Source: Sulfurimonas autotrophica DSM 16294 (GTDB taxonomy: Bacteria; Campylobacterota; Campylobacteria; Campylobacterales; Sulfurimonadaceae). Taken from it: 64,000 nucleotides of DNA. The notes beneath the pieces are model-generated. The model saw only the letters and a list, made by a program, of their open reading frames with translations, ran no database searches and was not told where the DNA came from. The stretch is taken from contig NC_014506.1 in NCBI RefSeq assembly GCF_000147355.1, positions 186,001-250,000 of the forward strand, written 5' to 3'. The position numbers were made by a program, and so were the translations under genes. Shown here in pieces: positions 1-64,000 of the stretch (position 1 is its first letter; each line of letters starts with the position of its first letter).

Positions 1-221
1 CTCACATTATAATCTTGATATTCCTCTTTCCAAGTCTTACAACTACCTATTTTTGTTGTAGTATCTGTACACTCAAAAGTAAACTCTTCTTTTGTGTAGA
101 CTCTTTTACCGCTTACATCACCGGTGTAACCAAATGGTTGCGATGATACTATCCTGCAACTCTCCTTGGCATTTAGCACAAGAGCAAATGATATAATTAT
201 GGTTATTATTTTTTTGTGCAT
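1..221 (-). CDS. Secreted protein of unknown function, N-terminal part (runs off window)
   Basis: An open frame starts at the ATG on the minus strand at 221 and stays open to the window edge, giving 73 residues. The first 19 or so residues are a Sec signal: two lysines, then a run of I, S, F, A, L and V, then A-K-E. The mature part contains three cysteines and reads like a small periplasmic or surface protein. I do not recognise the family. It sits 6 bases downstream of the excisionase-like gene, so the two are probably co-transcribed and part of the same integrated element. The C-terminus lies outside the window. Confidence 0.6.
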   Translation of the reverse strand, partial: MHKKIITIIISFALVLNAKESCRIVSSQPFGYTGDVSGKRVYTKEEFTFECTDTTTKIGSCKTWKEEYQDYNV

Positions 222-227
222 TTTTAA

Positions 228-479
228 TCACAGACTACGTCTGTATATTCTTTTTGCAGTGCCGTATTTATCGTTAGTCTCCAGTTCACCATCTATCATC
301 ATCTGTCTAATTTTCTGTTCGCTGATTTTTGTAATTATGTGAGCTTGTTTTACTGTAACCAGTTCATCGTTCGGAGTATTCTCATTTAGAGTATTCTCAT
401 TTAATTTTTTTTCTATTTTTCGTTGAACCAATAAAATCTCATTAAGTATATTACTATCAACTATAATTGCATTTTGCAT
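228..479 (-). CDS. Small helix-turn-helix protein, excisionase/AlpA-like
   Basis: 83 residues. The C-terminal half (about 38-83) begins D-E-L-V-T-V-K-Q-A and continues with a pattern typical of the HTH_17 / excisionase winged-helix family: a helix, a turn, a recognition helix with K-I-R-Q-M, then a short G-E-L wing and a basic tail. The N-terminal half is a variable, charged linker carrying a duplicated pentapeptide (L-N-E-N-T). Small proteins of this family act as recombination directionality factors or transcriptional regulators of mobile elements. It is divergent from the gene at 617, and the repeat-rich operator lies between them, so autoregulation is likely. The specific role is inferred. 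Confidence 0.6.
   Translation of the reverse strand: MQNAIIVDSNILNEILLVQRKIEKKLNENTLNENTPNDELVTVKQAHIITKISEQKIRQMMIDGELETNDKYGTAKRIYRRSL
374..403. repeat. 15-bp perfect tandem duplication inside the HTH gene
   Basis: GAGTATTCTCATTTA occurs twice back to back (374-388 and 389-403). The unit is a multiple of three, so it adds one in-frame pentapeptide to the linker of the HTH protein. It is probably a slippage duplication. Confidence 0.9.
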
Positions 480-497
480 ATTTTATCCTCTTGTGTT

Positions 498-600
498 ATA
501 CTACTTAGTATCATATATTGTATGTTAGTATTATATATTGTATAGATAATAAAGTCAAGGATTTAGTATAATTTATAATACTATTATCTTATATATTGTA
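498..600. promoter_or_regulatory. Repeat-rich operator between divergent element genes
   Basis: The region between the divergent genes at 479 and 617 holds two nearly identical 20-bp direct repeats (505-524 and 525-544, 18 of 20 bases equal) beginning TTAGTAT and containing TATATTGTA. A third TATATTGTA lies at 592-600. ATACTA/TAGTAT inverted pairs occur at 498-503/506-511 and 564-569/578-583. A 20-bp period is two helical turns, which suits a dimeric repressor binding one face of the DNA. The likely binder is one of the flanking HTH proteins. Iterons for a Rep protein are an alternative reading. Confidence 0.6.
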
Positions 601-616
601 CTTTTAAAGGATTAAA

Positions 617-1186
617 ATGAAATTAGAAGAAATTATCATGAAGTTATTTGGTTTTTCAAGACCAACATATTTTAAAAAAAAAAGAGAACAACTACCTATA
701 ATGGTTTTACTTGAACAATATTTCAGCAAACAGGAGTTAGAGGAGTTCGTAAAAAACAACCAAATCAAAAAGTTTGAATTAATTAAGAACATGAATTTTG
801 AAGAGTTAAAAAATAAAATAAACCAACCGAATAGAGACTTTACTCAAGCAGTCCACATCAATCGCCTACTAAATTCGACCTTTAACACCAAGGCTCTAGC
901 ATATCTATACTTCCTTCTTGAAAAATATGATATTAAAGATAGTGCTGATCTTTATAAATTTAATATTAAAAAAGATCAAGAACATTTCTTTATACGTTTT
1001 ATGTCAGACTGGTTTCATGATGAAAAAGCCAATGTTCTTTCGTTTGCACGCAACAGAAAAGAATTTAATGAATATTCTGAATTATATCTTATGAAGGAGG
1101 AAATTAATTTTATTTTTCAAAACAAAGAAGTATTCATATCATCAGTACATAAAATACTACAACAAAAACTAAAAAAAGGAGTTTAA
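617..1186 (+). CDS. Hypothetical protein, probable N-terminal HTH
   Basis: 189 residues with a good ribosome site (AAAGGA, 6 bases before ATG). The first 50 residues (E-I-I-M-K-L-F-G-F-S-R-P-T-Y-F-K-K-K) look like a small helix-turn-helix with a recognition helix, followed by a helical segment beginning L-E-Q-Y-F-S. The remainder is helical, charged and AT-biased, with no motif I can name. No transmembrane segment or signal is visible. It is divergent from the excisionase-like gene and convergent with rep, so it probably belongs to the integrated element, perhaps as its regulator. Function unknown. Confidence 0.55.
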   Translation: MKLEEIIMKLFGFSRPTYFKKKREQLPIMVLLEQYFSKQELEEFVKNNQIKKFELIKNMNFEELKNKINQPNRDFTQAVHINRLLNSTFNTKALAYLYFLLEKYDIKDSADLYKFNIKKDQEHFFIRFMSDWFHDEKANVLSFARNRKEFNEYSELYLMKEEINFIFQNKEVFISSVHKILQQKLKKGV

Positions 1187-1204
1187 AATTCTTTCTTTAA
1201 ATTA

Positions 1205-2335
1205 TTATGTAGGAACCTCTGGGTATCTAAATAAAACCGCATTCCAGTACTTTAGAGGATAAATACTTCGTTCCTCAGCCTCAAGTACTATTACCCTTAT
1301 AGAGCTAATGACACCATCAACTTTTTGAACTAAAATCTTGATTATTTTTGAGTATCTTTTTACTGTTCTAGGGGAAACTTTTGCTTGTTTAGCGATGTTT
1401 GAGTAGGTTAATTTAGTTTTATGTCGCAATAGTAATTCGAAAGCTACTTTAATCTTGGCTGCTGTCTTAATGCGCTTAATATCTTTTGTCCGTGTTGCAG
1501 ATTTACTTTGTCGTCTTGAGACTTCTTTTATATAATTTATTGGAGACATATTGGTTATCTTTTTAAACTTCATAGCTCCTGTTCTATACTTATGAGCTGC
1601 TTTAAAATTATTCTTATTCTCTTCGCAAAATGCTAGAACTGACTTTATGATTGCTTTTTGTTTTATAGGCTCATCAAACTGTTCGTTTAGAAGTTCTGCT
1701 CGTTTCTGTAGCTTTTCTAATAGATTGCTATGCTTTGCTACTTTATATCCATATAGTCGTAGCTGATTAAACAGATCTATATGTCTGCTTCCAGTACTCT
1801 CATACTCAGCTAAATCTGTATGCTGAGAAACTTTGTACTTCTCTTCTTTAATGATGAAGTTTTTAAAGTCTTCTAGGTCATACCCAAGATCATTATATGT
1901 AATTCTATATAGTTCATTGTTGAGAAAGTTTTTTGTTTGATGGTTTTGATATGCTTTATCTGCACCTATGAGTAGCTTTATACTATCAACTATGGTTTTG
2001 TAATACTTAACAGCTTTTCGATTTCTTTTGGATACAGGAATATTAAGTAGCCATACCAGGTGAGCTTTGTCATTATCTTTATTGAGTGTTTGTATTGATG
2101 GGGTTGGGAGTCCAACAGCATTCCATTCTGTTAATAGATCTTCATCATCGATATCCATGATGATTGCATTGAAGTGTGTATCGGTATTTAGTTGGACTTG
2201 TTTATATTTATGAGGATTCTTTTTGAGGTATTTAACAGGTAGGATATTCATATATCCATAGTTATGATAAAGTCTTATCTTGTTAAAGCGGTTAAGTGTT
2301 TTGTTAAGTTGGTTTTGTTGTTGAAAGTCTCTCAC
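1205..2335 (-). CDS. Plasmid-type replication initiator (ColE2-like Rep/primase)
   Basis: 376 residues. The central part (about 40-150) matches the Replicase family of ColE2-type Rep proteins: an acidic strand I-I-M-D-I-D-D-E, then L-P-T-P-S, a K-A-H-L-V-W-L-L segment, and G-A-D-K-A-Y-Q-N-H-Q-T-K-N. Residues about 150-245 resemble the PriCT primase C-terminal module, and 285-345 form a basic HTH (Y-S-N-I-A-K-Q-A-K-V-S-P-R-T-V-K-R). ColE2 Rep binds the origin and makes the primer. The start is GTG at 2335, overlapped by an upstream ATG-ATG-TGA, with no good Shine-Dalgarno sequence. This suggests coupled translation. Finding a plasmid Rep beside a tRNA cluster indicates an integrated plasmid or integrative element. 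Confidence 0.8.
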   Translation of the reverse strand: MRDFQQQNQLNKTLNRFNKIRLYHNYGYMNILPVKYLKKNPHKYKQVQLNTDTHFNAIIMDIDDEDLLTEWNAVGLPTPSIQTLNKDNDKAHLVWLLNIPVSKRNRKAVKYYKTIVDSIKLLIGADKAYQNHQTKNFLNNELYRITYNDLGYDLEDFKNFIIKEEKYKVSQHTDLAEYESTGSRHIDLFNQLRLYGYKVAKHSNLLEKLQKRAELLNEQFDEPIKQKAIIKSVLAFCEENKNNFKAAHKYRTGAMKFKKITNMSPINYIKEVSRRQSKSATRTKDIKRIKTAAKIKVAFELLLRHKTKLTYSNIAKQAKVSPRTVKRYSKIIKILVQKVDGVISSIRVIVLEAEERSIYPLKYWNAVLFRYPEVPT

Positions 2336-2388
2336 ATCATCTTGGCTTTTGAATTGAGAGTAAAAAAGTTAAGAGAGGCAAAAACCAA
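2332..2388 (-). CDS. Possible 18-residue leader peptide coupled to rep
   Basis: A TTG-initiated frame of 18 codons on the minus strand ends ATG-ATG-TGA, and its stop overlaps the GTG start of rep (sequence ATGTGA). The frame crosses one arm of a long inverted repeat. A leader peptide whose termination delivers ribosomes to rep is known from other plasmid replicons, such as tap-repA of IncFII. Here the TTG start has no convincing ribosome site, so the peptide itself is uncertain. The overlap at the rep start is plain in the sequence. Confidence 0.3.
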   Translation of the reverse strand: MVFASLNFFTLNSKAKMM

Positions 2389-2468
2389 AACTTTTTAGAT
2401 TATTTTACACAAAGAGTCTTTCAACTCTTTGCAAAGTTACAGATTTTGCCTCTCTGTGTAAAATAATC
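2372..2468. repeat. Crossing long inverted repeats in the rep leader
   Basis: Two perfect inverted repeats interlock. AGAGAGGCAAAA at 2372-2383 pairs with 2444-2455 (12 bp), and GATTATTTTACAC at 2398-2410 pairs with 2456-2468 (13 bp). The right-hand arms touch each other (2455/2456). A third hairpin, CAAAGAGT at 2410-2417 with ACTCTTTG at 2424-2431, sits between. Because the order is A-B-A'-B', the two long stems cross. With no spacer between A' and B', both are unlikely to form fully at once, so they may be alternative folds. The region lies upstream of rep in its direction of transcription. Confidence 0.85.
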
Positions 2469-2548
2469 GAATTACTCTGTGCAAAGACTCAGAAAAGTCT
2501 CGCATTAGCAAGTTTTGGCTCCCTGCACACAATAATTTAAATGTGCAG
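2431..2548. repeat. Diverged direct repeats and a hairpin, probable origin/leader region
   Basis: CTCTGTG(T/C)AAA occurs at 2452-2462 and 2475-2485, spaced 23 bp. A longer degenerate copy of 2431-2467 (CAAAGTT...TTTTGCCTCTCTG...ATAAT) recurs around 2508-2536 (CAAGTTTTGGCTCCCTG...ATAAT). CTGCACA at 2523-2529 pairs with TGTGCAG at 2542-2548. AGACT/AGTCT form a small hairpin at 2485-2500. Iterated and palindromic sequences next to a rep gene are typical of replication origins or copy-control leaders. Between 2549 and 2705 I see nothing beyond AT-rich sequence and a possible minus-strand TATAAT near 2553. Confidence 0.5.
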
Positions 2549-2705
2549 AAATTATAATAGTTTTAGAGTTTTTTTGCCTGAGTGCAGAGTGTCATTATTT
2601 TAGTTATATGGAGATATATCAGAATATATGGTGTATGAATAATTGTATTTTTGTGATTATTTTGCTTAAATTTATATATTAGTCTTAAAAAGAATTTAAT
2701 TTTAA

Positions 2706-2802
2706 GTTCCGCTGGAACCGTACCCTAGACCGTACCCAAGGAATTTATTTCATGAAGTTTTTGACTTTTCTAAAAGTCGCTTAAAGCTCGTTGTAGCTTT
2801 AA
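2706..2802. other. Structured junction next to tRNA-Leu, candidate attachment region
   Basis: In order: GTTCC/GGAAC inverted repeat (2706-2710, 2714-2718); a 12-bp tandem repeat ACCGTACCC(T/A)AG (2717-2728 and 2729-2740, 11 of 12 equal), unusually GC-rich for the surroundings; hairpin GACTTTT/AAAAGTC (2763-2778); and hairpin TTAAAGCT/AGCTTTAA (2781-2802). The last one directly follows the 3' end of tRNA-Leu and could be its terminator. Integrative elements commonly insert at tRNA 3' ends, with integrase arm repeats beside the core. The second att copy would lie left of the window, so this is an inference. Confidence 0.45.
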
Positions 2803-2803
2803 A

Positions 2804-2888
2804 TGGTGCGGATGAGAGGACTTGAACCTCCACGCCTTGCGGCACCAGATCCTAAGTCTGGCGTGTCTACCAATTTCACCACATCCGC
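2804..2888 (-). tRNA. tRNA-Leu (anticodon UAG)
   Basis: Minus-strand cloverleaf: acceptor GCGGATG pairs with CATCCGC followed by A and an encoded CCA. The long variable arm is typical of class II tRNA. The anticodon loop CTTAGGA between GCCAGA and TCTGGT gives anticodon UAG (Leu, CUA codons). It is the last gene of the five-tRNA cluster, and its 3' end faces the integrated element. Confidence 0.95.
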
Positions 2889-2938
2889 GTGGATAAGTTT
2901 TTAACGTCACTTCTGACAAAATAACATAAGAAATGTAG

Positions 2939-3015
<77 letters not shown>

Positions 3016-3027
3016 GTCAGAAAAATA

Positions 3028-3104
3028 TGGTACGCCCGATAGGATTCGAACCTATAACCCTCGGAGCCGAAATCCGAAACTCTATCCAGTTGAGCCACGG
3101 ACGC
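3028..3104 (-). tRNA. tRNA-Arg (anticodon UCG)
   Basis: Cloverleaf on the minus strand with 5' GCGTCCG, anticodon stem TCGGA/TCCGA and loop TTTCGGC, giving anticodon UCG. The T-loop is GGTTCGAATCC and CCA is encoded. It reads CGA and CGG. It is a second arginine tRNA right beside the UCU species, but the stems differ, so it is not a recent duplicate. Confidence 0.93.
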
Positions 3105-3146
3105 TACTATATTTGTTATATTATTGGTTGTTTTATATATTTTAAA

Positions 3147-3224
3147 TGGGGTGGGATACGGGATTCGAACCCGCGACCCCCGGCACCACAAACCAGTGCT
3201 CTAACCAGCTGAGCTAATCCCACC
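3147..3224 (-). tRNA. tRNA-His (anticodon GUG)
   Basis: Cloverleaf on the minus strand with anticodon loop TTGTGGT (GUG) in the stem CTGGT/GCCGG. The 5' end shows the extra G at position -1 opposite C73, the histidine identity element, and CCA is encoded at the 3' end. Confidence 0.95.
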
Positions 3225-3261
3225 ATGTTTTAGTAAAAATATAAAATTAAAATTTTAAAAG

Positions 3262-3339
3262 TGGTCGGGGTGAAAGGACTCGAACCTTCGGCCCCCTGGT
3301 CCCAAACCAGGTACTCTAACCATACTGAGCTACACCCCG
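3262..3339 (-). tRNA. tRNA-Pro (anticodon UGG)
   Basis: Cloverleaf on the minus strand with acceptor CGGGGTG/CACCCCG, anticodon stem CCTGG/CCAGG with loop TTTGGGA (UGG), T-loop GGTTCGAGTCC and encoded CCA. It is the first gene of the cluster in transcription order. Confidence 0.95.
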
Positions 3340-3452
3340 ACCTACACATTAAACAAGCACTTAATGCTGATTAATGAGGCGAAATTATAGTTAATTTGAT
3401 TCAAAATGTCAATAGTATTTCCAAATTCTTTTCTAAATTCCAATTTTTTAAG

Positions 3453-3458
3453 TATAAT
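3453..3458 (+). promoter_or_regulatory. -10 element for the SNF transporter
   Basis: TATAAT at 3453-3458 would start transcription near 3465, about 22 bases before the ATG at 3487. This rules out the in-frame ATG at 3406 as the start. Confidence 0.55.
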
Positions 3459-3486
3459 TAGCATAATTAAACACAGAAAGTTACGT

Positions 3487-4824
3487 ATGAAAATAGCTAG
3501 ATTTAGTCGGATTGGTTTTATAATGGCGGCAGCAGGCAGTGCTGTAGGACTTGGAAATATATGGAAATTTCCTTATATTACAGGTGAGTATGGGGGCGGT
3601 GCATTTGTGCTTGTGTATCTCATTACCGTGTTGCTCATTGGCTTTTCTATAATGATAGCTGAAATGCTTATAGGCTATCTTGGACGTCGGGATACGGTTA
3701 CTTCTTTTGAAGAATTAGCGCCAAAACATAAAAATTTATGGAAACTGGCAGGTTTTCAAGGGCTGGCCGGTCTTTTTATAATGATATTTTATTCAGTAGT
3801 GATCGGATGGATATTTAATTATATAGTAACGTCACTTACTTATCTTCCATCGACTGTTACAGAAGCAGAAAACACTTTTACAACTATGCTGCATTCAGAT
3901 TTTTGGACACAGCTTTTTTATCATACTGCTTCATTTGTCATTATTACATATGTGTTGCATAAAGGTTTAAAGGGTGGTATTGAAAAATTAAATATGTTTT
4001 TAATGCCGGCATTGATGCTGATCTTAGCTTTGATGTTTGCATATGCTGTTACATTGGAGGGTTTTTCTAAAGCTGTGACCTTTATGTTTTCTCCTGACTG
4101 GTCTAAAATTAATGGAGATGCTTTTGTAACAGCAGTCGGGCATGCCTTTTTTACACTCAGCCTTGGTATGGGCGCTATCATGACCTATGCGGCATCACTG
4201 GAAAAAAAGGCAAATATAGTAAAGAGTGCTTTTTGGGTTGTGTTTTTGGATACAACGATCGCAATAGTTGCGGGACTTATGCTTTTTACATTTTTGTATC
4301 AGTATGGTTCAGGTCCTGCAAAAGGTCCTGGACTTGTTTTCATCTCTCTCCCTGCTGCATTTTATGAGATGGGCATTGTTGGAAATATTTTTGCCGTTTT
4401 ATTTTTTATAGCGCTGGCTTTTGCCGGGTTGACATCTTCTGTATCGCTTGTGGAACCGATGGTGCAGTATTTTATAGACAGATTCGGCTGGAGCCGTTTA
4501 AAAGCCACTATTTCTATGGGAACGTTCTTCTGGTTTTTGGGTATTTTTGCAATTCTTTCAAATATAGATGGTGCCAAAGAGTATTTAACCTGGGGAAGTA
4601 AAAACTTTTTTGACTGGGTAGATTATGTCACAGCTGCAATTATGCTGCCTCTTGGTGGGCTTTTGATGGCTGTTTTTGTCGGTTTCGTGATTCCCCGTTC
4701 AGAAGTGGAAGCTACCATGAAACCGCAGCTTAAATGGGCTTTTTCGCTTTGGTATTTTTCACTTCGTTATATCACGCCAGTAGCGATGTTTGTTGTAATG
4801 CTCTCACTGATGGGAGTCCTCTAA
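3487..4824 (+). CDS. Sodium-dependent transporter, SNF/NSS family
   Basis: 445 residues with about 11-12 hydrophobic spans. TM1 carries the NSS signature A-A-A-G-S-A-V-G-L-G-N-I-W-K-F-P-Y, which forms the sodium and substrate site in LeuT-like transporters. G-E-Y-G-G-G-A-F follows. These are Na+-coupled importers of amino acids or related amines; the substrate cannot be read here. The start at 3487 is chosen because the protein begins M-K-I-A-R-F-S-R-I-G-F just before TM1 and the promoter lies at 3453. Its stop overlaps the start of the next gene (TAATG), so the three genes to 5307 form one operon. Confidence 0.93.
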   Translation: MKIARFSRIGFIMAAAGSAVGLGNIWKFPYITGEYGGGAFVLVYLITVLLIGFSIMIAEMLIGYLGRRDTVTSFEELAPKHKNLWKLAGFQGLAGLFIMIFYSVVIGWIFNYIVTSLTYLPSTVTEAENTFTTMLHSDFWTQLFYHTASFVIITYVLHKGLKGGIEKLNMFLMPALMLILALMFAYAVTLEGFSKAVTFMFSPDWSKINGDAFVTAVGHAFFTLSLGMGAIMTYAASLEKKANIVKSAFWVVFLDTTIAIVAGLMLFTFLYQYGSGPAKGPGLVFISLPAAFYEMGIVGNIFAVLFFIALAFAGLTSSVSLVEPMVQYFIDRFGWSRLKATISMGTFFWFLGIFAILSNIDGAKEYLTWGSKNFFDWVDYVTAAIMLPLGGLLMAVFVGFVIPRSEVEATMKPQLKWAFSLWYFSLRYITPVAMFVVMLSLMGVL

Positions 4825-5096
4825 TGGATGCAGTAAGAGAAAAGTGTATGAAAACTTTACAAAACGAGAGTATTAATCCAGTTTCGAGTATAGATTTTGA
4901 TGTTAATGGTAAAGTACACTCTTTGAGTTTTGAATATATTATAGATACTTATATGCAGGCTTCAGAGGAATCAAGGCTCGTATTTTTGAGTGCTTTGCAA
5001 AAAGCCGTCGATGCAAAAGAGATGGGAATAGAGAAGTTTTTCGAGGGAATGGGGCAACTTTTGTTGATGAGCCATTTATCCGATAAATTTCAATAA
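4824..5096 (+). CDS. Conserved hypothetical protein, 90 residues
   Basis: The start is ATG at 4824, overlapping the stop of the transporter by one base, so translation is coupled. The protein is soluble, acidic and mainly helical, with no signal or metal motif; residues 50-90 look like two amphipathic helices. I do not recognise a family. Coupling with the transporter suggests a small accessory or regulatory protein, but this is only inferred from position. Confidence 0.75.
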   Translation: MDAVREKCMKTLQNESINPVSSIDFDVNGKVHSLSFEYIIDTYMQASEESRLVFLSALQKAVDAKEMGIEKFFEGMGQLLLMSHLSDKFQ

Positions 5097-5106
5097 GGAT
5101 ATTGCT

Positions 5107-5307
5107 ATGGGATGGACATGTCAGCATGATTTTCAGGGACATTGTAAATTGTTACATGTAAATTGTATGCCAGGTACAAAAGGCTGTATTTTAAATAAAG
5201 GCAAGCATGAATATATTTTTAGCACAGGTTCCTATGAAGAAGATAAAAAGCAGCAAGAATCTAAGCAAGAAACTATAGATTTTGCTGCATTAGCAAAAAG
5301 TAATTAG
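5107..5307 (+). CDS. Small four-cysteine protein of unknown function
   Basis: 66 residues, ribosome site AAGGA before ATG. Four cysteines (positions 5, 13, 20, 27) and two histidines lie in the first 28 residues: W-T-C-Q-H, G-H-C-K, V-N-C-M, K-G-C-I. This spacing could bind zinc or an iron-sulfur cluster. The tail is charged and low-complexity. No signal peptide. It is the third gene of the transporter operon, and thiG runs in from the other strand with 4 bases between the stops. Function unknown. Confidence 0.75.
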   Translation: MGWTCQHDFQGHCKLLHVNCMPGTKGCILNKGKHEYIFSTGSYEEDKKQQESKQETIDFAALAKSN

Positions 5308-5311
5308 TCTG

Positions 5312-6091
5312 CTAAAACTGTATCATTCCATCAACAGGAGATGATGCAGTTGCATAAGGGCGTTTAGGGATTCTTCCTGCGAGGTAGCTCATGCGACCTG
5401 CTTGTACGGCATGTTTCATAGCTTCAGCCATAACCATAGGGTTTTGTGCCTGTGCAATTGCCGTATTTGTTAAAATGCCGTCCGCACCAAGCTCCATAGC
5501 ATACGCAGCATCACTCGCACAGCCTATTCCCGCATCAACAATGACAGGAACATTAATAGCATCACGAATGAATACAACATTGTAAGGGTTTTGAATACCC
5601 AAGCCGCTGCCGATAGGTGCAGCAAGAGGCATAACAGCATCTGCTCCGGCATCTTCAAGGCGTTTTGCCATAATTGGGTCATCTGAGGTATATGCCATAA
5701 TTGTAAAGCCTTCTTTGGCAAGGACTTCACACGCTTTTATAGTCTCAAGCACATCAGGGTAAAGTGTTTTTTGTGTATCGCCGATTACTTCGAGTTTGAT
5801 TAAGTCAATACCTGTTGCTTCGCGTGTTAGACGAAATGTTGTTATAGCCTCTTCAGCGGTAACACATCCTGCAGAATTTGGCAAAAATTTTACATTTGTT
5901 CCTGCAAAAGTATCACGCAGATTCTCTTTGCTCGGGTCTGTAATATTCAAACGTCTTACTGCAACGGTTATAAGTTCACTCCCGCTTGCAAGTGTTGCTT
6001 CTTTTGTTGTTTCAAAAGAGTCATATTTACCGCTTCCGACAATAAGTCTTGAACCTAGTTCATATTTTCCGATTTTTAATTTGTTATCCAT
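5312..6091 (-). CDS. thiG: Thiazole synthase ThiG
   Basis: 259 residues, full length for the family. It forms the thiazole phosphate of thiamin from 1-deoxyxylulose 5-phosphate, dehydroglycine and the ThiS thiocarboxylate. The TIM-barrel is recognisable: [10 protein letters not shown] near the N-terminus, the Schiff-base lysine (about K99) in [24 protein letters not shown], and V-D-A-G-I-G in the phosphate-binding end. Ribosome site AAGGA about 10 bases before ATG. No thiS or thiH is adjacent, so the rest of the pathway is elsewhere. Confidence 0.97.
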
Positions 6092-6138
6092 TTTTGTTTA
6101 GTCCTTAAGTAATTGTTAGATTTATAGCATAAGGAATC

Positions 6139-7539
6139 TTATAAATTCCCAATTCCCTGTATTAAATCTTCCGGTGTAAGAGAAAAATCAGCACCGGTGT
6201 AGTTTTGTGCCAGTTTTGTATGTGCGAGCGAGCCGTGTATTGTTGCATCTAAAGGGCTTTTCCCTTGCGCGAGCAGACTGCCGATAAGTCCGCTTAACAC
6301 ATCACCGCTGCCGCCCTTGGCAAGTTTACTGCTCCCGTGAGGATTGATGAAAAAATCATTATCTGAGCCTATAATGACATTTGCACCTTTTAAAAGAAGC
6401 GTTGTATTTGGGTAGGCTTTGCAAAAAAGTTCGACATAGAAAAAACGTTTTTTTTGTAACTCTTCTACGCTGATGTCGGCAAGTTCTGTGATTTTTAACA
6501 ACGAAACGAATTCTTTTGGATGCGGTGTGAGTACAATATTTTTACGCTCTAATAGTTCTAAAATAACTTCCATAGAAAAAAGATCCGCATCTATAATCAA
6601 TGCTAAATCATTGTCTAAAAAGTTCCTAAGCTCATTATCACTGAACTCTACTCCTAAACCCATTCCGCAGGCAATTGCCGTTGTATTACTTGGCAGAGCA
6701 TGTGCATACATTAAAGAGTGGGGAATATTGAGCATTTGGTGGTTTTCATACCCGACCAAAGTAACGAGTCCTGCGCCAAATCTCAGTCCCGCAAGTGCAC
6801 TCATTACGCATGCTCCGGGTTTTTCGCCGCAAAGTACAGCCAGATGTCCAAAACTGCCTTTATATGAATTTTGTTGTGCTCTTAGTGGAAGTTGCAAGTC
6901 ATCTAAATCTAAAAGATGCCAATTCGTCTGAGTTTCATACAATTTTCTCGAAATTCCTAAATCTAAAACTTCGATTTTTCCTATGTAATCTTTAGCTTCA
7001 TCTAAAAATAGAGATTTTTTTAAAGCACCCATAGTCAGGGTAGTGTCTGCATGAAATGTTGTCTGTGCGCATTCTCCGCTTTTTTTCAGACCGCTTGGAA
7101 CATCACAGGCAATTTTGAATGCTTCTAAGGTGTTCATCTTTTCTAAAACGGTTGTGATTTTTTCATTAAACTCACCGTCAAAGCCGGTACCGACAATGGC
7201 ATCAACGAAAATATTGCACTCTTGCAGTTTGGGTATTATAGGAACATTTATAGCTTGTGCTCTTTTTTCTTGCAACAGAGCCATATGTGATTTTGGTTCT
7301 TTTACAAAAAAAAGTGAAACATTATAGTCACCATGTAGCAAGCGGGCAAGGGCAATGCCGTCAGCTCCGTTATTGCCACTTCCTACTGCAATGATTATTT
7401 TTTCATTATTTGAGAAGTTGTTTTTTATATATGATGCCATGCCCTGTGCAGCATGTTCCATTAAAATATCTTCACTTAAAAAAAACTCTTCATAGCATCT
7501 TGCATCAAGTGAGCCTACTTCTTCAAATAACTTTTGCAT
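6139..7539 (-). CDS. nnr: Bifunctional NAD(P)H-hydrate epimerase / dehydratase
   Basis: 466 residues, two domains. Residues 1-205 are the YjeF-N epimerase (V-G-S-G-N-N-G-A-D-G-I-A-L-A-R-L and A-I-V-G-T-G). Residues 210-466 are the ribokinase-like ADP/ATP-dependent dehydratase (L-T-P-H-P-K-E-F, then G-S-S-K-L-A-K-G-G-S-G-D-V-L-S-G, the nucleotide and catalytic motif). Together they repair hydrated NADH and NADPH in the cytosol. The N-terminal domain is slightly short but intact. The start lies 3 bases after the stop of the upstream ATPase gene, so the two are co-transcribed. Confidence 0.95.
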   Translation of the reverse strand: MQKLFEEVGSLDARCYEEFFLSEDILMEHAAQGMASYIKNNFSNNEKIIIAVGSGNNGADGIALARLLHGDYNVSLFFVKEPKSHMALLQEKRAQAINVPIIPKLQECNIFVDAIVGTGFDGEFNEKITTVLEKMNTLEAFKIACDVPSGLKKSGECAQTTFHADTTLTMGALKKSLFLDEAKDYIGKIEVLDLGISRKLYETQTNWHLLDLDDLQLPLRAQQNSYKGSFGHLAVLCGEKPGACVMSALAGLRFGAGLVTLVGYENHQMLNIPHSLMYAHALPSNTTAIACGMGLGVEFSDNELRNFLDNDLALIIDADLFSMEVILELLERKNIVLTPHPKEFVSLLKITELADISVEELQKKRFFYVELFCKAYPNTTLLLKGANVIIGSDNDFFINPHGSSKLAKGGSGDVLSGLIGSLLAQGKSPLDATIHGSLAHTKLAQNYTGADFSLTPEDLIQGIGNL

Positions 7540-7541
7540 AC

Positions 7542-8276
7542 TTAGAGTTCCGGCACATACTCGTCAATCTTGACCATACTGCTTTTAATATCATTAAATA
7601 AAAGTGTAGGGTAAGCTGTTCTGCACTGATAATAAAATTTATTTTTTTTGAGTGTTTTTAAAATAGCTGTGTTAAAATAGTTTGCATTAGAGCATTTACC
7701 TACATAAAGGAAAGAAAAAAGCAGTTTAAGATGCGGATTTTCAAAGGTCTGATGCGGTTGAGCCAAAAATGTCAACCCGTGTTTTTGAAGATTTGCAAAA
7801 CTTAACATATAGAGCAAAAAGTCTTCAAATTTTGTGTAAAAACCGTTTAAATTTTCTATATCATGGAAAAAATAGTAATAATCATCTAAGAGTGCCTGCT
7901 GTGAAATAACTTTTGAGAGTTTACTCTTTTTTTCTCTTTTGTTGGAAAAAAACTTAGGGTCAACTGCCATATAAATATGTTTTTTATCTGCAACGAGTTT
8001 TGCAAAGGCTTTATCAAAAGCTTCACTTTCATCAAAGCGGATATAGTTGAAGTGTTCATCTTTGTAGCGGAGTTCTACTTCGTCTTCATGGGAATTTGCA
8101 AAATCCATATAGAGTGTGGGTACATTACTGTCAATCACAAAGTTTCTTATTCTACATGCTAAGTTTGTCTTTCCTGAGCCCTCTTCACCTAAAATCAATG
8201 TGTTATGAGTGAGCATTCTATCTTCTAATTTTAAAGCATCAATAGTATCTAAATATTTACCTATTACATTTCTCAT
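7542..8276 (-). CDS. P-loop ATPase of unknown role
   Basis: 244 residues from ATG 8276, chosen because AAGGA lies 7 bases upstream; an in-frame ATG at 8297 sits almost on the predicted transcript start. Walker A is G-E-E-G-S-G-K-T (30-37), followed by T-L-Y-M-D-F-A and a probable Walker B-like strand I-Y-M-A-V-D. The rest is helical and aromatic-rich. It recalls KAP/AAA-type or FtsK/HerA-like ATPases that are cut down to the core, but I cannot assign it. It is upstream of nnr in an operon and divergent from kdsD. Confidence 0.8.
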   Translation of the reverse strand: MRNVIGKYLDTIDALKLEDRMLTHNTLILGEEGSGKTNLACRIRNFVIDSNVPTLYMDFANSHEDEVELRYKDEHFNYIRFDESEAFDKAFAKLVADKKHIYMAVDPKFFSNKREKKSKLSKVISQQALLDDYYYFFHDIENLNGFYTKFEDFLLYMLSFANLQKHGLTFLAQPHQTFENPHLKLLFSFLYVGKCSNANYFNTAILKTLKKNKFYYQCRTAYPTLLFNDIKSSMVKIDEYVPEL

Positions 8277-8306
8277 AGTTTTTCCTTGAAAAGTCATATT
8301 TCTAGC

Positions 8307-8312
8307 ATTATA
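8307..8312 (-). promoter_or_regulatory. -10 element for the ATPase-nnr operon
   Basis: Minus-strand TATAAT (8312 to 8307) gives a start near 8300, which suits a 24-base leader before ATG 8276. It is back to back with the kdsD promoter. Confidence 0.5.
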
Positions 8313-8335
8313 TCTTCTTGAGGATAAAAAAAAGG

Positions 8336-8341
8336 TATAAT
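8336..8341 (+). promoter_or_regulatory. -10 element for kdsD, placed for a leaderless mRNA
   Basis: TATAAT preceded by GG ends only 6 bases before the ATG at 8348. Transcription from it would begin at or next to the A of the start codon, and no Shine-Dalgarno sequence is present. Confidence 0.5.
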
Positions 8342-8347
8342 TAGGCT

Positions 8348-9310
8348 ATGAATTATAAAATAATTGCACAAGAGACATTAAATATTGAAGCAGAGACCTT
8401 AATAAATGCTGCAAAAAATATTGGTGACGAGTTTGATAAAGCAGTAGAGATTATCCTTACATGTAAAGGTAAATTGGTTATCAGCGGTGTCGGTAAAAGC
8501 GGGCTGATAGGGGCTAAAATGGCTGCTACTTTTGCATCGACCGGAACACCGAGCTTTTTTCTGCATCCGACAGAGGCGCTTCATGGGGATTTGGGAATGA
8601 TTGGCAAAGATGATGTAGTAATTGCCATCAGTTATTCGGGCGAGAGTGAAGAATTAAGCTCAATCTTACCACATATCAAGCGTTTTGGCATACCTCTCAT
8701 AGGGATGACACGAGATAAAAACTCCACACTTGGACAATACAGTGATGTTGTCATAGATGTTATCGTTGAAAAAGAGGCCTGTCCTTTAAATATTGCACCG
8801 ACAAGTTCGACTACTTTGACGCTTGCTCTGGGTGATGCACTGGCTGTGTGTTTGATGAGGGCAAGGGATTTTAAAAAGAGTGATTTTGCCTCTTTTCATC
8901 CCGGCGGTGCTTTGGGTAAAAAGCTTTTTGTAAAGGTCAAAAACCTTATGAAAACGGATGATCTGCCTATTATAAAAGAAGATGCAAAAGTCAAAGATGC
9001 CATTCTGAAAATCAGTGAAGGCAGAGTCGGTACGGCACTTATAGCAGACGATGAGGATAAACTCGTCGGACTGATGAGTGATGGAGATGTCCGCCGGGCA
9101 CTTATGCGTCAGGACTTTTCTTTGGATGATAATGTGATGAAATACGCAACAAAAAATCCTATGAGCATTGATGATGAAGAGATGCTTGCAAGTGATGCGC
9201 TTGTGCTTATAGAAGAGAAAAAAATTCAGCTTTTAGTTATAACAAATAAAGAGAAAAAAATAGAGGGTGTACTGCATATTCACACGCTCATAGAAAAAGG
9301 AATTGCATAA
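8348..9310 (+). CDS. kdsD: Arabinose-5-phosphate isomerase (KdsD/KpsF)
   Basis: 320 residues, the usual length. An N-terminal SIS sugar-isomerase domain (about 30-165; G-V-G-K-S-G-L-I-G-A-K-M-A-A-T-F, H-P-T-E-A-L-H-G-D-L-G-M) is followed by two CBS domains (about 200-318). It interconverts ribulose 5-phosphate and arabinose 5-phosphate, the first step towards Kdo for lipopolysaccharide. No earlier start is possible given the promoter. The following gene starts within 5 bases of its stop. Confidence 0.96.
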   Translation: MNYKIIAQETLNIEAETLINAAKNIGDEFDKAVEIILTCKGKLVISGVGKSGLIGAKMAATFASTGTPSFFLHPTEALHGDLGMIGKDDVVIAISYSGESEELSSILPHIKRFGIPLIGMTRDKNSTLGQYSDVVIDVIVEKEACPLNIAPTSSTTLTLALGDALAVCLMRARDFKKSDFASFHPGGALGKKLFVKVKNLMKTDDLPIIKEDAKVKDAILKISEGRVGTALIADDEDKLVGLMSDGDVRRALMRQDFSLDDNVMKYATKNPMSIDDEEMLASDALVLIEEKKIQLLVITNKEKKIEGVLHIHTLIEKGIA

Positions 9311-9314
9311 AATT

Positions 9315-10118
9315 ATGATGAGACTAAACAAATATATTGCGCACTATTCAACCTATTCAAGACGAGAGGCTGATAAAGCTGTTCAAGACGGTTATGTTCG
9401 TGTAAACAGCGAAATAGAAACTAACCCCGCAACACAGGTGCAAGAGGGTGTAGACATTGTCTATATCAGCGGCAAACAGGTCTCTCCTCAGGAAAAATAC
9501 ACGGTAATCGTATATAACAAACCAAAAGGCGAACTTGTAACGAAAAATGACCCAAAAGGGAGAAAGACCATATATGATTCTTTGAGTAAAGAGTTTCGCC
9601 ACTTTATTCCTGTCGGGCGTCTTGATTTTGCAAGTGAGGGGCTGCTCCTTTTAACAGATGCTTCGCATGTAGCTACTTCGCTTATGGAGTCGGATTTGGA
9701 GAGAATTTACAAGCTCAAAATTAAGGGTGAAGTGACACCGGATATGGAAGATGCAATGCTCAACGGAATTTACTTGGACGATGCAAGTGCAGGAGCACAT
9801 TCACACTCTAAAATCACTTCTATGGATATTAAGCCTTTTATCGGGTATAAAATTCAAAAAAATCAGCCTAACTATTCTATACTTAAAGTAGCTCTCAAAG
9901 AGGGAAAAAACCGTGAACTTCGTCGCTTTTTTGCACACTTTGGCGCAGAAGTGGCAGATTTAAAACGTGTCAGTTTTGCAGAAATAGAGTTAAATAATCT
10001 GCCTACGGGTAAAACAAGATATTTAAGCAGAAGCGAATACTCGGCACTCTATAAATTTTTAAAAGAAGAGAAAAAAAGAGCCAGAGACAATAAAAGAAAA
10101 GAAGACAAAGAGCAGTAG
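9315..10118 (+). CDS. rluB: rRNA pseudouridine synthase, RsuA/RluB family
   Basis: 267 residues from ATG 9315 (a TTG at 9303 overlapping kdsD is also open but less likely). An S4 RNA-binding domain (1-60; L-N-K-Y-I-A...S-R-R-E-A-D) precedes the catalytic domain with G-R-L-D-F-A-S-E-G-L-L-L-L-T, whose aspartate is the catalytic residue, and G-K-N-R-E-L-R-R-F-F. The lysine/arginine-rich tail probably contacts RNA. Family members modify 16S or 23S rRNA; RluB (23S U2605) is the best guess, and RsuA or RluE/F cannot be excluded. Directly abuts rarA. Confidence 0.9.
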   Translation: MMRLNKYIAHYSTYSRREADKAVQDGYVRVNSEIETNPATQVQEGVDIVYISGKQVSPQEKYTVIVYNKPKGELVTKNDPKGRKTIYDSLSKEFRHFIPVGRLDFASEGLLLLTDASHVATSLMESDLERIYKLKIKGEVTPDMEDAMLNGIYLDDASAGAHSHSKITSMDIKPFIGYKIQKNQPNYSILKVALKEGKNRELRRFFAHFGAEVADLKRVSFAEIELNNLPTGKTRYLSRSEYSALYKFLKEEKKRARDNKRKEDKEQ

Positions 10119-11294
10119 ATGGATTTCACACAGCTGCTCCGTCCTTCAAGCTTTGATGAGATTATAGGTCAGGAACATCTGAGTGCAGAAGATGCTCCTT
10201 TGCGTATTTTATGTGAGAAAGAAGCACTTGGACACAGTTTTTTTTATGGACCTGCCGGCGTGGGAAAGACTTCGCTAGCGAGAGTTATAGCAAAAACGAT
10301 GCAGCTGCCTTTTTATGAGTTTAATGCCACTTCTCTTAAGATTGAGCAGCTGCGTAAAATATTTGAGCAGTATAAAAATGCCCTGCAAAAACCTCTGATA
10401 TTTATAGATGAAGTGCATAGACTCTCAAAAAATCAACAAGAAGTGCTGCTACCTGTGATGGAAAATAACTCCGTGCTGATTATAGGCGCCTCAACAGAAA
10501 ACCCGTTTTATTCGCTCACGTCTGCCATCCGCTCGCGCTCTATGCTTTTTGAACTCAAAAGTATCTTACATGCAAGCTTAGAAAAACTTCTACAAAAGGC
10601 TTTGCAGCGTGGCGAAATTATGCTTGAGAGGGACGCACAGGAATATTTGATTGCTTCAAGCGGGGGCGATGCAAGAGCGATGCTGAAACTATTGGAATTT
10701 GCCTCAAATATTCAAAGCAAGATAACATTAGATACATTAAAATCACTTCGTCCAAATGCACTCCAGGCAGGAAGCAGTGAAGCCGGAGTGCATTATGATT
10801 TGGCCTCGGCACTTATTAAGTCCATTCGCGGTTCAGATGCAGATGCGGCGATTTATTATTTGGCACGTTTGATTGATGGTGGAGAGAGTGCGGATTTCAT
10901 TGCCCGACGTCTCGTAATTCTGGCAAGCGAGGATATAGGTAATGCAAATCCTCAAGCTTTGACACTGACAACTTCATGCCTGACAAGTGTAAGTAAAATA
11001 GGTTATCCTGAGGCAAGAATCATTTTGGCACAGGCTGTGATTTATCTTTGTGCCTCTCCAAAATCAAACTCGGCATATTTAGCTATAAGTAAGGCTCTGA
11101 CAAGTGTGAAAAATGGTAACATAGCAGAAATCCCAAAAAATATAACAAATAGTAATGAAAATTACCTTTACCCTCATGATTATGGCGGCTATGTTGCACA
11201 AGAGTATTTGTCCAAGCCGATGCATTTTGTGGATTTAAAAGATGTCGGGTATGAGAAAAAAATGATAGAGTGGATAAAAATTATTAAACATTAA
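10119..11294 (+). CDS. rarA: Replication-associated recombination ATPase RarA (MgsA)
   Basis: 391 residues. AAA+ core with Walker A G-P-A-G-V-G-K-T (44-51), Walker B I-F-I-D-E-V-H-R, sensor 1 I-I-G-A-S-T-E-N-P and the arginine-finger region A-I-R-S-R, then the clamp-loader-like C-terminal helical and tetramerisation domain (A-S-E-D-I-G-N-A-N-P-Q-A). It works at stalled replication forks with SSB. The ATG immediately follows the stop of the pseudouridine synthase gene. Slightly shorter than the E. coli protein, as in many Campylobacterota. Confidence 0.95.
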   Translation: MDFTQLLRPSSFDEIIGQEHLSAEDAPLRILCEKEALGHSFFYGPAGVGKTSLARVIAKTMQLPFYEFNATSLKIEQLRKIFEQYKNALQKPLIFIDEVHRLSKNQQEVLLPVMENNSVLIIGASTENPFYSLTSAIRSRSMLFELKSILHASLEKLLQKALQRGEIMLERDAQEYLIASSGGDARAMLKLLEFASNIQSKITLDTLKSLRPNALQAGSSEAGVHYDLASALIKSIRGSDADAAIYYLARLIDGGESADFIARRLVILASEDIGNANPQALTLTTSCLTSVSKIGYPEARIILAQAVIYLCASPKSNSAYLAISKALTSVKNGNIAEIPKNITNSNENYLYPHDYGGYVAQEYLSKPMHFVDLKDVGYEKKMIEWIKIIKH

Positions 11295-11319
11295 TATAAA
11301 TATTAATATAAATAATGAT

Positions 11320-11325
11320 ATACTT
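11320..11325 (+). promoter_or_regulatory. -10 element for the STAS-chemoreceptor-phosphatase operon
   Basis: TATACT at 11320-11325 is followed by a short AT-rich leader and AAGGA before the ATG at 11351. Confidence 0.4.
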
Positions 11326-11350
11326 AAACTAAATAAATAAGGAATATTAC

Positions 11351-11638
11351 ATGGACATTTCGGTATCTTCAAATACAATTACTTTAAACGGAAATATTAA
11401 ATCGATAGGTGATTACCAACAAATAAAAGAGATAATGGATGATCTCATTAAAACGAACAAGCATGTTATTTTCAATATTAAAGACTCAATTTCTATAACC
11501 TCTTCTGTCATCGGTTACTTTAATAAACTTATATTAAAAGATAATGTTGACTTACAGATAAATGTCGGAGATGAGCAGTTAATGGAACTTTTTGAAGACT
11601 TAAGTCTGGTCTCTTTATTTAAAGTGAAAAAGGTATAA
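11351..11638 (+). CDS. STAS-domain protein, anti-sigma antagonist-like
   Basis: 95 residues covering a single STAS-like fold: a beta-rich N-terminus (I-T-L-N-G-N-I), a helix, then [19 protein letters not shown], which corresponds to the loop where SpoIIAA-type antagonists carry the phosphorylatable serine, and a C-terminal helix. In partner-switch systems such proteins are phosphorylated by a HATPase kinase and dephosphorylated by a PP2C phosphatase. Both activities appear to be present in the gene at 13632, two genes downstream in the same operon. Confidence 0.8.
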
Positions 11639-11640
11639 AA

Positions 11641-13617
11641 ATGACAATCAAAGCTAAACTGAATCTGATCACGGCAATAGTCGTCTCTTTTGCTTTGGTG
11701 ATTATCGCGTTGACGATAAATTCGGCAGTGAAAGAAGATACAGTCGTTCAGGAGTCAAAAGAGCTTAATGTGATGTCGCAGAAATTAAGTCTTTTAATTC
11801 ATGAAACACAAAAAGAGAGAGGGGCAAGTGCCGGATATTTAGGTTCTAAAGGGAAAAAATTTGCAGATATACTGCCAAAGCAGAGAAAACTGACGGATGA
11901 GCGAAACCAGCAGTTTGAAAAATATCTACAGACGTTGGATTTAGAAGGTTTTTCACAAGAACTTCGTGATGAAATTCATGGACTTAAACAAGATATGGGT
12001 AGAATCAACGAGATTAGAAACAGCGTTGACAGTTTTGGAATAGGCGTTAAAGAAGAAGTTTCTTATTATACGAATATGAATAAAAAGATTTTGTATATCG
12101 TCGCATTAAGTGCAAAACTGGCAAATACGCCCGAACTGGTAAAAGCACTGGATGCATATACAAACTTTTTAAAATCAAAAGAGAGAGCCGGAATAGAGCG
12201 TGCGGTAATGAGTGCCACATTTGCGGCCGATAAATTTGCTCCGGGAATGTATGCAAAATTTATTACGCTTACGGCAGAACAAAATGCTTATATCGATGCT
12301 TTTTTAAGTATGGCGACAGATAAAGCAAAACAGCTGTACAAAACAACAATGAATGCTCCAGTCATAGATGAAGTCAATAAAATGCGCCACATAGCGCAGA
12401 CAAAAGCAAATGAGGGTGGCTTCGGAGTTGACAGTGTTGTTTGGTTTAAAACAATTACGAAAAAGATAAATCTACTTAAAAAAGTGGATGATGCCCTTGC
12501 TAAAAACAATGATGCGATTCTGGCAAAAATAGAATCAGATTATAAAACTTCAACGGCAATTACACTGGTGAGTTATATTGCCTTTGCGATTATTATCTTT
12601 ATAATTATCATGCTGATAAGCAGAGGCGTGAACAAAAGCGTGAGAAGTTCTCTGGAAAAAATAGAGTGTGTTTCAAGTGAACTTGACCTTACATGCAATA
12701 TAGTTGTTGAAGGAGATGATGAAATTTCTCAAATATCCAGAGCTTTACAAGGAATGATTAGCGCATTTAAAGAGACTGTATACAACGTAAGAGATGTATC
12801 CATGCGAACACAGGAAGAATCGGAAAAATTAAGCAGTGTTGTGCAGGCTTTAAAAGAAAACAGTGAAGTGGAAGAGGGTAGAATTTCTTCAGTAAACGAG
12901 TTAGTTGCAGATGTTGGAACGCGATCAAATTCTGTAGAGGAAGCGACGGTTAATGTTACAGAAGACTTAGATACCACTTTTAATGTACTCGACGGTTTTA
13001 TTATTAAACTTGGTGCCGTTGTCAACTCGATTGAAGACGGCTCTCAGCAGCAGCAAGAACTTGTTGAAAAAGTTGCATCATTGACAGAACAGGCTAAAAA
13101 TATTAAAGATGTACTAGAAATCATTTCAGATATTGCAGACCAAACAAATTTGCTTGCATTAAATGCGGCTATCGAGGCGGCACGTGCGGGTGAACATGGT
13201 CGCGGTTTTGCCGTTGTTGCGGATGAGGTAAGAAAACTTGCCGAAAGAACACAAAAATCTTTAAGTGAAATTAGTGCAAATGTTAACCTAATTACTCAAA
13301 ATGTTGTTGAAATTGCTGAAGAGACGGATGTCACATCAAAAAGTATGAAAAATATTTCCGAATCAGCGCAAGTACTTATCACTTCATCAAGTGAAACAAA
13401 AGATAAGTTGCTAGAAACAAAAGACAGATCAACGCAAGTAATGCATCAGAGTGTATATATCGCAACGAAAACAAAAGATTTGGTGAGCATTATGAATGAA
13501 ATTATAGAAATTTCAATGAAAAATAATGAGCTGAGAACTTCTGTCGATATGGTTGTTATCTCCTTATCTGAAGAATCAGATGTTTTACAGGCTGAACTCA
13601 ATAAGTTTAAAATATAG
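11641..13617 (+). CDS. Methyl-accepting chemotaxis protein with NIT-type sensor
   Basis: 658 residues. TM1 at about 8-30. The periplasmic helical domain (about 45-290) resembles the nitrate/nitrite-sensing NIT domain ([14 protein letters not shown] near its start). TM2 is at about 300-325, then HAMP. The signalling hairpin has the conserved tip [16 protein letters not shown] and [10 protein letters not shown] around 505-535. It should feed CheA/CheW arrays. Unusually it is two bases from a STAS gene upstream and 14 bases from a phosphatase/kinase gene downstream, suggesting cross-talk with a partner switch. No C-terminal CheR tether pentapeptide is visible. Confidence 0.93.
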
Positions 13618-13631
13618 CAGGACTTTTTAGG

Positions 13632-14867
13632 GTGCAAAATTCTCAAAAATTCAGGACTCCACAGGAAAAAGAGGATTATTCTGCATATCAGGAAGATTTG
13701 GCTTTTCAAAAAGAGCTTAATATTCTTAGAAATGATTTTTATTATAAAATGATAGACTCTAAGGATATTTCTCTTGTAGATTTTTTTTATCAGCCTTTAG
13801 ATACGCTTAGCGGGGATGCATATACGGCAAGAGTTATTGACGGGCATAGAACTTTTTATCTGCTTGTTGACGGTATGGGCAAAGGACTTTCAGCTTCTTT
13901 AACAGCGATGTCCGTGACTATTTTTATCAATCATATTATAGATAAGATGATAGAGCATGACAGTTTCAGTCTTGATATACTTGTTAAAGAGTCAATGGAT
14001 TTTATGAGACCTATTTTACTGGATGAAGAGGCTTTGTCTATTGATTATATTTTATTTGACACTTATTTTTCACAATTAGATTATGCAAAATTTTCGATGC
14101 CCCCATTTTTACTTGAAGACAATAAGCATCAAGTTATAAAAATTAAATCCAACAATCCTCCTATGAGTAAATGGAGTAAAACATATAATATTGACAAGTG
14201 CTCAGTCGAAAATATACATAAATTTCTTTTTTACAGTGATGGTATAGTGGAAAACAGTACTATTGACGGCTTGGTGTATAACAATTTTATTGAAAATGAT
14301 TTTACTGAGTCTTTTACCAGAGAAGAGATGAAAGAACATATATTAGAGAAAATTGCAACACAAGAAGATGATTTAACTTTCATATTCATTAATAGGTTAG
14401 AATTAAATACTATGACACTTATTAGCGAAAAAATATTTGAAACAACTCTTGATGCCATTGAAGAAGCAAATAGTTGGTATGAAAATATTTGCCAAAACCA
14501 TTGCAGCACCCTTGCTTTTAATGAACTTTTTATGAATGCATATGAGCATGGAAACTTAGATCTTGATTCAGAAACGAAACATCAGTTGCTACAAGATGAT
14601 GTATATTTTCAAACACTTGTTTCGCTTGAAAAAGAGTGCGCGAAAAAAATAACCGTCAAAATATATAAAATTAAAAATTTATCTTCCCAATACAGGGTGA
14701 CACAAATCATAGATGAGGGGCATGGATTTGATACAAATTTATTGACTACCATCTTTAGAAATTCAAAACAATTTAACGGTCGTGGCGTTTTTGTTTCACG
14801 CAAAAATTCTATGGGAATATATTATAATTCAAAAGGCAACAGCGTCCTCTTTTTAAATAAAATATAA
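13632..14867 (+). CDS. PP2C phosphatase (SpoIIE/RsbU type) fused to anti-sigma-like HATPase
   Basis: 411 residues, GTG start at 13632. Residues about 45-260 are a SpoIIE-type PP2C domain: L-S-G-D-A-Y, L-L-V-D-G-M-G-K-G, F-L-F-Y-S-D-G-I-V-E-N, and D-D-L-T-F-I, all metal-binding motifs. Residues about 275-411 form a GHKL ATPase of the RsbW type: N-E-L-F-M-N-A-Y-E-H-G-N, I-D-E-G-H-G-F-D and a glycine-rich G-R-G-V-F-V-S-R. One protein therefore holds both the opposing phosphatase and kinase activities of a partner switch, with the STAS substrate two genes upstream. The output sigma factor or target is not visible. Confidence 0.9.
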   Translation: MQNSQKFRTPQEKEDYSAYQEDLAFQKELNILRNDFYYKMIDSKDISLVDFFYQPLDTLSGDAYTARVIDGHRTFYLLVDGMGKGLSASLTAMSVTIFINHIIDKMIEHDSFSLDILVKESMDFMRPILLDEEALSIDYILFDTYFSQLDYAKFSMPPFLLEDNKHQVIKIKSNNPPMSKWSKTYNIDKCSVENIHKFLFYSDGIVENSTIDGLVYNNFIENDFTESFTREEMKEHILEKIATQEDDLTFIFINRLELNTMTLISEKIFETTLDAIEEANSWYENICQNHCSTLAFNELFMNAYEHGNLDLDSETKHQLLQDDVYFQTLVSLEKECAKKITVKIYKIKNLSSQYRVTQIIDEGHGFDTNLLTTIFRNSKQFNGRGVFVSRKNSMGIYYNSKGNSVLFLNKI

Positions 14868-14897
14868 GTTCTTAAATATATTTTAATTCTAAAGTTA

Positions 14898-14903
14898 TAT
14901 AAT
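14898..14903 (+). promoter_or_regulatory. -10 element for maeB
   Basis: TATAAT at 14898-14903, with AAGGA shortly before the ATG at 14935. Confidence 0.45.
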
Positions 14904-14934
14904 TTTATTATATAAATAATAAGGATATGCAATT

Positions 14935-16239
14935 ATGTCAGATAAATTATCATTTCAAAAAGAGTCATTAGAGTATCATAGAGCCAAGAGCGAATTTGAT
15001 ACAAACGGAAAAACTGCAACATTGTTAACAAAACCTTGTACGACACAAGAAGAGTTGTCAATGGCCTACAGTCCAGGTGTTGCATATCCGTGTTTAGAGA
15101 TACAAAAAGATGCCGAACTTGCGTATGAATATACAAACAAAGGGAACTTAGTCGCAGTCGTAAGTGACGGCACGGCTGTTTTAGGTCTTGGAGATATCGG
15201 CCCTTTGGCGGGAAAACCGGTTATGGAAGGCAAGGGGGTTTTATTTAAGTCATTTGCGAATGTTGATGCGGTAGATATTGAACTCAACACGAAAGATACC
15301 GATGAAATTATCAAGATTGTAGCAGCAATGGCTGACAGTTTTGGAGGCATAAATCTTGAAGATATTTCAGCGCCTCGATGTTTTGAGATAGAAGAACGTC
15401 TCAAAGAGATTTGTAATGTTCCCGTTTTTCATGATGACCAGCATGGAACTGCGGTTATTACAACAGCAGGACTTATGAATGTTATAGAGATGAGCGGTAA
15501 AAAAGCTGAGGATTTAAAAGTTGTTGTTATTGGTGCCGGTGCCGCTGGAATTGCCTGTGGCAATATGTATAAAGAACTCGGTGTCAAAAATATTACAATG
15601 CTTGATTCTAAAGGTGTTATTCATAGCGGTAGAGATGATTTAAATAAATATAAAAAGCTTTTTGCCCTGGATACGGACGATAGAACACTCGAAGATGCTA
15701 TGAAAAATGCAGATATGGTTCTGGGGCTTTCTCAAGCTGATTTAATTACACCGGAAATGGTACAATCAATGTCAGATACAAATCCGATTATTTTTGCCTG
15801 TGCAAATCCAAATCCTGAAATTACACCGCCTGTTGCAAAAGAGGCACGTCCTGATATTATCATCGGAACAGGGAGAAGTGATTATGCAAACCAAGTAAAC
15901 AACGTACTTGGTTTTCCACAAATTTTTCGTGGTGCATTAGATGTACGAGCTACAAAGATTACGGAAAATATGAAGCTTGCGGCATCCCGTGCTTTGGCGG
16001 CACTGGCAAAAGAGCCTGTTCCCCAAAATGTAAAAAAAGCACACCATCGTGAAGATATGGAATTTGGGCATGAGTATATTATCCCTTCTCCATTTGACAG
16101 ACGCGTATTAGTTTATGTTGCCTCAGCGGTTGCACAGGCAGCTATAGAAGACGGTGTGGCACGTGTCAAAGACTTTGATATGGATGCCTATAAAATTAAA
16201 CTCCAAAGACTAGCAGACCATTTAGACGGTAAAATCTAA
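14935..16239 (+). CDS. maeB: Malic enzyme (oxaloacetate-decarboxylating)
   Basis: 434 residues: malic domain (about 20-155; [30 protein letters not shown]) and NAD(P) domain (about 165-390; [12 protein letters not shown]). It converts malate to pyruvate and CO2, yielding reduced cofactor. It lacks the phosphotransacetylase-like C-terminal half of the E. coli MaeB type, so it is the short form. NAD versus NADP preference is not certain. It is transcribed alone, with a terminator right after the stop. Confidence 0.94.
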
Positions 16240-16252
16240 AGAAATGAGAGTG

Positions 16253-16272
16253 AAAAGAGTCTACACTCTTTT
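16253..16272. terminator. Bidirectional terminator between maeB and mqnA
   Basis: AAAAGAGT, loop CTAC, ACTCTTTT then T: a perfect 8-bp stem with A/T tails on both sides. It overlaps the mqnA stop codon (16261-16263). Confidence 0.7.
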
Positions 16273-16911
16273 TGCCTCTGTATAAAACTTTTTTACACCT
16301 TTTTTCGCCTTGTAATCAAGCCCATAGGATATTAGTTTGAGATATTCAGCTAGATCGTGTGGCGAAATATCTGTCTTTTTTGATGCTTTTTGTAGGAGGT
16401 ATTGCGGGATTTTCACCTCTTTTTTTAAAAACTCTTTTTCTACTTTTTTGTATAATTTTTTGTCTTTGTGGTAGCACAGCAGGGCAAAAACAAAAGGTAA
16501 ATTATACTTTTCATTCCATAGTTTTGCCAGATCTATGTAGTCATTATTTGCAAGAGCATAGCGCAGTGCCTTGTCTCCTATAAGAACTTCACCCTTTACA
16601 TGTAAAAGATTTGCTAAGATATTGGATGAGGCAGATTCCACATCTTTTTTGTCTGCATTTCCTGGAATAACAATAACGCTTTTCACCTCTTTTTTTGCAA
16701 TGATACCGAGGTTTACATGGTAGCTTTTTTTTGCCGCAATACTTGAGATAAATGCGGCATCAACACGCCTGTTTAAAAAGGCATCGTTTATTTTTGCAGG
16801 AACATTTTTTTTGTATTCCATAAGTAGCTTTTGCTGTGTACTTCGTGTAAAACGTTTTATAAACACATGAAAAGGCAGGAGGTTGAGATATTCTATTTTT
16901 CCAAAAATCAT
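16261..16911 (-). CDS. mqnA: Chorismate dehydratase MqnA (futalosine menaquinone pathway)
   Basis: 216 residues from ATG 16911 (M-I-F-G-K-I-E-Y-L-N-L-L-P-F-H-V-F), a hallmark N-terminus of the VitK2_biosynth family in Helicobacter and Campylobacter. It dehydrates chorismate to 3-enolpyruvylbenzoate, the first step to menaquinone in organisms lacking MenF-type synthesis. It is shorter than the typical 270-290 residues, as is common in Campylobacterota. R-V-D-A-A-F-I-S-S-I provides a substrate-binding region. A -10 box ends 5 bases upstream of ATG, so the mRNA may be leaderless. Confidence 0.88.
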   Translation of the reverse strand: MIFGKIEYLNLLPFHVFIKRFTRSTQQKLLMEYKKNVPAKINDAFLNRRVDAAFISSIAAKKSYHVNLGIIAKKEVKSVIVIPGNADKKDVESASSNILANLLHVKGEVLIGDKALRYALANNDYIDLAKLWNEKYNLPFVFALLCYHKDKKLYKKVEKEFLKKEVKIPQYLLQKASKKTDISPHDLAEYLKLISYGLDYKAKKGVKKFYTEAKRV

Positions 16912-16916
16912 ACGCA

Positions 16917-16922
16917 ATTATA
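16917..16922 (-). promoter_or_regulatory. -10 element for mqnA, leaderless arrangement
   Basis: Minus-strand TATAAT (16922 to 16917), five bases from ATG 16911. No ribosome site is visible between them. Confidence 0.5.
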
Positions 16923-16943
16923 CAGCACTTAACTTATCTTAGA

Positions 16944-16949
16944 TATAAT
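16944..16949 (+). promoter_or_regulatory. -10 element for the moaD-moaE-moeA operon
   Basis: TATAAT at 16944-16949 predicts a transcript start near 16956. This is downstream of the in-frame ATG at 16953, which therefore cannot be the moaD start. Confidence 0.55.
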
Positions 16950-16976
16950 TGTATGAATAAAAATGAGGATGTTGTT

Positions 16977-17198
16977 TTGGTAAGAGTAGAATTTTTAGGA
17001 CCGATACAAAAAGACGCACTGGAACTGGAGATAGTGAATCTCAATGAATTAGCAGCTATTTTGCAAAAAGATGAAGAGGTTAAAGATTGGCTTGAGAACT
17101 GTGCGGTGGCCGTCAATGATAATCTTGTAACTTCTTTGGAATGTGAACTGAAAAACGGAGACAAAATATCTTTGCTTCCTCCAGTTTGCGGAGGTTGA
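16977..17198 (+). CDS. moaD: Molybdopterin synthase small subunit MoaD
   Basis: 73 residues from TTG 16977, ending V-C-G-G. The terminal Gly-Gly is adenylated and turned into the thiocarboxylate that gives sulfur to molybdopterin. TTG is preferred over the ATG at 16953 because GAGG lies 8 bases before it, the promoter at 16944 places the transcript start after that ATG, and the protein then begins M-V-R-V-E-F-L-G, as MoaD normally does. First gene of a moaD-moaE-moeA operon. Confidence 0.9.
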   Translation: MVRVEFLGPIQKDALELEIVNLNELAAILQKDEEVKDWLENCAVAVNDNLVTSLECELKNGDKISLLPPVCGG

Positions 17199-17201
17199 GC
17201 T

Positions 17202-17648
17202 TTGTTGAGCTTATATGACGGGGCGCTTGATGTGCCTGAAATTTTAAAAGAGTGGTATGAAGCAGAAGCAACAAGTAATTACGGTGCATACATTCCTTTT
17301 GTAGGAACTGTGCGCAGTGAAGACGGGATTGACGGGCTTAGTTTTGACATATATGAGCCGATTTTAGAGTCATGGTTCACATCATGGCAGCAAAAAGCAA
17401 AAGAAAAAGGTGCCGTGATAAAAATGGCACACTCACGCGGTGATGTCCTACTGCATGAATCATCTTACATTGCAGCGGTATTTTCTCCAAAAAGACGGGT
17501 TGCACTGGAATTTATAGATGAATTTGTAGAAGATTTCAAAGCATCGGCTCCAATATGGAAATATGATTTAAAGAATGGTGAGAGAGTCTATGCAAAAGAC
17601 CGTTCCACAGCCATAAAAGGCAGTGGAATATTAGGAGTGAAACAATGA
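17202..17648 (+). CDS. moaE: Molybdopterin synthase large subunit MoaE
   Basis: 148 residues, TTG start at 17202 (another TTG at 17205) with GGAGG overlapping the end of moaD. MoaE motifs: G-A-Y-I-P-F-V-G-T-V-R near the N-terminus, H-S-R-G-D-V-L-L-H-E, S-P-K-R-R-V-A-L-E and A-P-I-W-K-Y-D with the active-site lysine. It combines with MoaD to convert cyclic pyranopterin phosphate into molybdopterin. The stop overlaps moeA by 4 bases (ATGA). Confidence 0.94.
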   Translation: MLSLYDGALDVPEILKEWYEAEATSNYGAYIPFVGTVRSEDGIDGLSFDIYEPILESWFTSWQQKAKEKGAVIKMAHSRGDVLLHESSYIAAVFSPKRRVALEFIDEFVEDFKASAPIWKYDLKNGERVYAKDRSTAIKGSGILGVKQ

Positions 17649-18871
17649 GTATAACAGGAACTGATTTTATCTCTTTTGAGACAAGTCAAAATATGCTGGA
17701 ACTTTTACAAGTAAATAACCATCGTTATGAAAGAGTACCTTTAAGTGATGCTCTTGGCCGAGTTTTAGCACAGGATATTGTGGCTGAGTTTAATGACCCT
17801 CAATTTCCTACAGCCTCAATGGATGGTTATGCAGTGCGTCATGAAGATTTGCAAAAAGGCGAACTTATTGTCCTTGGGGATAATCCTGCAGGGCATGATG
17901 AAACACGTGTATTGTCTGAGGGTGAATCTATTAAGACTTTTACAGGTTCGATGATGCCTGCCGGAAGTGATACTTTAATTCAAATAGAAAATGTCACATA
18001 TAACAATGGGAAGATTACTATTAATGAGCCGGTTGAACGAGCTAATGCGGTACGCCCTGTCGGTGAAGGTTACGCAGCAGGTGATGTTCTCATTAAAAAA
18101 GGTACGAAGATTGGTTTTGCCGAAATTGGTGTGATGGCAGGACTGAACCAAGTAATGGTAAAAGTGGCACTTCGTCCTCGTGTCGCTGTTATTGCAACAG
18201 GAAGCGAGATACTTGATTTGGGTGAGAATTCTGATAATCTTGCACAAATAAGAAGTTCAAACAACTACACACTTGCAGCGCTTTTTGAACAAGCCGGAGC
18301 AGAGGTTATACAGCTTGGAACTGCTCCTGATGACAGAGATGCGATTATGAGAACTTTTGAAAATGCTTTAGAGTCTGCAGATATTTTGGTGAGCACCGGT
18401 GGTGTAAGTGTCGGGGATTATGATTTTGTAAAAGATATTATTCCTCGTTTGGGTGCGGAAGTGGTATACAAAGGTGTCGGTATTAAGCCGGGACGTCATA
18501 TCCTTGTTGCACAACGCGCTAATAAGTTTATTTTGGCACTGCCAGGCTTTGCATACTCTTCTACGGTGACAGCTATTTTATATGCGCTGCCGCTTATTGC
18601 AAAGATGCTTGGTAAAAAAGCGCCCTTTAAAACAGTTGCGGCAAAACTGCAGGAAGATTTTACAAAACGAAGCAGGTTTACCGAGTTTACGGCATGTAAT
18701 ATTGTTGTAGAAGACGGCGAATATTTTGTGAATTTTACCGGTAAAAAAGTCGGGAGTTCAGCGATACTTACAAATATGCTTGATAATTCTGCTTTAATGA
18801 TTGCGGGTGAAGATGACAAGTTTTTAGAAGCGGGCACCTATGTAAATGTAATACTTTTGGAGTCTTTTTAA
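17645..18871 (+). CDS. moeA: Molybdopterin molybdenumtransferase MoeA
   Basis: 408 residues, full length. Domain order is MoeA N (P-T-A-S-M-D-G-Y-A-V-R, F-T-G-S-M-M-P-A-G), the central MoCF-binding domain (V-A-V-I-A-T-G-S-E, S-T-G-G-V-S-V-G-D-Y-D-F, G-V-G-I-K-P-G-R), and C-terminal beta domain. It inserts molybdate into adenylylated molybdopterin; in this phylum the cofactor serves periplasmic nitrate reductase and formate dehydrogenase-type enzymes. It overlaps moaE and abuts the next gene. Confidence 0.96.
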   Translation: MSITGTDFISFETSQNMLELLQVNNHRYERVPLSDALGRVLAQDIVAEFNDPQFPTASMDGYAVRHEDLQKGELIVLGDNPAGHDETRVLSEGESIKTFTGSMMPAGSDTLIQIENVTYNNGKITINEPVERANAVRPVGEGYAAGDVLIKKGTKIGFAEIGVMAGLNQVMVKVALRPRVAVIATGSEILDLGENSDNLAQIRSSNNYTLAALFEQAGAEVIQLGTAPDDRDAIMRTFENALESADILVSTGGVSVGDYDFVKDIIPRLGAEVVYKGVGIKPGRHILVAQRANKFILALPGFAYSSTVTAILYALPLIAKMLGKKAPFKTVAAKLQEDFTKRSRFTEFTACNIVVEDGEYFVNFTGKKVGSSAILTNMLDNSALMIAGEDDKFLEAGTYVNVILLESF

Positions 18872-19416
18872 TGCAAGCGCTCAATATAAATCATAAAACA
18901 CAAGAAGTAAAAGAGCTTGATATTACAATGGCGGCAAATACCGTGTACACTTTTTTCAGCTCCATATTGATTGATGAACTCTCAAGTCTAAAAGAGCATA
19001 TTATATATACAGATGCAAATGCTCTGAGTGAGAAAAAAATGCCTTTTTTTATAGGAGAACAACTTATTTTAGGCGATGCTTTGATTCTTGGCAGAGAAGA
19101 TTTTGATGATGTGGATGTAGAGATTACCAAAGAGGAATTACGCTCACTGATAAACCCGAATGTCAATGAATTTTATAAAGAAATTTTGGATTTAATTGCC
19201 GATACGGATGTGAATTTATACAGAACTTTTACAGTGGAAAAAAACGGTGAAAAAATTGCCCTGAACATAGAATGGGTTCTTTATACTTTTAATATTGCCG
19301 ATGAGCGAACGAAAGAGTACTTTATAAATGAACTGAAAAAAACACTTGAAGCGAAAGAGAATGTTGCAGATTACATGCAAAAAATGGCACAACTTGCTAT
19401 GAATGCGGCAGGCTAA
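18871..19416 (+). CDS. Conserved hypothetical protein at the end of the moa operon
   Basis: 181 residues; the ATG at 18871 shares a base with the moeA stop (TAATG), so translation is coupled. Acidic, soluble, mixed alpha/beta, no signal, no cysteines. I do not recognise the family. A G-E-Q-L-I-L-G-D-A-L-I-L-G segment may be a beta hairpin, and the C-terminus is helical. The tight coupling suggests a role tied to molybdoenzymes or simple co-transcription. Confidence 0.8.
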   Translation: MQALNINHKTQEVKELDITMAANTVYTFFSSILIDELSSLKEHIIYTDANALSEKKMPFFIGEQLILGDALILGREDFDDVDVEITKEELRSLINPNVNEFYKEILDLIADTDVNLYRTFTVEKNGEKIALNIEWVLYTFNIADERTKEYFINELKKTLEAKENVADYMQKMAQLAMNAAG

Positions 19417-19419
19417 TCA

Positions 19420-19596
19420 ATGGTACTTGTAACGGGCGGAGTGGAATATATAGGTTCTCATACCTGTATGAAGAAACACCAGTTTGACTTTTCCAAGAAC
19501 AGAATACTTTATAATTTTGTCAAAGTATCTGTACGATATTTTACCATGTTATACCACGCTGCTTATGACGGATATTTTTTAAGCTGTTGTAAATAG
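19420..19596 (+). pseudogene. galE relic: first 17 codons of UDP-glucose 4-epimerase then garbage
   Basis: The frame begins M-V-L-V-T-G-G-V-E-Y-I-G-S-H-T-C-M, clearly the Rossmann N-terminus of GalE (normally V-T-G-G-A-G-Y-I-G-S-H-T) with the A-G altered to V-E. After that the 41 further codons have no epimerase character and end at TAG 19596. The fragment is 4 bases after the preceding stop. The remaining 320 residues of the gene are missing. From 19597 to 19659 nothing else is recognisable. It is probably a deletion scar and not a functional peptide. Confidence 0.75.
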
Positions 19597-19659
19597 CATT
19601 GAGAGTATTGGATTCTTTTAATAATGATGTTACAGGAACAAAATTATACTGAAAAGCAA

Positions 19660-21003
19660 TTATTTATGGACTTTGTTGAGATTTTTTCTTTTTTTAATAC
19701 TCCATCTCATAGTTCCAGTGATACCTAATAAAATAAGAGCTATTGCTGCAAAGTCATTGATCCATCCCCACCAAGAACTAAAGAATGTGCCATCGTGTAG
19801 TGTGAGCAAAAGTGTGTAAAGTGTTATGTCATGAAATTGAGGTAGATAAAATCCTTTTTGCATACTTGAAAAATATCTTACTTCCTTATCTTTAACTAAA
19901 ATATCACGAAACATATGCGGAGTATCTGGTAGAAGATAAAATTTATTATCTTTATATATTCTATTAGGAGCTCCCATACCACTTACATACAATATTCCAT
20001 CTCTTCGTATCATCTTATAGGCAAGCCCTCTGTTCTCAAGTCTCCAATTCTTAAGATTTGTACTTTTATAAATACCATAACGATTGCCTATTCTATAAGT
20101 TTTTCCATCAAAATCAACAGACCATATATCACTACGAAGCGAATTATATATTGGTGGGAGTGTGGAGTGAGGAATTTTTACTGAATTCATAAATTTTGCT
20201 AACCCTGAGGAATGGTCCAAAAATATTCCCGTAACAGATAGAATGAAAAGTGGAATAATCGCAATAATTGCGAAAATATTTGCATGTGTTTTAATGAGCT
20301 TTCTTGATATTTGAGGGTACTTTTTTCGTTTGATTAAAAACCAAATCATATATCCACTTAATGACAAAAATGCAAGAACAAGTGCCCCATAGTCGTTAAT
20401 AAGTAGTGAAATACCTCCATCAAAAAGTCCTCGTCCATAGTGCAGGTCTCGCACTAAACGAGAAAGCTTTATATCTTCTTTTAATGCTTCTTTTGTAATT
20501 TTAACAATTGTCTCATTTGAAATTTGCAAATTATTTTTATCAATTGTGACAAGTTTTTCTTTATCAAGTACGGCTACTAACTGCTTTTTAGAAACACTTA
20601 GTGCAGTAATATATTCTCCTTGAAGTGCTACTCTTTTCAAGTGCTTAAAATTGTAACTATAAATTCCATCAGATGTAGCAAGATAGAGTATGCTTTTATC
20701 AGGAATGATTGATAAAATTTGTAAGTTTGATATATTTGAAAATTTTTTTCCACCATTAAAACTTTCAAATAGACCACGGTATCCACCAACTAAAATATGT
20801 TGTGCATTTTCTTTATCTTTATAATAGGCATTAAAAAGTCTTTTTTCAGAACTTTTTATTTGTGATGGCACACTACTAAAAGTAGTAGTGTAAAGAAAAC
20901 TCCATTTATCATGATCAAGAAAAAAACCGCTGACAGAAAGGATAAGGAGAATAATTCCAGCACTTATTCCTGATATTTTATGGAGTTTATATATTTTTAC
21001 CAT
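19660..21003 (-). CDS. PepSY-type membrane protein, partner of the TonB receptor
   Basis: 447 residues. Several membrane spans: N-terminal (about 10-30), around 208-228, 245-268, and near the C-terminus (about 410-430). The helices start with K-L-H-K-I-S-G and L-I-K-T-H-A-N-I-F-A-I-I-A, as in PepSY-associated TM proteins next to siderophore receptors. The soluble part (55-200) has G-G-Y-R-G-L-F-E-S-F-N-G-G, L-Y-L-A-T-S-D-G-I-Y-S-Y repeats, like a beta-propeller. Such proteins are often ferric-siderophore reductases or uptake helpers. It overlaps the receptor gene by 7 bases, so it is co-translated. Confidence 0.75.
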   Translation of the reverse strand: MVKIYKLHKISGISAGIILLILSVSGFFLDHDKWSFLYTTTFSSVPSQIKSSEKRLFNAYYKDKENAQHILVGGYRGLFESFNGGKKFSNISNLQILSIIPDKSILYLATSDGIYSYNFKHLKRVALQGEYITALSVSKKQLVAVLDKEKLVTIDKNNLQISNETIVKITKEALKEDIKLSRLVRDLHYGRGLFDGGISLLINDYGALVLAFLSLSGYMIWFLIKRKKYPQISRKLIKTHANIFAIIAIIPLFILSVTGIFLDHSSGLAKFMNSVKIPHSTLPPIYNSLRSDIWSVDFDGKTYRIGNRYGIYKSTNLKNWRLENRGLAYKMIRRDGILYVSGMGAPNRIYKDNKFYLLPDTPHMFRDILVKDKEVRYFSSMQKGFYLPQFHDITLYTLLLTLHDGTFFSSWWGWINDFAAIALILLGITGTMRWSIKKRKNLNKVHK

Positions 21004-23048
21004 TTATACTCTAAACCCGCATAAAAACTTCTAGGATCAGCAGGAGTATAATCCTCTTTACCGTAAGCATAACGAGCATTTGTAGCATACTTTTTATCTG
21101 TAATATTTGTTATTTTTGTGAAAATTCTTAATTTTTTAGAGTATACATAATCAGCTTTTAAATTACCAATACTATAACCATTGTATTTGTCAACTGTATG
21201 AGCATCATCCATCCAGTAAGAACCTACATATTGCCATTCAGCCATAACTTTTAGCCCTTTTAGATATGCTGGAATATAAAAAAGTCTTGCATTTGCAAGT
21301 GTATTTGGGGCACCAGATATTTCATTATTGCCGAGACTTGGATCGTTATCATAATTGTGTTTGGAGTATGAGTAGCTCACACTGCTTTCGAACTCTTTTG
21401 TTATTTCAGATTTTAATGATGCTTCTATACCTTTATGTATACTTGCTCCACCATTTCTGTATCCACCAGTAGTAGCATCTCTCACGATAGTATCATCTAT
21501 TGTCATATAATATGCGGCTAATTCAAGAAAAGATTTTTTGGAAAAATTTTTTTTCAAACCTATCTCATAAGTATTTGATTTTTCTGCATCAAGATTAATG
21601 TTTTCATATCCGACTTTTACTGAATACAATCGTGTAGCTTGTGGAATTCTAAACCCGTTAGCATAACGAACATACAAATTTAAGTCTTGTTGTGGCATAT
21701 AAGAGAGTGCAAGTTTTGGACTCAGATGATTATATGAATCTTTTCGACTTGCAGGACGATAGTATGTGTTTGAGCTGTCCGTTGAGTTTGGAGCTAGATT
21801 ATTAGTATAATCATAGCTATTGTAATCATATCTCAATCCTGGACTTAACTTAAGTTGTTTTGTTATCATATAATCGATATGAACATAAGGTGCAATAGCT
21901 AAATAATTTACACCATAGTCATAAAGTGCACCTGCCATATATGTTTTTGCACCCCATCCTGAAGTTGTTACATCAAAATCTTGATTATATTTGAGTGATG
22001 ATTTTGTATATTCACTATCAAATCCAAAAACTACTTTTCCCCACTTTTGCTCATAAGTGTTCCTCTGTAAAAAACCTAGAGTATAAAGTTCATTATCATT
22101 ACTTGGAAGATTTTTTTCCCATGTTGCTACATATCTATTTCTATTGTATCTAACATACGGTGTCATAGTTATTTCTAAAGCATTATATGAGTAGTTATTA
22201 AACTCTGCACTTATTTTTGCATAATCAAACTTTCGTTTTACATCAGTTTTTTCTAGGGCTGTAAAATAGTTTGAATCATCGCTAGCTGATGTTGAACTAT
22301 TTTCAATATTTGTATAATCATTAAAGCTATCTGCTTGCTCAGCTTCAGTTTTTGAAAAGTTAAAGAGAATTTTTACCTCGTTGTCATCGTTTATGGTATG
22401 GTCATAACGGATATTTGCTTCTGCACGGTTAGATTTTGTATGGTCTCTCCAACCGTTGCTGTGCATATAAGAAGCATTTGCACGATAAGCATTGTCTTTA
22501 TCTATAGTATTACTTATCTCTACTGAACCAGAACCATATCCATAACTGCCAGCCATACCTTTAACAGAAACTTCTTTAGTTTTTGAAGGAGTCTTTGTAG
22601 ATTCGACATTGATAACTGCTGCTACAGCATCAGAACCATAAAGAGCAGTTCCTGCTCCCTTTAGAACCTCGACAGAAGAGGCAGATTGAAAAGTTGTATA
22701 GGCTAAACCATTATGGTTGAAAAATCCACTTGATTGCACAGGAATACCATCTTGCATAAAAAGATAATAAGGTTCTGTGCCCATAGGCATACGGATAGAT
22801 GTCATATGCCCTATAACTGAACCCGTTTGTTCAATTCTTACACCGCTTAAAGAGTTAAGCAGATCTTTTTGAAAAATCACCTGGTCTAATTTAATCTCTT
22901 TCTCATCTTTTGTGGCAATACTCAAGGGTTGTTCAATAACATTTTCATCAATACCAGTTGCCGTAACACTGATGGGTGCAATTTCCACAACTGAATCTGC
23001 TAGCAAAGCAGATACTATCAAAGAAAGGCCCAATATACTTTTTTTCAT
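20997..23048 (-). CDS. TonB-dependent outer membrane receptor
   Basis: 683 residues with a signal peptide (M-K-K-S-I-L-G-L-S, cleavage after about A-L-L-A). Plug domain about 40-165: D-Q-V-I-F-Q-K-D-L-L-N-S-L-S-G-V, Q-D-G-I-P-V, S-V-E-V-L-K-G-A-G-T-A-L-Y-G-S-D-A-V-A. The rest is a 22-strand barrel rich in aromatic pairs, ending in Y-K-W as outer-membrane proteins do. It probably imports an iron chelate such as a siderophore, or another metal complex. Substrate unknown. No clear Fur-box is visible upstream. The gene pair at 19660-23048 sits between decayed sequence on both sides. Confidence 0.93.
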   Translation of the reverse strand: MKKSILGLSLIVSALLADSVVEIAPISVTATGIDENVIEQPLSIATKDEKEIKLDQVIFQKDLLNSLSGVRIEQTGSVIGHMTSIRMPMGTEPYYLFMQDGIPVQSSGFFNHNGLAYTTFQSASSVEVLKGAGTALYGSDAVAAVINVESTKTPSKTKEVSVKGMAGSYGYGSGSVEISNTIDKDNAYRANASYMHSNGWRDHTKSNRAEANIRYDHTINDDNEVKILFNFSKTEAEQADSFNDYTNIENSSTSASDDSNYFTALEKTDVKRKFDYAKISAEFNNYSYNALEITMTPYVRYNRNRYVATWEKNLPSNDNELYTLGFLQRNTYEQKWGKVVFGFDSEYTKSSLKYNQDFDVTTSGWGAKTYMAGALYDYGVNYLAIAPYVHIDYMITKQLKLSPGLRYDYNSYDYTNNLAPNSTDSSNTYYRPASRKDSYNHLSPKLALSYMPQQDLNLYVRYANGFRIPQATRLYSVKVGYENINLDAEKSNTYEIGLKKNFSKKSFLELAAYYMTIDDTIVRDATTGGYRNGGASIHKGIEASLKSEITKEFESSVSYSYSKHNYDNDPSLGNNEISGAPNTLANARLFYIPAYLKGLKVMAEWQYVGSYWMDDAHTVDKYNGYSIGNLKADYVYSKKLRIFTKITNITDKKYATNARYAYGKEDYTPADPRSFYAGLEYKW

Positions 23049-23456
23049 TTTTAGTCCCCATTTTTAAAGAATTTTTAAAATAGTATAAGAATATTGTTAC
23101 AAAAGTGTTAAATGAATACTTTAAAAACTGCGAGTTGATTTTGTATTATTTAATGAAGAAATCTGAATAAGAAAATATAATTTTCATCAATACACTCAGT
23201 GCTTACATCTAAAAACAACTTTGTTTTATGTGCGAAAGTTGAGATATGATACTTACAATAAAAGAGGGTTAAAAGTATCTAAGGCGGGTGTTACTGTGCA
23301 TTCAAAATTCCAAAAAGAGAGTTTTACGCACGAATATCTTCCTTTGGGTAGAGTCTATTTATATCTCTGATTGTATCTGAACGACCCAGTCTATTTTGTT
23401 ATGCAAAAAATATTTTTCGACACTCTCTTGTCTTTCTTTGGGAAGTTTAATAGTTA
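23049..23456. other. Intergenic stretch with a decayed coding fragment
   Basis: Between the receptor gene and rnhB there are 408 bases without an intact gene. On the minus strand, just after the rnhB stop, a 34-codon open stretch (T-I-K-L-P-K-E-R-Q-E-S-V-E-K-Y-F) lacks any start codon. A second frame continues G-R-S-D-T-I-R-D-I-N-R-L-Y-P-K-E-D-I-R-A then stop. Together they resemble one small protein broken by a frameshift. I cannot identify it. The part near 23049-23130 should hold the receptor promoter, but no operator is clear. Confidence 0.4.
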
Positions 23457-24005
23457 CTAAAGCGCGCGTTCTAGCGCTTTAATTTTATAAGTTTTTCTAT
23501 GTATTTCGCAGTAGCCATATTTTTTAATCATTGCTACATGTAATTTTGTTCCATAACCTTTATGTTTTTCAAATTGATACTCGGGGTATTTTTTTGCAGC
23601 CTCAAGAATGTCTACGTCATGTGTGACTTTTGCAAGTATTGATGCCGCACTCACCTCGGCAATTTTTCTATCAGCCTGTACCATTGTTGCAAGATTTTTT
23701 ACTCCGTAGGTCTGGTTGCCGTCAAAAAGGTACTTATCCGCTTTTAAGTTATTTAAAATATCAATGAGTCCTTTTTTTAAGCAGGCAGATATACCGTTAT
23801 TGTCTATATCGTGTGCAGAAAACTTTACAATATGATAGCTTGCGTTTTCGACGATTAACTCGTATAAAGCTTCACGTTTTTTGGCTGTTAATTTTTTGGA
23901 GTCATTGAGTCCATCTACGCTTACATGTAAGATACATCCCGCCATCACCAAATCACCTGCCAAAGGTCCACGCCCCGCTTCATCTATGCCGCATAAAACG
24001 CCCAT
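23457..24005 (-). CDS. rnhB: Ribonuclease HII
   Basis: 182 residues. N-terminal G-I-D-E-A-G-R-G-P-L-A-G carries the catalytic D-E pair; the third acid is in Y-L-F-D-G-N-Q; V-S-A-A-S-I-L-A-K-V and K-H-K-G-Y-G-T are the usual C-terminal motifs. It removes single ribonucleotides and RNA primers from DNA. Normal length. Its start lies 1 base after the stop of the upstream ATPase gene, so the two form an operon. Confidence 0.96.
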   Translation of the reverse strand: MGVLCGIDEAGRGPLAGDLVMAGCILHVSVDGLNDSKKLTAKKREALYELIVENASYHIVKFSAHDIDNNGISACLKKGLIDILNNLKADKYLFDGNQTYGVKNLATMVQADRKIAEVSAASILAKVTHDVDILEAAKKYPEYQFEKHKGYGTKLHVAMIKKYGYCEIHRKTYKIKALERAL

Positions 24006-24006
24006 A

Positions 24007-25107
24007 TTAATCTCCTAAAGCCCAAATGTCAAAAGGAATTATATCCACACTTGAGAGCGGATGAGAAATATTTCCCTCTTTATTCATTGTAATAACTGTA
24101 ATTTTCGTAATGCCGTAAGTAAACAAAAAGGCTTCAATGCTTTCAAGTTTTTTAAATAATCGCCGCTCATCAACAAAAGGTTTGCAGAGTATAATTTCAT
24201 CACTTTCAGGTAGATAAAAATCGACTCCTTCTTCATAATAGCACTCGGTAGATGATTTTAAAAGTTCAAGATAGACCATGTTTTCAAAGAGTTTTGCAAA
24301 GTTTTTCTCAATACTCAGCGCACTTTTTAAGGAGGTATCACACAAATAAACTTTTTTAGTTGCACGCGCGTGATTGTATTTTGGAAGCAGATGAATATAT
24401 TTTTTTTCTGCCAGAAGAGCAAATGATGCATAAAGTTTGTCTTTGGAGATTTTTCGTGTGAGTTTGAGTCTTTCGTATAAAGTAAAGGCTGAGAGTTTTT
24501 GCGACATAAATTTTGCGCATAAACACAGAATGTCAAATTCAATTTCGCTCAGAGCAAATTTTAAAACATTTTGCAGATAGACTATCCTCTCGTCCGGCGG
24601 TACCGTATGCATAGAAGCGAACCCACCAAGCTGAAAGAAATGGTTTAGTGCGCTTGAGTCATATTTATGTTCGTACGCCAAAAACTCTTCATAGTCAAGC
24701 GGATACAGTGTTAAATGCTCTAAAACATCAATATCATAAGGAATTTCACTTGTTATAATCAACTGAGAGACATTGACAAATTTAATCTCAGGGTTGTAAT
24801 TGTCCAAAACAAGCGTGTCAATTTTATTCAGATTGCAAAAAGATGCAAGTGAAGTGTTGAGTTTATCTGTATCTATGCGTATGTCTCTGCAGTTTATATA
24901 GAGATAAGAACTTTTTTTTAAAGACAAAAGATAGTTTTTTACCAAGCGGCTTTTTCCACTTTTGCTTATACCGTTGATTTGGTATGATTTGTCATCTATA
25001 AAAACTTTTCTTTGTATATATTTTTCTACATGTAAATCAGTTTTGTAAAATTCCTCAAGTAATATTTCCATAAATTTTCCAATTTTCAAACTATCTAATT
25101 GTATCAC
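24007..25107 (-). CDS. AAA-type P-loop ATPase of unknown role (DUF4143-like)
   Basis: 366 residues from ATG 25107; a second ATG at 25071 (M-E-I-L-L-E-E-F) is a plausible alternative start. Walker A G-I-S-K-S-G-K-S (46-53) and a weak Walker B T-L-V-L-D-N-Y. The order of motifs (Y-L-Y-I-N-C-R-D, then a sensor L-I-I-T-S-E-I, then a helical winged domain at 190-250 and a C-terminal nuclease-like part with Y-E-E-G-V-D-F-Y-L-P) is typical of the archaeal-type AAA_14 ATPases. Their role is not well known. It is upstream of rnhB in one operon. Confidence 0.75.
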   Translation of the reverse strand: MIQLDSLKIGKFMEILLEEFYKTDLHVEKYIQRKVFIDDKSYQINGISKSGKSRLVKNYLLSLKKSSYLYINCRDIRIDTDKLNTSLASFCNLNKIDTLVLDNYNPEIKFVNVSQLIITSEIPYDIDVLEHLTLYPLDYEEFLAYEHKYDSSALNHFFQLGGFASMHTVPPDERIVYLQNVLKFALSEIEFDILCLCAKFMSQKLSAFTLYERLKLTRKISKDKLYASFALLAEKKYIHLLPKYNHARATKKVYLCDTSLKSALSIEKNFAKLFENMVYLELLKSSTECYYEEGVDFYLPESDEIILCKPFVDERRLFKKLESIEAFLFTYGITKITVITMNKEGNISHPLSSVDIIPFDIWALGD

Positions 25108-25163
25108 TTCCTTATTAAAAGGAAATAAATTATAGATAAAATCGATTTTTAACGCCTAAATCC

Positions 25164-25192
25164 TTGAATATTTGTACTGCTTTGAGTATAAT
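25164..25192 (+). promoter_or_regulatory. Promoter of the S10-spc ribosomal operon
   Basis: -35 TTGAAT at 25164-25169, 17-bp spacer, -10 TATAAT at 25187-25192. This is the most complete sigma-70-type promoter in the window. The leader of about 50 bases contains a small GTTGG/CCAAC hairpin (near 25208-25226) and AGAAGGA before the rpsJ ATG. No S10-leader-type L4 binding structure is evident in so short a leader. Confidence 0.75.
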
Positions 25193-25248
25193 TCCGTTCC
25201 CTTAAAATAGTTGGGCTAGGATCCAACGAGTTCTTTAGAAGGAAAAAC

Positions 25249-25560
25249 ATGGAAAAAATTCGTTTAAAATTGAAAGCTTACGATCATCGTGTATTAGATA
25301 GATCAGTAGCGTCAATCGTTGAGGCTGTAAAGCGTACAGGTGCCGTAATTCGTGGTCCAATACCTTTACCAACAAAAATTCGTAAATATACAGTATTGAA
25401 ATCAGTTCACGTTAACAAAAAAGCTCGTGAGCAGTTTGAAATTCGTATGCACGCAAGAATGATCGACATCGTTTCTGCAACACCGGAAACAGTAGATTCA
25501 TTAATGAAACTAGATCTTGCACCGGAAGTGGACGTTGAAGTTCGCTCTATGGACAAATAG
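25249..25560 (+). CDS. rpsJ: 30S ribosomal protein S10
   Basis: 103 residues, full length. Begins [12 protein letters not shown] and carries G-P-I-P-L-P-T-K, the long loop that reaches into the 30S head; S10 also serves as NusE in antitermination. First gene of a plus-strand ribosomal operon running unbroken to 35896. Strong ribosome site AAGGA. Confidence 0.99.
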
Positions 25561-25568
25561 GAGTAATC

Positions 25569-26144
25569 GTGGAATATATTGTTGAAAAAATCGGTATGAG
25601 CCGTACTATCACAGTTCCGTCTAAGCCAGTTACTCTATTAAGAGTTTTAGACGCGAAAGTATGTGAAGTAAATGAAGGTACTGCGATTGTAGCTTACAAT
25701 AGCGGTAAAAAAATGAATAAAGCAATTGAAGGTCAACAGAAGAAATACAACCTTCCAACTGAATTTAACCGTTTCGTTACTTTAGAAGTAGCAAACGCCG
25801 AAGCTGGTGATTTAGATTTAGCTCCATTAGCAGATGCTAGTGCAGTGAAAACTACTTTCAACACAAAAGGTCGTGGTTTTTCAGGTGCGATGAAGCGTTG
25901 GAATTTCGGTGGTGGTCCTGCATCTCACGGCCATAGATTTGGTCGTAGAACAGGTTCTATCGGTAATGCTGAATGGCCAGGTCGTGTAATGAAAGGTAAG
26001 AAAATGCCTGGACAATACGGAAATACACAAAACAGTGTAAAAAATGAGATCGTTTCTTTCGATGCTGAAAACAAAATCATTGCGGTTTTAGGTTCAGTTT
26101 CAGGTGCTAACGGTGCTCTAGGTCGTGTAAAGGTAGCTAAATAA
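25569..26144 (+). CDS. rplC: 50S ribosomal protein L3
   Basis: 191 residues, GTG start at 25569 with AGGAG upstream; begins [12 protein letters not shown]. Contains the central extension [12 protein letters not shown] and M-P-G-Q-Y-G that approaches the peptidyl transferase centre (the usual methylated Q region). Overlaps rplD by one base. Confidence 0.98.
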
Positions 26145-26758
26145 TGAGCGCAATCGTTTTAAATGAAAAAATGGAAAAAGCATCTGAGTTAGCATTACCA
26201 GAGGCATTCTCTGGAATTAACCCTCATAACCTTTACCTTTATGTAAAGTCTGCTCAAGCTGCACAACGTGCTAATACAGCGACAACTAAAGGTAGAAGTG
26301 AAGTACGTGGTGGTGGTAAAAAACCATGGGCTCAAAAAGGTGGCGGACGTGCTCGTGCAGGTTCTCGTCGTTCTCCTATATTCGTAGGTGGTGGTAAAGC
26401 TTTTGGTTCAAAAAATAACCATAACTACGATTTAAAAGTAAATAAAAAGCAGAAAAAACTTGCTTTAAACTTTGCTTTAAATGAGCATGCACAAAATGGT
26501 ACTCTTTTTATAGTAGACAGCATCTCTGTTGAGTCTGGTAAAACTAAAGACGCTGCAGCAATGTTCAAAGCTTTAGGTCAAAGAGATACACTTTTTGTTA
26601 AATCTTTATTGGACGAGCCAACATTTTTAGCGTTTGAGAACTTACATCAAACTTATGTTGTTGAATCTAATGAGTTAAACGCATACTTAGCTGCTAACTA
26701 TCGCTCAATCGTGATAGAAAAAGCTGTATGGGAAACTTTAACAAGTGAGGCTAAGTAA
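26144..26758 (+). CDS. rplD: 50S ribosomal protein L4
   Basis: 204 residues. The exit-tunnel loop with [17 protein letters not shown] is intact. In other bacteria L4 also represses the S10 operon. The start overlaps rplC (TAATG) and the stop overlaps rplW in the same way. Confidence 0.98.
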
Positions 26759-27039
26759 TGGCTGATATTACAGATATTAAATCTATTTTATATACAGAAA
26801 AGACTTTAGGTTTACAAGAAGATGGTGTTATAGTTGTTCAAACTTCACCACGTATGAGTAAAACAGGTCTTAAAGAGGTGTTTAGAGAGTATTTCGGAAT
26901 TATTCCAACAAAGATTAACTCTTTAAATCAAAGCGGAAAAGTAAAACGTTTCCGTGGTGTACAAGGTAAACAGAATGATTTCAAAAAGTTTTATGTTACT
27001 TTACCTGAGGGTGCACAAATAGAAAGTTTGGCGGTATAA
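26758..27039 (+). CDS. rplW: 50S ribosomal protein L23
   Basis: 93 residues; Y-T-E-K-T-L near the N-terminus and P-T-K-I-N-S-L-N...G-K-V-K-R-F-R match the family. It lies at the tunnel exit and docks trigger factor and SRP. One base overlap with rplD and one base gap to rplB. Confidence 0.97.
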
Positions 27040-27040
27040 G

Positions 27041-27886
27041 ATGGCAATTAAAACTTATAGACCGATAACTCCGTCTCGTCGTTTTTATACGAATGTAGAC
27101 AGTTCAGATATTACTGCTAAAGCTAGTGTTCGTTCATTATTAGTAAAACTTCCAACAACTGCTGGTCGTAACAATAATGGTCGTATTACATCTCGTCACC
27201 GTCAAGCTGGTGCGAAAAAGCTTTACCGTATTGTTGATTTTAAAAGAAATAAATTTGGTGTATCTGGTACTGTATCTGCAATTGAGTATGATCCATACCG
27301 TAACTGTCGTATCGCATTAATTACTTATGCTGATGGTGAAAAAAGATATATTCTACAACCAAAAGGTTTAAATGTTGGAGATACAGTTGAGTCTGCAGAA
27401 TCTGGTTTAGATGTTAAACCGGGTAATACGATGAAACTTCAAAACATTCCTGTTGGTACACTTGTACATAATGTTGAGTTAAAAGTTGGCAAAGGCGGAC
27501 AAATGGTTCGTTCAGCTGGAACTTCTGCTCAGATTATGGGTCGTGATGGAAAGTATGTATCTTTACGTATGCCTTCATCAGAAATGCGTTTAGTACTTGG
27601 TGAGTGTTTAGCTACTGTTGGAAGTGTTGGTAATGAAGAATTTGCAAACATTGTTATTGCAAAAGCTGGTCGTCAACGTCACCTTGGTATTCGTCCACAG
27701 ACTCGTGGTTCTGCAATGAACCCGATTGATCACCCGCATGGTGGTGGTGAAGGTAAAACGAACTCAGGTCGTCATCCAGTTACTCCTTGGGGTAAACCAA
27801 CTAAGGGTGCTAAAACTCGTCGTAAGAAAGCTAGTGATAAATTAATTATTACTCGCCGTAAACCAAATGCTAAAAGGGTAGGTTAA
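27041..27886 (+). CDS. rplB: 50S ribosomal protein L2
   Basis: 281 residues, slightly longer than in E. coli. [12 protein letters not shown] near the N-terminus, and the C-terminal [13 protein letters not shown] with the conserved histidine needed for peptidyl transfer and subunit joining. Basic C-terminal tail. Part of the S10 operon. Confidence 0.98.
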
Positions 27887-27888
27887 TA

Positions 27889-28164
27889 ATGGCTCGTTCA
27901 GTAAAAAAAGGTCCATTCGTAGATGATCATTTAATGAAAAAAGTGGAGGCTATGAAAGCCGAAGCGAAGAAAAAACCTATTAAAACTTGGTCAAGAAGAT
28001 CTATGGTTCTTCCTGATATGGTTGGTTTGACAATAAATGTTCATAATGGTCGCCAATTTGTTCCTGTATATGTTACAGAGAACCACATTGGTTATAAACT
28101 TGGTGAATTTGCACCAACTCGTACATTCAAGGGCCACAAGGGCTCTGTTCAGAAGAAGGGGTAG
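27889..28164 (+). CDS. rpsS: 30S ribosomal protein S19
   Basis: 91 residues; begins [11 protein letters not shown] and ends with the [10 protein letters not shown] tail that contacts the A-site finger region. Two bases after rplB and two before rplV. Confidence 0.98.
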
Positions 28165-28166
28165 TC

Positions 28167-28484
28167 ATGGCTAGAGCATTATTAAAATTTATCCGTGTAT
28201 CACCTATCAAATCTCGTCTTATTGCGCGTGAAGTGCAGGGTATGAATGCTGAAGAAGCTATGGCAGCTTTAGAATTCACTCCAAATAAGGCGGCAAAAAT
28301 TATCTCTAAAGTAATTGCATCTGCAGTTGCTAACAGTGGTAGTGAAGCTGAAGATTGTGTAATTACATCATGTCGTGTTGACAATGGTCCAGTACTTAAA
28401 CGTTTCCGCCCACGTGCTCGTGGTATGGCGTCTGGTATTAGAAAACCAACAGCACATATCTTAGTAGAAGTAGAGGGTAAATAG
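28167..28484 (+). CDS. rplV: 50S ribosomal protein L22
   Basis: 105 residues; [13 protein letters not shown] near the N-terminus, and the tunnel beta-hairpin around [11 protein letters not shown], where macrolide-resistance changes arise in other species. One base gap before rpsC. Confidence 0.98.
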
Positions 28485-28485
28485 T

Positions 28486-29202
28486 ATGGGTCAAAAAGTT
28501 AATCCTATTGGTTTACGTCTTGGTATCAACCGCAACTGGGAATCTCGTTGGTTTCCTAATTTTAAAACTGCTCCGGCAGCTTTAGGTGAAGATCACAAGA
28601 TAAGAACATTTTTGAAAAAAGAGCTTTACTATGCTGGTGTTTCTAACATCATCATTGAAAGAACAGTAAAAAGACTTCGTGTAACTATCGTTGCAGCACG
28701 TCCTGGTATTATTATCGGGAAGAAAGGTGCAGATATAGAGAAGTTAAAAACTGCTGTTCAAAAACTTGTTGGTAAAACTGTATCTATTAATATCAAAGAA
28801 GAGAAAAAAGCACAAACTTCAGCACAATTAGTTGCTGAAAATGTTGCTACTCAGTTAGAACGTCGTGTTGCATTCCGTAGAGCTATGAAAAAAGTTATGC
28901 AAGGTGCACAGCGTTCTGGTGCTAAAGGTATCAAAGTTGCAGTTGCAGGTCGTTTGGGCGGTGCTGAAATGGCACGTACTGAATGGTACTTAGAGGGACG
29001 TGTTCCTCTTCATACTCTTCGTGCAAAAATTGATTACGGTTTCGCTGAAGCTCATACTACTTATGGAATCATAGGTGTTAAAGTATGGATTTTCAAAGGG
29101 GAAGTACTTACTAAAGGTATTCCTGCAGAAGCTAAAGAAGAGAAAAAAGAGCGTCGTGGTAGAAAACCAGTTAGACGCGAAAATAGTGAAAAGGCTGAAT
29201 AA
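28486..29202 (+). CDS. rpsC: 30S ribosomal protein S3
   Basis: 238 residues. [12 protein letters not shown] start, KH domain with I-I-I-G-K-K-G, and [15 protein letters not shown] in the C-terminal half. The tail is extended and lysine/glutamate-rich ([10 protein letters not shown]). It lies at the mRNA entry site. Confidence 0.98.
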
Positions 29203-29210
29203 TCATGTTA

Positions 29211-29630
29211 ATGCCAAAAAGAACAAAATATCGTAAAGTAATGAAAGGACGTAACCGTGGTTACGCTCGTTCTGGCTATAAATTATCTTTTGGTGACATC
29301 GCATTTAAAGCGGTAGAAGCTGGCCGTATCAACTCACGTCAGATTGAGTCGGCTCGTATTTCTGCAACTCGTCACATTAAAAGACAAGGTAAGATTTGGA
29401 TTCGTGTATTCCCTGCCAAGCCGTTAACTGCAAAACCTCTTGAAACTCGTATGGGTAAAGGTAAGGGTGCTGTTGACCAATGGGTTATGAATATTAAACC
29501 AGGTCGTATAATCTTTGAAATGGGTGGTGTACCAGAAGAGATTGCTCGTGAAGCATTAACTCTTGCTATGCATAAACTACCATTCAAATGTAAAATTGTT
29601 ACTGCGGAGATGAACAATGAAATATTCTGA
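29211..29630 (+). CDS. rplP: 50S ribosomal protein L16
   Basis: 139 residues starting at ATG 29211 (M-P-K-R-T-K-Y-R-K); the ATG at 29205 would add M-L and is less likely given the conserved N-terminus of the family. [10 protein letters not shown] and P-G-R-I-I-F-E-M are diagnostic. It binds near the A-site. The last 14 bases overlap rpmC. Confidence 0.97.
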
Positions 29631-29805
29631 TTTAGCAGAAAAAAGTTCAGCAGAGCTTCAAGCAATGCTTAAAGAGAAAAAGACTGAACTGTTTACTTTA
29701 AAAATTAAACAAAAAATGATGCAATTACAAAATACTAGCGAACTTCGTGTTGCTAAAAAAGATATTGCTAGAATGAATACTGCACTTGCTGCAGTAGCAA
29801 AGTAG
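29617..29805 (+). CDS. rpmC: 50S ribosomal protein L29
   Basis: 62 residues, two-helix protein (A-E-K-S-S-A-E-L-Q, then [13 protein letters not shown]). Starts inside rplP, so it is probably coupled. Located at the tunnel exit with L23. Confidence 0.96.
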
Positions 29806-29814
29806 GGGCGAGCG

Positions 29815-30060
29815 ATGGCTAATAAGCGTGAAATTCAAGGTAACGTAATTAAAATTGCAGGCGATAAAACAGTAACTATAGTTGTTGAACGTCGTGTAAT
29901 GCATCCTCGTTATCATAAAGTTGTAAAGCGTTTCAAAAAGTACCTGGTACATGATGAACGTAATGAAGTAAAAGTTGGAGACGAGATTATTGCAATCGAG
30001 TGTCGTCCACTTTCTAAGACTAAATCTTTTAGACTTAAATCAGTTGTAAAAGGAGCGTAG
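29815..30060 (+). CDS. rpsQ: 30S ribosomal protein S17
   Basis: 81 residues; K-R-E-I-Q-G-N-V...[10 protein letters not shown] and [11 protein letters not shown] are the family motifs. Primary 16S-binding protein. Two bases before rplN. Confidence 0.97.
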
Positions 30061-30062
30061 TA

Positions 30063-30431
30063 ATGATTCAAGGTTTTACTCGTTTAAATGTAGCTGATAA
30101 TACAGGTGCTAAAGAGATTATGTGTATTAAGGTACTTGGCGGTTCTAAGCGTCGTTATGCATCAGTAGGTGACGTTATCGTTGCTTCTGTAAAAAAAGCG
30201 ATTCCAACTGCTAAAGTTAAAAAAGGTAAAGTTGTAAAAGCTGTTGTTGTTAGAACTCATAAAGAAGTTCAGCGTGAAAACGGTTCATTAATTCGTTTTG
30301 ATGACAATGCAGCAGTTATACTTGATGACAAGAGAGAGCCTATTGGTACTCGTATTTTCGGACCAATCGGTCGTGAAGTACGTTACGCAGGATTCATGAA
30401 AATTGTATCTCTTGCACCGGAGGTTGTTTAA
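30063..30431 (+). CDS. rplN: 50S ribosomal protein L14
   Basis: 122 residues; begins [16 protein letters not shown] and contains R-F-D-D-N-A-A-V-I. Forms an inter-subunit bridge; RsfS binding site in other bacteria. The stop overlaps the rplX start by one base. Confidence 0.98.
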
Positions 30432-30661
30432 TGGCAAAGTTTAATTTCAAAAAAGGCGATATGGTAGAAATTATCGCTGGAGATGACAAAGGTACAAAAG
30501 CAGCAGTAGTTGCAGTGTTTCCTAAGAAAAACAAAGTAATCGTTGAGGGTTGTAAAATAGCTAAAAAAGCTGTGAAACCAACTGAAGAGAACGCTAAAGG
30601 TGGGCATATCAATAAAGAGATGCCAATCGATGTTTCAAACGTACGTAAAGTGGAGGCATAA
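30431..30661 (+). CDS. rplX: 50S ribosomal protein L24
   Basis: 76 residues, KOW motif (K-K-G-D-M-V-E-I-I-A-G-D-D-K-G). It starts assembly of the 50S subunit. Shorter than E. coli L24 (104) as in relatives. Four bases before rplE. Confidence 0.97.
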   Translation: MAKFNFKKGDMVEIIAGDDKGTKAAVVAVFPKKNKVIVEGCKIAKKAVKPTEENAKGGHINKEMPIDVSNVRKVEA

Positions 30662-30665
30662 TTAG

Positions 30666-31211
30666 ATGGCTCGTTTAAAAGAAAAATATTTAGCTCTTAA
30701 GCCAGAGATCCAAGCAGCTTTAGATATCAAAAATGTAATGCAGATTCCTGCATTCGATAAAATTGTTATCTCTGTTGGTGCTGGTTTTGCTATGAAAGAT
30801 AACAAACTAATTCAAAATATTGAAGATACAATCACTACAATAGCTGGTCAAAAAGCTTCTACTGTAATTGCTAAGAAATCTGTTGCAGGTTTTAAAGTAC
30901 GTGAAGGTATGCCGGTAGGTATTCGTGTCACACTTCGTGGTGAAAATATGTATAACTTCTTCGATCGCCTAGTAGCTATCGCACTTCCACGTGTGAAAGA
31001 TTTCCGTGGTGTTCCAAGAAATGGTTTTGACGGTCGTGGTAACTATAACTTCGGTCTTCAAGAACAACTTATTTTCCCTGAGATTAGTTATGATTCAATC
31101 ATGCAGATTCACGGTATGAATATCACAGTTGTTACAACTGCTGATTCAGACAAGGCAGCATTTACTCTATTAGAGAAAATGGGAATGCCTTTTACTAAAG
31201 GGAGCAACTAA
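30666..31211 (+). CDS. rplE: 50S ribosomal protein L5
   Basis: 181 residues; [26 protein letters not shown] and F-R-G-V are typical. Binds 5S rRNA and P-site tRNA. The stop overlaps rpsN by one base. Confidence 0.98.
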
Positions 31212-31396
31212 TGGCTAAAAAGTCTATGATAGCTAAAGCTGCGAGAACTCCAAAATTCAAAGTACGTGCATATACACGTTGTCAGATTTGTGGTCGTCCA
31301 CACTCTGTATTGAGAGATTTTGGAATTTGTCGTATCTGTTTTAGAAAAATGGCAAACGAAGGTTTAATACCAGGTGTTAGAAAGTCAAGCTGGTAG
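31211..31396 (+). CDS. rpsN: 30S ribosomal protein S14, zinc-binding type
   Basis: 61 residues, the short C+ form: zinc ligands C24, C27, C40 and C43 (C-Q-I-C and C-R-I-C). A zinc-free paralogue is not in the window. A 63-base gap follows before rpsH, the largest inside this operon; it contains no gene. Confidence 0.98.
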
Positions 31397-31459
31397 AAAC
31401 CAGTTTGAAACTCCTAACAGTAGCAGTCGAAAGATTTGCAAATATTAAGGAAAATATAA

Positions 31460-31858
31460 ATGGCAATTAATGATTTAGTATCAGATGCGTTAACACGTAT
31501 TCGTAATGCTGGTATGAGAAGATTACCGGTTACAACTTTAGTGCACTCTAAGAGTGTTGAAGCTGTAGCAAATATCTTAGTAGATAAAGGTTACATTGAA
31601 TCTTGTAATGTAATCGAAGACGGCGTAAAGAAAACTGTCAAAGTTGTACTTAAGTACGGTGAAGATGGTAAAACTGTAATCAATGAGATGAAAAGAATTT
31701 CTAAGCCTGGTAGACGTGTTTATCAAGGTAAAGAAGATATAAAACGTTTCAAAAATGGTTACGGAACTATTATTGTTAGTACATCACACGGCGTTCTACC
31801 AAATGACAAAGCTTATGAGCTTGGTATTGGTGGTGAAGTTATGTGTACGGTTTGGTAG
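31460..31858 (+). CDS. rpsH: 30S ribosomal protein S8
   Basis: 132 residues; D-A-L-T-R-I-R-N-A at the N-terminus and S-T-S-H-G-V-L near the C-terminus, the 16S helix 21 binding part. In other bacteria it represses the spc operon by binding near rplE mRNA. Confidence 0.98.
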
Positions 31859-31867
31859 GGAGATAAC

Positions 31868-32404
31868 ATGTCAAGAATTGGAAAAAATCCTGTAGAATTT
31901 GCTAGTGACATTAGTGTTACTACAAATGGAAATGTTATAACTTTTGCTAAAGGCAAAAATAGTGTTGATTTAGATACTAAGGGTTATGTTACTTTCGAAG
32001 TAGAAGGAAACACTTTAACTTTTAAAAATCTTTCAGATTCTCGTGAGCATAGAGCTTTCTGGGGAACTTTTAGAGCATTGGCTCAAAATATCGTTACTGG
32101 TTTAACTACTGGTTATTCTAAGCAATTAGAAATTAATGGTGTTGGTTATAGAGCTGCTGTTAAAGGAAAAGTTTTAAATCTACAACTTGGTTTCTCTCAT
32201 GATATTAATTATGAGTTACCTGAAGGTTTAGAAGCAAGCGTTGAAAAGAATGTTATTACTCTTAAAAGCCATGACAAACAAATGTTAGGTCAAGCTGCTG
32301 CTGAGATTAGATCATTTCGTCCACCAGAGCCTTACAAAGGTAAAGGTGTTAAATACATAGATGAGCATATCGTGCGTAAAGCCGGTAAAACTGCTAAGAA
32401 ATAA
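31868..32404 (+). CDS. rplF: 50S ribosomal protein L6
   Basis: 178 residues with the two tandem RNA-binding folds: M-S-R-I-G-K-N-P-V at the start, and [12 protein letters not shown] near the C-terminus. Located near the GTPase-associated centre. Confidence 0.98.
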
Positions 32405-32417
32405 GGGAGGAAGATAA

Positions 32418-32774
32418 ATGAATGCTAAAGTATTAAAGAATAAAATAGCTAACCGTTTAAAGCGTAAGCGTCGTATTCGTGCAAAAATTCACGGTAGTGC
32501 TACACTTCCTCGTGTTTCTGTATTTAAATCAAACCGTTACCTAAGTGTACAGGCAATTGATGATGCAACTGCAACAACAATTTGTTCACTACACTCAAAG
32601 GCTACTGGTCACAAAGCGAACAAAGAAGGTGCTGCTGCACTTGGTGAAGCATTTGCTGCTAAACTAAAAGAAGCAAACATCTCTGAGATTGTATTTGACC
32701 GTAATGGTTACCAATATCACGGCGTAATTGCTGCATTTGGTGACGCAGTTCGTGCAAACGAAATTAAGTTCTAG
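32418..32774 (+). CDS. rplR: 50S ribosomal protein L18
   Basis: 118 residues; basic N-terminus [22 protein letters not shown], and D-R-N-G-Y-Q-Y-H-G near the end. 5S rRNA-binding partner of L5. Good ribosome site (GGGAGG). Confidence 0.98.
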
Positions 32775-32780
32775 GAGCGC

Positions 32781-33230
32781 ATGGCTATGACAGAAATCAA
32801 TAGAGATGAATTTGAAGAATCAATTGTAAATATTGGTCGTGTAACTAAAGTTGTTAAGGGTGGTAGACGTTTTCGTTTTACTGCACTTATCGTTGTTGGT
32901 AACAAAAACGGTACTGTAGGTTACGGTGTTGGTAAAGCAAAAGAAGTTCCTGACGCTATACGTAAAGCCGTAGATAATGCTTTTAAAAATTTAACAACTG
33001 TTAAAATAAAAGGTTCTACAATAGCACACGATATTGAGCATAAATATAATGCTTCTCGTGTATTACTAAAGCCAGCATCAGAAGGTACTGGTGTTATCGC
33101 CGGTGGAGCTGCTCGTCCAGTTCTTGAACTTGCAGGTGTACAAGATATACTTACAAAATCAATCGGTTCAAACAATCCAAACACACTAGTACGTGCTACA
33201 ATCGAAGCACTATCTCGTATAAAAGGATAG
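32781..33230 (+). CDS. rpsE: 30S ribosomal protein S5
   Basis: 149 residues; [14 protein letters not shown] (double-stranded RNA-binding part), [11 protein letters not shown] and V-I-A-G-G-A-A-R. It influences decoding fidelity. rplO follows after 3 bases, leaving no room for rpmD (L30), which is normally between them. Confidence 0.98.
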
Positions 33231-33233
33231 AAA

Positions 33234-33632
33234 ATGGGTATTGAAAACTTAACACCTGCAGAGGGTTCAACAGCTAATCGTAAGCGTGTTGGACGCGGTC
33301 AAGGTTCTGGTACTGGTAAGACTGCCGCTCGTGGTCAAAAAGGTCAGAAATCTCGTTCAGGTTACAAAAGAAAAAGAAACTTTGAGGGTGGTCAACAACC
33401 ACTTGCAAAACGTTTACCAAAAATCGGTTTTCACTCTACAGTGATAAAACCATATGTAATTAACGTTGAAAAAATCAAAGCTGTTGCAGAGCTTGGTGAA
33501 ATTACAATGGAGACAATCCGTTCAGTTCATAAAGTTGCTTCTTCAGTGACTAAAATTAAACTAGTAGGTGCTTCTGCAAAAGATTTAGCATCGAAAATTA
33601 AAGACGAAAACGTTACAACAACAGGTAACTAG
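33234..33632 (+). CDS. rplO: 50S ribosomal protein L15
   Basis: 132 residues; the glycine/arginine-rich N-terminus ([14 protein letters not shown]) and R-N-F-E-G-G-Q-Q-P are typical. A late-assembly protein. Two bases before secY. Confidence 0.98.
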
Positions 33633-33634
33633 TT

Positions 33635-34897
33635 GTGAATAAAAATCTAGTAAATAAGATACTTATTACTATCGGTTTTTTATTTATCTACCGCCTACTG
33701 GCTTATGTGCCGGTTCCCGGCGTAGATACAGCTGTTATTGCTTCTTTCTTCGACTCACACCAATCAGACGCATTAGGATTATTTAATATGTTCAGTGGAA
33801 ACGCTGTGCAACGATTATCTATAATCTCTTTGGGTATTATGCCTTATATCACCGCCTCAATTATTATGGAGCTTTTAGCTGCAACATTTCCGACACTTGG
33901 TCAAATGAAAAAAGAGCGCGATGGTATGGTGAAATATATGCAGATTATTCGTTATGCAACTATTGTGATAACGCTTATTCAGGCTGTTGGTGTAAGTGTG
34001 GGACTGCAAAGCTTAACTGGACCTACGGGTAACTCTGCAATTCTTGCTGATCATACTACATTTATCATGCTTTCTGCTGTTTCAATGCTTGCAGGAACAA
34101 TGTTATTAATGTGGATTGGTGAGCAAATAACACAAAGCGGCATCGGTAACGGTATTTCTCTTATTATCTTTGCAGGTATTGTTTCAGCAATTCCAAGAGC
34201 AATTGGCCAAACAATTGAAATGGTAAACACCGGTGCAATGAGTTTCATAACAGTTATTGCTATATTACTGCTAGTACTTACAACGGTAGGAATAATCATT
34301 TATGTTGAGCTGGGTGAGCGTCGTGTGCCTATTACATATGCTAAAAAGACGATGATGCAAAACCAAAACAAACGTGTAATGAATTATATTCCTATTAAAG
34401 TGAACTTGGCCGGTGTTATTCCGGTTATCTTTGCGTCTGCAATTTTAATGTTTCCGATGACTGTACTCTCAAGCAGTACAAATCCGGCTATTCAGGCAAT
34501 TGCAGATTATTTGAATCCAAATAGTTACTTTTTTAACTTTTTGACTTTTGTATTTGTTGTATTCTTCGCATTCTTTTATGCATCAATTACATTCAATGCA
34601 AAAGATATTGCAGATAACCTAAAACGTCAAGGCGGATTTATTCCAGGTATTCGTACTGGTGAAGCTACTAAAAATTTCTTAAATGAAACAGCAAGTAGAT
34701 TAACATTTACCGGTGCACTTTATCTTGGATTGGTTGCAACTTTACCTTTTATGATTATAAAAGGTATGGGTGTTCCATTCTTCTTTGGTGGTACAGCAGT
34801 TTTAATCGTTGTTCAGGTTGCACTTGATACGATGAGAAAAATTGAAGCTCAAATATATATGAGCAAATATGAAACACTAAGTGCAGTCGGTCTTTAA
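33635..34897 (+). CDS. secY: Preprotein translocase subunit SecY
   Basis: 420 residues with about ten membrane spans, GTG start at 33635. Early spans contain Y-R-L-L-A-Y-V-P-V-P-G-V and L-G-I-M-P-Y-I-T-A-S-I-I-M, and G-I-G-N-G-I-S-L-I-I-F is in the middle. The central channel of the Sec translocon. Its place after rplO is conserved across bacteria. Confidence 0.98.
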   Translation: MNKNLVNKILITIGFLFIYRLLAYVPVPGVDTAVIASFFDSHQSDALGLFNMFSGNAVQRLSIISLGIMPYITASIIMELLAATFPTLGQMKKERDGMVKYMQIIRYATIVITLIQAVGVSVGLQSLTGPTGNSAILADHTTFIMLSAVSMLAGTMLLMWIGEQITQSGIGNGISLIIFAGIVSAIPRAIGQTIEMVNTGAMSFITVIAILLLVLTTVGIIIYVELGERRVPITYAKKTMMQNQNKRVMNYIPIKVNLAGVIPVIFASAILMFPMTVLSSSTNPAIQAIADYLNPNSYFFNFLTFVFVVFFAFFYASITFNAKDIADNLKRQGGFIPGIRTGEATKNFLNETASRLTFTGALYLGLVATLPFMIIKGMGVPFFFGGTAVLIVVQVALDTMRKIEAQIYMSKYETLSAVGL

Positions 34898-34899
34898 TT

Positions 34900-35658
34900 A
34901 TGGCAATTGCACTTAGAAAACCAGCGGAGATAGAAAAACTGAGAGCTGCCAACAAAATTGTTGGTGGTGCTTTAGATCTGCTACGTGAAAATACAAAAGT
35001 AGGTATGAGTCTCAAAGAGATGGATGCTATGGCTGAAGATTACATCAGAAGTCATGGGGCACGTCCTTCCTTTAAAGGTTTATATGGCTTTCCTAATGCT
35101 GTGTGTACATCACCTAATGAAGTGATTATTCATGGTATACCATCTGACTATAAATTACAAGAGGGTGATGTTATCGGTTATGATATCGGTACAGAACTTG
35201 ACGGTTGGTTTGGTGATGCTGCAATCAGTGTGGGTGTAGGTGAAATTACAAAAGCTGATGAAGATTTAATAGCGTGTTCAAAAGATACTTTGATGCATGC
35301 CATTGAAAATATCAAAGAAGGTATGCGTTTTAAAGAACTTTCATTTTTGATGGAAAACTTCATTCGTGATCGTGGTTTTGTTCCACTTAAAAACTTTTGT
35401 GGTCACGGTATAGGAAAGAAACCTCATGAAGAACCTGAAATTCCAAATTATCTTGAAGGAGGCTCACCGAAGTCTGGCCCAAAGATAAAAAATGGAATGG
35501 TTTTTTGTTTGGAACCTATGATTTGTCAAAAAGATTCTAAACCAATAATTTTAGAAAATGGTTGGGATGTTGTTAGTGCCGATGGTTTACGCGGTTCACA
35601 CTATGAGCATACTGTTGCAGTTATCAATGGTAAAGCTGAAATATTATCTCTTGCTTAA
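34900..35658 (+). CDS. map: Methionine aminopeptidase type I
   Basis: 252 residues. The five metal ligands can be placed: D95, D106, H169, E205 and E236 (Y-D-I-G-T-E-L-D, F-G-D, C-G-H-G-I-G, C-L-E-P-M, Y-E-H-T). It removes the N-terminal methionine of new proteins. Two bases after secY. Confidence 0.97.
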   Translation: MAIALRKPAEIEKLRAANKIVGGALDLLRENTKVGMSLKEMDAMAEDYIRSHGARPSFKGLYGFPNAVCTSPNEVIIHGIPSDYKLQEGDVIGYDIGTELDGWFGDAAISVGVGEITKADEDLIACSKDTLMHAIENIKEGMRFKELSFLMENFIRDRGFVPLKNFCGHGIGKKPHEEPEIPNYLEGGSPKSGPKIKNGMVFCLEPMICQKDSKPIILENGWDVVSADGLRGSHYEHTVAVINGKAEILSLA

Positions 35659-35677
35659 GAGAAAAAGGACTTAAAAA

Positions 35678-35896
35678 ATGGCTAAAGCAGACGTTATTGA
35701 AGTTGATGGCAAGATTATTGAGGCTTTGCCTAATGCAACTTTTCGTGTTGAATTAGAAAATGGACATATTATTTTATGTCATATCGCAGGTAAAATGCGT
35801 ATGCACTATATAAAAATACTTCCAGGTGACAAAGTAAAACTTGAATTGACACCATACTCTTTAGATAAAGGGCGTATCACTTATAGATACAAATAA
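35678..35896 (+). CDS. infA: Translation initiation factor IF-1
   Basis: 72 residues, the S1/OB-fold protein ([26 protein letters not shown]). It is the last gene of the operon; a terminator follows directly. The rpmJ-rpsM-rpsK-rpsD-rpoA-rplQ group that follows infA in H. pylori is absent here. Confidence 0.98.
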
Positions 35897-35897
35897 T

Positions 35898-35920
35898 TAA
35901 AAGAGGTTTTGCCTCTTTTA
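35898..35920. terminator. Terminator after infA
   Basis: TAAAAGAGG, loop TTTTG, CCTCTTTTA: a perfect 9-bp stem, A-rich before and T-rich after, so it can work in both directions. The opposing gene ends at 35924. Confidence 0.85.
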
Positions 35921-35923
35921 AAT

Positions 35924-36217
35924 TTAGAAATTTCCAGCGTTTCTTAACTCACTTATTTCCGTTTCTACCATTTCATCTATCATAATTTTAAAAAGTTCAG
36001 AAATCATATTTGGATTTACATTTAATTCAATCGCTTTTTTTCTGACCCTTTGCATAATATCATCAATTCTATCCTGAGCCTTAACTTCTTCAACACTCTC
36101 TTTAAAACCGGCTGCCTGACGAATTAAATGACTGCGTTCTGAGATAAGTTCTACAAGCTGTGTGTCAATTTTGTCGATTTCATTTCTTACTTCTTGCAGG
36201 GAATTGCATTTTTTCAT
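35924..36217 (-). CDS. AroQ-fold chorismate mutase / PchB-like protein
   Basis: 97 residues, all helical. R-N-E-I-D-K-I-D-T-Q-L-V-E-L-I-S-E-R and A-A-G-F-K, then D-R-I...R-K-K-A-I-E-L-N-V-N and L-F-K-I-M-I-D-E-M follow the AroQ pattern, with spacing and F-K closer to isochorismate pyruvate lyase (PchB) than to PheA. It may make prephenate from chorismate. No pheA or tyrA is adjacent. Stand-alone gene with a ribosome site (AGGAG). Confidence 0.8.
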   Translation of the reverse strand: MKKCNSLQEVRNEIDKIDTQLVELISERSHLIRQAAGFKESVEEVKAQDRIDDIMQRVRKKAIELNVNPNMISELFKIMIDEMVETEISELRNAGNF

Positions 36218-36349
36218 TTTAGCTCCTATAATATTAGACTTTTTGCAAAAAATCTATTGTGTTAACACTATTGTAACAATTAAAGTATATAATCTTTCTT
36301 ACGATTCTCCTTGTATATCTTTAACATGATTCATTATGGATATGCGTCC

Positions 36350-36378
36350 ATAAAGCCCAGTGATTAATTGGGCTTTAT
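36350..36378. terminator. Terminator hairpin that includes the last codons of the 36364 gene
   Basis: ATAAAGCCCA, 9-base loop, TGGGCTTTAT: a perfect 10-bp stem. On the minus strand the first arm encodes the final K-P-N and the stop lies in the loop, so the RNA folds immediately behind the terminating ribosome. Confidence 0.8.
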
Positions 36379-36570
36379 AATCTTTTTTATTGCTTTTGGC
36401 AGATGCGCAAAAGGCATATCGACAATCTCTTGTTTTTCATTTCCCTCAAATTTTATTACATGTACTGTCATATATTCTGGGTTAAAACGCAGGATTTTGT
36501 AGTTTATGTTGTCCTGTATATATTCTATATTTTCTTTACTTAAATCACAGATTTTTTTCTTTTTTGCCAT
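36364..36570 (-). CDS. Small basic hypothetical protein
   Basis: 68 residues, lysine-rich at both ends (A-K-K-K-K-I at the start). The middle looks like a small beta sheet (V-H-V-I-K-F-E-G-N). Three bases after the stop of the cvfB-like gene, so the second gene of that operon. No family recognised; a nucleic acid-related role would fit its charge and its S1-protein neighbour, but that is a guess. Confidence 0.7.
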   Translation of the reverse strand: MAKKKKICDLSKENIEYIQDNINYKILRFNPEYMTVHVIKFEGNEKQEIVDMPFAHLPKAIKKIIKPN

Positions 36571-36573
36571 TGT

Positions 36574-37428
36574 TTATGCCTTAAGGTAAATGCCGGTATC
36601 TTTGACCTCTATTTTCCCATCATCCTGCAGTTGTGTCAAAGAACGCTTAAACTCTTTTTTACTGAGTCCAAATACACTTTTAATCAGCTCGGCATCACTT
36701 TTATAGTTATAAGGCATTATACCTTTGCTTTGTTGTAGAAGTTCTAGAACTTTTTGGGCAGATGAACCATCTTTTTTACTGCCGGGGCGTCTGAGTGTGA
36801 GGTCAATATTGCCATCTTTTCGCACTGTTTTAACATAGGCAGTTTTTTTATCACCCAACTTTATATCCTCAAATATCTCATTATGATAAATCAGCCCTTC
36901 ATATTTGCCATTTACAATGCATTTAAACCCAAGCGGTGTTTTAGAAATTACTAAAATTTCTGCCTCTTTGTTTGCAGTCAAACCTTTTGGCTTTCTATCA
37001 AAAAAGTCACCGAGTTTTTCCGTACCGACAAGGCGGTGTGTTCGTTCGTCATATATGATTTTTATAAATCTTTTTTCGCCGATTTCAAAAGGTGTTTTTT
37101 GAAACATTTTAGGCACAAGCAGATCCTTTGGCAGTCCCCAGTTCATAAAGGCGCCAAAAGGGGCAACATCCACAACCTCTAAAAGAGCAAATTCATCGAG
37201 CATAGCAAGCGGTTTGTTTGTATTGGCTACAAGCCTGTCTTCTGAATCTGTGTATAAAAAAACATCCACAAGAGAATTTTCTATCATATCATCAGTAACA
37301 TACTGACCGGGGAGAAGGACATCATTGCCATCTTGGGCCATAAGATAGAGACCGGGTGTTGTGTCTCTGTCGACACGCAGGGTATTCATTTTTCCTAGTT
37401 CTAAGTAAGGGCTTATTGTTTTTTCCAT
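36574..37428 (-). CDS. cvfB: S1-domain RNA-binding protein, CvfB/YitL family
   Basis: 284 residues. Three S1-like OB folds in series: about 3-60 (L-R-V-D-R-D-T-T-P-G-L-Y-L), 65-135 (A-P-F-G-A-F-M-N-W-G-L-P-K-D-L-L-V-P) and 145-215 (G-F-K-C-I-V-N-G-K-Y-E-G-L-I-Y), then a winged-helix at the C-terminus (D-A-E-L-I-K-S-V-F-G-L-S-K-K-E-F-K). This is the CvfB layout. In Gram-positive bacteria it influences virulence gene expression post-transcriptionally. The precise role here is unknown. Confidence 0.9.
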   Translation of the reverse strand: MEKTISPYLELGKMNTLRVDRDTTPGLYLMAQDGNDVLLPGQYVTDDMIENSLVDVFLYTDSEDRLVANTNKPLAMLDEFALLEVVDVAPFGAFMNWGLPKDLLVPKMFQKTPFEIGEKRFIKIIYDERTHRLVGTEKLGDFFDRKPKGLTANKEAEILVISKTPLGFKCIVNGKYEGLIYHNEIFEDIKLGDKKTAYVKTVRKDGNIDLTLRRPGSKKDGSSAQKVLELLQQSKGIMPYNYKSDAELIKSVFGLSKKEFKRSLTQLQDDGKIEVKDTGIYLKA

Positions 37429-37532
37429 TAGGTAATTCCGTTGTATTAATTTAACGACATTATACCACTATAATTCAAAACTAATTTTGATTTTATTTTT
37501 GGAAGCGATGCTTTAGCTTCGCCTGTCGCGGC

Positions 37533-38699
37533 TTATAATTTACTTCCAAAAACCAATACTTTAAAATACCTGCCTCCCCAAACCAAAAAGAGTAACAGCC
37601 AGGCTGTAAATGAGATGTCAAACAAAAAGTTAAGTCCCCATCCAAACGCTACATTTATACTAAAAAGCGCGCGTAAAAGGACCACCATTTGAATGGATAA
37701 AAATATTTTCGTAGCTAATGTGTCGGCTTGTGGCGGTTGTCCCGAATGGCCAAGTGTTACACGTGTTCCAAAACCTATAAGCAGGGTTGTTAAAAATCCT
37801 ATTGCAAGCAGATGAATATTTAAAAAATAAAATGATGTATCTAAAAATATTTCCGCACCTAAACTAAGTGCTGAGAGAAAAAACGATACAGGCAGCCAAA
37901 AAAGTGCAAGATGCAGTATCCAAAGAATAGGAGGAGACTGAAAAGGATGTAAATCCCAGCGTTTAAATTCAAGAAACATATACCCAGCAAGCAGTAAATC
38001 TACAAGAATCTGTACACTTTTTATATCTGCAGAAGCAAAGATACTTTTTAAGACAAACAAAATAAAAATTATTTTGATAAAGCTTTCATTTTTTTGTGCA
38101 AATGAGTGAGAGAAAAAAGGAATCATTCTCTGTCCCACACTAAAGGCAAAAAAAATCAGGTACATGTAAAACGAAATCGTAATAGCGATTGGTAAAATTG
38201 CAGGCACAAAAAAAGAGAGAATGAAAAGAGCATTTCCAAAAAGCCCGAAGTAGTTTGCATTCAAAATCCAAAAAGAGTCTGATTTATCCGGTGCCATACC
38301 TGTTTCATAGATGTTTTTCAGCTTTAAAACAATAAAAATCTGTGCAATCAGACTCAAGAGCATTGCTCCTAGTGTGAGTAATTCAGAGCTAAAAGCACCC
38401 ACAAGAAAAAGCAGTGATGCCAGAGTATTTGCATAAAAAATGTTGGTATAGTATTTTTTTTCTATAACCTGTGTCTGGTTAAAACGCGGAAAAGTTGTAA
38501 ATATAAAACCAGTAAAAAAGTTTGTAAAGACTAAAAATATTAAAGAGTAGCTGTGAAATGTCAGTGAGTCACCATGTAAGGATAAAACGCCCTTATAACC
38601 CAGTGCAAAAATAAGCATCATTACTATGGCATTTATGATTCCCAGAAGAAAAAAGGGCTGATGCGGTTGTGATAAAAAATAGTTTTCTTTTGTTTGCAT
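37533..38699 (-). CDS. nnrS: NnrS family membrane protein
   Basis: 388 residues with 12 probable membrane spans. Signature stretches are Q-P-H-Q-P-F-F-L-L-G at the start, N-F-F-T-G-F-I-F-T-T-F-P-R-F and L-L-I-G-F-G-T-R-V-T-L-G-H-S-G near the end. NnrS proteins bind haem and copper and protect against nitric-oxide-related stress in denitrifiers. It lies 9 bases after the radical SAM gene, so probably one operon. The Crp-family gene at 41470 upstream could be the NO/nitrate regulator, by position only. Confidence 0.9.
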   Translation of the reverse strand: MQTKENYFLSQPHQPFFLLGIINAIVMMLIFALGYKGVLSLHGDSLTFHSYSLIFLVFTNFFTGFIFTTFPRFNQTQVIEKKYYTNIFYANTLASLLFLVGAFSSELLTLGAMLLSLIAQIFIVLKLKNIYETGMAPDKSDSFWILNANYFGLFGNALFILSFFVPAILPIAITISFYMYLIFFAFSVGQRMIPFFSHSFAQKNESFIKIIFILFVLKSIFASADIKSVQILVDLLLAGYMFLEFKRWDLHPFQSPPILWILHLALFWLPVSFFLSALSLGAEIFLDTSFYFLNIHLLAIGFLTTLLIGFGTRVTLGHSGQPPQADTLATKIFLSIQMVVLLRALFSINVAFGWGLNFLFDISFTAWLLLFLVWGGRYFKVLVFGSKL

Positions 38700-38708
38700 A
38701 AATAATCC

Positions 38709-39968
38709 TTAGAGTAAAAAATCTTGACCCAGTTTTTCGCAGTATGCTCCGAGCATGGCATGTTCAAAGTCGTTGTTAGTAGCATATTGGTACCCGAATG
38801 TTTTTGCCCACATAAGGTGTTCTTCCATACAAAGATAAAAAAAGACCTTCTCTTTTGTCTCTCTCCATGGTTTAAAACTTTCATAGGCATGTTTAAACAT
38901 TTCTATTTTTGTAGCATCAGGATACGATGTTTTTCCGCTTGCGTCTTCATGCGGTATTTGTGTGATTTTAGTTCTAAATTCACGTTCACGCAACTGCTTA
39001 ATGACTGGCTTTATAAAAGTCAGGGTTCCAAAACTTACAAGTGCGACTTCTTGAGGGTCGAATTGTAGTATAAGTTCTTCATAAACTTTTTGATATTCAT
39101 CAAGATAACCCTTATATTCAATAATAGGATGAAAATGAAAGCCGACTTTTACGCCTTTGTCTGCCATTTTTCTGGCTGCATTGATGCGTTTGCTAAGCGA
39201 AGCTGTCAAATGCTCTTCATTGTCAATAATAGTCTGGGTATTTAAACTCCAAGTACAGAGAATATTTTTAGGCACCTCATTTTCTAAAAGATATTTGATA
39301 TTATCAGACTTTGTTTTAAATTCTAAAATGACATTGGGATTTTTTCTTGCAAATTCAAAAAGTGCATCTAAAATACCTTCGCGGTTTCCAAACATCAAAG
39401 AATCAGATGCCTGTCCTGTTCCGATATGGTAGGTTTTGTTCACCTCAAGCTGCAGGTTAAGTAGTTTGTCTGCAAAATTACTGTCAAAAGTAATGGTATT
39501 TTGGTTGTAAAAGCTTTGAATAGAGCAGTAAGAACAGTCAAATCCGCAACTCTCAACTGCATCAAGTGTCAGTAGATTACAGCAGCGTGTTTTCTCACTT
39601 GCCACAGGACAAAGACCCAGTCCAAAACCTTCTTTTGGTGCTGTTTTAAATGTATATTTCTGTTCTTGAGGGATATTTTTTAATGTAAAATTTTCATAAG
39701 AATTCGGAGCATTTCGGATGGCTTCGTAAGCTTTGGTAAGTCTTGAAAAAACAACTTTTCTTTGAGGATGCTCGGGAAAAATGGCTGTAATTCTTTTTTC
39801 ATCCCACATTCCCAAGTCTCGCGCGAAATTGATTATCTGTTTAATTTCCTGATAGGAAAATTTGTACTCAAAAGCTTTCTCTTTTATAAACTCTTGTTCA
39901 TGTAGAGGAAGGTTTTGAAAAAAAGTGTTTTGTGTCGCTTTGTTAAATTTTTCTGCATATGAATTCAT
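38709..39968 (-). CDS. Radical SAM protein, spore photoproduct lyase-like
   Basis: 419 residues. The cluster motif is C141-G-F-D-C145-S-Y-C148, the C-x3-C-x2-C of radical SAM enzymes, preceded by C-P-V-A-S-E-K-T-R-C-C. Downstream Y-H-I-G-T-G-Q-A-S-D-S-L and G-F-H-F-H-P-I fit the SPL family. In spore formers SPL repairs the UV thymine adduct; in non-sporulating bacteria the role is unknown, perhaps DNA or RNA repair. It lies upstream of nnrS in the same direction and downstream of the Hsp20 genes. Confidence 0.82.
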   Translation of the reverse strand: MNSYAEKFNKATQNTFFQNLPLHEQEFIKEKAFEYKFSYQEIKQIINFARDLGMWDEKRITAIFPEHPQRKVVFSRLTKAYEAIRNAPNSYENFTLKNIPQEQKYTFKTAPKEGFGLGLCPVASEKTRCCNLLTLDAVESCGFDCSYCSIQSFYNQNTITFDSNFADKLLNLQLEVNKTYHIGTGQASDSLMFGNREGILDALFEFARKNPNVILEFKTKSDNIKYLLENEVPKNILCTWSLNTQTIIDNEEHLTASLSKRINAARKMADKGVKVGFHFHPIIEYKGYLDEYQKVYEELILQFDPQEVALVSFGTLTFIKPVIKQLREREFRTKITQIPHEDASGKTSYPDATKIEMFKHAYESFKPWRETKEKVFFYLCMEEHLMWAKTFGYQYATNNDFEHAMLGAYCEKLGQDFLL

Positions 39969-39995
39969 AAAGCGAATTTTAGCAAAATTATCTCA

Positions 39996-40493
39996 TTATT
40001 TTATAGGGATAAGTTTTGCTTTTTGTTTTTTAATTTCCGTTTTAGGAATAGTTACTGTTAAAATACCGTTTTCAAATTTTGTCTGCAGTTTATTCTCATC
40101 TATATTCTCAGGCAGTTGTATTGCCTTTTTAAAACTACCGTAAAATATCTCTTTTTTGACAAACTCTTTTGATTTTTGTTCTTTAGATTCTTTTTTTTCA
40201 CCCTCAAGGGTCAAAATTTTATTGTCATCAATAGAAAGTTTAATATTTTTTTTCTCTACACCCGCTAAATCAAATTTTAAAATTATTGTGTCTTTTAAAT
40301 CTTGAATATCTGTTCTTGGATAACTGAAATTATTAAGAGCTGAAGCACTTAAATGTGACTCTAAAAGAGAACTAAAATATTGATTCATTTTTGCAAAATC
40401 TGCATCGTATGGATTCATTTCATTGACAGATACCGCAAATGCCGACCCTGCAAGCAAAGATGAAAGCAATACACTGCTCAGTATCTTTTTCAT
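39996..40493 (-). CDS. Hsp20 family protein with signal peptide (periplasmic)
   Basis: 165 residues from ATG 40493, backed by AAGGAG. The first 20 residues are a signal peptide (M-K-K-I-L-S-S-V-L-L-S-S-L-L-A-G) with cleavage after A-F-A. Then an alpha-crystallin domain (about 55-150; I-I-L-K-F-D-L-A-G-V, G-I-L-T-V-T-I-P-K) and a C-terminal I-P-I motif for oligomer contacts. sHsps are normally cytosolic, so an exported version is unusual. Third of three tandem Hsp20 genes. Confidence 0.9.
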   Translation of the reverse strand: MKKILSSVLLSSLLAGSAFAVSVNEMNPYDADFAKMNQYFSSLLESHLSASALNNFSYPRTDIQDLKDTIILKFDLAGVEKKNIKLSIDDNKILTLEGEKKESKEQKSKEFVKKEIFYGSFKKAIQLPENIDENKLQTKFENGILTVTIPKTEIKKQKAKLIPIK

Positions 40494-40523
40494 GGGGGAA
40501 CTCCTTTGTTTTATCAGCACCTT

Positions 40524-40949
40524 TTAATTGATGCTGATATTTTTTGTCTTTTTAGATTCTAGTTTTTCAAGAGTCAGGTACAATCTTCCGTCTTCAAATT
40601 TGGCTTGAATCTTATCTCTGTCGATATTTTCAGGCAGGATAAAACTTCTTGAGATTACGCCGAAATCTGATTCACAAAGATAGTAATCATCCTCATTGAC
40701 CTCATTTTTAAATTTTCTCACTGCTGTAGCAGTCAGATAATCATCTTCGACTTTTAATTCTATATCTTCTTTTTTAACGCCCGGTAAATCAACCTCGATT
40801 GTAAAGGTGTCATTATGATGTTTTGCAAGGTTGGCAAGCGGAAGATGTGATGCTACATTGTGAAATGTATCTTTGACGACTTCCAAACCTTTTTCAACTT
40901 CCTCTTCTGCTTTTTCCACTAAATCTTTTGATGTTTTTATGATGTCCAT
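40524..40949 (-). CDS. Small heat shock protein, Hsp20 family
   Basis: 141 residues. Alpha-crystallin domain about 45-135 (F-T-I-E-V-D-L-P-G-V-K-K-E-D, D-G-R-L-Y-L-T-L) and C-terminal I-S-I motif. It holds unfolded proteins without ATP. Starts 11 bases after the first Hsp20 gene. Its N-terminal arm is helical and charged (V-E-K-A-E-E-E-V-E-K), unlike its neighbours. Confidence 0.93.
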   Translation of the reverse strand: MDIIKTSKDLVEKAEEEVEKGLEVVKDTFHNVASHLPLANLAKHHNDTFTIEVDLPGVKKEDIELKVEDDYLTATAVRKFKNEVNEDDYYLCESDFGVISRSFILPENIDRDKIQAKFEDGRLYLTLEKLESKKTKNISIN

Positions 40950-40960
40950 AATAAGCCTCC

Positions 40961-41410
40961 TTACTCGATTTCAATTTTTTTCGTTGTATCTTTTTCAACT
41001 TTTAATTTTGGTATGGTAATTTCGACCACGCCGTCTTCACTTGATGCACGGATATTTTCAGTATCAACTTTCTCAGGAAGCGTGAAACTTCTTGCAAAAG
41101 TACCGTAGGCACTCTCTACTCTATAGTAGTCATCTTTTTTTTCTTCACGTTTAACTTCACGCTTGCCTTTGATGGTTAAGATGTTTTTATCTATACTAAT
41201 CTCAACATCTTCTTTTTTTATACCAGGCAAATCAAGCTCAATATAATAAGCGTCATCGCTTTCTCGGGTATTTACAGCGGGAATAAAGTCAAAAACCTCT
41301 CTTGGCTCCTCGCTGTTTTGCGTCTCAAGTGCATTGAAAAATTCATTAATTAAATCAAATCTTTTAGTATTATTTGTATTTGTCGGATTTCTATGTCTTG
41401 TTACTAACAT
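40961..41410 (-). CDS. Small heat shock protein, Hsp20 family
   Basis: 149 residues. Alpha-crystallin domain about 48-140 (Y-I-E-L-D-L-P-G-I-K-K-E-D, L-T-I-K-G-K-R, S-F-T-L-P-E-K-V-D, D-G-V-V-E-I-T-I-P-K) with a C-terminal I-E-I motif. First of three sHsp genes in a row, each distinct in its N-terminal arm. AAGGAG ribosome site. It is preceded by the Crp gene and 59 bases that would hold a heat or stress promoter; none is obvious. Confidence 0.95.
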   Translation of the reverse strand: MLVTRHRNPTNTNNTKRFDLINEFFNALETQNSEEPREVFDFIPAVNTRESDDAYYIELDLPGIKKEDVEISIDKNILTIKGKREVKREEKKDDYYRVESAYGTFARSFTLPEKVDTENIRASSEDGVVEITIPKLKVEKDTTKKIEIE

Positions 41411-41468
41411 ACCTCACTCCTTAAAATTTTTATTTAAGAAATGATAATAAATTTTAAAAAAGTGTTTT

Positions 41469-41482
41469 GCTACTTAAGTAGC
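41469..41482. promoter_or_regulatory. Perfect palindrome at the end of the Crp-family gene
   Basis: GCTACTTAAGTAGC is fully self-complementary and overlaps the stop codon, 59 bases before the Hsp20 start. With no loop it is a poor terminator but a fair operator for a dimeric regulator. Confidence 0.4.
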
Positions 41483-42153
41483 ATTTGAGAAGTTTTATCC
41501 AAAAGTTTTTGCAGATTTTTTACTTTGATGTTGCGTCGGCCGGTTTCTATAATATCATCTGCTTTGAGCTGCTTGATACTTCGCTCAATAACATGACGGA
41601 CGGTTCCGAGCAGTTTGGCTATTTCGCTGTTGGAAAGATTTTGCAGGAGCTGATAACGAAACCTGTTGTTAGGGTTCAAATTTTGTACTAAAAGATTTAA
41701 AAAACGCTCTTTTGTATCATGAAGTGCAAGCTCTGTTGCCAGTTCTTCCGTATAGCGCATATGTGCAGCGAGGTATGGAAAGAACTTTTTGTTAAAAGTT
41801 AAATCATTTTCCAGCCAATAGCGGACTCTTTCAATAGGAAGACGTAAAATATTGGCATCTTCTATAACCTCATAAATTACTTCATGCGGTTTGCCGTCAA
41901 GCAGTGAAATGACATCAAACATATCTCCACGTTTATAAATGAAGAGTGTCTGTTCTTTATTTGTCTGAAAGTTTATTTGATAGGTTTTGACTCTGCCATC
42001 CATTACAACATAAAAATATTTGAGCAGATCGTCTGGATAAAACGGAGACGATCCTTTTTCATACTCAAAAGGCTTGGCATATTTGTAAAACTCTTCTTCA
42101 AATGTTTTGTTTGTATTGTCTAAAAGTTCTAAATGTTTTGAATTATTTTGCAT
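41470..42153 (-). CDS. Crp/Fnr family transcription regulator
   Basis: 227 residues. Cyclic-nucleotide-type effector domain about 25-145 (F-Y-V-V-M-D-G-R-V-K, Y-K-R-G-D-M-F-D-V-I-S-L-L), then a HTH at about 170-215 (L-S-N-S-E-I-A-K-L-L-G-T-V-R-H-V-I-E-R-S-I). There is no N-terminal cysteine cluster, so it is not an FNR-type oxygen sensor. Regulators of this group in Campylobacterota respond to NO or nutrient signals. The first gene upstream of three Hsp20s; it may control them. Confidence 0.9.
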   Translation of the reverse strand: MQNNSKHLELLDNTNKTFEEEFYKYAKPFEYEKGSSPFYPDDLLKYFYVVMDGRVKTYQINFQTNKEQTLFIYKRGDMFDVISLLDGKPHEVIYEVIEDANILRLPIERVRYWLENDLTFNKKFFPYLAAHMRYTEELATELALHDTKERFLNLLVQNLNPNNRFRYQLLQNLSNSEIAKLLGTVRHVIERSIKQLKADDIIETGRRNIKVKNLQKLLDKTSQMLLK

Positions 42154-42165
42154 AAAGAAATTGTA

Positions 42166-43266
42166 TCATATTTTTGTTTCTTGTTTTTTTATAAAGTCAA
42201 GTACGGACTGCTCATCTCCTTGAAATACGATAGGTATAGGGCTCTTTTGAATTTGGTAGTCATACATCGGGTCATAATAGCGCTCCAAAAGCAGGGTAAT
42301 CCACTCTATATATAATGCTTTAGCCTCTGATTGCGTATGTATGAAATAAGCCTCGTCAAAGAGATAAGTAAGTTGTGTATAGAGTTGGTTTCCAAGACGT
42401 TTTTGAATTCTTTTGAGTCCCGCTTTCACGTTTTCTGCCCACTTCTGTAGGCCTGCATCATTATACAACATTTCATATTCTCTTAGGGCTGAGACAACAT
42501 ACTCTTCATAGGTTATTCGTGCACGAACATCAAGTGGAGTTTGAAGTAAAACAAGCTCACCCTGCATAAAGTTGTCATATACAGGCTTTGGAATAAAAGT
42601 TCTGCCGATATTATGACTTTCATGCTCCAAAACAAGTTTGTTAAAATCTTTATGATGAAACTGTATAAGTTTGTATGCAAGGTTATTTTCAAAATCAATC
42701 TGTGAAGGCTGGGCATTGGTAAAACTGCCAAACGAAGAGCCGCGATGGTTTGCAATACCTTCAAGATCTATGGCATTTTGTAATTTGTTTAAAAGAATAG
42801 TTTTACCCGAGCCTGTTGGGCCACCCAGAATAAGTGTCGGTGTTACAGCGCTTATCTCTTCAGTCTGTTGTATGAGAAAATTACGAAAAGCCTTGTATCC
42901 GCCTTTGAGTCTTGTAATATCTATGTTCGCTTCTTTGAGCCACTCCTGTGAGATACCAGAACGCTGGCCTCCTCGAAAACAGTAGAGTTTTGCATCGGGA
43001 TTTTCTTTTAAATACTCTTGCCAAAGGGCAACTCTTTTTTCTTTGCCTTCATTTTTTATGAGTGACTCAGCTAACTCTATAGCCGCGGCGTTACCCGCTT
43101 CTTTATATTTTGTTCCTACAAGTCTGCGCTCTTCATCATCGAGTATCGGAATATTTACAGCATTGATAAATTTGCCTTTGTTAAATTCAATAGGTGCGCG
43201 AACATCAAGCAGGGGTGTTTCATTTAAGACAATTGATAAAAAATCATCACTTAAAGGCAGATGCAA
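42166..43266 (-). CDS. mnmH: tRNA 2-selenouridine synthase MnmH (SelU)
   Basis: 366 residues. N-terminal rhodanese domain (1-125) with the active-site cysteine in Y-C-F-R-G-G-Q-R-S-G, then a P-loop domain (G-G-P-T-G-S-G-K-T at about 150). It replaces sulfur by selenium at the wobble uridine of certain tRNAs, using selenophosphate from SelD. The start directly abuts the selD stop, so they are one operon, which is consistent with the pathway. Confidence 0.96.
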   Translation of the reverse strand: MHLPLSDDFLSIVLNETPLLDVRAPIEFNKGKFINAVNIPILDDEERRLVGTKYKEAGNAAAIELAESLIKNEGKEKRVALWQEYLKENPDAKLYCFRGGQRSGISQEWLKEANIDITRLKGGYKAFRNFLIQQTEEISAVTPTLILGGPTGSGKTILLNKLQNAIDLEGIANHRGSSFGSFTNAQPSQIDFENNLAYKLIQFHHKDFNKLVLEHESHNIGRTFIPKPVYDNFMQGELVLLQTPLDVRARITYEEYVVSALREYEMLYNDAGLQKWAENVKAGLKRIQKRLGNQLYTQLTYLFDEAYFIHTQSEAKALYIEWITLLLERYYDPMYDYQIQKSPIPIVFQGDEQSVLDFIKKQETKI

Positions 43267-44298
43267 CTAAAGTACCTCGACTAAATATTTTGAAGGTGCT
43301 GTTGTTTTTCCTATGGACTCTAAAGTGAGTCCTGCATTTTTTGTAATAGATAAAAAATCATCAAGTGCATCTTTGCGTACAGCACACAGCAGTCCTCCAG
43401 AAGTTTGCGCATCACATAAAATATCTTGCTGCTCGGTTGTCATGGGTGAGATTTTCTCTCCGTAACTCTCAAAATTTCTTCGTGTTCCGCCTGGTACACA
43501 GCCCATTTCTAAATACTTTTTGACATTTTTGAGTGTCGGCACTTTCTCAAATTCAACAACTGCGCTGATACCGCTTCCCTCACATATTTCACTTAAATGT
43601 CCAAGCAGACCGAAGCCTGTAACATCAGTGAGTGCCGTTACTCCTTCAAGCTGAGAAATTTCTGCTCCGATTTTATTGAGTGTACACATTGCTTCTATGG
43701 CAATATCAATGTCACCTTCCGAGATTTTACCTTGTTTTTGTGCTGTAGTAAGGATGCCGATACCCAGTGGTTTTGTTAAAAAGAGTTCGCAATCAGCCTC
43801 GGCAGTATTGTTTCTTTTTATGTGCTCATTGTTTGCAATGCCTGTAACTGCAAGTCCGAAAATCGGCTCAGGGGAGTCTATGCTGTGTCCGCCGGCTAGT
43901 GGAATACCCGCTTCTTCGCAGACAGAACGCCCCCCGTCAATCACTTCACGTGCTACATTAGCATCAAGCTTGTTGATGGGCCAGCCAAAAATAGAAATTG
44001 CCATAAGTGGTTTACCGCCCATCGCATAAATATCACTGATGGCATTGGTGGCTGCAATGCGCCCGAATGTAAAGGGATCGTCAACTATAGGCATAAAAAA
44101 ATCAGTTGTGCTTAAAACAGAAGTACCATTGCCCAAATCAAATGCTGCAGCATCATCTTTTGAACTGTTACCGACTAAAAGTTCAGGGTATTGAATCGTT
44201 TCGCGTGAGCTTTTTAAGATACTGTCGAGTAATTTTGGAGAAATTTTACAGCCGCAGCCTGCACCGTGACTGTATTGTGTGAGTTTTATATCTTTCAT
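43267..44298 (-). CDS. selD: Selenophosphate synthetase SelD
   Basis: 343 residues from ATG 44298 ([10 protein letters not shown]). Active-site C15-G-C-K18 in [10 protein letters not shown] is the counterpart of E. coli Cys17/Lys20; it is a cysteine, not selenocysteine. ATP-binding [10 protein letters not shown] and A-G-G-H-S-I-D are present. It makes selenophosphate for selenocysteine and for MnmH. An upstream in-frame ATG at 44376 lies beyond the promoter region and is rejected. Confidence 0.97.
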
Positions 44299-44370
44299 AA
44301 TGTATAATGTCCTAAATAAAGTTTCATATACTAGTCTTCTTTGACTAAAAGAGAGATTAACGGGGAAAAT

Positions 44371-44814
44371 ATGCACACAAATATCAAATATATTGTTTTG
44401 GATTATAATGGCACAATAGCTAAAGATGGTGTTTTAAAAGAAGAGTTAAGAAGTTTACTGCCGCTTTTGGCACAAAAATATACTTTACATGTAATCACTG
44501 CAGATACATTCGGCAGTGTGAAAAATGAGTTGAAAGATTTTGATTTACATGTAAAGGTTTTACAGAGCGAAAATCATACTCTGGAAAAAGAGGCATATAT
44601 AAGTGGATTAGATGCAAGTGAGTGCGCTGCAATAGGGAATGGGAACAATGATATGAAAATGCTGCAAAAAGCGGCAATTGGAATCTGCGTAATGGGAGAT
44701 GAAGGGTGCAGTACAAAAAGTCTGTTTGCTTCAGATATTGTATGTAAATCTATATCTGAAGCACTGGAACTGTTTATTTATCCTAAACGCTTAAGAGCTA
44801 CTCTTAGAGTATAA
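44371..44814 (+). CDS. HAD-family hydrolase, soluble P-type-ATPase-like
   Basis: 147 residues from ATG 44371 with GGGG upstream. HAD motif I V-L-D-Y-N-G-T, motif II T-A-D-T, motif III lysine region, motif [12 protein letters not shown]. It has no cap domain and resembles the P-domain of P-type ATPases. Substrate unknown. Divergent from selD, and its end overlaps the nitroreductase end by 11 bases. Confidence 0.88.
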
Positions 44815-45433
44815 ATTCTACTACTTCATCAAAGGAGAGTCTGATTTGTTCGGGCTGTGGATTGAGTCTATAACCAAAAGGCAGTAGCATAGCAACTTGA
44901 AATTTTTTCGTATCAAGTGCTAAAATTTCTTCAACTTTCTCTTTCTCAAATCCTTCTATAGGACAGGAATCTATGCCAATAAATGCAGCTCCAGTCATCA
45001 TATTCGCAGCAGCAATGTAAGTCTGCTTTGCACTCCAGCAATAAATATTTTCATTACTGCTTAATGTTGTAGCTAAATGCTTTGCATATAAGTCCATATA
45101 CATATCTAAGGCCTCTTTTGGCATTTCGCGGCGGGCAAATCTTTTTTTGACTTTTCCTGATTCCACCTTAACACTTTCTATGCCGGCTAGAACTATGACA
45201 AGATGGGAACATGATGTAATTTGAACTTGATTCCAACAGGCAGGTCTGAGTTTGGCTTTTAACGCTTCATTTGTTATGACTAAAAATTTCCAGGCTTCCA
45301 TACCAAAGGATGAAGGAGATTTCCTTGCGCACTCAAGTATAAAGTGCATATTTTCATCTGATATTTTTTTGTTTTTATCAAATATCTTACACGCATGTCT
45401 AAAATCCATTGCTTGTATAAACTGATTTTGCAT
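44804..45433 (-). CDS. NAD(P)H-dependent nitroreductase family protein
   Basis: 209 residues, FMN-binding fold. A-R-K-S-P-S-S-F-G-M-E-A-W-K-F at about 35-50 and the C-terminal L-P-F-G-Y-R are characteristic of the NfsB/NfnB group. Reduces nitro compounds or quinones; physiological substrate unknown. Ends inside the HAD gene's last codons (convergent overlap). Confidence 0.9.
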   Translation of the reverse strand: MQNQFIQAMDFRHACKIFDKNKKISDENMHFILECARKSPSSFGMEAWKFLVITNEALKAKLRPACWNQVQITSCSHLVIVLAGIESVKVESGKVKKRFARREMPKEALDMYMDLYAKHLATTLSSNENIYCWSAKQTYIAAANMMTGAAFIGIDSCPIEGFEKEKVEEILALDTKKFQVAMLLPFGYRLNPQPEQIRLSFDEVVEFIL

Positions 45434-45525
45434 TTTTTATCCTTAGAATATGTCAAATTGCCATAAATATAGAGGCAATATTTTAAAGTCTATATAATGA
45501 TAGCACAAAAAGTTGGGAGTTTATA

Positions 45526-45870
45526 ATGACTTTAGGAAAATGTCCATATTGTGATGATGGCGAGATTGAGGTACGTGACAAAGAAGTAAGCGGTAAAAAA
45601 GTTAAGCTTTATGCCTGTACAAATGCACAATGGACAACAGAAGACGGTGAGATGTTTGAAGTGACACAGGAGTCTACATGCAGTTTTAGAATCTGGCAGA
45701 ACTCTTTGGCAAAATACGGAAAATGGCTGAATTATAAAGAGGTAAGAGAACTTTTAAGCGAGGGTGAGCTTGAAGTGGAACTTCTGAGTAAAAAATACGG
45801 CAAAAAATTTTACTATACCAAAACAGTGGTTTTAAATGAAGAGTATGGTGTAAGTGTACTTTGGGATTAG
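45526..45870 (+). CDS. Topoisomerase-type zinc finger protein
   Basis: 114 residues. C6-P-Y-C9 followed by C31 and C52, in a pattern like the C-terminal zinc ribbon of topoisomerase I; beta-rich and followed by a second region with a possible nucleic-acid-binding beta sheet. It is probably a stand-alone zinc ribbon protein that binds DNA or RNA. It is followed 18 bases later by the histidine kinase. Confidence 0.75.
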   Translation: MTLGKCPYCDDGEIEVRDKEVSGKKVKLYACTNAQWTTEDGEMFEVTQESTCSFRIWQNSLAKYGKWLNYKEVRELLSEGELEVELLSKKYGKKFYYTKTVVLNEEYGVSVLWD

Positions 45871-45876
45871 TTTGGT

Positions 45877-45882
45877 TAAAAT
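45877..45882 (+). promoter_or_regulatory. -10-like element just before the histidine kinase
   Basis: TAAAAT at 45877-45882 ends 6 bases before ATG 45889, the same spacing as at kdsD, and there is no Shine-Dalgarno sequence. Weak on its own. Confidence 0.3.
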
Positions 45883-45888
45883 CTAGTT

Positions 45889-47109
45889 ATGTTAGAGCAG
45901 TATAAAGAAGCAATTGAAAAAAGCAATATTATCTCAAAAACCGATGTAAACGGCATCATTACATTTGTAAATGATGAGTTTTGCAAAATTTCCGGCTACT
46001 CAAAAGAGGAGCTTATCGGTAAAAACCACAATATTGTAAGACATCCTGATGTGCCGGCTTCACAGTTTAAAGCACTATGGGAGACGATAAAGGCAAAAAA
46101 AACCTATAAAGCTACGGTCAAAAACAGAGCAAAAAACGGATCGACTTTTTATGTCAATACCACCGTCATTCCTATACTTGATGAAAAAAATAATATTGAA
46201 GAGTTCATTGCCATTCGCTACGACGTGACAAAAGAGGTTTTTTATAAACAGAGTCTCGAGCAAAAAGAAAAAGAGCTTGAAGAATTAAATGAAAATCTTG
46301 AAAAAAGAGTACAAGAGAAGACAAAGGAGCTCAAAGAGCTCAATGAGACACTTGAACTCAGAGTCTATGAAGAAATAGCCAAAAATGAGCAGAAACAAAA
46401 AGTGATGTTTTGGCAGTCCCGTCTTGCAAGTCTGGGTGAAATGCTTGCCAATATAGCACACCAATGGAGACAACCTTTGACGGAACTCAGTCTTACACTT
46501 TTTAGTTTGAAAAAAGCCGCTTTGCAAAATAATGAAAAAGAGGTGCAAAGTCTGTATGATGAAAGTAAATTAATTATACAGAACATGTCTACCACCATAG
46601 ATGATTTTACCAACTTTTTTAAGCCGACAAAACATAAACACTATTTTAAGATTGCTCAGAGTATTAATGAGTCGCTGAGTATTTTAGAAAAAATCATTAC
46701 AAAAGAGATGATTACTATACGCACTGATTTTGAAGATGTGGAAGTACTTGGTATCTCAAATGAATTGACACAGGTTATGATAAATCTCATACAAAATTCA
46801 AAAGATGCTTTTTTGCAATCAGGAGTATTGCTTAAAGAGATAAATATAAGAGTAAAAAAAGAAAAAGAGTTTGCGATTATAGAGTTTGAGGATAATGCGG
46901 GCGGTATAAAAGAAAAAGAGATATATAAAATCTTTGAACCTTATTTTACAACAAAACACTCCTCTTCGGGAACAGGGCTTGGATTGTTTATGTCAAAAAT
47001 GATTTGTGAGCAGGGCTTAAACGGTTCAATAGATGTAAAATCAAAAAAAGGTTTTACAACATTCAGTATAAAAATACCACTTCAAGACAGAGACAAAGCA
47101 AATGCGTAA
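45889..47109 (+). CDS. PAS-domain sensor histidine kinase
   Basis: 406 residues, no membrane span. PAS domain (about 8-115; G-I-I-T-F-V-N-D-E-F-C-K-I-S-G-Y-S), a coiled coil (120-175), the HisKA box with H191 in I-A-H-Q-W-R-Q-P-L, and a HATPase domain (N-L-I-Q-N-S-K-D-A, D-N-A-G-G-I, G-T-G-L-G-L-F). The PAS is Aer-like (N-I-V-R-H-P-D-V-P), typical of redox or energy sensing, possibly with haem or FAD. It overlaps the response regulator gene by 8 bases; together they form a two-component pair. Confidence 0.95.
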   Translation: MLEQYKEAIEKSNIISKTDVNGIITFVNDEFCKISGYSKEELIGKNHNIVRHPDVPASQFKALWETIKAKKTYKATVKNRAKNGSTFYVNTTVIPILDEKNNIEEFIAIRYDVTKEVFYKQSLEQKEKELEELNENLEKRVQEKTKELKELNETLELRVYEEIAKNEQKQKVMFWQSRLASLGEMLANIAHQWRQPLTELSLTLFSLKKAALQNNEKEVQSLYDESKLIIQNMSTTIDDFTNFFKPTKHKHYFKIAQSINESLSILEKIITKEMITIRTDFEDVEVLGISNELTQVMINLIQNSKDAFLQSGVLLKEINIRVKKEKEFAIIEFEDNAGGIKEKEIYKIFEPYFTTKHSSSGTGLGLFMSKMICEQGLNGSIDVKSKKGFTTFSIKIPLQDRDKANA

Positions 47110-47767
47110 TAAGTTTTTAAAAAGTTTGAAAATTTTACTTGTTGAAGATGAAGAAAAACTCTCTTCGCTGCTTAAAAATGCCATCGGAGACAGTTTTCAC
47201 AGTTTTTTGTTGGCAAAAGACGGAAATGAAGGTTTAGAAATTTATAAAAAAGTTTTACCTGATATTGTCATTACTGATATTATGATGCCCAACAAAACCG
47301 GCTTGGAAATGGCTAAAGAGATAAAAAAAATAAATCCAGAGAGTAAAATAATTATACTGAGTGCCTTTAGCGATGTTGAAAAGCTTTTAAGTGCCATAGA
47401 TATAGGTGTAGTTAAATACTTTATAAAGCCTTTTGATCCGGATGAGGTTTTGACATATATTCTTTCACTTGAAGAGGTAATAGGAGAAAAATCAATACCA
47501 TTGGCAGAGGGCTTTGTTTTTAATAAAACTACAAAGAGCCTTTATAGAAATAACAGATACATAGCGCTTTCAAAAAAAGAGATTGCGTTTTTAGAAGTTT
47601 TACTCGAAGAGAATATTGTTGCGTATCAAAAAATAAAAAAATTAGTCTGGAATGAAATGGTGAGTGATGCGAGATTGCGAACATTTATAAGACGACTCAG
47701 AGAAAAAACTTCAAAAGAGCTTCTTATAAATATCAAAGGAGAAGGCTACCAAATAGCACTGAGCTAA
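47102..47767 (+). CDS. OmpR-type response regulator
   Basis: 221 residues. Receiver domain with phospho-acceptor D59 (I-V-I-T-D-I-M-M-P), S87 and K109, plus a winged-helix output domain (about 130-221; L-R-T-F-I-R-R-L-R-E-K-T). Partner of the kinase upstream. Targets not visible; the small secreted protein at 47787 is convergent. Confidence 0.95.
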   Translation: MRNKFLKSLKILLVEDEEKLSSLLKNAIGDSFHSFLLAKDGNEGLEIYKKVLPDIVITDIMMPNKTGLEMAKEIKKINPESKIIILSAFSDVEKLLSAIDIGVVKYFIKPFDPDEVLTYILSLEEVIGEKSIPLAEGFVFNKTTKSLYRNNRYIALSKKEIAFLEVLLEENIVAYQKIKKLVWNEMVSDARLRTFIRRLREKTSKELLINIKGEGYQIALS

Positions 47768-47786
47768 AGGGCAGCCGTATTTTGAC

Positions 47787-47930
47787 TTATCTGTTAATAT
47801 ACAGATTCTCACCTGGATGGTTTGGCTTTGATATTGCCGCTTTTTTAACTTCTTTTTTATCGTAGTGAACTGTTTCTTGCGCTTGAAGTGCAACTATTGC
47901 CAATGTAAATGCTAGAATGATTTTAATCAT
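47787..47930 (-). CDS. Small secreted peptide
   Basis: 47 residues beginning M-I-K-I-I-L-A-F-T-L-A-I-V-A-L-Q-A-Q-E, a complete signal peptide with cleavage probably after A-Q or Q-A, leaving about 30 charged residues (T-V-H-Y-D-K-K-E-V-K-K-A-A). AGGAAA lies 4 bases before ATG. No family known. Its promoter would be in the 48000 region, which has AT-rich sequence but nothing else clear. Confidence 0.65.
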   Translation of the reverse strand: MIKIILAFTLAIVALQAQETVHYDKKEVKKAAISKPNHPGENLYINR

Positions 47931-48061
47931 GATATTTCCTTGTTAAGAGTAAAATAATACTCGGTTTTTTAAATAGGACAATTTTTGTCTGATTTAAATT
48001 TTGAAGAATAGTATCTTGTTTTTTTAAATAAAAAATTGATATATATCAAGAAAATAGTGAT

Positions 48062-48763
48062 TTATCTCCAAATAATAGGTAAATTATTTGACAATTGGGA
48101 TTTTTCAAAAGATTTGGAAGGTTTTTCAAGCCCTCCTATATTACTTTGTGTGTCTAAAAATTCTTGAATATAATAGGTTTTATTGTATCCTTTTAATTTC
48201 AAATCTTCTATTATAAGATTAATGTCATCACTGTTTAACAGATCTGCATGCAGTGTAGTTCTTACTTCAAAGTCTATATTACTGTTGATAAGCAGATCAA
48301 GTGTTTTATTAAATTCTTCATATTTGTTTGAGTGGGTTATTTGAGTGAATTTATATTGGGGTGCTTTGTAATCAAGGGCGACATAGTCCAGCAACTCTAA
48401 ATCAATGAGCTGCTTTACATGTAAGTAGTTTGTACCGTTTGTATCAAGCTTGATTAAAAATCCGAGTTTTTTGATTTGTCTGCAGAAAGCTGTCAAATCA
48501 TAAGAAGAAGCCTCTCCGCCTGAGAGGACAACTGCATCTAAAAGATGCTCTCTTGTACGTAAAAATGCAAGCGCATCTTCAAGTGTATAGCTACCCTTTT
48601 TGGCAAAGACTATGTCTTTGTTGTAACAAAAGTCACAACGCATATTGCATCCGCTAAACCAGAAAATACAGGCAAGCTGATCAGGATAATCCAAATGGGT
48701 AAATTTGGTTATATCATATATGCACTTCTCACTCTTTAAACTGTTTGCGCTGTCTGTGTTCAC
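48062..48763 (-). CDS. nrdG: Anaerobic ribonucleotide reductase activase NrdG
   Basis: 233 residues from GTG 48763. Radical SAM motif C39-N-M-R-C43-D-F-C46, then V-V-L-S-G-G-E and I-K-L-D-T-N-G-T. It installs the glycyl radical on NrdD under anaerobic conditions. Longer than E. coli NrdG (154 residues), more like PflA-type activases. The first 35 bases overlap the small NrdD-like ORF, so translation of all three is probably coupled. Confidence 0.92.
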   Translation of the reverse strand: MNTDSANSLKSEKCIYDITKFTHLDYPDQLACIFWFSGCNMRCDFCYNKDIVFAKKGSYTLEDALAFLRTREHLLDAVVLSGGEASSYDLTAFCRQIKKLGFLIKLDTNGTNYLHVKQLIDLELLDYVALDYKAPQYKFTQITHSNKYEEFNKTLDLLINSNIDFEVRTTLHADLLNSDDINLIIEDLKLKGYNKTYYIQEFLDTQSNIGGLEKPSKSFEKSQLSNNLPIIWR

Positions 48764-48878
48764 CTGTTTTTCCTATGTTAAAACTCTCAACAGGTCTGTG
48801 ATAGCCCATTACTCGTGTGTATACTATACATTTTTGTCTATTTTCTTTGACTAATTCTAAAATTTCATTTTTACTCAT
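48729..48878 (-). CDS. Separate glycyl-radical C-terminal domain of NrdD
   Basis: 49 residues. The motif V-Y-T-R-V-M-G-Y-H-R-P-V followed by F-N-I-G-K-T-G-E-H-R-Q-R matches the very C-terminus of class III NrdD proteins, where the G of R-V-x-G-Y carries the radical. Here it has its own ATG at 48878, overlapping the nrdD stop by 4 bases (ATGA), and it ends within nrdG. So the radical-bearing segment is on a separate polypeptide or is joined by frameshifting. Confidence 0.82.
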   Translation of the reverse strand: MSKNEILELVKENRQKCIVYTRVMGYHRPVESFNIGKTGEHRQRKQFKE

Positions 48879-50983
48879 GACGCTTCCTTTTTTTGGTTTT
48901 CATATTCATTAATCAGTTCTTCATCGCATTTTGGACAATACTCATGCTCTCCTGAGATATATCCGTGTTTTGGACAAACTGAAAACAATGGCGTTACCGT
49001 AATATATGGCAGCCTGAAGTTTGTAATGACATTTTTCACTAACTTACGGCAGGCTTCAGTAGAACTAAGCCTCTCCTGCATATAAAGATGCAGTACCGTT
49101 CCCCCTGTGTATTTTGTCTGCAAATCATCCTGCAGGGTCAAAGCTTCAAAAGGGTCATCCGTTAGCCCGACCGGAATCTGCGAAGAGTTTGTATAGTAGA
49201 TGTTTTCATCCATACCTGCTTGTATGATTTTATCACTGTATCTTTTCTTGTCTTCTTTTGCAAATCTGTACGTTGTTCCCTCTGCCGGTGTGGCTTCGAG
49301 ATTGTAAAGGTTCCCTGTTTCTTCTTGAAATACAACCATTCTCTCTCTTATATGATTAAGAATTTCGGTTGCAAAGTCAATTCCCTGTGTTGAACTGATA
49401 TCATAGGCACCTCCCGAAAAATTCAGTATCATTTCATTGATTCCATTAACGCCGATAGTAGAAAAATGGTTTTTAAATCCGGGTAAATATCTTTTTGTAT
49501 AAGGGAAAAGCCCTCTGTCATACATCTCCTGAATAAAAACGCGTTTTTTCTCCAAAGTAGATTTCGCATACTCCATCAATTCATCAAGCCGCTCTAAGAG
49601 AGATGCCATATTTCCTTTGTGTAAAAAGCCAAGCCTTGCCATATTGATTGTGACAACACCTATGCTTCCTGTCATTTCAGCACTGCCGAACAGGCCACCG
49701 CCTCGTTTAAGAAGTTCCCTTAAATCAAGCTGTAGTCTGCAACACATACTTCTGACATGTCCGGGCTTATATGCTTCATCGTTTGCAATAAGTTCTCCGT
49801 TTTTATCTCTTTTGTATTGGCTCCCTATGAAATTTTGAAAGTAGGAAGAGCCAATTTTTGCCGTGTTTTCAAACAGCAAATCTGTATTTTCGCCGTACCA
49901 GTCAAAATCTTCAGTAATATTGACGGTAGGTATAGGAAATGTAAAAGGCTGACCGGTTTTGTCACCCTCTGTCATAACCTCATAGTAAGCTTTGTTTATC
50001 ATATGCATCTCTTCTTGAAAATCTTTATATGTCATATCAGTCAGAGAGGTGACACCTCTCTCTTGTGCTTTGAATCTTAGATTGGCATCATCAATATTTT
50101 CAAAGAGATGGCGCTGCTTACTTGTTGGAATCTGATCCTTCAAATCATCCGGAACGTTCCAATCTATAGTGATATTTGTAAAAGGCGATTGTCCCCATCG
50201 TGCAGGAACATTTAAATTGTATATGAAACTACGAATACTTTTTTTTACCTCCTTATATGAAAGTTGATCTTTAAAAAGATAAGGTGCCAGGTATGTGTCA
50301 AAGGATGAAAAGGCTTGTGCTCCGGCCCATTCACTTTGCAAAATACCCAAAAAATTTGCCATTTGTCCAAGAGCTTCTCTGAAATGCTTTGGTGCATTGC
50401 TTTCCACTCTCCCTCTTACTCCGTTAAACCCTTCATCCAGAAGAACTCTTAGACTCCAACCGGCACAATAACCGGTCAAACAGTCCAAATCATGTATGTG
50501 ATAGTCCCCATTTCTATGCGCATACCCTTCTTCTTTTGAGTAAATTTTGTCAAGCCAGTAGTTTGCTATAACTTTGCCTGCCGTATTGTTTACAAGCCCC
50601 GCATTTGAATAACCCGTATTGGAGTTTGCTTTTATTCGCCAGTCACTCCCACTGATATACTCTTCTATAGTTTGCGTAGAATTAATATATGTCGTGTCGT
50701 CTTCGAGAAGGTTATCTCTTTGAAGTTTATGTAAATGACGATAGAGCATAAAAGAACGCATTACATCAAAATATTTTGCTTTAAAAAGTTCCTGCTCTAT
50801 AATGTCCTGTATGTCTTCTACGGCAACAACTCGTTTGGCATCGAGTCTTTGTATAACTTTTATATACACTGTTTCGTCAAAATCTACATGCTCACTTAAA
50901 AAAGCTTTTTTAATGGCATCTTCTATTTTATAAGAGAAAAACTGTTTGTAAGAACCGTCTCGTTTTAAAATATATTCTACCAT
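48875..50983 (-). CDS. nrdD: Anaerobic ribonucleoside-triphosphate reductase NrdD (catalytic part)
   Basis: 702 residues. ATP-cone allosteric domain (1-90; Y-I-L-K-R-D-G-S-Y), then the ten-stranded barrel (D-Y-H-I-H-D-L-D, F-P-I-P-T-V-N-I-T, C-C-R-L). The C-terminal zinc site is F-S-V-C-P-K-H-G-Y and C-P-K-C-D-E-E-L. No R-x-x-G-Y glycyl-radical motif follows; the protein stops 14 residues after the zinc site, and that motif is on the next ORF. AAGGAG ribosome site. Confidence 0.95.
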   Translation of the reverse strand: MVEYILKRDGSYKQFFSYKIEDAIKKAFLSEHVDFDETVYIKVIQRLDAKRVVAVEDIQDIIEQELFKAKYFDVMRSFMLYRHLHKLQRDNLLEDDTTYINSTQTIEEYISGSDWRIKANSNTGYSNAGLVNNTAGKVIANYWLDKIYSKEEGYAHRNGDYHIHDLDCLTGYCAGWSLRVLLDEGFNGVRGRVESNAPKHFREALGQMANFLGILQSEWAGAQAFSSFDTYLAPYLFKDQLSYKEVKKSIRSFIYNLNVPARWGQSPFTNITIDWNVPDDLKDQIPTSKQRHLFENIDDANLRFKAQERGVTSLTDMTYKDFQEEMHMINKAYYEVMTEGDKTGQPFTFPIPTVNITEDFDWYGENTDLLFENTAKIGSSYFQNFIGSQYKRDKNGELIANDEAYKPGHVRSMCCRLQLDLRELLKRGGGLFGSAEMTGSIGVVTINMARLGFLHKGNMASLLERLDELMEYAKSTLEKKRVFIQEMYDRGLFPYTKRYLPGFKNHFSTIGVNGINEMILNFSGGAYDISSTQGIDFATEILNHIRERMVVFQEETGNLYNLEATPAEGTTYRFAKEDKKRYSDKIIQAGMDENIYYTNSSQIPVGLTDDPFEALTLQDDLQTKYTGGTVLHLYMQERLSSTEACRKLVKNVITNFRLPYITVTPLFSVCPKHGYISGEHEYCPKCDEELINEYENQKKEAS

Positions 50984-51177
50984 GTCTGCTCTCCTTAAGT
51001 GATGTCAGCAGTTTATAGCATCATTAATTAAGAAATGGTAATAATTTTCGTCACTTTTGTGTCATTTTAAATGATAAATATTGATTGTTTTGTTTAGCAT
51101 TTTTGGGCCTAAATTTTATGTTAAATTTTAATAGATTAGTGTAAAATACAATGTAATTAAAATATTTAAGAAATAAA

Positions 51178-51183
51178 TATAAT
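51178..51183 (+). promoter_or_regulatory. -10 element for the rml-cys operon
   Basis: TATAAT at 51178-51183, followed by AGGAGAG before rmlA. The 233 bases between nrdD and rmlA are otherwise AT-rich and hold no gene. Confidence 0.4.
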
Positions 51184-51216
51184 TTTATAAAAATAAAGTA
51201 TAGGAGAGTTATAAGA

Positions 51217-52101
51217 ATGAAAGGCATTATATTAGCAGGAGGAAGCGGTACAAGACTCTATCCTATTACAAAAGGTGTTTCTAAGCAACTAGTTCCAATT
51301 TATGATAAACCGATGATTTATTATCCTTTGTCTGTTTTGATGCTTGCCGGCATAACTGAAGTATTGATTATATCAACTCCAAATGATTTGCCGAGATTTG
51401 AAGAACTTTTAGGTCATGGTTCAGATATTGGGATGAAGTTTAGCTATAAAGTGCAACCTTCTCCTGATGGTCTTGCACAAGCTTTTATACTTGGGAAAGA
51501 ATTTATTGGTAATTCTGATGTATGTCTTGTTTTAGGAGATAATATTTTTTATGGACATGGCTTAACAAATCTGCTTGCAAAAAGTGTGATAAATGCAAAA
51601 GACAAAAATCAAGCGACCGTTTATGGCTATTATGTAAATGACCCAGAGAGATATGGTGTAGCAGAGTTTAATGAGAAAGGGGAAGTGATTTCTATAGAAG
51701 AAAAACCAGCTAATCCTAAAAGTAATTATGCTGTAGTTGGACTATACTTTTATCCTAATGATGTAGTCAAAAAAGCAAAAGATGTAAAACCAAGCGATAG
51801 AGGAGAATTAGAAATAACAACTCTAAATGAAGATTATTTAAGGGAAAAAAGATTAAGAGTTAAGCTGATGGGCAGAGGTTATGCATGGCTTGATACGGGA
51901 ACGCATGAGAGTTTATTGGAGGCTAGTCTGTTTATACAGACTATAGAAAAGCGACAAGGTTTAAAAGTGGCATGTATCGAAGAAATAGCATATGAAATGG
52001 GGTATATCAGTAATGAAAAATTGATAGAACTTGCCCAGCCATTAAAGAAAAATGAATATGGGCAATATTTACTAAGCAGAGTTAGAGAAGGAATTGTATA
52101 A
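51217..52101 (+). CDS. rmlA: Glucose-1-phosphate thymidylyltransferase RmlA
   Basis: 294 residues. [11 protein letters not shown]...[13 protein letters not shown] is the nucleotide-binding signature, and [12 protein letters not shown] is also present. It makes dTDP-glucose, the first step to dTDP-L-rhamnose. Start of an operon of at least nine genes (51217-59018), each starting close to or inside its predecessor. Confidence 0.97.
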
Positions 52102-52103
52102 AG

Positions 52104-52682
52104 ATGAAATTTGTAAGAACTGAAATACCTGATGTGGTTTTAATAGAACCTGTAGTTCATGGAGATGAGAGGGGTTATTTTGTAGAAACCTTTAGAGCTG
52201 ATAAGCTTGAAGAGTTTTTAGGATATAAAATAAATTTTTGTCAAGATAATGAATCTAAATCATCTCGTGGCGTTCTAAGAGGCTTACATTATCAACTTCA
52301 TCCTGCTGCGCAAACAAAACTTGTTCGCGTAATTCAAGGTAGAGTTCTTGATGTTGCAGTAGATATTAGAAAAGAGAGTTTAACGTTTGGGAAACATGTT
52401 GCAGTAGAGTTAAATGCTGAAAATAAACATCAACTTCTTGTACCTCGTGGATTTGCTCATGGGTTTGTTGTTCTTGAAGATGATACTATTTTTGCTTACA
52501 AAGTTGACAACTATTATAGTCCTGAGAACGATAGAGGAATTCTTTTTAGTGATGAAGCTCTTAATATTGACTGGACAATCCCATATAGTGAACTAAAACT
52601 TTCTGCAAAAGATAAAGTACAACCTAAACTTACCGAGACAAATGATATATTTGATTACAAGGTTAATTATTATAATGATTAG
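52104..52682 (+). CDS. rmlC: dTDP-4-dehydrorhamnose 3,5-epimerase RmlC
   Basis: 192 residues, cupin fold. G-D-E-R-G-Y-F-V-E-T-F, S-R-G-V-L-R-G-L-H-Y-Q with the catalytic histidine, and G-F-A-H-G-F are present. Third step to dTDP-rhamnose. It starts 2 bases after rmlA and overlaps rmlD by 8. Confidence 0.97.
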   Translation: MKFVRTEIPDVVLIEPVVHGDERGYFVETFRADKLEEFLGYKINFCQDNESKSSRGVLRGLHYQLHPAAQTKLVRVIQGRVLDVAVDIRKESLTFGKHVAVELNAENKHQLLVPRGFAHGFVVLEDDTIFAYKVDNYYSPENDRGILFSDEALNIDWTIPYSELKLSAKDKVQPKLTETNDIFDYKVNYYND

Positions 52683-53544
52683 TATTTTAATAACAGGTGC
52701 AAATGGACAAGTTGGCTCTGAACTAAAAGAGCTCTCTTGTAAGTATAACGCATATAATTTCTTTTTTACAGATAGAGAAACTCTCGACATCACAGATAAC
52801 AAAGCTGTTAAAAAATTTATAGAAGACAATCATATAAATACCATTATTAATACAGCAGCCTATACTGCAGTTGATAAAGCAGAAGATGATGTAACAAATG
52901 CAGATAAAATAAATCACTTGGCTGTAAAAAATTTAGCACAAATTTCAAAAGAGAAGGATATCAAGCTTATCCATATCTCGACGGATTATGTATTTGATGG
53001 TAAAAACTACAAACCTTATACGGAAATAGATGAAACAAATCCAAACGGAGTTTATGGAAAAACTAAACTTGATGGTGAAAAAGTGCTACAGGAAATCAAG
53101 CCTAAAAATTCTATAATTATAAGGACATCATGGGTTTACTCATCATTTGGAAATAATTTTGTAAAAACAATGTTAAGACTTGGCAAAGAAAGAGATGGTG
53201 TTGGTGTTATTTTTGACCAGGTTGGAACGCCTACTTATGCTAGAGATTTAGCAAAAACTATTTTAGATATAATACCAAAAATTCAAAATTCAAAATTAGA
53301 AATTTATCATTATTCTAATGAAGGGGTGCTTAGCTGGTATGACTTTGCCAAAGAGATAATACGTATGGCAAAACTAGATTGTAAAATCAATCCAATTGAA
53401 ACGAAAGAGTATCCTACTCCGGCTGCAAGACCGTATTACTCTTTGTTGAATAAAGCTAAAATCAAACAAACATTTAATGTTATAATTCCATATTGGAAAG
53501 ATAGCTTAGATACATGTTTGAAAATTATGGGAGAAAGAAAATAA
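52675..53544 (+). CDS. rmlD: dTDP-4-dehydrorhamnose reductase RmlD
   Basis: 289 residues from ATG 52675, which overlaps the rmlC stop. Rossmann G-A-N-G-Q-V-G at the N-terminus; Y-G-K-T-K-L-D-G-E holds the catalytic Y and K. Last step to dTDP-L-rhamnose. An in-frame ATG at 52642 inside rmlC is not used, since the protein normally begins right before I-L-I-T-G. Confidence 0.96.
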   Translation: MISILITGANGQVGSELKELSCKYNAYNFFFTDRETLDITDNKAVKKFIEDNHINTIINTAAYTAVDKAEDDVTNADKINHLAVKNLAQISKEKDIKLIHISTDYVFDGKNYKPYTEIDETNPNGVYGKTKLDGEKVLQEIKPKNSIIIRTSWVYSSFGNNFVKTMLRLGKERDGVGVIFDQVGTPTYARDLAKTILDIIPKIQNSKLEIYHYSNEGVLSWYDFAKEIIRMAKLDCKINPIETKEYPTPAARPYYSLLNKAKIKQTFNVIIPYWKDSLDTCLKIMGERK

Positions 53545-53547
53545 CAG

Positions 53548-54612
53548 ATGTTTGATAACAGTAATAAGACAATTTTAGTAACAGGGTGTGCCGGATTTAT
53601 CGGAAGTAACTTTGTGCCATACTTCTTAGATAAGTATAATGATTACAATATAGTCAATTTAGACTTACTCACATATGCGGGAAACTTGGGTAACCTTAAA
53701 GAAGCACAGAACAACCCTAGATATAAATTCATCAAAGGTGATATTTGTAATCGTGAACTTGTAGAGTTTATATTTAATGAGTATGACATTAGAGGTGTGA
53801 TTCACTTTGCAGCAGAAAGCCATGTTGATAATTCTATTAAAAACCCTGGTATTTTTATTGAAACAAATGTTAATGGAACTTTTACGCTTTTAGATGTAGC
53901 ATATAAATATTGGATGGATGCTCCATTTAAATACAAAGAAAGATTCACAACCGATGCTTCAGCTTCGGCTAAACCAAGATTTCATCATATTTCAACCGAT
54001 GAAGTGTATGGAACATTAAATGAGACAGATCTCTTTACGGAAGAAACGCCATATGCTCCAAACTCTCCATATTCTGCATCTAAAGCATCAAGTGATATGA
54101 TAGTAAGAAGTTATCAAGAGACTTATGGACTCAATACGGTTATAACAAACTGTTCAAACAACTATGGACCCAAACAACATGATGAAAAACTCATTCCTAC
54201 TATCATAAGAAAAGCATTAGCCGGTGAGAATATTCCAATATATGGAGATGGCAAGAACATTAGAGATTGGCTTTATGTACTTGATCACTGTAAAGGTATA
54301 GATTTAGTGTACCATTCAGGTAAAGAAGCTAATGTTTATAACATTGGCGGAAAAAATGAGAGAACAAATCTTCAGATAGTAAATTCGATAACAAGTATAT
54401 TAGATGAAAAAGTTCCACCAAAAGAAAAAATAGACAAAGAGAGTTATAAAGAGTTAATAACATTTGTGGAAGATAGAGCAGGGCATGACAGACGCTATGC
54501 CATAGATGCCACAAAACTAGAAAATGAACTTGGCTGGAAAGCTGATGAAAATTTTGACACAGGTATAGTTAAAACTGTTAATTGGTATTTGGGAAAATAT
54601 AATGATAACTAA
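53548..54612 (+). CDS. rmlB: dTDP-glucose 4,6-dehydratase RmlB
   Basis: 354 residues. G-C-A-G-F-I-G-S-N near the start, S-T-D-E-V-Y-G-T, and Y-S-A-S-K-A with the catalytic Y/K. Second step to dTDP-rhamnose. An extra loop (about 125-145: [15 protein letters not shown]) is also seen in some Campylobacterota RmlB. It ends inside cysD by 11 bases. Confidence 0.97.
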
Positions 54613-55513
54613 AGAAAAACTAACCCACCTAAAACAACTAGAAGCAGAATCCATTCATATTCTCCGTGAAGTTGCGGCAGAGTTTTCTAATCCCGTGATG
54701 ATGTACAGTGTGGGAAAGGACTCCTCTGTTATGCTTCATTTGGCTATGAAAGCCTTTGCTCCTGCTAAACCGCCTTTTAAATTCTTACATGTAGATACTT
54801 TGTGGAAATTTCATGAGATGATAGAATTCCGTGACAATCGAGCAAAAGAATTAGGCTTTGATCTTGTGGTACATTCTAATCCAGAAGGTATAGCAATGAA
54901 TATATCTCCATTTGAACACGGGAGTAAAGTACACACCGACATTATGAAAACAGAGGCTCTTAAACAGGCACTTGACAAAGGCGGTTATGATGCGGTCATA
55001 GGCGGAGCAAGACGCGATGAAGAAAAGTCCCGTGCCAAAGAGAGAATATTCTCCTTTCGTGACAAGCAGCACCGCTGGGACCCGAAAAACCAAAGACCCG
55101 AACTTTGGAATATTTATAACACGGCTATTGCCAAAGGCGAGAGTGTAAGAGTTTTTCCCATCAGTAATTGGACAGAACTTGATATATGGCAGTATATCTA
55201 CTTAGAGGGTATCCCTATTCCTTCACTCTACTTTGCAAAGAAACGACCGGTGGTAGAGTATGAAGGCACAAAGATTCTCGTAGATGATGAGCGTATGCCA
55301 AAAGAGCTGCGAGAGCGCGCAAAAATGGAAATGGTTCGCTTTCGTACGCTTGGATGTTATCCTCTGACGGGTGCCATCAACTCTACAGCCTCGACACTTC
55401 CTGAAATTATAAAAGAGATGCTGCTTTCAACTTCTAGTGAGAGAGAAGGAAGACTTATAGATAAAGACAGCGAAGGCGCTATGGAGCGTAAAAAAGTAGA
55501 GGGATATTTTTAA
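54602..55513 (+). CDS. cysD: Sulfate adenylyltransferase subunit CysD
   Basis: 303 residues, ATP-pyrophosphatase fold with S-V-G-K-D-S-S (36-42) and [12 protein letters not shown]. It forms APS from sulfate and ATP with CysN. It starts inside rmlB and its stop overlaps cysN by one base, tying sulfate activation to the rhamnose genes. Confidence 0.97.
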
Positions 55514-56952
55514 TGAGTTCTAAAAATGAAAAAATAGCTCTCGATATAGAAAGCTATCTCAAAGAGCATGAAAACAAAGATATGCTCCGCTTTTTAACCT
55601 GCGGATCCGTAGATGACGGTAAAAGCACATTAATCGGGCGTATGCTTTATGACTCTAAAATGATATTTGACGATCAGCTTAGTGCTGCGCAGAGTGAGAG
55701 TGAGAAGTACGGTACAACTGGAGAGAAGTTAGATATGGCTCTGCTTGTTGACGGATTACAGAGTGAAAGAGAGCAGGGCATTACTATTGATGTAGCATAC
55801 AGATTTTTTGCAACAGAGAAAAGAAAGTTCATTATTGCAGACACTCCAGGACATGAACAGTATACTCGTAATATGGTTACAGGAGCCTCTACGGCTGATG
55901 TAGCGATTATACTTATAGATGCACGTAAAGGTATACTCACTCAAACTAGACGTCATAGCTTTATAGTGAATCTATTAGGAATTGAGCATGTAATAGTGGC
56001 TATAAACAAGATGGATTTAGTCGATTTTAGTGAAGATGTATTTAATGAGATTAAACAAGCATATTCTGACTTAGCTAATGAGCTTGGCATAAAAAACACA
56101 TACTATATTCCTTTGAGTGCATTGGATGGTGATAATGTTGTCGATAAAAGTGAAAAAACTCCATGGTACGACGGAAAACCTCTCCTAAATCTACTTGATA
56201 CTATGGATATATCTAAAGAGATTAAAGAAGAAAATTTTAGACTTCCTGTTCAATATGTAAATCGTCCAAACTTAAACTTTAGAGGTTTTTGCGGAACAAT
56301 AGCAAGCGGAAATGTAAAAGCGGGTGATGAGATAACAGTACTACCATCCGGAAAAACTACAAAAGTAAAAAATATTATCAATGCCGGAGATATTACAGAA
56401 GCTAACAGAAGTGCTATATGTAATGAAGCCTATGCTCCAATGGCGGTAACTATCACTACAGAAGATGAAATTGACATAAGTCGCGGAGATATGATAGTTC
56501 ACACTAAAAATATGCCGAGAGTCTCAAACTCTCTTAAAGTCATGCTTGTATGGATGGATGAATCTTCTATGCAGGTAGGAAAAACTTATGATATAAAAAG
56601 AGCCACTTCGGCAATGCCGGGAGTTTTTGAGCATATAAATTATAAAGTAGATGTAAATACTTATGAGCGAACCCAAGTCAAAAAACTTGAACTTAATGAC
56701 ATAGCATCGTGTAAAATGGTTCTTACTCGACCGATAGCAGCAGATAAGTATAAAGAGAATCATGAGACGGGAAGTTTTATAGTAGTAGACAGAGTTACAA
56801 ACAATACGGTAGGTGCGGGTATGATAGTCGATGTGGCTAAAAGAGAAGAAGACAGCGATGTAAAAGCTCATAGAGAATATACCAAAGCAGAAAAAGAACT
56901 TAACAGATACATAAGAGAAAATTTCCCAGAGTGGAATTGTAAAACAATCTAA
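55513..56952 (+). CDS. cysN: Sulfate adenylyltransferase GTPase subunit CysN
   Basis: 479 residues. EF-Tu-like GTPase: G-S-V-D-D-G-K-S (31-38), D-T-P-G-H-E-Q, N-K-M-D, then the beta-barrel domains. GTP hydrolysis drives APS formation. No CysC is fused to its C-terminus, in contrast to NodQ-type proteins; separate kinase genes follow. Overlaps the next gene by one base. Confidence 0.97.
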   Translation: MSSKNEKIALDIESYLKEHENKDMLRFLTCGSVDDGKSTLIGRMLYDSKMIFDDQLSAAQSESEKYGTTGEKLDMALLVDGLQSEREQGITIDVAYRFFATEKRKFIIADTPGHEQYTRNMVTGASTADVAIILIDARKGILTQTRRHSFIVNLLGIEHVIVAINKMDLVDFSEDVFNEIKQAYSDLANELGIKNTYYIPLSALDGDNVVDKSEKTPWYDGKPLLNLLDTMDISKEIKEENFRLPVQYVNRPNLNFRGFCGTIASGNVKAGDEITVLPSGKTTKVKNIINAGDITEANRSAICNEAYAPMAVTITTEDEIDISRGDMIVHTKNMPRVSNSLKVMLVWMDESSMQVGKTYDIKRATSAMPGVFEHINYKVDVNTYERTQVKKLELNDIASCKMVLTRPIAADKYKENHETGSFIVVDRVTNNTVGAGMIVDVAKREEDSDVKAHREYTKAEKELNRYIRENFPEWNCKTI

Positions 56953-57677
56953 TGTATAAAGAGACAAACAGACGCTCAATCGTAAAAGGAATAAGCTGGA
57001 GAATAGTGGCAACTTCTACAACAATTATAATAGTGTATGTTTTTTTTGGAAGGTTAGATTTAGCGATTGCCGCAGGCGTAGTGGAAACAGTTTTAAAAGT
57101 TGGGCTTTACTGGGCGCATGAGAGAGTTTGGATGAAAATTCGCTGGGGTAAGAAAAAGATAGAACCTTTCAACCTTTGGTTTACAGGTTTGCCGCTCTCA
57201 GGAAAAACAACTATTGCAGATAGAGTATATAAAGAGTTGGAAAAACTTCATATCCCAATAGAGAGATTAGACTCAAAAGATATAAGAGATGTTGTTCCAG
57301 ATATCGGCTTTAGCAGAGAAGACAGGAACAGACATATGAAAAGAGTGGGACACCTTATAAAAACCCTGCAAAACAACTCCATCTCAACAGTAGCTTCGTT
57401 TGTCAGTCCTTATACAGAGAGCAGAAAAGCTATAAGAAAGATGGTGAAAAATAATGTAGTAGTATATGTAAAAGCAGATATAGAAAGTTGTAAGCAAAGA
57501 GACTACAAAGGTGTATATGAAAAAGCAATGAAAGGGGAACTTCAAAACTTTTCAGGCGTTAATGATGTTTATGAAGAACCGCAGTATGCAGAAATAGTGA
57601 TAGATACCAATACAATAAGTGTTGATGAAGCATCACAAACAATAGTAAAATATATAAAGAAGAACTATGTCAAATGA
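56952..57677 (+). CDS. DUF2061 membrane domain fused to an APS kinase-like domain
   Basis: 241 residues. Residues 1-65 match the DUF2061 family (R-S-I-V-K-G-I-S-W-R-I-V-A-T, two short membrane segments, A-H-E-R-V-W). Residues 70-241 form a CysC-type kinase with P-loop G79-L-P-L-S-G-K-T86, D-I-R-D-V and F-V-S-P-Y. The canonical CysC S-x-F-I-S-P-F is altered, so the substrate could be APS or another small molecule. It follows cysN and overlaps cysC by 11 bases. This is a second, membrane-anchored member beside a normal CysC. Confidence 0.85.
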   Translation: MYKETNRRSIVKGISWRIVATSTTIIIVYVFFGRLDLAIAAGVVETVLKVGLYWAHERVWMKIRWGKKKIEPFNLWFTGLPLSGKTTIADRVYKELEKLHIPIERLDSKDIRDVVPDIGFSREDRNRHMKRVGHLIKTLQNNSISTVASFVSPYTESRKAIRKMVKNNVVVYVKADIESCKQRDYKGVYEKAMKGELQNFSGVNDVYEEPQYAEIVIDTNTISVDEASQTIVKYIKKNYVK

Positions 57678-58269
57678 AAATATAGTGTGGCATGAACATC
57701 ATGTCTCAAAAAAGCAAAGAGCAAAGATAAAAGAACAAAAGTCTTGTATACTTTGGTTTACAGGACTCAGCGGCAGCGGTAAATCTACGATAGCCAATGC
57801 AGTGGAAGTAAAATTAAATGAAATGGGTAAACATACCTATCTCTTAGACGGTGATAATATAAGATTAGGACTTAATGCGGGACTTGGTTTTTCAGAGGAA
57901 GAGAGAGTTGAAAATATAAGAAGAATCGGCGAAGTAAGCAAACTCTTTGTAGATGCAGGAATGATTGTACTTAGCGCTTTTATTTCACCTTTTAAGCAAG
58001 AAAGAGAGAAAGTAAGAAAGCTAGTAAAGAAAAGTGAATTTATAGAAGTGTTTATAGATACTCCGCTTGAAGTGTGTCAAAGCAGAGATCCTAAAGGTTT
58101 GTATAAAAAGGCTCAAAAAGGTGAAATTCCAAACTTTACGGGCATATCTTCACCTTATGAAGCACCAAAAAAAGCAGAGATACATATAAAAACAGATAAA
58201 ATACTTGTTGAAGAATCAGTTCAAATAATTATAGAATATTTACAAGAAAGAGGATATTTGGAGTGTTAA
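57667..58269 (+). CDS. cysC: Adenylylsulfate kinase CysC
   Basis: 200 residues. P-loop G33-L-S-G-S-G-K-S40, D-G-D-N-I-R-L-G-L, G-F-S-E-E-E-R-V-E-N-I-R-R and F-I-S-P-F are the usual motifs. Makes PAPS from APS. It starts inside the preceding kinase gene and overlaps cysQ by 7 bases. Confidence 0.96.
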   Translation: MSNENIVWHEHHVSKKQRAKIKEQKSCILWFTGLSGSGKSTIANAVEVKLNEMGKHTYLLDGDNIRLGLNAGLGFSEEERVENIRRIGEVSKLFVDAGMIVLSAFISPFKQEREKVRKLVKKSEFIEVFIDTPLEVCQSRDPKGLYKKAQKGEIPNFTGISSPYEAPKKAEIHIKTDKILVEESVQIIIEYLQERGYLEC

Positions 58270-59018
58270 AAGATATTGACTTAGAAAAGATTGTCTTAAT
58301 TGCTAAAGAAGCAGGTGATGCAATTATGAAAATATATGAAAAAGATTTTACCATAGAGTATAAAGATGATAAATCACCGTTAACAGAGGCTGACACAAAA
58401 GCAAATGAAATTATATGTTCTTCTTTACAAAAACTTTACCCAAATATACCGATAATGTCGGAAGAGAATAAACAGACAGAGTATGAGATAAGAAAAGAGT
58501 GGCAATACTACTGGTGCGTAGACCCCATAGACGGTACAAAAGAGTTTATAAAGAAAAATGGCGAGTTTACTGTAAATATTGCCTTAATCTATAAAGATAT
58601 TCCTGTTCTAGGAGTAGTTTATGCTCCTGCTATAGATGAGATGTATAAAGCCAAAAAAGGCGAAGGCGCCTATAAAAATGGGAAAAAACTGCCACTAAAA
58701 ACCAATCAACATCCAGAAAAAAAACTCCATGTTGTTGCCTCAAAATCACATCTCTCAAAAGAGACACAAGAATTTATTGACAACTTAAAAACAAAAGAAA
58801 TAGAGCAAGTAAGTAAAGGCAGTTCTTTAAAACTTTGTATGGTAGCAACTGGCGAAGCAGATATATATCCCCGCCTTGGTCCAACAATGGAGTGGGATAC
58901 GGCAGCGGCAGATGCTATTGTAAGAGAAGCCGGAAAAATGACTTTTCAGTTTGAAAATATGCAGCCAATAGTGTATAATAAAGAAAATTTACTTAACCCA
59001 TCTTTCATTGTTAAATAA
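58263..59018 (+). CDS. cysQ: 3'(2'),5'-bisphosphate nucleotidase CysQ
   Basis: 251 residues, GTG start at 58263. IMPase fold: D-P-I-D-G-T-K-E-F and W-D-T-A-A-A-D-A are the metal-binding motifs. It hydrolyses PAP, the by-product when PAPS donates sulfate. Its presence after CysC fits a PAPS-using sulfation or reduction pathway. Last gene of the rml-cys operon. Confidence 0.95.
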   Translation: MLKDIDLEKIVLIAKEAGDAIMKIYEKDFTIEYKDDKSPLTEADTKANEIICSSLQKLYPNIPIMSEENKQTEYEIRKEWQYYWCVDPIDGTKEFIKKNGEFTVNIALIYKDIPVLGVVYAPAIDEMYKAKKGEGAYKNGKKLPLKTNQHPEKKLHVVASKSHLSKETQEFIDNLKTKEIEQVSKGSSLKLCMVATGEADIYPRLGPTMEWDTAAADAIVREAGKMTFQFENMQPIVYNKENLLNPSFIVK

Positions 59019-59068
59019 CATAATTTTTATGGTAAAATTTCACTAAAATTTTGGAGAAAAATTATAAA

Positions 59069-59494
59069 ATGAGAAAAAAAAATCAATTTAGAAAAGCTTT
59101 TACACTTGTAGAACTCTTAGTAGTTATTGTTATTATTGCACTACTTTCATCGTTAGTTGCACCAAAGTTTTTTGGTAAGCTAGATACTGCGAAAGTAAAA
59201 ACAGCAAATACACAGATGCAGATGCTCTCACAAGCTCTTGATGGTTTTCGACTTGATGTTGGACGTTATCCGACAACACAGGAAGGACTTAAAATTTTAT
59301 GGGCAAAAGACTCATCTTTAAAGAACTGGGATGGGCCTTACCTTCCAAAAGCTGTAAAAGAAGACCCATGGGGATATCCGTATCATTATAAAAGTCCGGG
59401 AAAAAATTCAGAGCCTTATGACTTGTATCATTTAGGTTCTGATGGCAAAGAAGGTGGAAACGATGACGCTAAAGATGTCTCAGTGTGGGAATAG
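59069..59494 (+). CDS. gspG: Major pseudopilin GspG-like
   Basis: 141 residues from ATG 59069 (a TTG at 59051 is less likely). Class III-type prepilin leader K-A, then F-T-L-V-E-L-L-V-V with Glu5 of the mature protein, a long hydrophobic helix, and the typical GspG ending (D-P-W-G-Y-P-Y, L-G-S-D-G-K-E-G-G, calcium-site D-D). First gene of a G-E-F-H-I-J-K cluster. The stop directly abuts gspE. Confidence 0.94.
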   Translation: MRKKNQFRKAFTLVELLVVIVIIALLSSLVAPKFFGKLDTAKVKTANTQMQMLSQALDGFRLDVGRYPTTQEGLKILWAKDSSLKNWDGPYLPKAVKEDPWGYPYHYKSPGKNSEPYDLYHLGSDGKEGGNDDAKDVSVWE

Positions 59495-61129
59495 ATGCAA
59501 AAATTTGAAGATATCTTATTAGCGCAAAACAGATGCACAAAAGAGGATATTGAACAAGCCTATAGTATTCGTAAAGAGTATGGTGGACAGATTGGAAACA
59601 TCCTTTTAAACTTAGGATCTATTTCGGACATAGTTTATGTTGAAGTATTGGCTAAACAGTATGGTTTTGAACTCTATAAAAATTTCCATGATGAAAAAAA
59701 AATCATAAGTATAGACGGTATTGTCAGTGAATATTTTGTTATAAACAATATCTTTCCTATAAAAGAAGATGAATCAAGCCTTTGTGTCATTACTCATGAC
59801 CCGCTTCAGAGTTCTGTACTGGCAACCATTGAATCAGCTGTAAAAAAACAGCTTACCGTTTATCTTGCAACAGAAGAAGAATTGCGTCAAGTTAAAGAGC
59901 TTTACGAAAGAAGCGATGAAGAAGATGATGAAGACATCTTTGAAGATGAAGTAGATAAACTTAAAGAACTTGCTTCTGAGGCACCTGTAATCAAATTAGT
60001 AAACAATATCTTTTCAAAAGCTGTCAATGCTTATGTCTCTGATATTCATTTTGAATCATACAAACATGGAATTAAAGTTCGTTTTCGTATTGATGGTGTT
60101 TTACAAACAGTTGATACTATTTCAAACAAACTTAAACAAGCAGTTACCGCACGATTGAAGCTTATTTCAAAGATGAATATTTCAGAAAACAGACTCCCTC
60201 AGGATGGTCGTATCAGTATTAAAATATCTTCGCAAGAGATAGATATTCGTTCATCGTCTGTACCTACCGCATTTGGTGAAAGTTTTGTATTGAGATTTTT
60301 AGGCAATGATGCTATTGATTTAAATATTGATAACATGGGGTTTCATCAAGATAACCTCAAACTTTTAAAAGAGATGTTGAAAAAACCTAATGGAATTTTA
60401 TTGACAACAGGTCCGACAGGAAGCGGTAAGACCTCTACTCTTTATGCTGCACTAGATTACATTAATAGTGATGCTATAAAGATCATAACCGTTGAAGACC
60501 CTGTAGAGTACCAACTCGATGGAATTAGCCAAATTCAGGTAAAAGCAAATATAGACTACACTTTTGCAAATGCTCTGCGTTCTATTTTACGCCAAGATCC
60601 GGATGTGATTCTCATAGGTGAAATTCGTGATACAGAAACAGCAAAAATAGCTATACAGTCAGCATTAACAGGTCACTTAGTGCTTTCAACTTTACACACC
60701 AACTCAGCCATAGGTGCGATTTCAAGACTTTTAGATATGGGAATGGAGTATTTTTTACTTAAATCTTCGATTGTAGGCTTAATGGCACAGAGACTTGCAA
60801 GACGACTCTGTAAACATTGTAAAGAACCGATAGAAATAACACAGGCGCAAAAAAATGCTTACAATATTGAAAAACTTGAACAATATATAGAGTCTGCATA
60901 TCATCCATGCAGGGCAGTCGGTTGTAAAGAGTGCAACTATACAGGCTACAAAGGAAGAATGCCAATTATGGAAATAATTCCATTTGATGATGCCGTTATC
61001 AAAGAACTAGATAAAAACAAAGACTTTAAAGATATTCAAAAGCTAGGCTATAGAACACTACAGGATGATGCTATCATTAAGTTTTTAGAGGGTGCTATTT
61101 CGCTTGATGAAGTTGCAAGATTAGTATAA
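59495..61129 (+). CDS. gspE: Type II secretion / pilus assembly ATPase GspE-like
   Basis: 544 residues. N-terminal MshEN-like domain (1-150), Walker A G-P-T-G-S-G-K-T around 308, an Asp box/Walker B with I-L-I-G-E-I-R-D, H-L-V-L-S-T-L-H-T-N, and a C-terminal zinc site (C-K-H-C...C-K-E-C). It powers assembly of the pseudopilus. Abuts gspG. Confidence 0.96.
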   Translation: MQKFEDILLAQNRCTKEDIEQAYSIRKEYGGQIGNILLNLGSISDIVYVEVLAKQYGFELYKNFHDEKKIISIDGIVSEYFVINNIFPIKEDESSLCVITHDPLQSSVLATIESAVKKQLTVYLATEEELRQVKELYERSDEEDDEDIFEDEVDKLKELASEAPVIKLVNNIFSKAVNAYVSDIHFESYKHGIKVRFRIDGVLQTVDTISNKLKQAVTARLKLISKMNISENRLPQDGRISIKISSQEIDIRSSSVPTAFGESFVLRFLGNDAIDLNIDNMGFHQDNLKLLKEMLKKPNGILLTTGPTGSGKTSTLYAALDYINSDAIKIITVEDPVEYQLDGISQIQVKANIDYTFANALRSILRQDPDVILIGEIRDTETAKIAIQSALTGHLVLSTLHTNSAIGAISRLLDMGMEYFLLKSSIVGLMAQRLARRLCKHCKEPIEITQAQKNAYNIEKLEQYIESAYHPCRAVGCKECNYTGYKGRMPIMEIIPFDDAVIKELDKNKDFKDIQKLGYRTLQDDAIIKFLEGAISLDEVARLV

Positions 61130-61141
61130 TGGACAATCTAT

Positions 61142-62341
61142 ATGAAATCAATTTTTGAGTATGAAGCAGTTATAGGAAGCGGAGAAGTGATTCAGGGTTC
61201 TTTTGCGGGCACAAAAGAGGACTTTGAGTTGATGCTTCAAAAAAAGAAGCTCTTACTTACCAGTGTCAAAGAGACAAAAGAAAAAGTCGATAATTCTAAA
61301 TTTACTCAAGATGACTTTTTAGCATTTATTGAAGAACTTTATTATCTTACAAAATCAGGAATGCCTATAGACAAAGCTGTTAAAGTACTTTCTCAAACAA
61401 CAAAAAAAGCAGCTTATAAAAGAATTCTAAAAACTATTTTAGAAGAGTTAAAAGCAGGTGAACAACTCTCAACTGCTTTGAAAAAAGCACTTAAAAATGA
61501 AAATATCACTATTGATTCGCTTGCTATTAGTTTTATCTCCACAGCAGAGGAAGTCGGTTCAGTTACAACAGGGCTTTATCAACTTTTTGAATATCTGACT
61601 TTTCAAAAAAAAATTCGATCAGATGTCAAGCAGGCACTTGCATATCCATTTTTTTTAATCGGTATGAGTATTGTTGTCTCTTTTTTAATTTTTTTCCTTA
61701 TAATCCCCAGATTCTCAACTATTTTTTCAGCCGATGAATTCGCACAACTTCCGGGTATCTCTTATGCGGTTCTCTCTACAGGTAAATTTTTAAATGCACA
61801 TATGGGCGAAGCATTTGCAGTTATTGGTATTGTAATCGCCGGACTTATTGTTTTTTTTAAAAAAGTGACAATTTCATGGATGAGTTTCTTTTATAAAGTT
61901 CCAAAACTCTCAAGTATTATCATTGATTTACAGCTGACTATCGTTTACAGTGCTTTAAGTACTATGCTTGTAGGAGGACTGGAGATAGACAAAGCTTTAA
62001 AACAGCTGCAATCTGTTTCTTTGCTTCCTGAGCTAAAAAATCTGCTCAAAACAGCACTTTTTGAGATAAAAAGAGGACAAAAACTTAGTGATGTATTTGC
62101 CATGAGCAGTATTATTCCCACAAGTGACATTGCACTGTTATATGTTGGTGAGAGCAGTGCGTCACTTGCTGAGGTCTTTAAATCACTATCTATAAGACAC
62201 AGTGATGCTTTTAGTGCAAATGTAAAAAAGATTTTATCCATTTTAGAGCCGGCGGTCATTGTAGGACTTGGAGTGTTTATAGCCATTATTGTTGTTGCTA
62301 TTATGATGGCGGTTATGAGTATGACAGACATGGTTGGTTAG
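61142..62341 (+). CDS. gspF: Type II secretion inner-membrane protein GspF-like
   Basis: 399 residues. Two T2SSF domains: (about 65-190; F-I-E-E-L-Y-Y-L-T-K-S-G-M-P-I) and (about 260-390; S-T-M-L-V-G-G-L-E-I), three membrane helices. The platform around which the pseudopilus is assembled. The stop is 1 base before the GTG of the next gene. Confidence 0.95.
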   Translation: MKSIFEYEAVIGSGEVIQGSFAGTKEDFELMLQKKKLLLTSVKETKEKVDNSKFTQDDFLAFIEELYYLTKSGMPIDKAVKVLSQTTKKAAYKRILKTILEELKAGEQLSTALKKALKNENITIDSLAISFISTAEEVGSVTTGLYQLFEYLTFQKKIRSDVKQALAYPFFLIGMSIVVSFLIFFLIIPRFSTIFSADEFAQLPGISYAVLSTGKFLNAHMGEAFAVIGIVIAGLIVFFKKVTISWMSFFYKVPKLSSIIIDLQLTIVYSALSTMLVGGLEIDKALKQLQSVSLLPELKNLLKTALFEIKRGQKLSDVFAMSSIIPTSDIALLYVGESSASLAEVFKSLSIRHSDAFSANVKKILSILEPAVIVGLGVFIAIIVVAIMMAVMSMTDMVG

Positions 62342-62342
62342 T

Positions 62343-62606
62343 GTGAGAGAGGCTTTTACTCTTATAGAATTACTGGTCGTTTTGGTTATTTTGACTCTAG
62401 TGATGGCAGTTGTCATTCCACAGGGAGCTAAAATGCTTTCAAGCTATGGGCATTCACTCACTAAGATAAAGACGAAGCAGAAACTCTCAAAAGATAAAGC
62501 AAAAGCTTTTTTACAGGCAAAAGATATAAATGTCACTATAGATAAAAAAAACTATTTGATCTTAAAAAAAGGAGTTATGCTTGAGAACGGCCATGATAAC
62601 CATTGA
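62343..62606 (+). CDS. Small pseudopilin, GspH-like position
   Basis: 87 residues from GTG 62343 (M-R-E-A-F-T-L-I-E-L-L-V-V), so the leader is only four residues long. A T2SS-type prepilin cleavage site A/F with Glu5 follows. At 87 residues it lacks most of the GspH globular domain; its tail is lysine-rich (K-T-K-Q-K-L-S-K-D). A TTG at 62334 is an alternative start. Overlaps the next ORF by 26 bases. Confidence 0.8.
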   Translation: MREAFTLIELLVVLVILTLVMAVVIPQGAKMLSSYGHSLTKIKTKQKLSKDKAKAFLQAKDINVTIDKKNYLILKKGVMLENGHDNH

Positions 62607-62988
62607 GGTTCTGGTATCACTTCTTATTCTTTTTATGGTAGTTGCGACTTCCGTAACAACCATTAAACATCTTAATTTAGTACAAACTCAGCAAGTTCGG
62701 TATGAAGATGTTTACAGAGCAATTATAAATATCAAAGATTATATCGATGCGGATATCTGCCAAAAAAAAAGAGTGATGAGCGGAACGCTTAACGATTTTG
62801 AGTACAAGGCAGAGTGTCGCCAGGAAATTGAGAAAAGAAAGTATGTAAAAGCAATGGACCTAGGTGATCCGGAAGGTAACATTGATAATGTTGTGGCAAT
62901 ACTTTCCAAAGTTGTCATCACACTAAAAAAAAATAACTTTAAAAAAGAGTACAGCTACCAAAAACTAACAACAAAGAAAGTGTTTTGA
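62581..62988 (+). CDS. Minor pseudopilin, GspI-like
   Basis: 135 residues from TTG 62581 (GGAG 9 bases upstream). With this start the leader is M-R-T-A and mature residues M-I-T-I-E place Glu at 5, as prepilin peptidase requires. A start at ATG 62593 would leave no leader. A hydrophobic helix (V-L-V-S-L-L-I-L-F-M-V-V) and a short globular part with two cysteines follow. Overlaps the gspJ-like gene by 4 bases. Confidence 0.82.
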   Translation: MRTAMITIEVLVSLLILFMVVATSVTTIKHLNLVQTQQVRYEDVYRAIINIKDYIDADICQKKRVMSGTLNDFEYKAECRQEIEKRKYVKAMDLGDPEGNIDNVVAILSKVVITLKKNNFKKEYSYQKLTTKKVF

Positions 62989-63605
62989 AAAAAGCTTTTA
63001 CTTTAGTAGAGATGCTTGTTGCCATTGTCCTGATAACACTTCTCATTGGAGTGGCTATTTTTTCATTTAGGATGCAGCTTTTAACAATTCATAAAACAAA
63101 AACAGAGGCCATCAATGATGTTTTAAAATACAATCAAATCAAATCTGCACTTGAGTCAATTAAGTATTATGTAGTACAAGAATATGACATGCTACATCAG
63201 CCTATAAGGAAATTAGATTATTTTTTTAGTGCAGATGAAACACATGCGCTTTTTATGACAAACAACCCTGTATATACTGACAAAGTTTCCCTTGTTGAAC
63301 TCTCTTGTCTCAATCATTCCCTGATCTATAAAGAAGAACTCCTTTATGGTAACATGGATTACCTGCAACCCTCTTTTAGTCTAAAAAATACGCATAAACT
63401 AAAAATTTATAATGACTTGGACAAATGCGAATTTTATTATATCAACAACCAAGGAGCTTTGGTACGCCAAATAGCAAAGGAAATACCAAAAGAGATTTAT
63501 CTAAAAATTAAAAAAGATGAAAAAGACATAAGCGTCTATTCTAAAATAGAAGAGGATGATAATCAAACAGCAGCAAGGACCTACAATGCCATATATGAAG
63601 AGTAG
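62985..63605 (+). CDS. Minor pseudopilin, GspJ-like
   Basis: 206 residues, TTG start at 62985 in the overlap TTGA. Leader M-K-K-A, then F-T-L-V-E-M-L-V-A-I-V-L with Glu5. The globular part (30-206) is beta-rich with two cysteines (S-C-L-N-H and K-C-E-F) in the J position of the cluster. No close similarity to a known GspJ seen beyond the N-terminus. Confidence 0.82.
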   Translation: MKKAFTLVEMLVAIVLITLLIGVAIFSFRMQLLTIHKTKTEAINDVLKYNQIKSALESIKYYVVQEYDMLHQPIRKLDYFFSADETHALFMTNNPVYTDKVSLVELSCLNHSLIYKEELLYGNMDYLQPSFSLKNTHKLKIYNDLDKCEFYYINNQGALVRQIAKEIPKEIYLKIKKDEKDISVYSKIEEDDNQTAARTYNAIYEE

Positions 63606-64000
63606 AGAAGGGTTTGCGCTCTCTATCGTTATGTGGATTGTTGCTGCACTGCTTTTAGGTATTGTGTTGATTTTAAGTCTTTCAAAAGACAGCCTGACGC
63701 TTACAAAAGGTGTTCAAAATAAACTAGCAGCACGGCTTATGGCACAAAGTTATCTTGATGTTTTAAAATATTATGTCCTTACTGCTGATTTTGATAGTAT
63801 GAAACTCATAAACGATGTTCAGAGTTTGTCATATAAACTTCCAAAACAAATAATGTTGGATGGTAGAGAATATAATGCTACTAAAAATTTAACATTTTCT
63901 ATGCAGGATGCATCTTCTATGCTAAATATTTCATACCCTAATGCGCAGATGATAGCAGCTTTAGCAAGCGCAGATAATCAAGAACTTTACTATACTATCC
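63595..64000 (+). CDS. GspK-like pseudopilin, partial
   Basis: Begins M-K-S-R-E-G-F-A-L-S-I-V-M-W-I-V-A-A at ATG 63595 (an earlier ATG at 63586 is possible). The G-F-A-L-S pattern without Glu5 is usual for GspK, the tip pseudopilin. 135 codons are present before the window edge. It overlaps the end of the J-like gene. Confidence 0.82.
   Translation, partial: MKSREGFALSIVMWIVAALLLGIVLILSLSKDSLTLTKGVQNKLAARLMAQSYLDVLKYYVLTADFDSMKLINDVQSLSYKLPKQIMLDGREYNATKNLTFSMQDASSMLNISYPNAQMIAALASADNQELYYTI

Follow-up and report, generated by a model that had tools for sequence, protein, structure and literature searches.

The rep locus and its host element

The DNA under study (the window, 64 kb) corresponds to positions 186001-250000 of a 2.15-Mb single-contig Sulfurimonas genome. 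L numbers below denote loci, and those relatives that carry a name are Sulfurimonas and Helicobacteraceae MAGs. A replication gene and an attachment site were recognized as follows:

1205-2335, minus strand: rep, 376 amino acids, GTG start, PF03090 Replicase (ColE2-type initiator), E 1.8e-16
2804-2860, minus strand: attachment site, the 3' part of tRNA-Leu (gene 2804-2888), with a copy at G000:C1:152082

The Rep protein scored 60.9 bits against PF03090 (cut-off 26), which places it with the ColE2-type initiators, and shared 22-28% identity with plasmid initiators. The two copies of the tRNA-Leu repeat (58 nt, 3 mismatches) lie 36.7 kb apart, and the distant copy (attR) adjoins a tyrosine-recombinase-like gene (L079 2283-3452). 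Between the copies, conjugation genes (TraG_N domain, E 1.4e-27) and, by eye, a ParA-like gene were found. On the strength of the repeat, the recombinase and the conjugation genes, the region is, judged by its sequence, an integrative conjugative element of about 37 kb with rep at its tRNA end. Several related elements adjoin tRNA clusters of the same kind. As integrase of the element, the recombinase beside attR (L079) fits better than an integrase-like gene at L002 11603-12604, 10 kb from rep, which was rejected for this role.

Direct repeats of GGTACGGT (GGGTACGGTCTAGGGTACGGTT on the minus strand) occupy 2709-2741 of the window, next to the tRNA-Leu attachment site; they were also present in L011, L016 and L017, and partly in L022, and are possible integrase arm sites. 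At 228-479 (minus strand), a protein of 83 aa is encoded, which weakly matches excisionases (phrog_2655, E 7.5e-4).

Leader architecture, distribution and portability

The rep leader contains two perfect inverted repeats, which were checked by script. In repeat A (12 bp), AGAGAGGCAAAA at 2372-2383 pairs with TTTTGCCTCTCT at 2444-2455, and in repeat B (13 bp), GATTATTTTACAC at 2398-2410 pairs with GTGTAAAATAATC at 2456-2468. The arms follow the order A-B-A'-B' with no gap between A' and B', and the crossing repeats described in the original prediction were thus reproduced in coordinates and sequence. The whole window has four perfect inverted repeats that reach 12 bp within 110 nt, and A and B are two of them. 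Dinucleotide shuffling of 2336-2560 (n=5000) yielded one such repeat in 30 cases and two in none; the pair of A and B is beyond chance. The fold of the minus-strand RNA, which had been proposed as a check, gave z = -6.5 against shuffles for 2552-2336, with two competing states (P1 and K, see below) among the predicted folds. A/A' and B/B' are parts of larger imperfect pairings of 23 and 22 nt, respectively, and a similar second repeat set adjoins the A/B set.

The leaders of ten rep genes (window and nine relatives) were compared and assigned to three classes. Class 1 (window, L011, L012, L006 and L007) has one architecture in common, in the order -10 box, P1 5' arm, K5, P2, P1 3' arm, P3 5' arm, K3, P3 3' arm and initiator gene. 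The P1 5' arm is typically AAATTACTGTGTGCA and K5 often GGGAGCCAAAAC; the P1 3' arm is TGCACAGAGTAATTT, with a conserved G-G mismatch. In the window and L011, two P1-K5-P2 units precede a single P3/K3. The parts in the window are:

2575-2580, minus strand: CAGGCA element, about 18 nt before the -10 box, common to several class 1 and class 2 leaders (by eye and pattern)
2551-2556, minus strand: predicted -10 box of the rep promoter, TATAAT
2469-2538, minus strand: unit 1, with P1 at 2538-2524/2483-2469, K5 at 2523-2510 and P2 at 2501-2495/2490-2484, assigned by covariation
2398-2468, minus strand: unit 2, with P1 at 2468-2455/2411-2398 (B/B'), K5 at 2454-2444 (A') and P2 at 2429-2423/2418-2412
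2363-2396, minus strand: P3 hairpin, AAAAAGTT at 2396-2389 and AACTTTTT at 2370-2363, with K3 in its loop
2373-2393, minus strand: K3, of which 2384-2373 pairs with K5 of unit 2 (A) and 2393-2385 with K5 of unit 1

Within unit 2, B/B' is the outer stem P1 with one A arm in its loop, and the other A arm lies in the loop of P3; A/A' is K5 with K3. The third hairpin, which had already been noticed, is P2 of this unit. The K5/K3 duplex energies in the window were -24.6 kcal/mol for unit 2 and -15.4 kcal/mol for unit 1. The match of unit 1 to the covariance model in its own genome (E 4.7e-14) arises by construction. In ten of ten module leaders, a -10-like hexamer was located 14-20 nt before P1.

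The module was found in ten genomes of one family by protein, pattern, DNA and covariance-model searches (window, L006, L007, L011, L012, L022, L060, L063, L064 and L069). L022 was found by pattern search, L060, L063 and L064 by a covariance model of P1 plus P2, and L069 by a DNA search starting from L063. A second covariance model, built with all members, revealed no further member among 228 genomes of the family, and an order-wide search in a sample of 399 genomes revealed none outside it. The leader had no blastn match among PLSDB plasmids at E values up to 1. The Rep protein had no relatives among GenBank phages. No relatives were obtained from IMG/VR either, where hits to single patterns were read individually and none had both module arms. 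At the Rfam gathering score, only tRNAs were matched in the window; the leader hits below the threshold look like chance.

The gene behind the module is another one in L022 and L060; its two proteins are 54% identical to each other and gave no BLAST match to Rep. The best family of the L022 protein was phage O-like replication initiation (phrog_9773, E 2e-9). The same module thus stands before a PF03090 Rep and before a non-homologous initiator, and is portable. Furthermore, Rep proteins 66-76% identical to class 1 Reps carry class 2 or class 3 leaders, and the most divergent Rep, that of L007 (56-59%), has a class 1 leader. From this mismatch of sequences, leader and initiator appear to have been exchanged between elements.

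In three conjugative elements, those of L063, L064 and L069, a conserved ORF-less stretch of 600 nt or more takes the place of rep after the module; the output of the module can therefore not be limited to translation of an initiator. No rep gene was seen in these three post-module stretches as read. The L063 element carries a gene for a MobF/TraI-type relaxase, and relaxase-like genes were recognized by eye in L064 and L069. These stretches are candidates for a large RNA, possibly one that acts in replication.

Several further observations were made on the leaders and post-module stretches. The leaders of L063, L064 and L069 form a subtype of the module with an extra hairpin between K5 and P2. 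Their post-module stretches (L064: minus strand) share conserved blocks without an Rfam match at threshold; the 621 nt at 1720-2340 of L063 are predicted to be highly structured (z -6.1, 20 shuffles), and the opposite strand of L063 gave a sub-threshold CopA match (29.1 bits, gathering score 60). The stretches open with a domain resembling the class 2 rep leaders L013, L014 and L017. This second leader domain consists of an outer helix and a hairpin, with UUUGRCG-like loops (UUUGGCG or UUUGACG) in several members. The same three class 2 leaders hold an identical short frame, ATGAAAATTAGGGATTTTTGA (MKIRDF stop), behind AAAGAGAACT, which is a candidate leader peptide. L015 and L016 represent the third class, with a long-range helix around AGATACG...AGTATCT or AGTGTCT; their Reps are 69-70% identical to that of the window. 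A leader peptide of class 1 was considered and dropped: its TTG-started frame runs through in L006, L012 and the window but is broken in L007, and L011 lacks it. By eye, no ORF was conserved across the leaders compared.

Covariation and pairing types

Covarying bases in related leaders had been named as a check of the two repeats, and the complementarity was found to be kept with compensatory changes. In 12 units, 94% of the P1+P2 cells were paired compared with 81.7% in shuffles and at most 51% in slid controls; 14 of 22 pairs had changed on both sides, and the covariation score was reached by 0 of 500 shuffles. For K+P3 in six leaders, the corresponding values were 94% and 74.6%, with 15 of 21 pairs changed on both sides and again 0 of 500 shuffles reaching the score. 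The alignments had been written by hand after the structure, and the sequences are related, which makes the shuffle comparisons of both sets look more significant than they are. The slid versions and the complete replacements of K carry more weight. Some of the loci were found with P1/P2 models; K was part of none of the search models. Covariation of P3 comprised seven of its eight pairs.

Six sequence types of K were distinguished, each with a matching K3:

GAGAGGCAAAA: window, unit 2
GGGTATCAAGCT: L011
GGGAGCCAAAA-like: L006, L007, L012, L022 and L060
GGGTACGAATCT: L063
GGGTACAAG: L064
GGTACTAAGTTGT: L069

The K pairs of L063, L064 and L069 comprise 12, 9 and 13 bp and are again new sequences. 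In a duplex matrix, cognate pairs reached -15.8 to -21.9 kcal/mol; between types, most pairs were much weaker, and L064 with L011 (-16.8 kcal/mol) was the strongest exception. The wobbles read as G-U on the rep-sense strand in 14 cases and as A-C in 2, a bias that favours pairing in the rep-sense RNA over pairing in DNA or in the opposite strand.

The elements of the window and L011 are sisters, with rep 92% identical as DNA and 94% as protein. Between them, the P1 arms are 90-100% identical, and the K5-P2 and K3-P3 segments 40-51%. By analogy, such change confined to the loops is what would be expected of an incompatibility determinant, a comparable case being the loop changes in RNAI of IncK (PMC10724649).

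These comparisons also bear on the view that the repeats are iteron-like or operator sites in the DNA, bound by Rep or another protein, and that the RNA folds are incidental. The K sequence of L011, present in two direct copies and one inverted copy, has the look of such sites. However, K differs between the window and L011 at 94% identity of Rep, and it is shared by L022 and L060, with their unrelated initiator, and L006, L007 and L012. In addition, the P3 arms covary around K3, and the wobbles are strand-biased. Iterons or Rep-binding sites at the DNA level were rejected because K does not follow the protein, and this explanation is regarded as highly improbable. The module, by comparison, is very probably a real control device, since both folds are kept in ten genomes while the pairing letters change completely.

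Competing folds and proposed control of the initiator gene

Constrained, pseudoknot-free folds were calculated with either P1 or K enforced. For the eight single-unit leaders, the K state was the minimum or within 0.3 kcal/mol of it, and the P1 state lay about 2-9 kcal/mol above the minimum. In the window, the P1 fold was favoured by 7 kcal/mol over the unit-2 K fold. With one assumed 5' end, its minimum was the P1 fold; with the other, the minimum kept P1 of unit 2 and paired K5 of unit 1 with K3, as was also the case in L011. A 5' hairpin, P0 (TGCAYA.../TGTGCA), which may replace P1 in the K fold, appeared in several minimum folds; it depends on the exact start of transcription and was therefore not relied on.

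Since K5 abuts the P1 5' arm without a spacer, a K of 12 bp together with a full P1 is geometrically implausible. The original argument that a full pseudoknot is sterically unlikely was retained in this form, although a short kissing interaction alongside a formed P1 may occur. Exchange of the P1 and K folds is supported by predicted energies and by covariation, its steric part being deduced from the spacing. Alternative folding of the RNA upstream of rep, as first proposed, was supported by the competing P1 and K folds in the predictions and by the position of the leader behind a predicted -10 box; the picture was incomplete, P3 and the second unit having been missed. Loss of the complementarity in related elements had been named as a ground for giving up the two-fold idea. 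The relatives keep it, so the idea is not refuted on that ground; structurally it is well supported by the modelled folds.

With a probability of about 0.6, the leader of the initiator gene of this integrative conjugative element contains a cis-acting RNA control module, in which P1 is exchanged for K, the K fold is permissive, a competitor acts on K5 or K3, and K confers specificity. During transcription of the leader, the P1/P2 hairpin would form first and hold K5 in its loop, because P1 is complete before K3 is transcribed; K should follow later. Once K3 has been transcribed into the loop of P3, it would pair with K5 over 9-13 bp, and the RNA would swap the P1 fold for the K fold, full K and full P1 being mutually exclusive. 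By comparison with IncI and IncL/M plasmids, the K fold would permit expression of the initiator, and the freely changing K would be the determinant of specificity (incompatibility). The K fold would be blocked in trans by a molecule that competes for K5 or K3 and rises in proportion to copy number. The module may thus, by analogy, control both initiator expression and copy number. Against this reading stand the weak ribosome-binding sites of the Rep start regions, which lie outside P3, and the preference of the window for the P1 fold.

An antisense RNA would be the expected competitor, but on the opposite strand no conserved promoter was detected: the best -10 candidates differ between members, and a scan of the window with simple scoring was not above chance. 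Action in trans could also come from the same strand, if a released P1/P2 small RNA, or a second copy of the leader, paired its K5 with K3 of other rep transcripts; the leader would then be a sensor of copy number, and a second unit would raise the dose. K5 is predicted to lie in a stable hairpin at the extreme 5' end, and the window and L011 have two K5 per K3, both K5 of L011 sharing GGGTATCAAGCTGT. In the single-unit leaders, however, the K fold in cis is already predicted as the minimum or near it, and this possibility was judged decidedly unlikely.

Transcription attenuation, with K (or P3) as terminator and P1 as anti-terminator, would let the choice of fold decide on the access of RNA polymerase to rep. 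It would fit the order of synthesis, P1 being made before K3, as well as the members ahead of an ORF-less region, and a U-rich stretch follows the K hairpin in the window, L006, L007, L012, L060 and L011. Against it, the T tract begins several bases past the stem; L022 and L069 have none after K3, that of L063 and L064 is weak, and a terminator scan of the window showed nothing at K or P3. A terminator at K3 or P3 was rejected, the T tracts not being conserved, and attenuation is considered unlikely. An improbable extension of the main reading is a wholly self-contained switch with fixed stems and a K that is rewritten as a unit, in at least six specificity types. It would serve unrelated initiators and possibly also initiator-less elements replicating from a long structured RNA, and would sense copies through the same strand, without an antisense gene.

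Control of initiator genes by RNA is an established feature of enterobacterial, pseudomonad and Gram-positive plasmids. The closest known counterparts of the Sulfurimonas module are the portable REx-C modules of Pseudomonas plasmids and the pseudoknot switch of IncI and IncL/M plasmids. Asano and Mizobuchi in 1998 and Athanasopoulos in 1999 reportedly described a pseudoknot switch with antisense RNAI for IncI (ColIb-P9 repZ) and IncL/M (repA). In these plasmids, translation is activated when a 5' loop pairs with a segment close to the initiator, and an antisense RNA blocks this. Both an antisense RNA and a translated leader peptide belong to the IncI and IncL/M systems (PMC10286972, PMC12365149). 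The proposed cis-acting control module of Sulfurimonas is alike in that a 5' hairpin loop pairs near the initiator gene, as indicated by the covariation of K, and in that the loop region, which sets specificity in IncI and IncL/M, probably does so through K. It differs in the length of the pairing (short in IncI and IncL/M, 9-13 bp for K), in leaders without a conserved leader ORF in place of a translated leader peptide, and in having no conserved opposite-strand promoter where IncI and IncL/M have antisense RNAI.

ColE2-type replicons combine a PF03090 Rep with an antisense RNA against the rep leader (PMC5304414). The Sulfurimonas locus shares the Rep family and a structured untranslated leader before rep, but its element is chromosomal and conjugative, and the leader architecture matches no Rfam family. 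The REx-C modules of Pseudomonas plasmid replicons (RepA-PFP, RepJ, RepA-RA2 and RepA-Pa) are small stem-loop regions directly before rep; they are swapped between non-homologous rep families, and changes in their stems are compensated in the opposite arm (PMC5304414). RepA-PFP is related to the ColE2-type Rep, and exchange has been described for both REx-C and REx-R modules; for REx-C, the authors propose an antisense RNA and argue against any pseudoknot formed with the surroundings of rep (PMC5304414). The Sulfurimonas module is likewise portable between unrelated initiators and has compensated stems. In contrast to REx-C, it shows strong covariation of the long-range pairing K and lacks a conserved antisense promoter; by blastn, the leader matched none of the PLSDB plasmids.

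The module, very probably a real control device, is of a kind known in plasmids and new in its design and in the Sulfurimonas group. It would extend RNA-based initiator control to integrative conjugative elements of Sulfurimonas-like Campylobacterota and constitutes a clean natural experiment, with conserved stems, a rewritten pairing segment and one and the same module ahead of unrelated initiators. If K is the incompatibility determinant, the K pairs would directly predict which elements interfere with each other.
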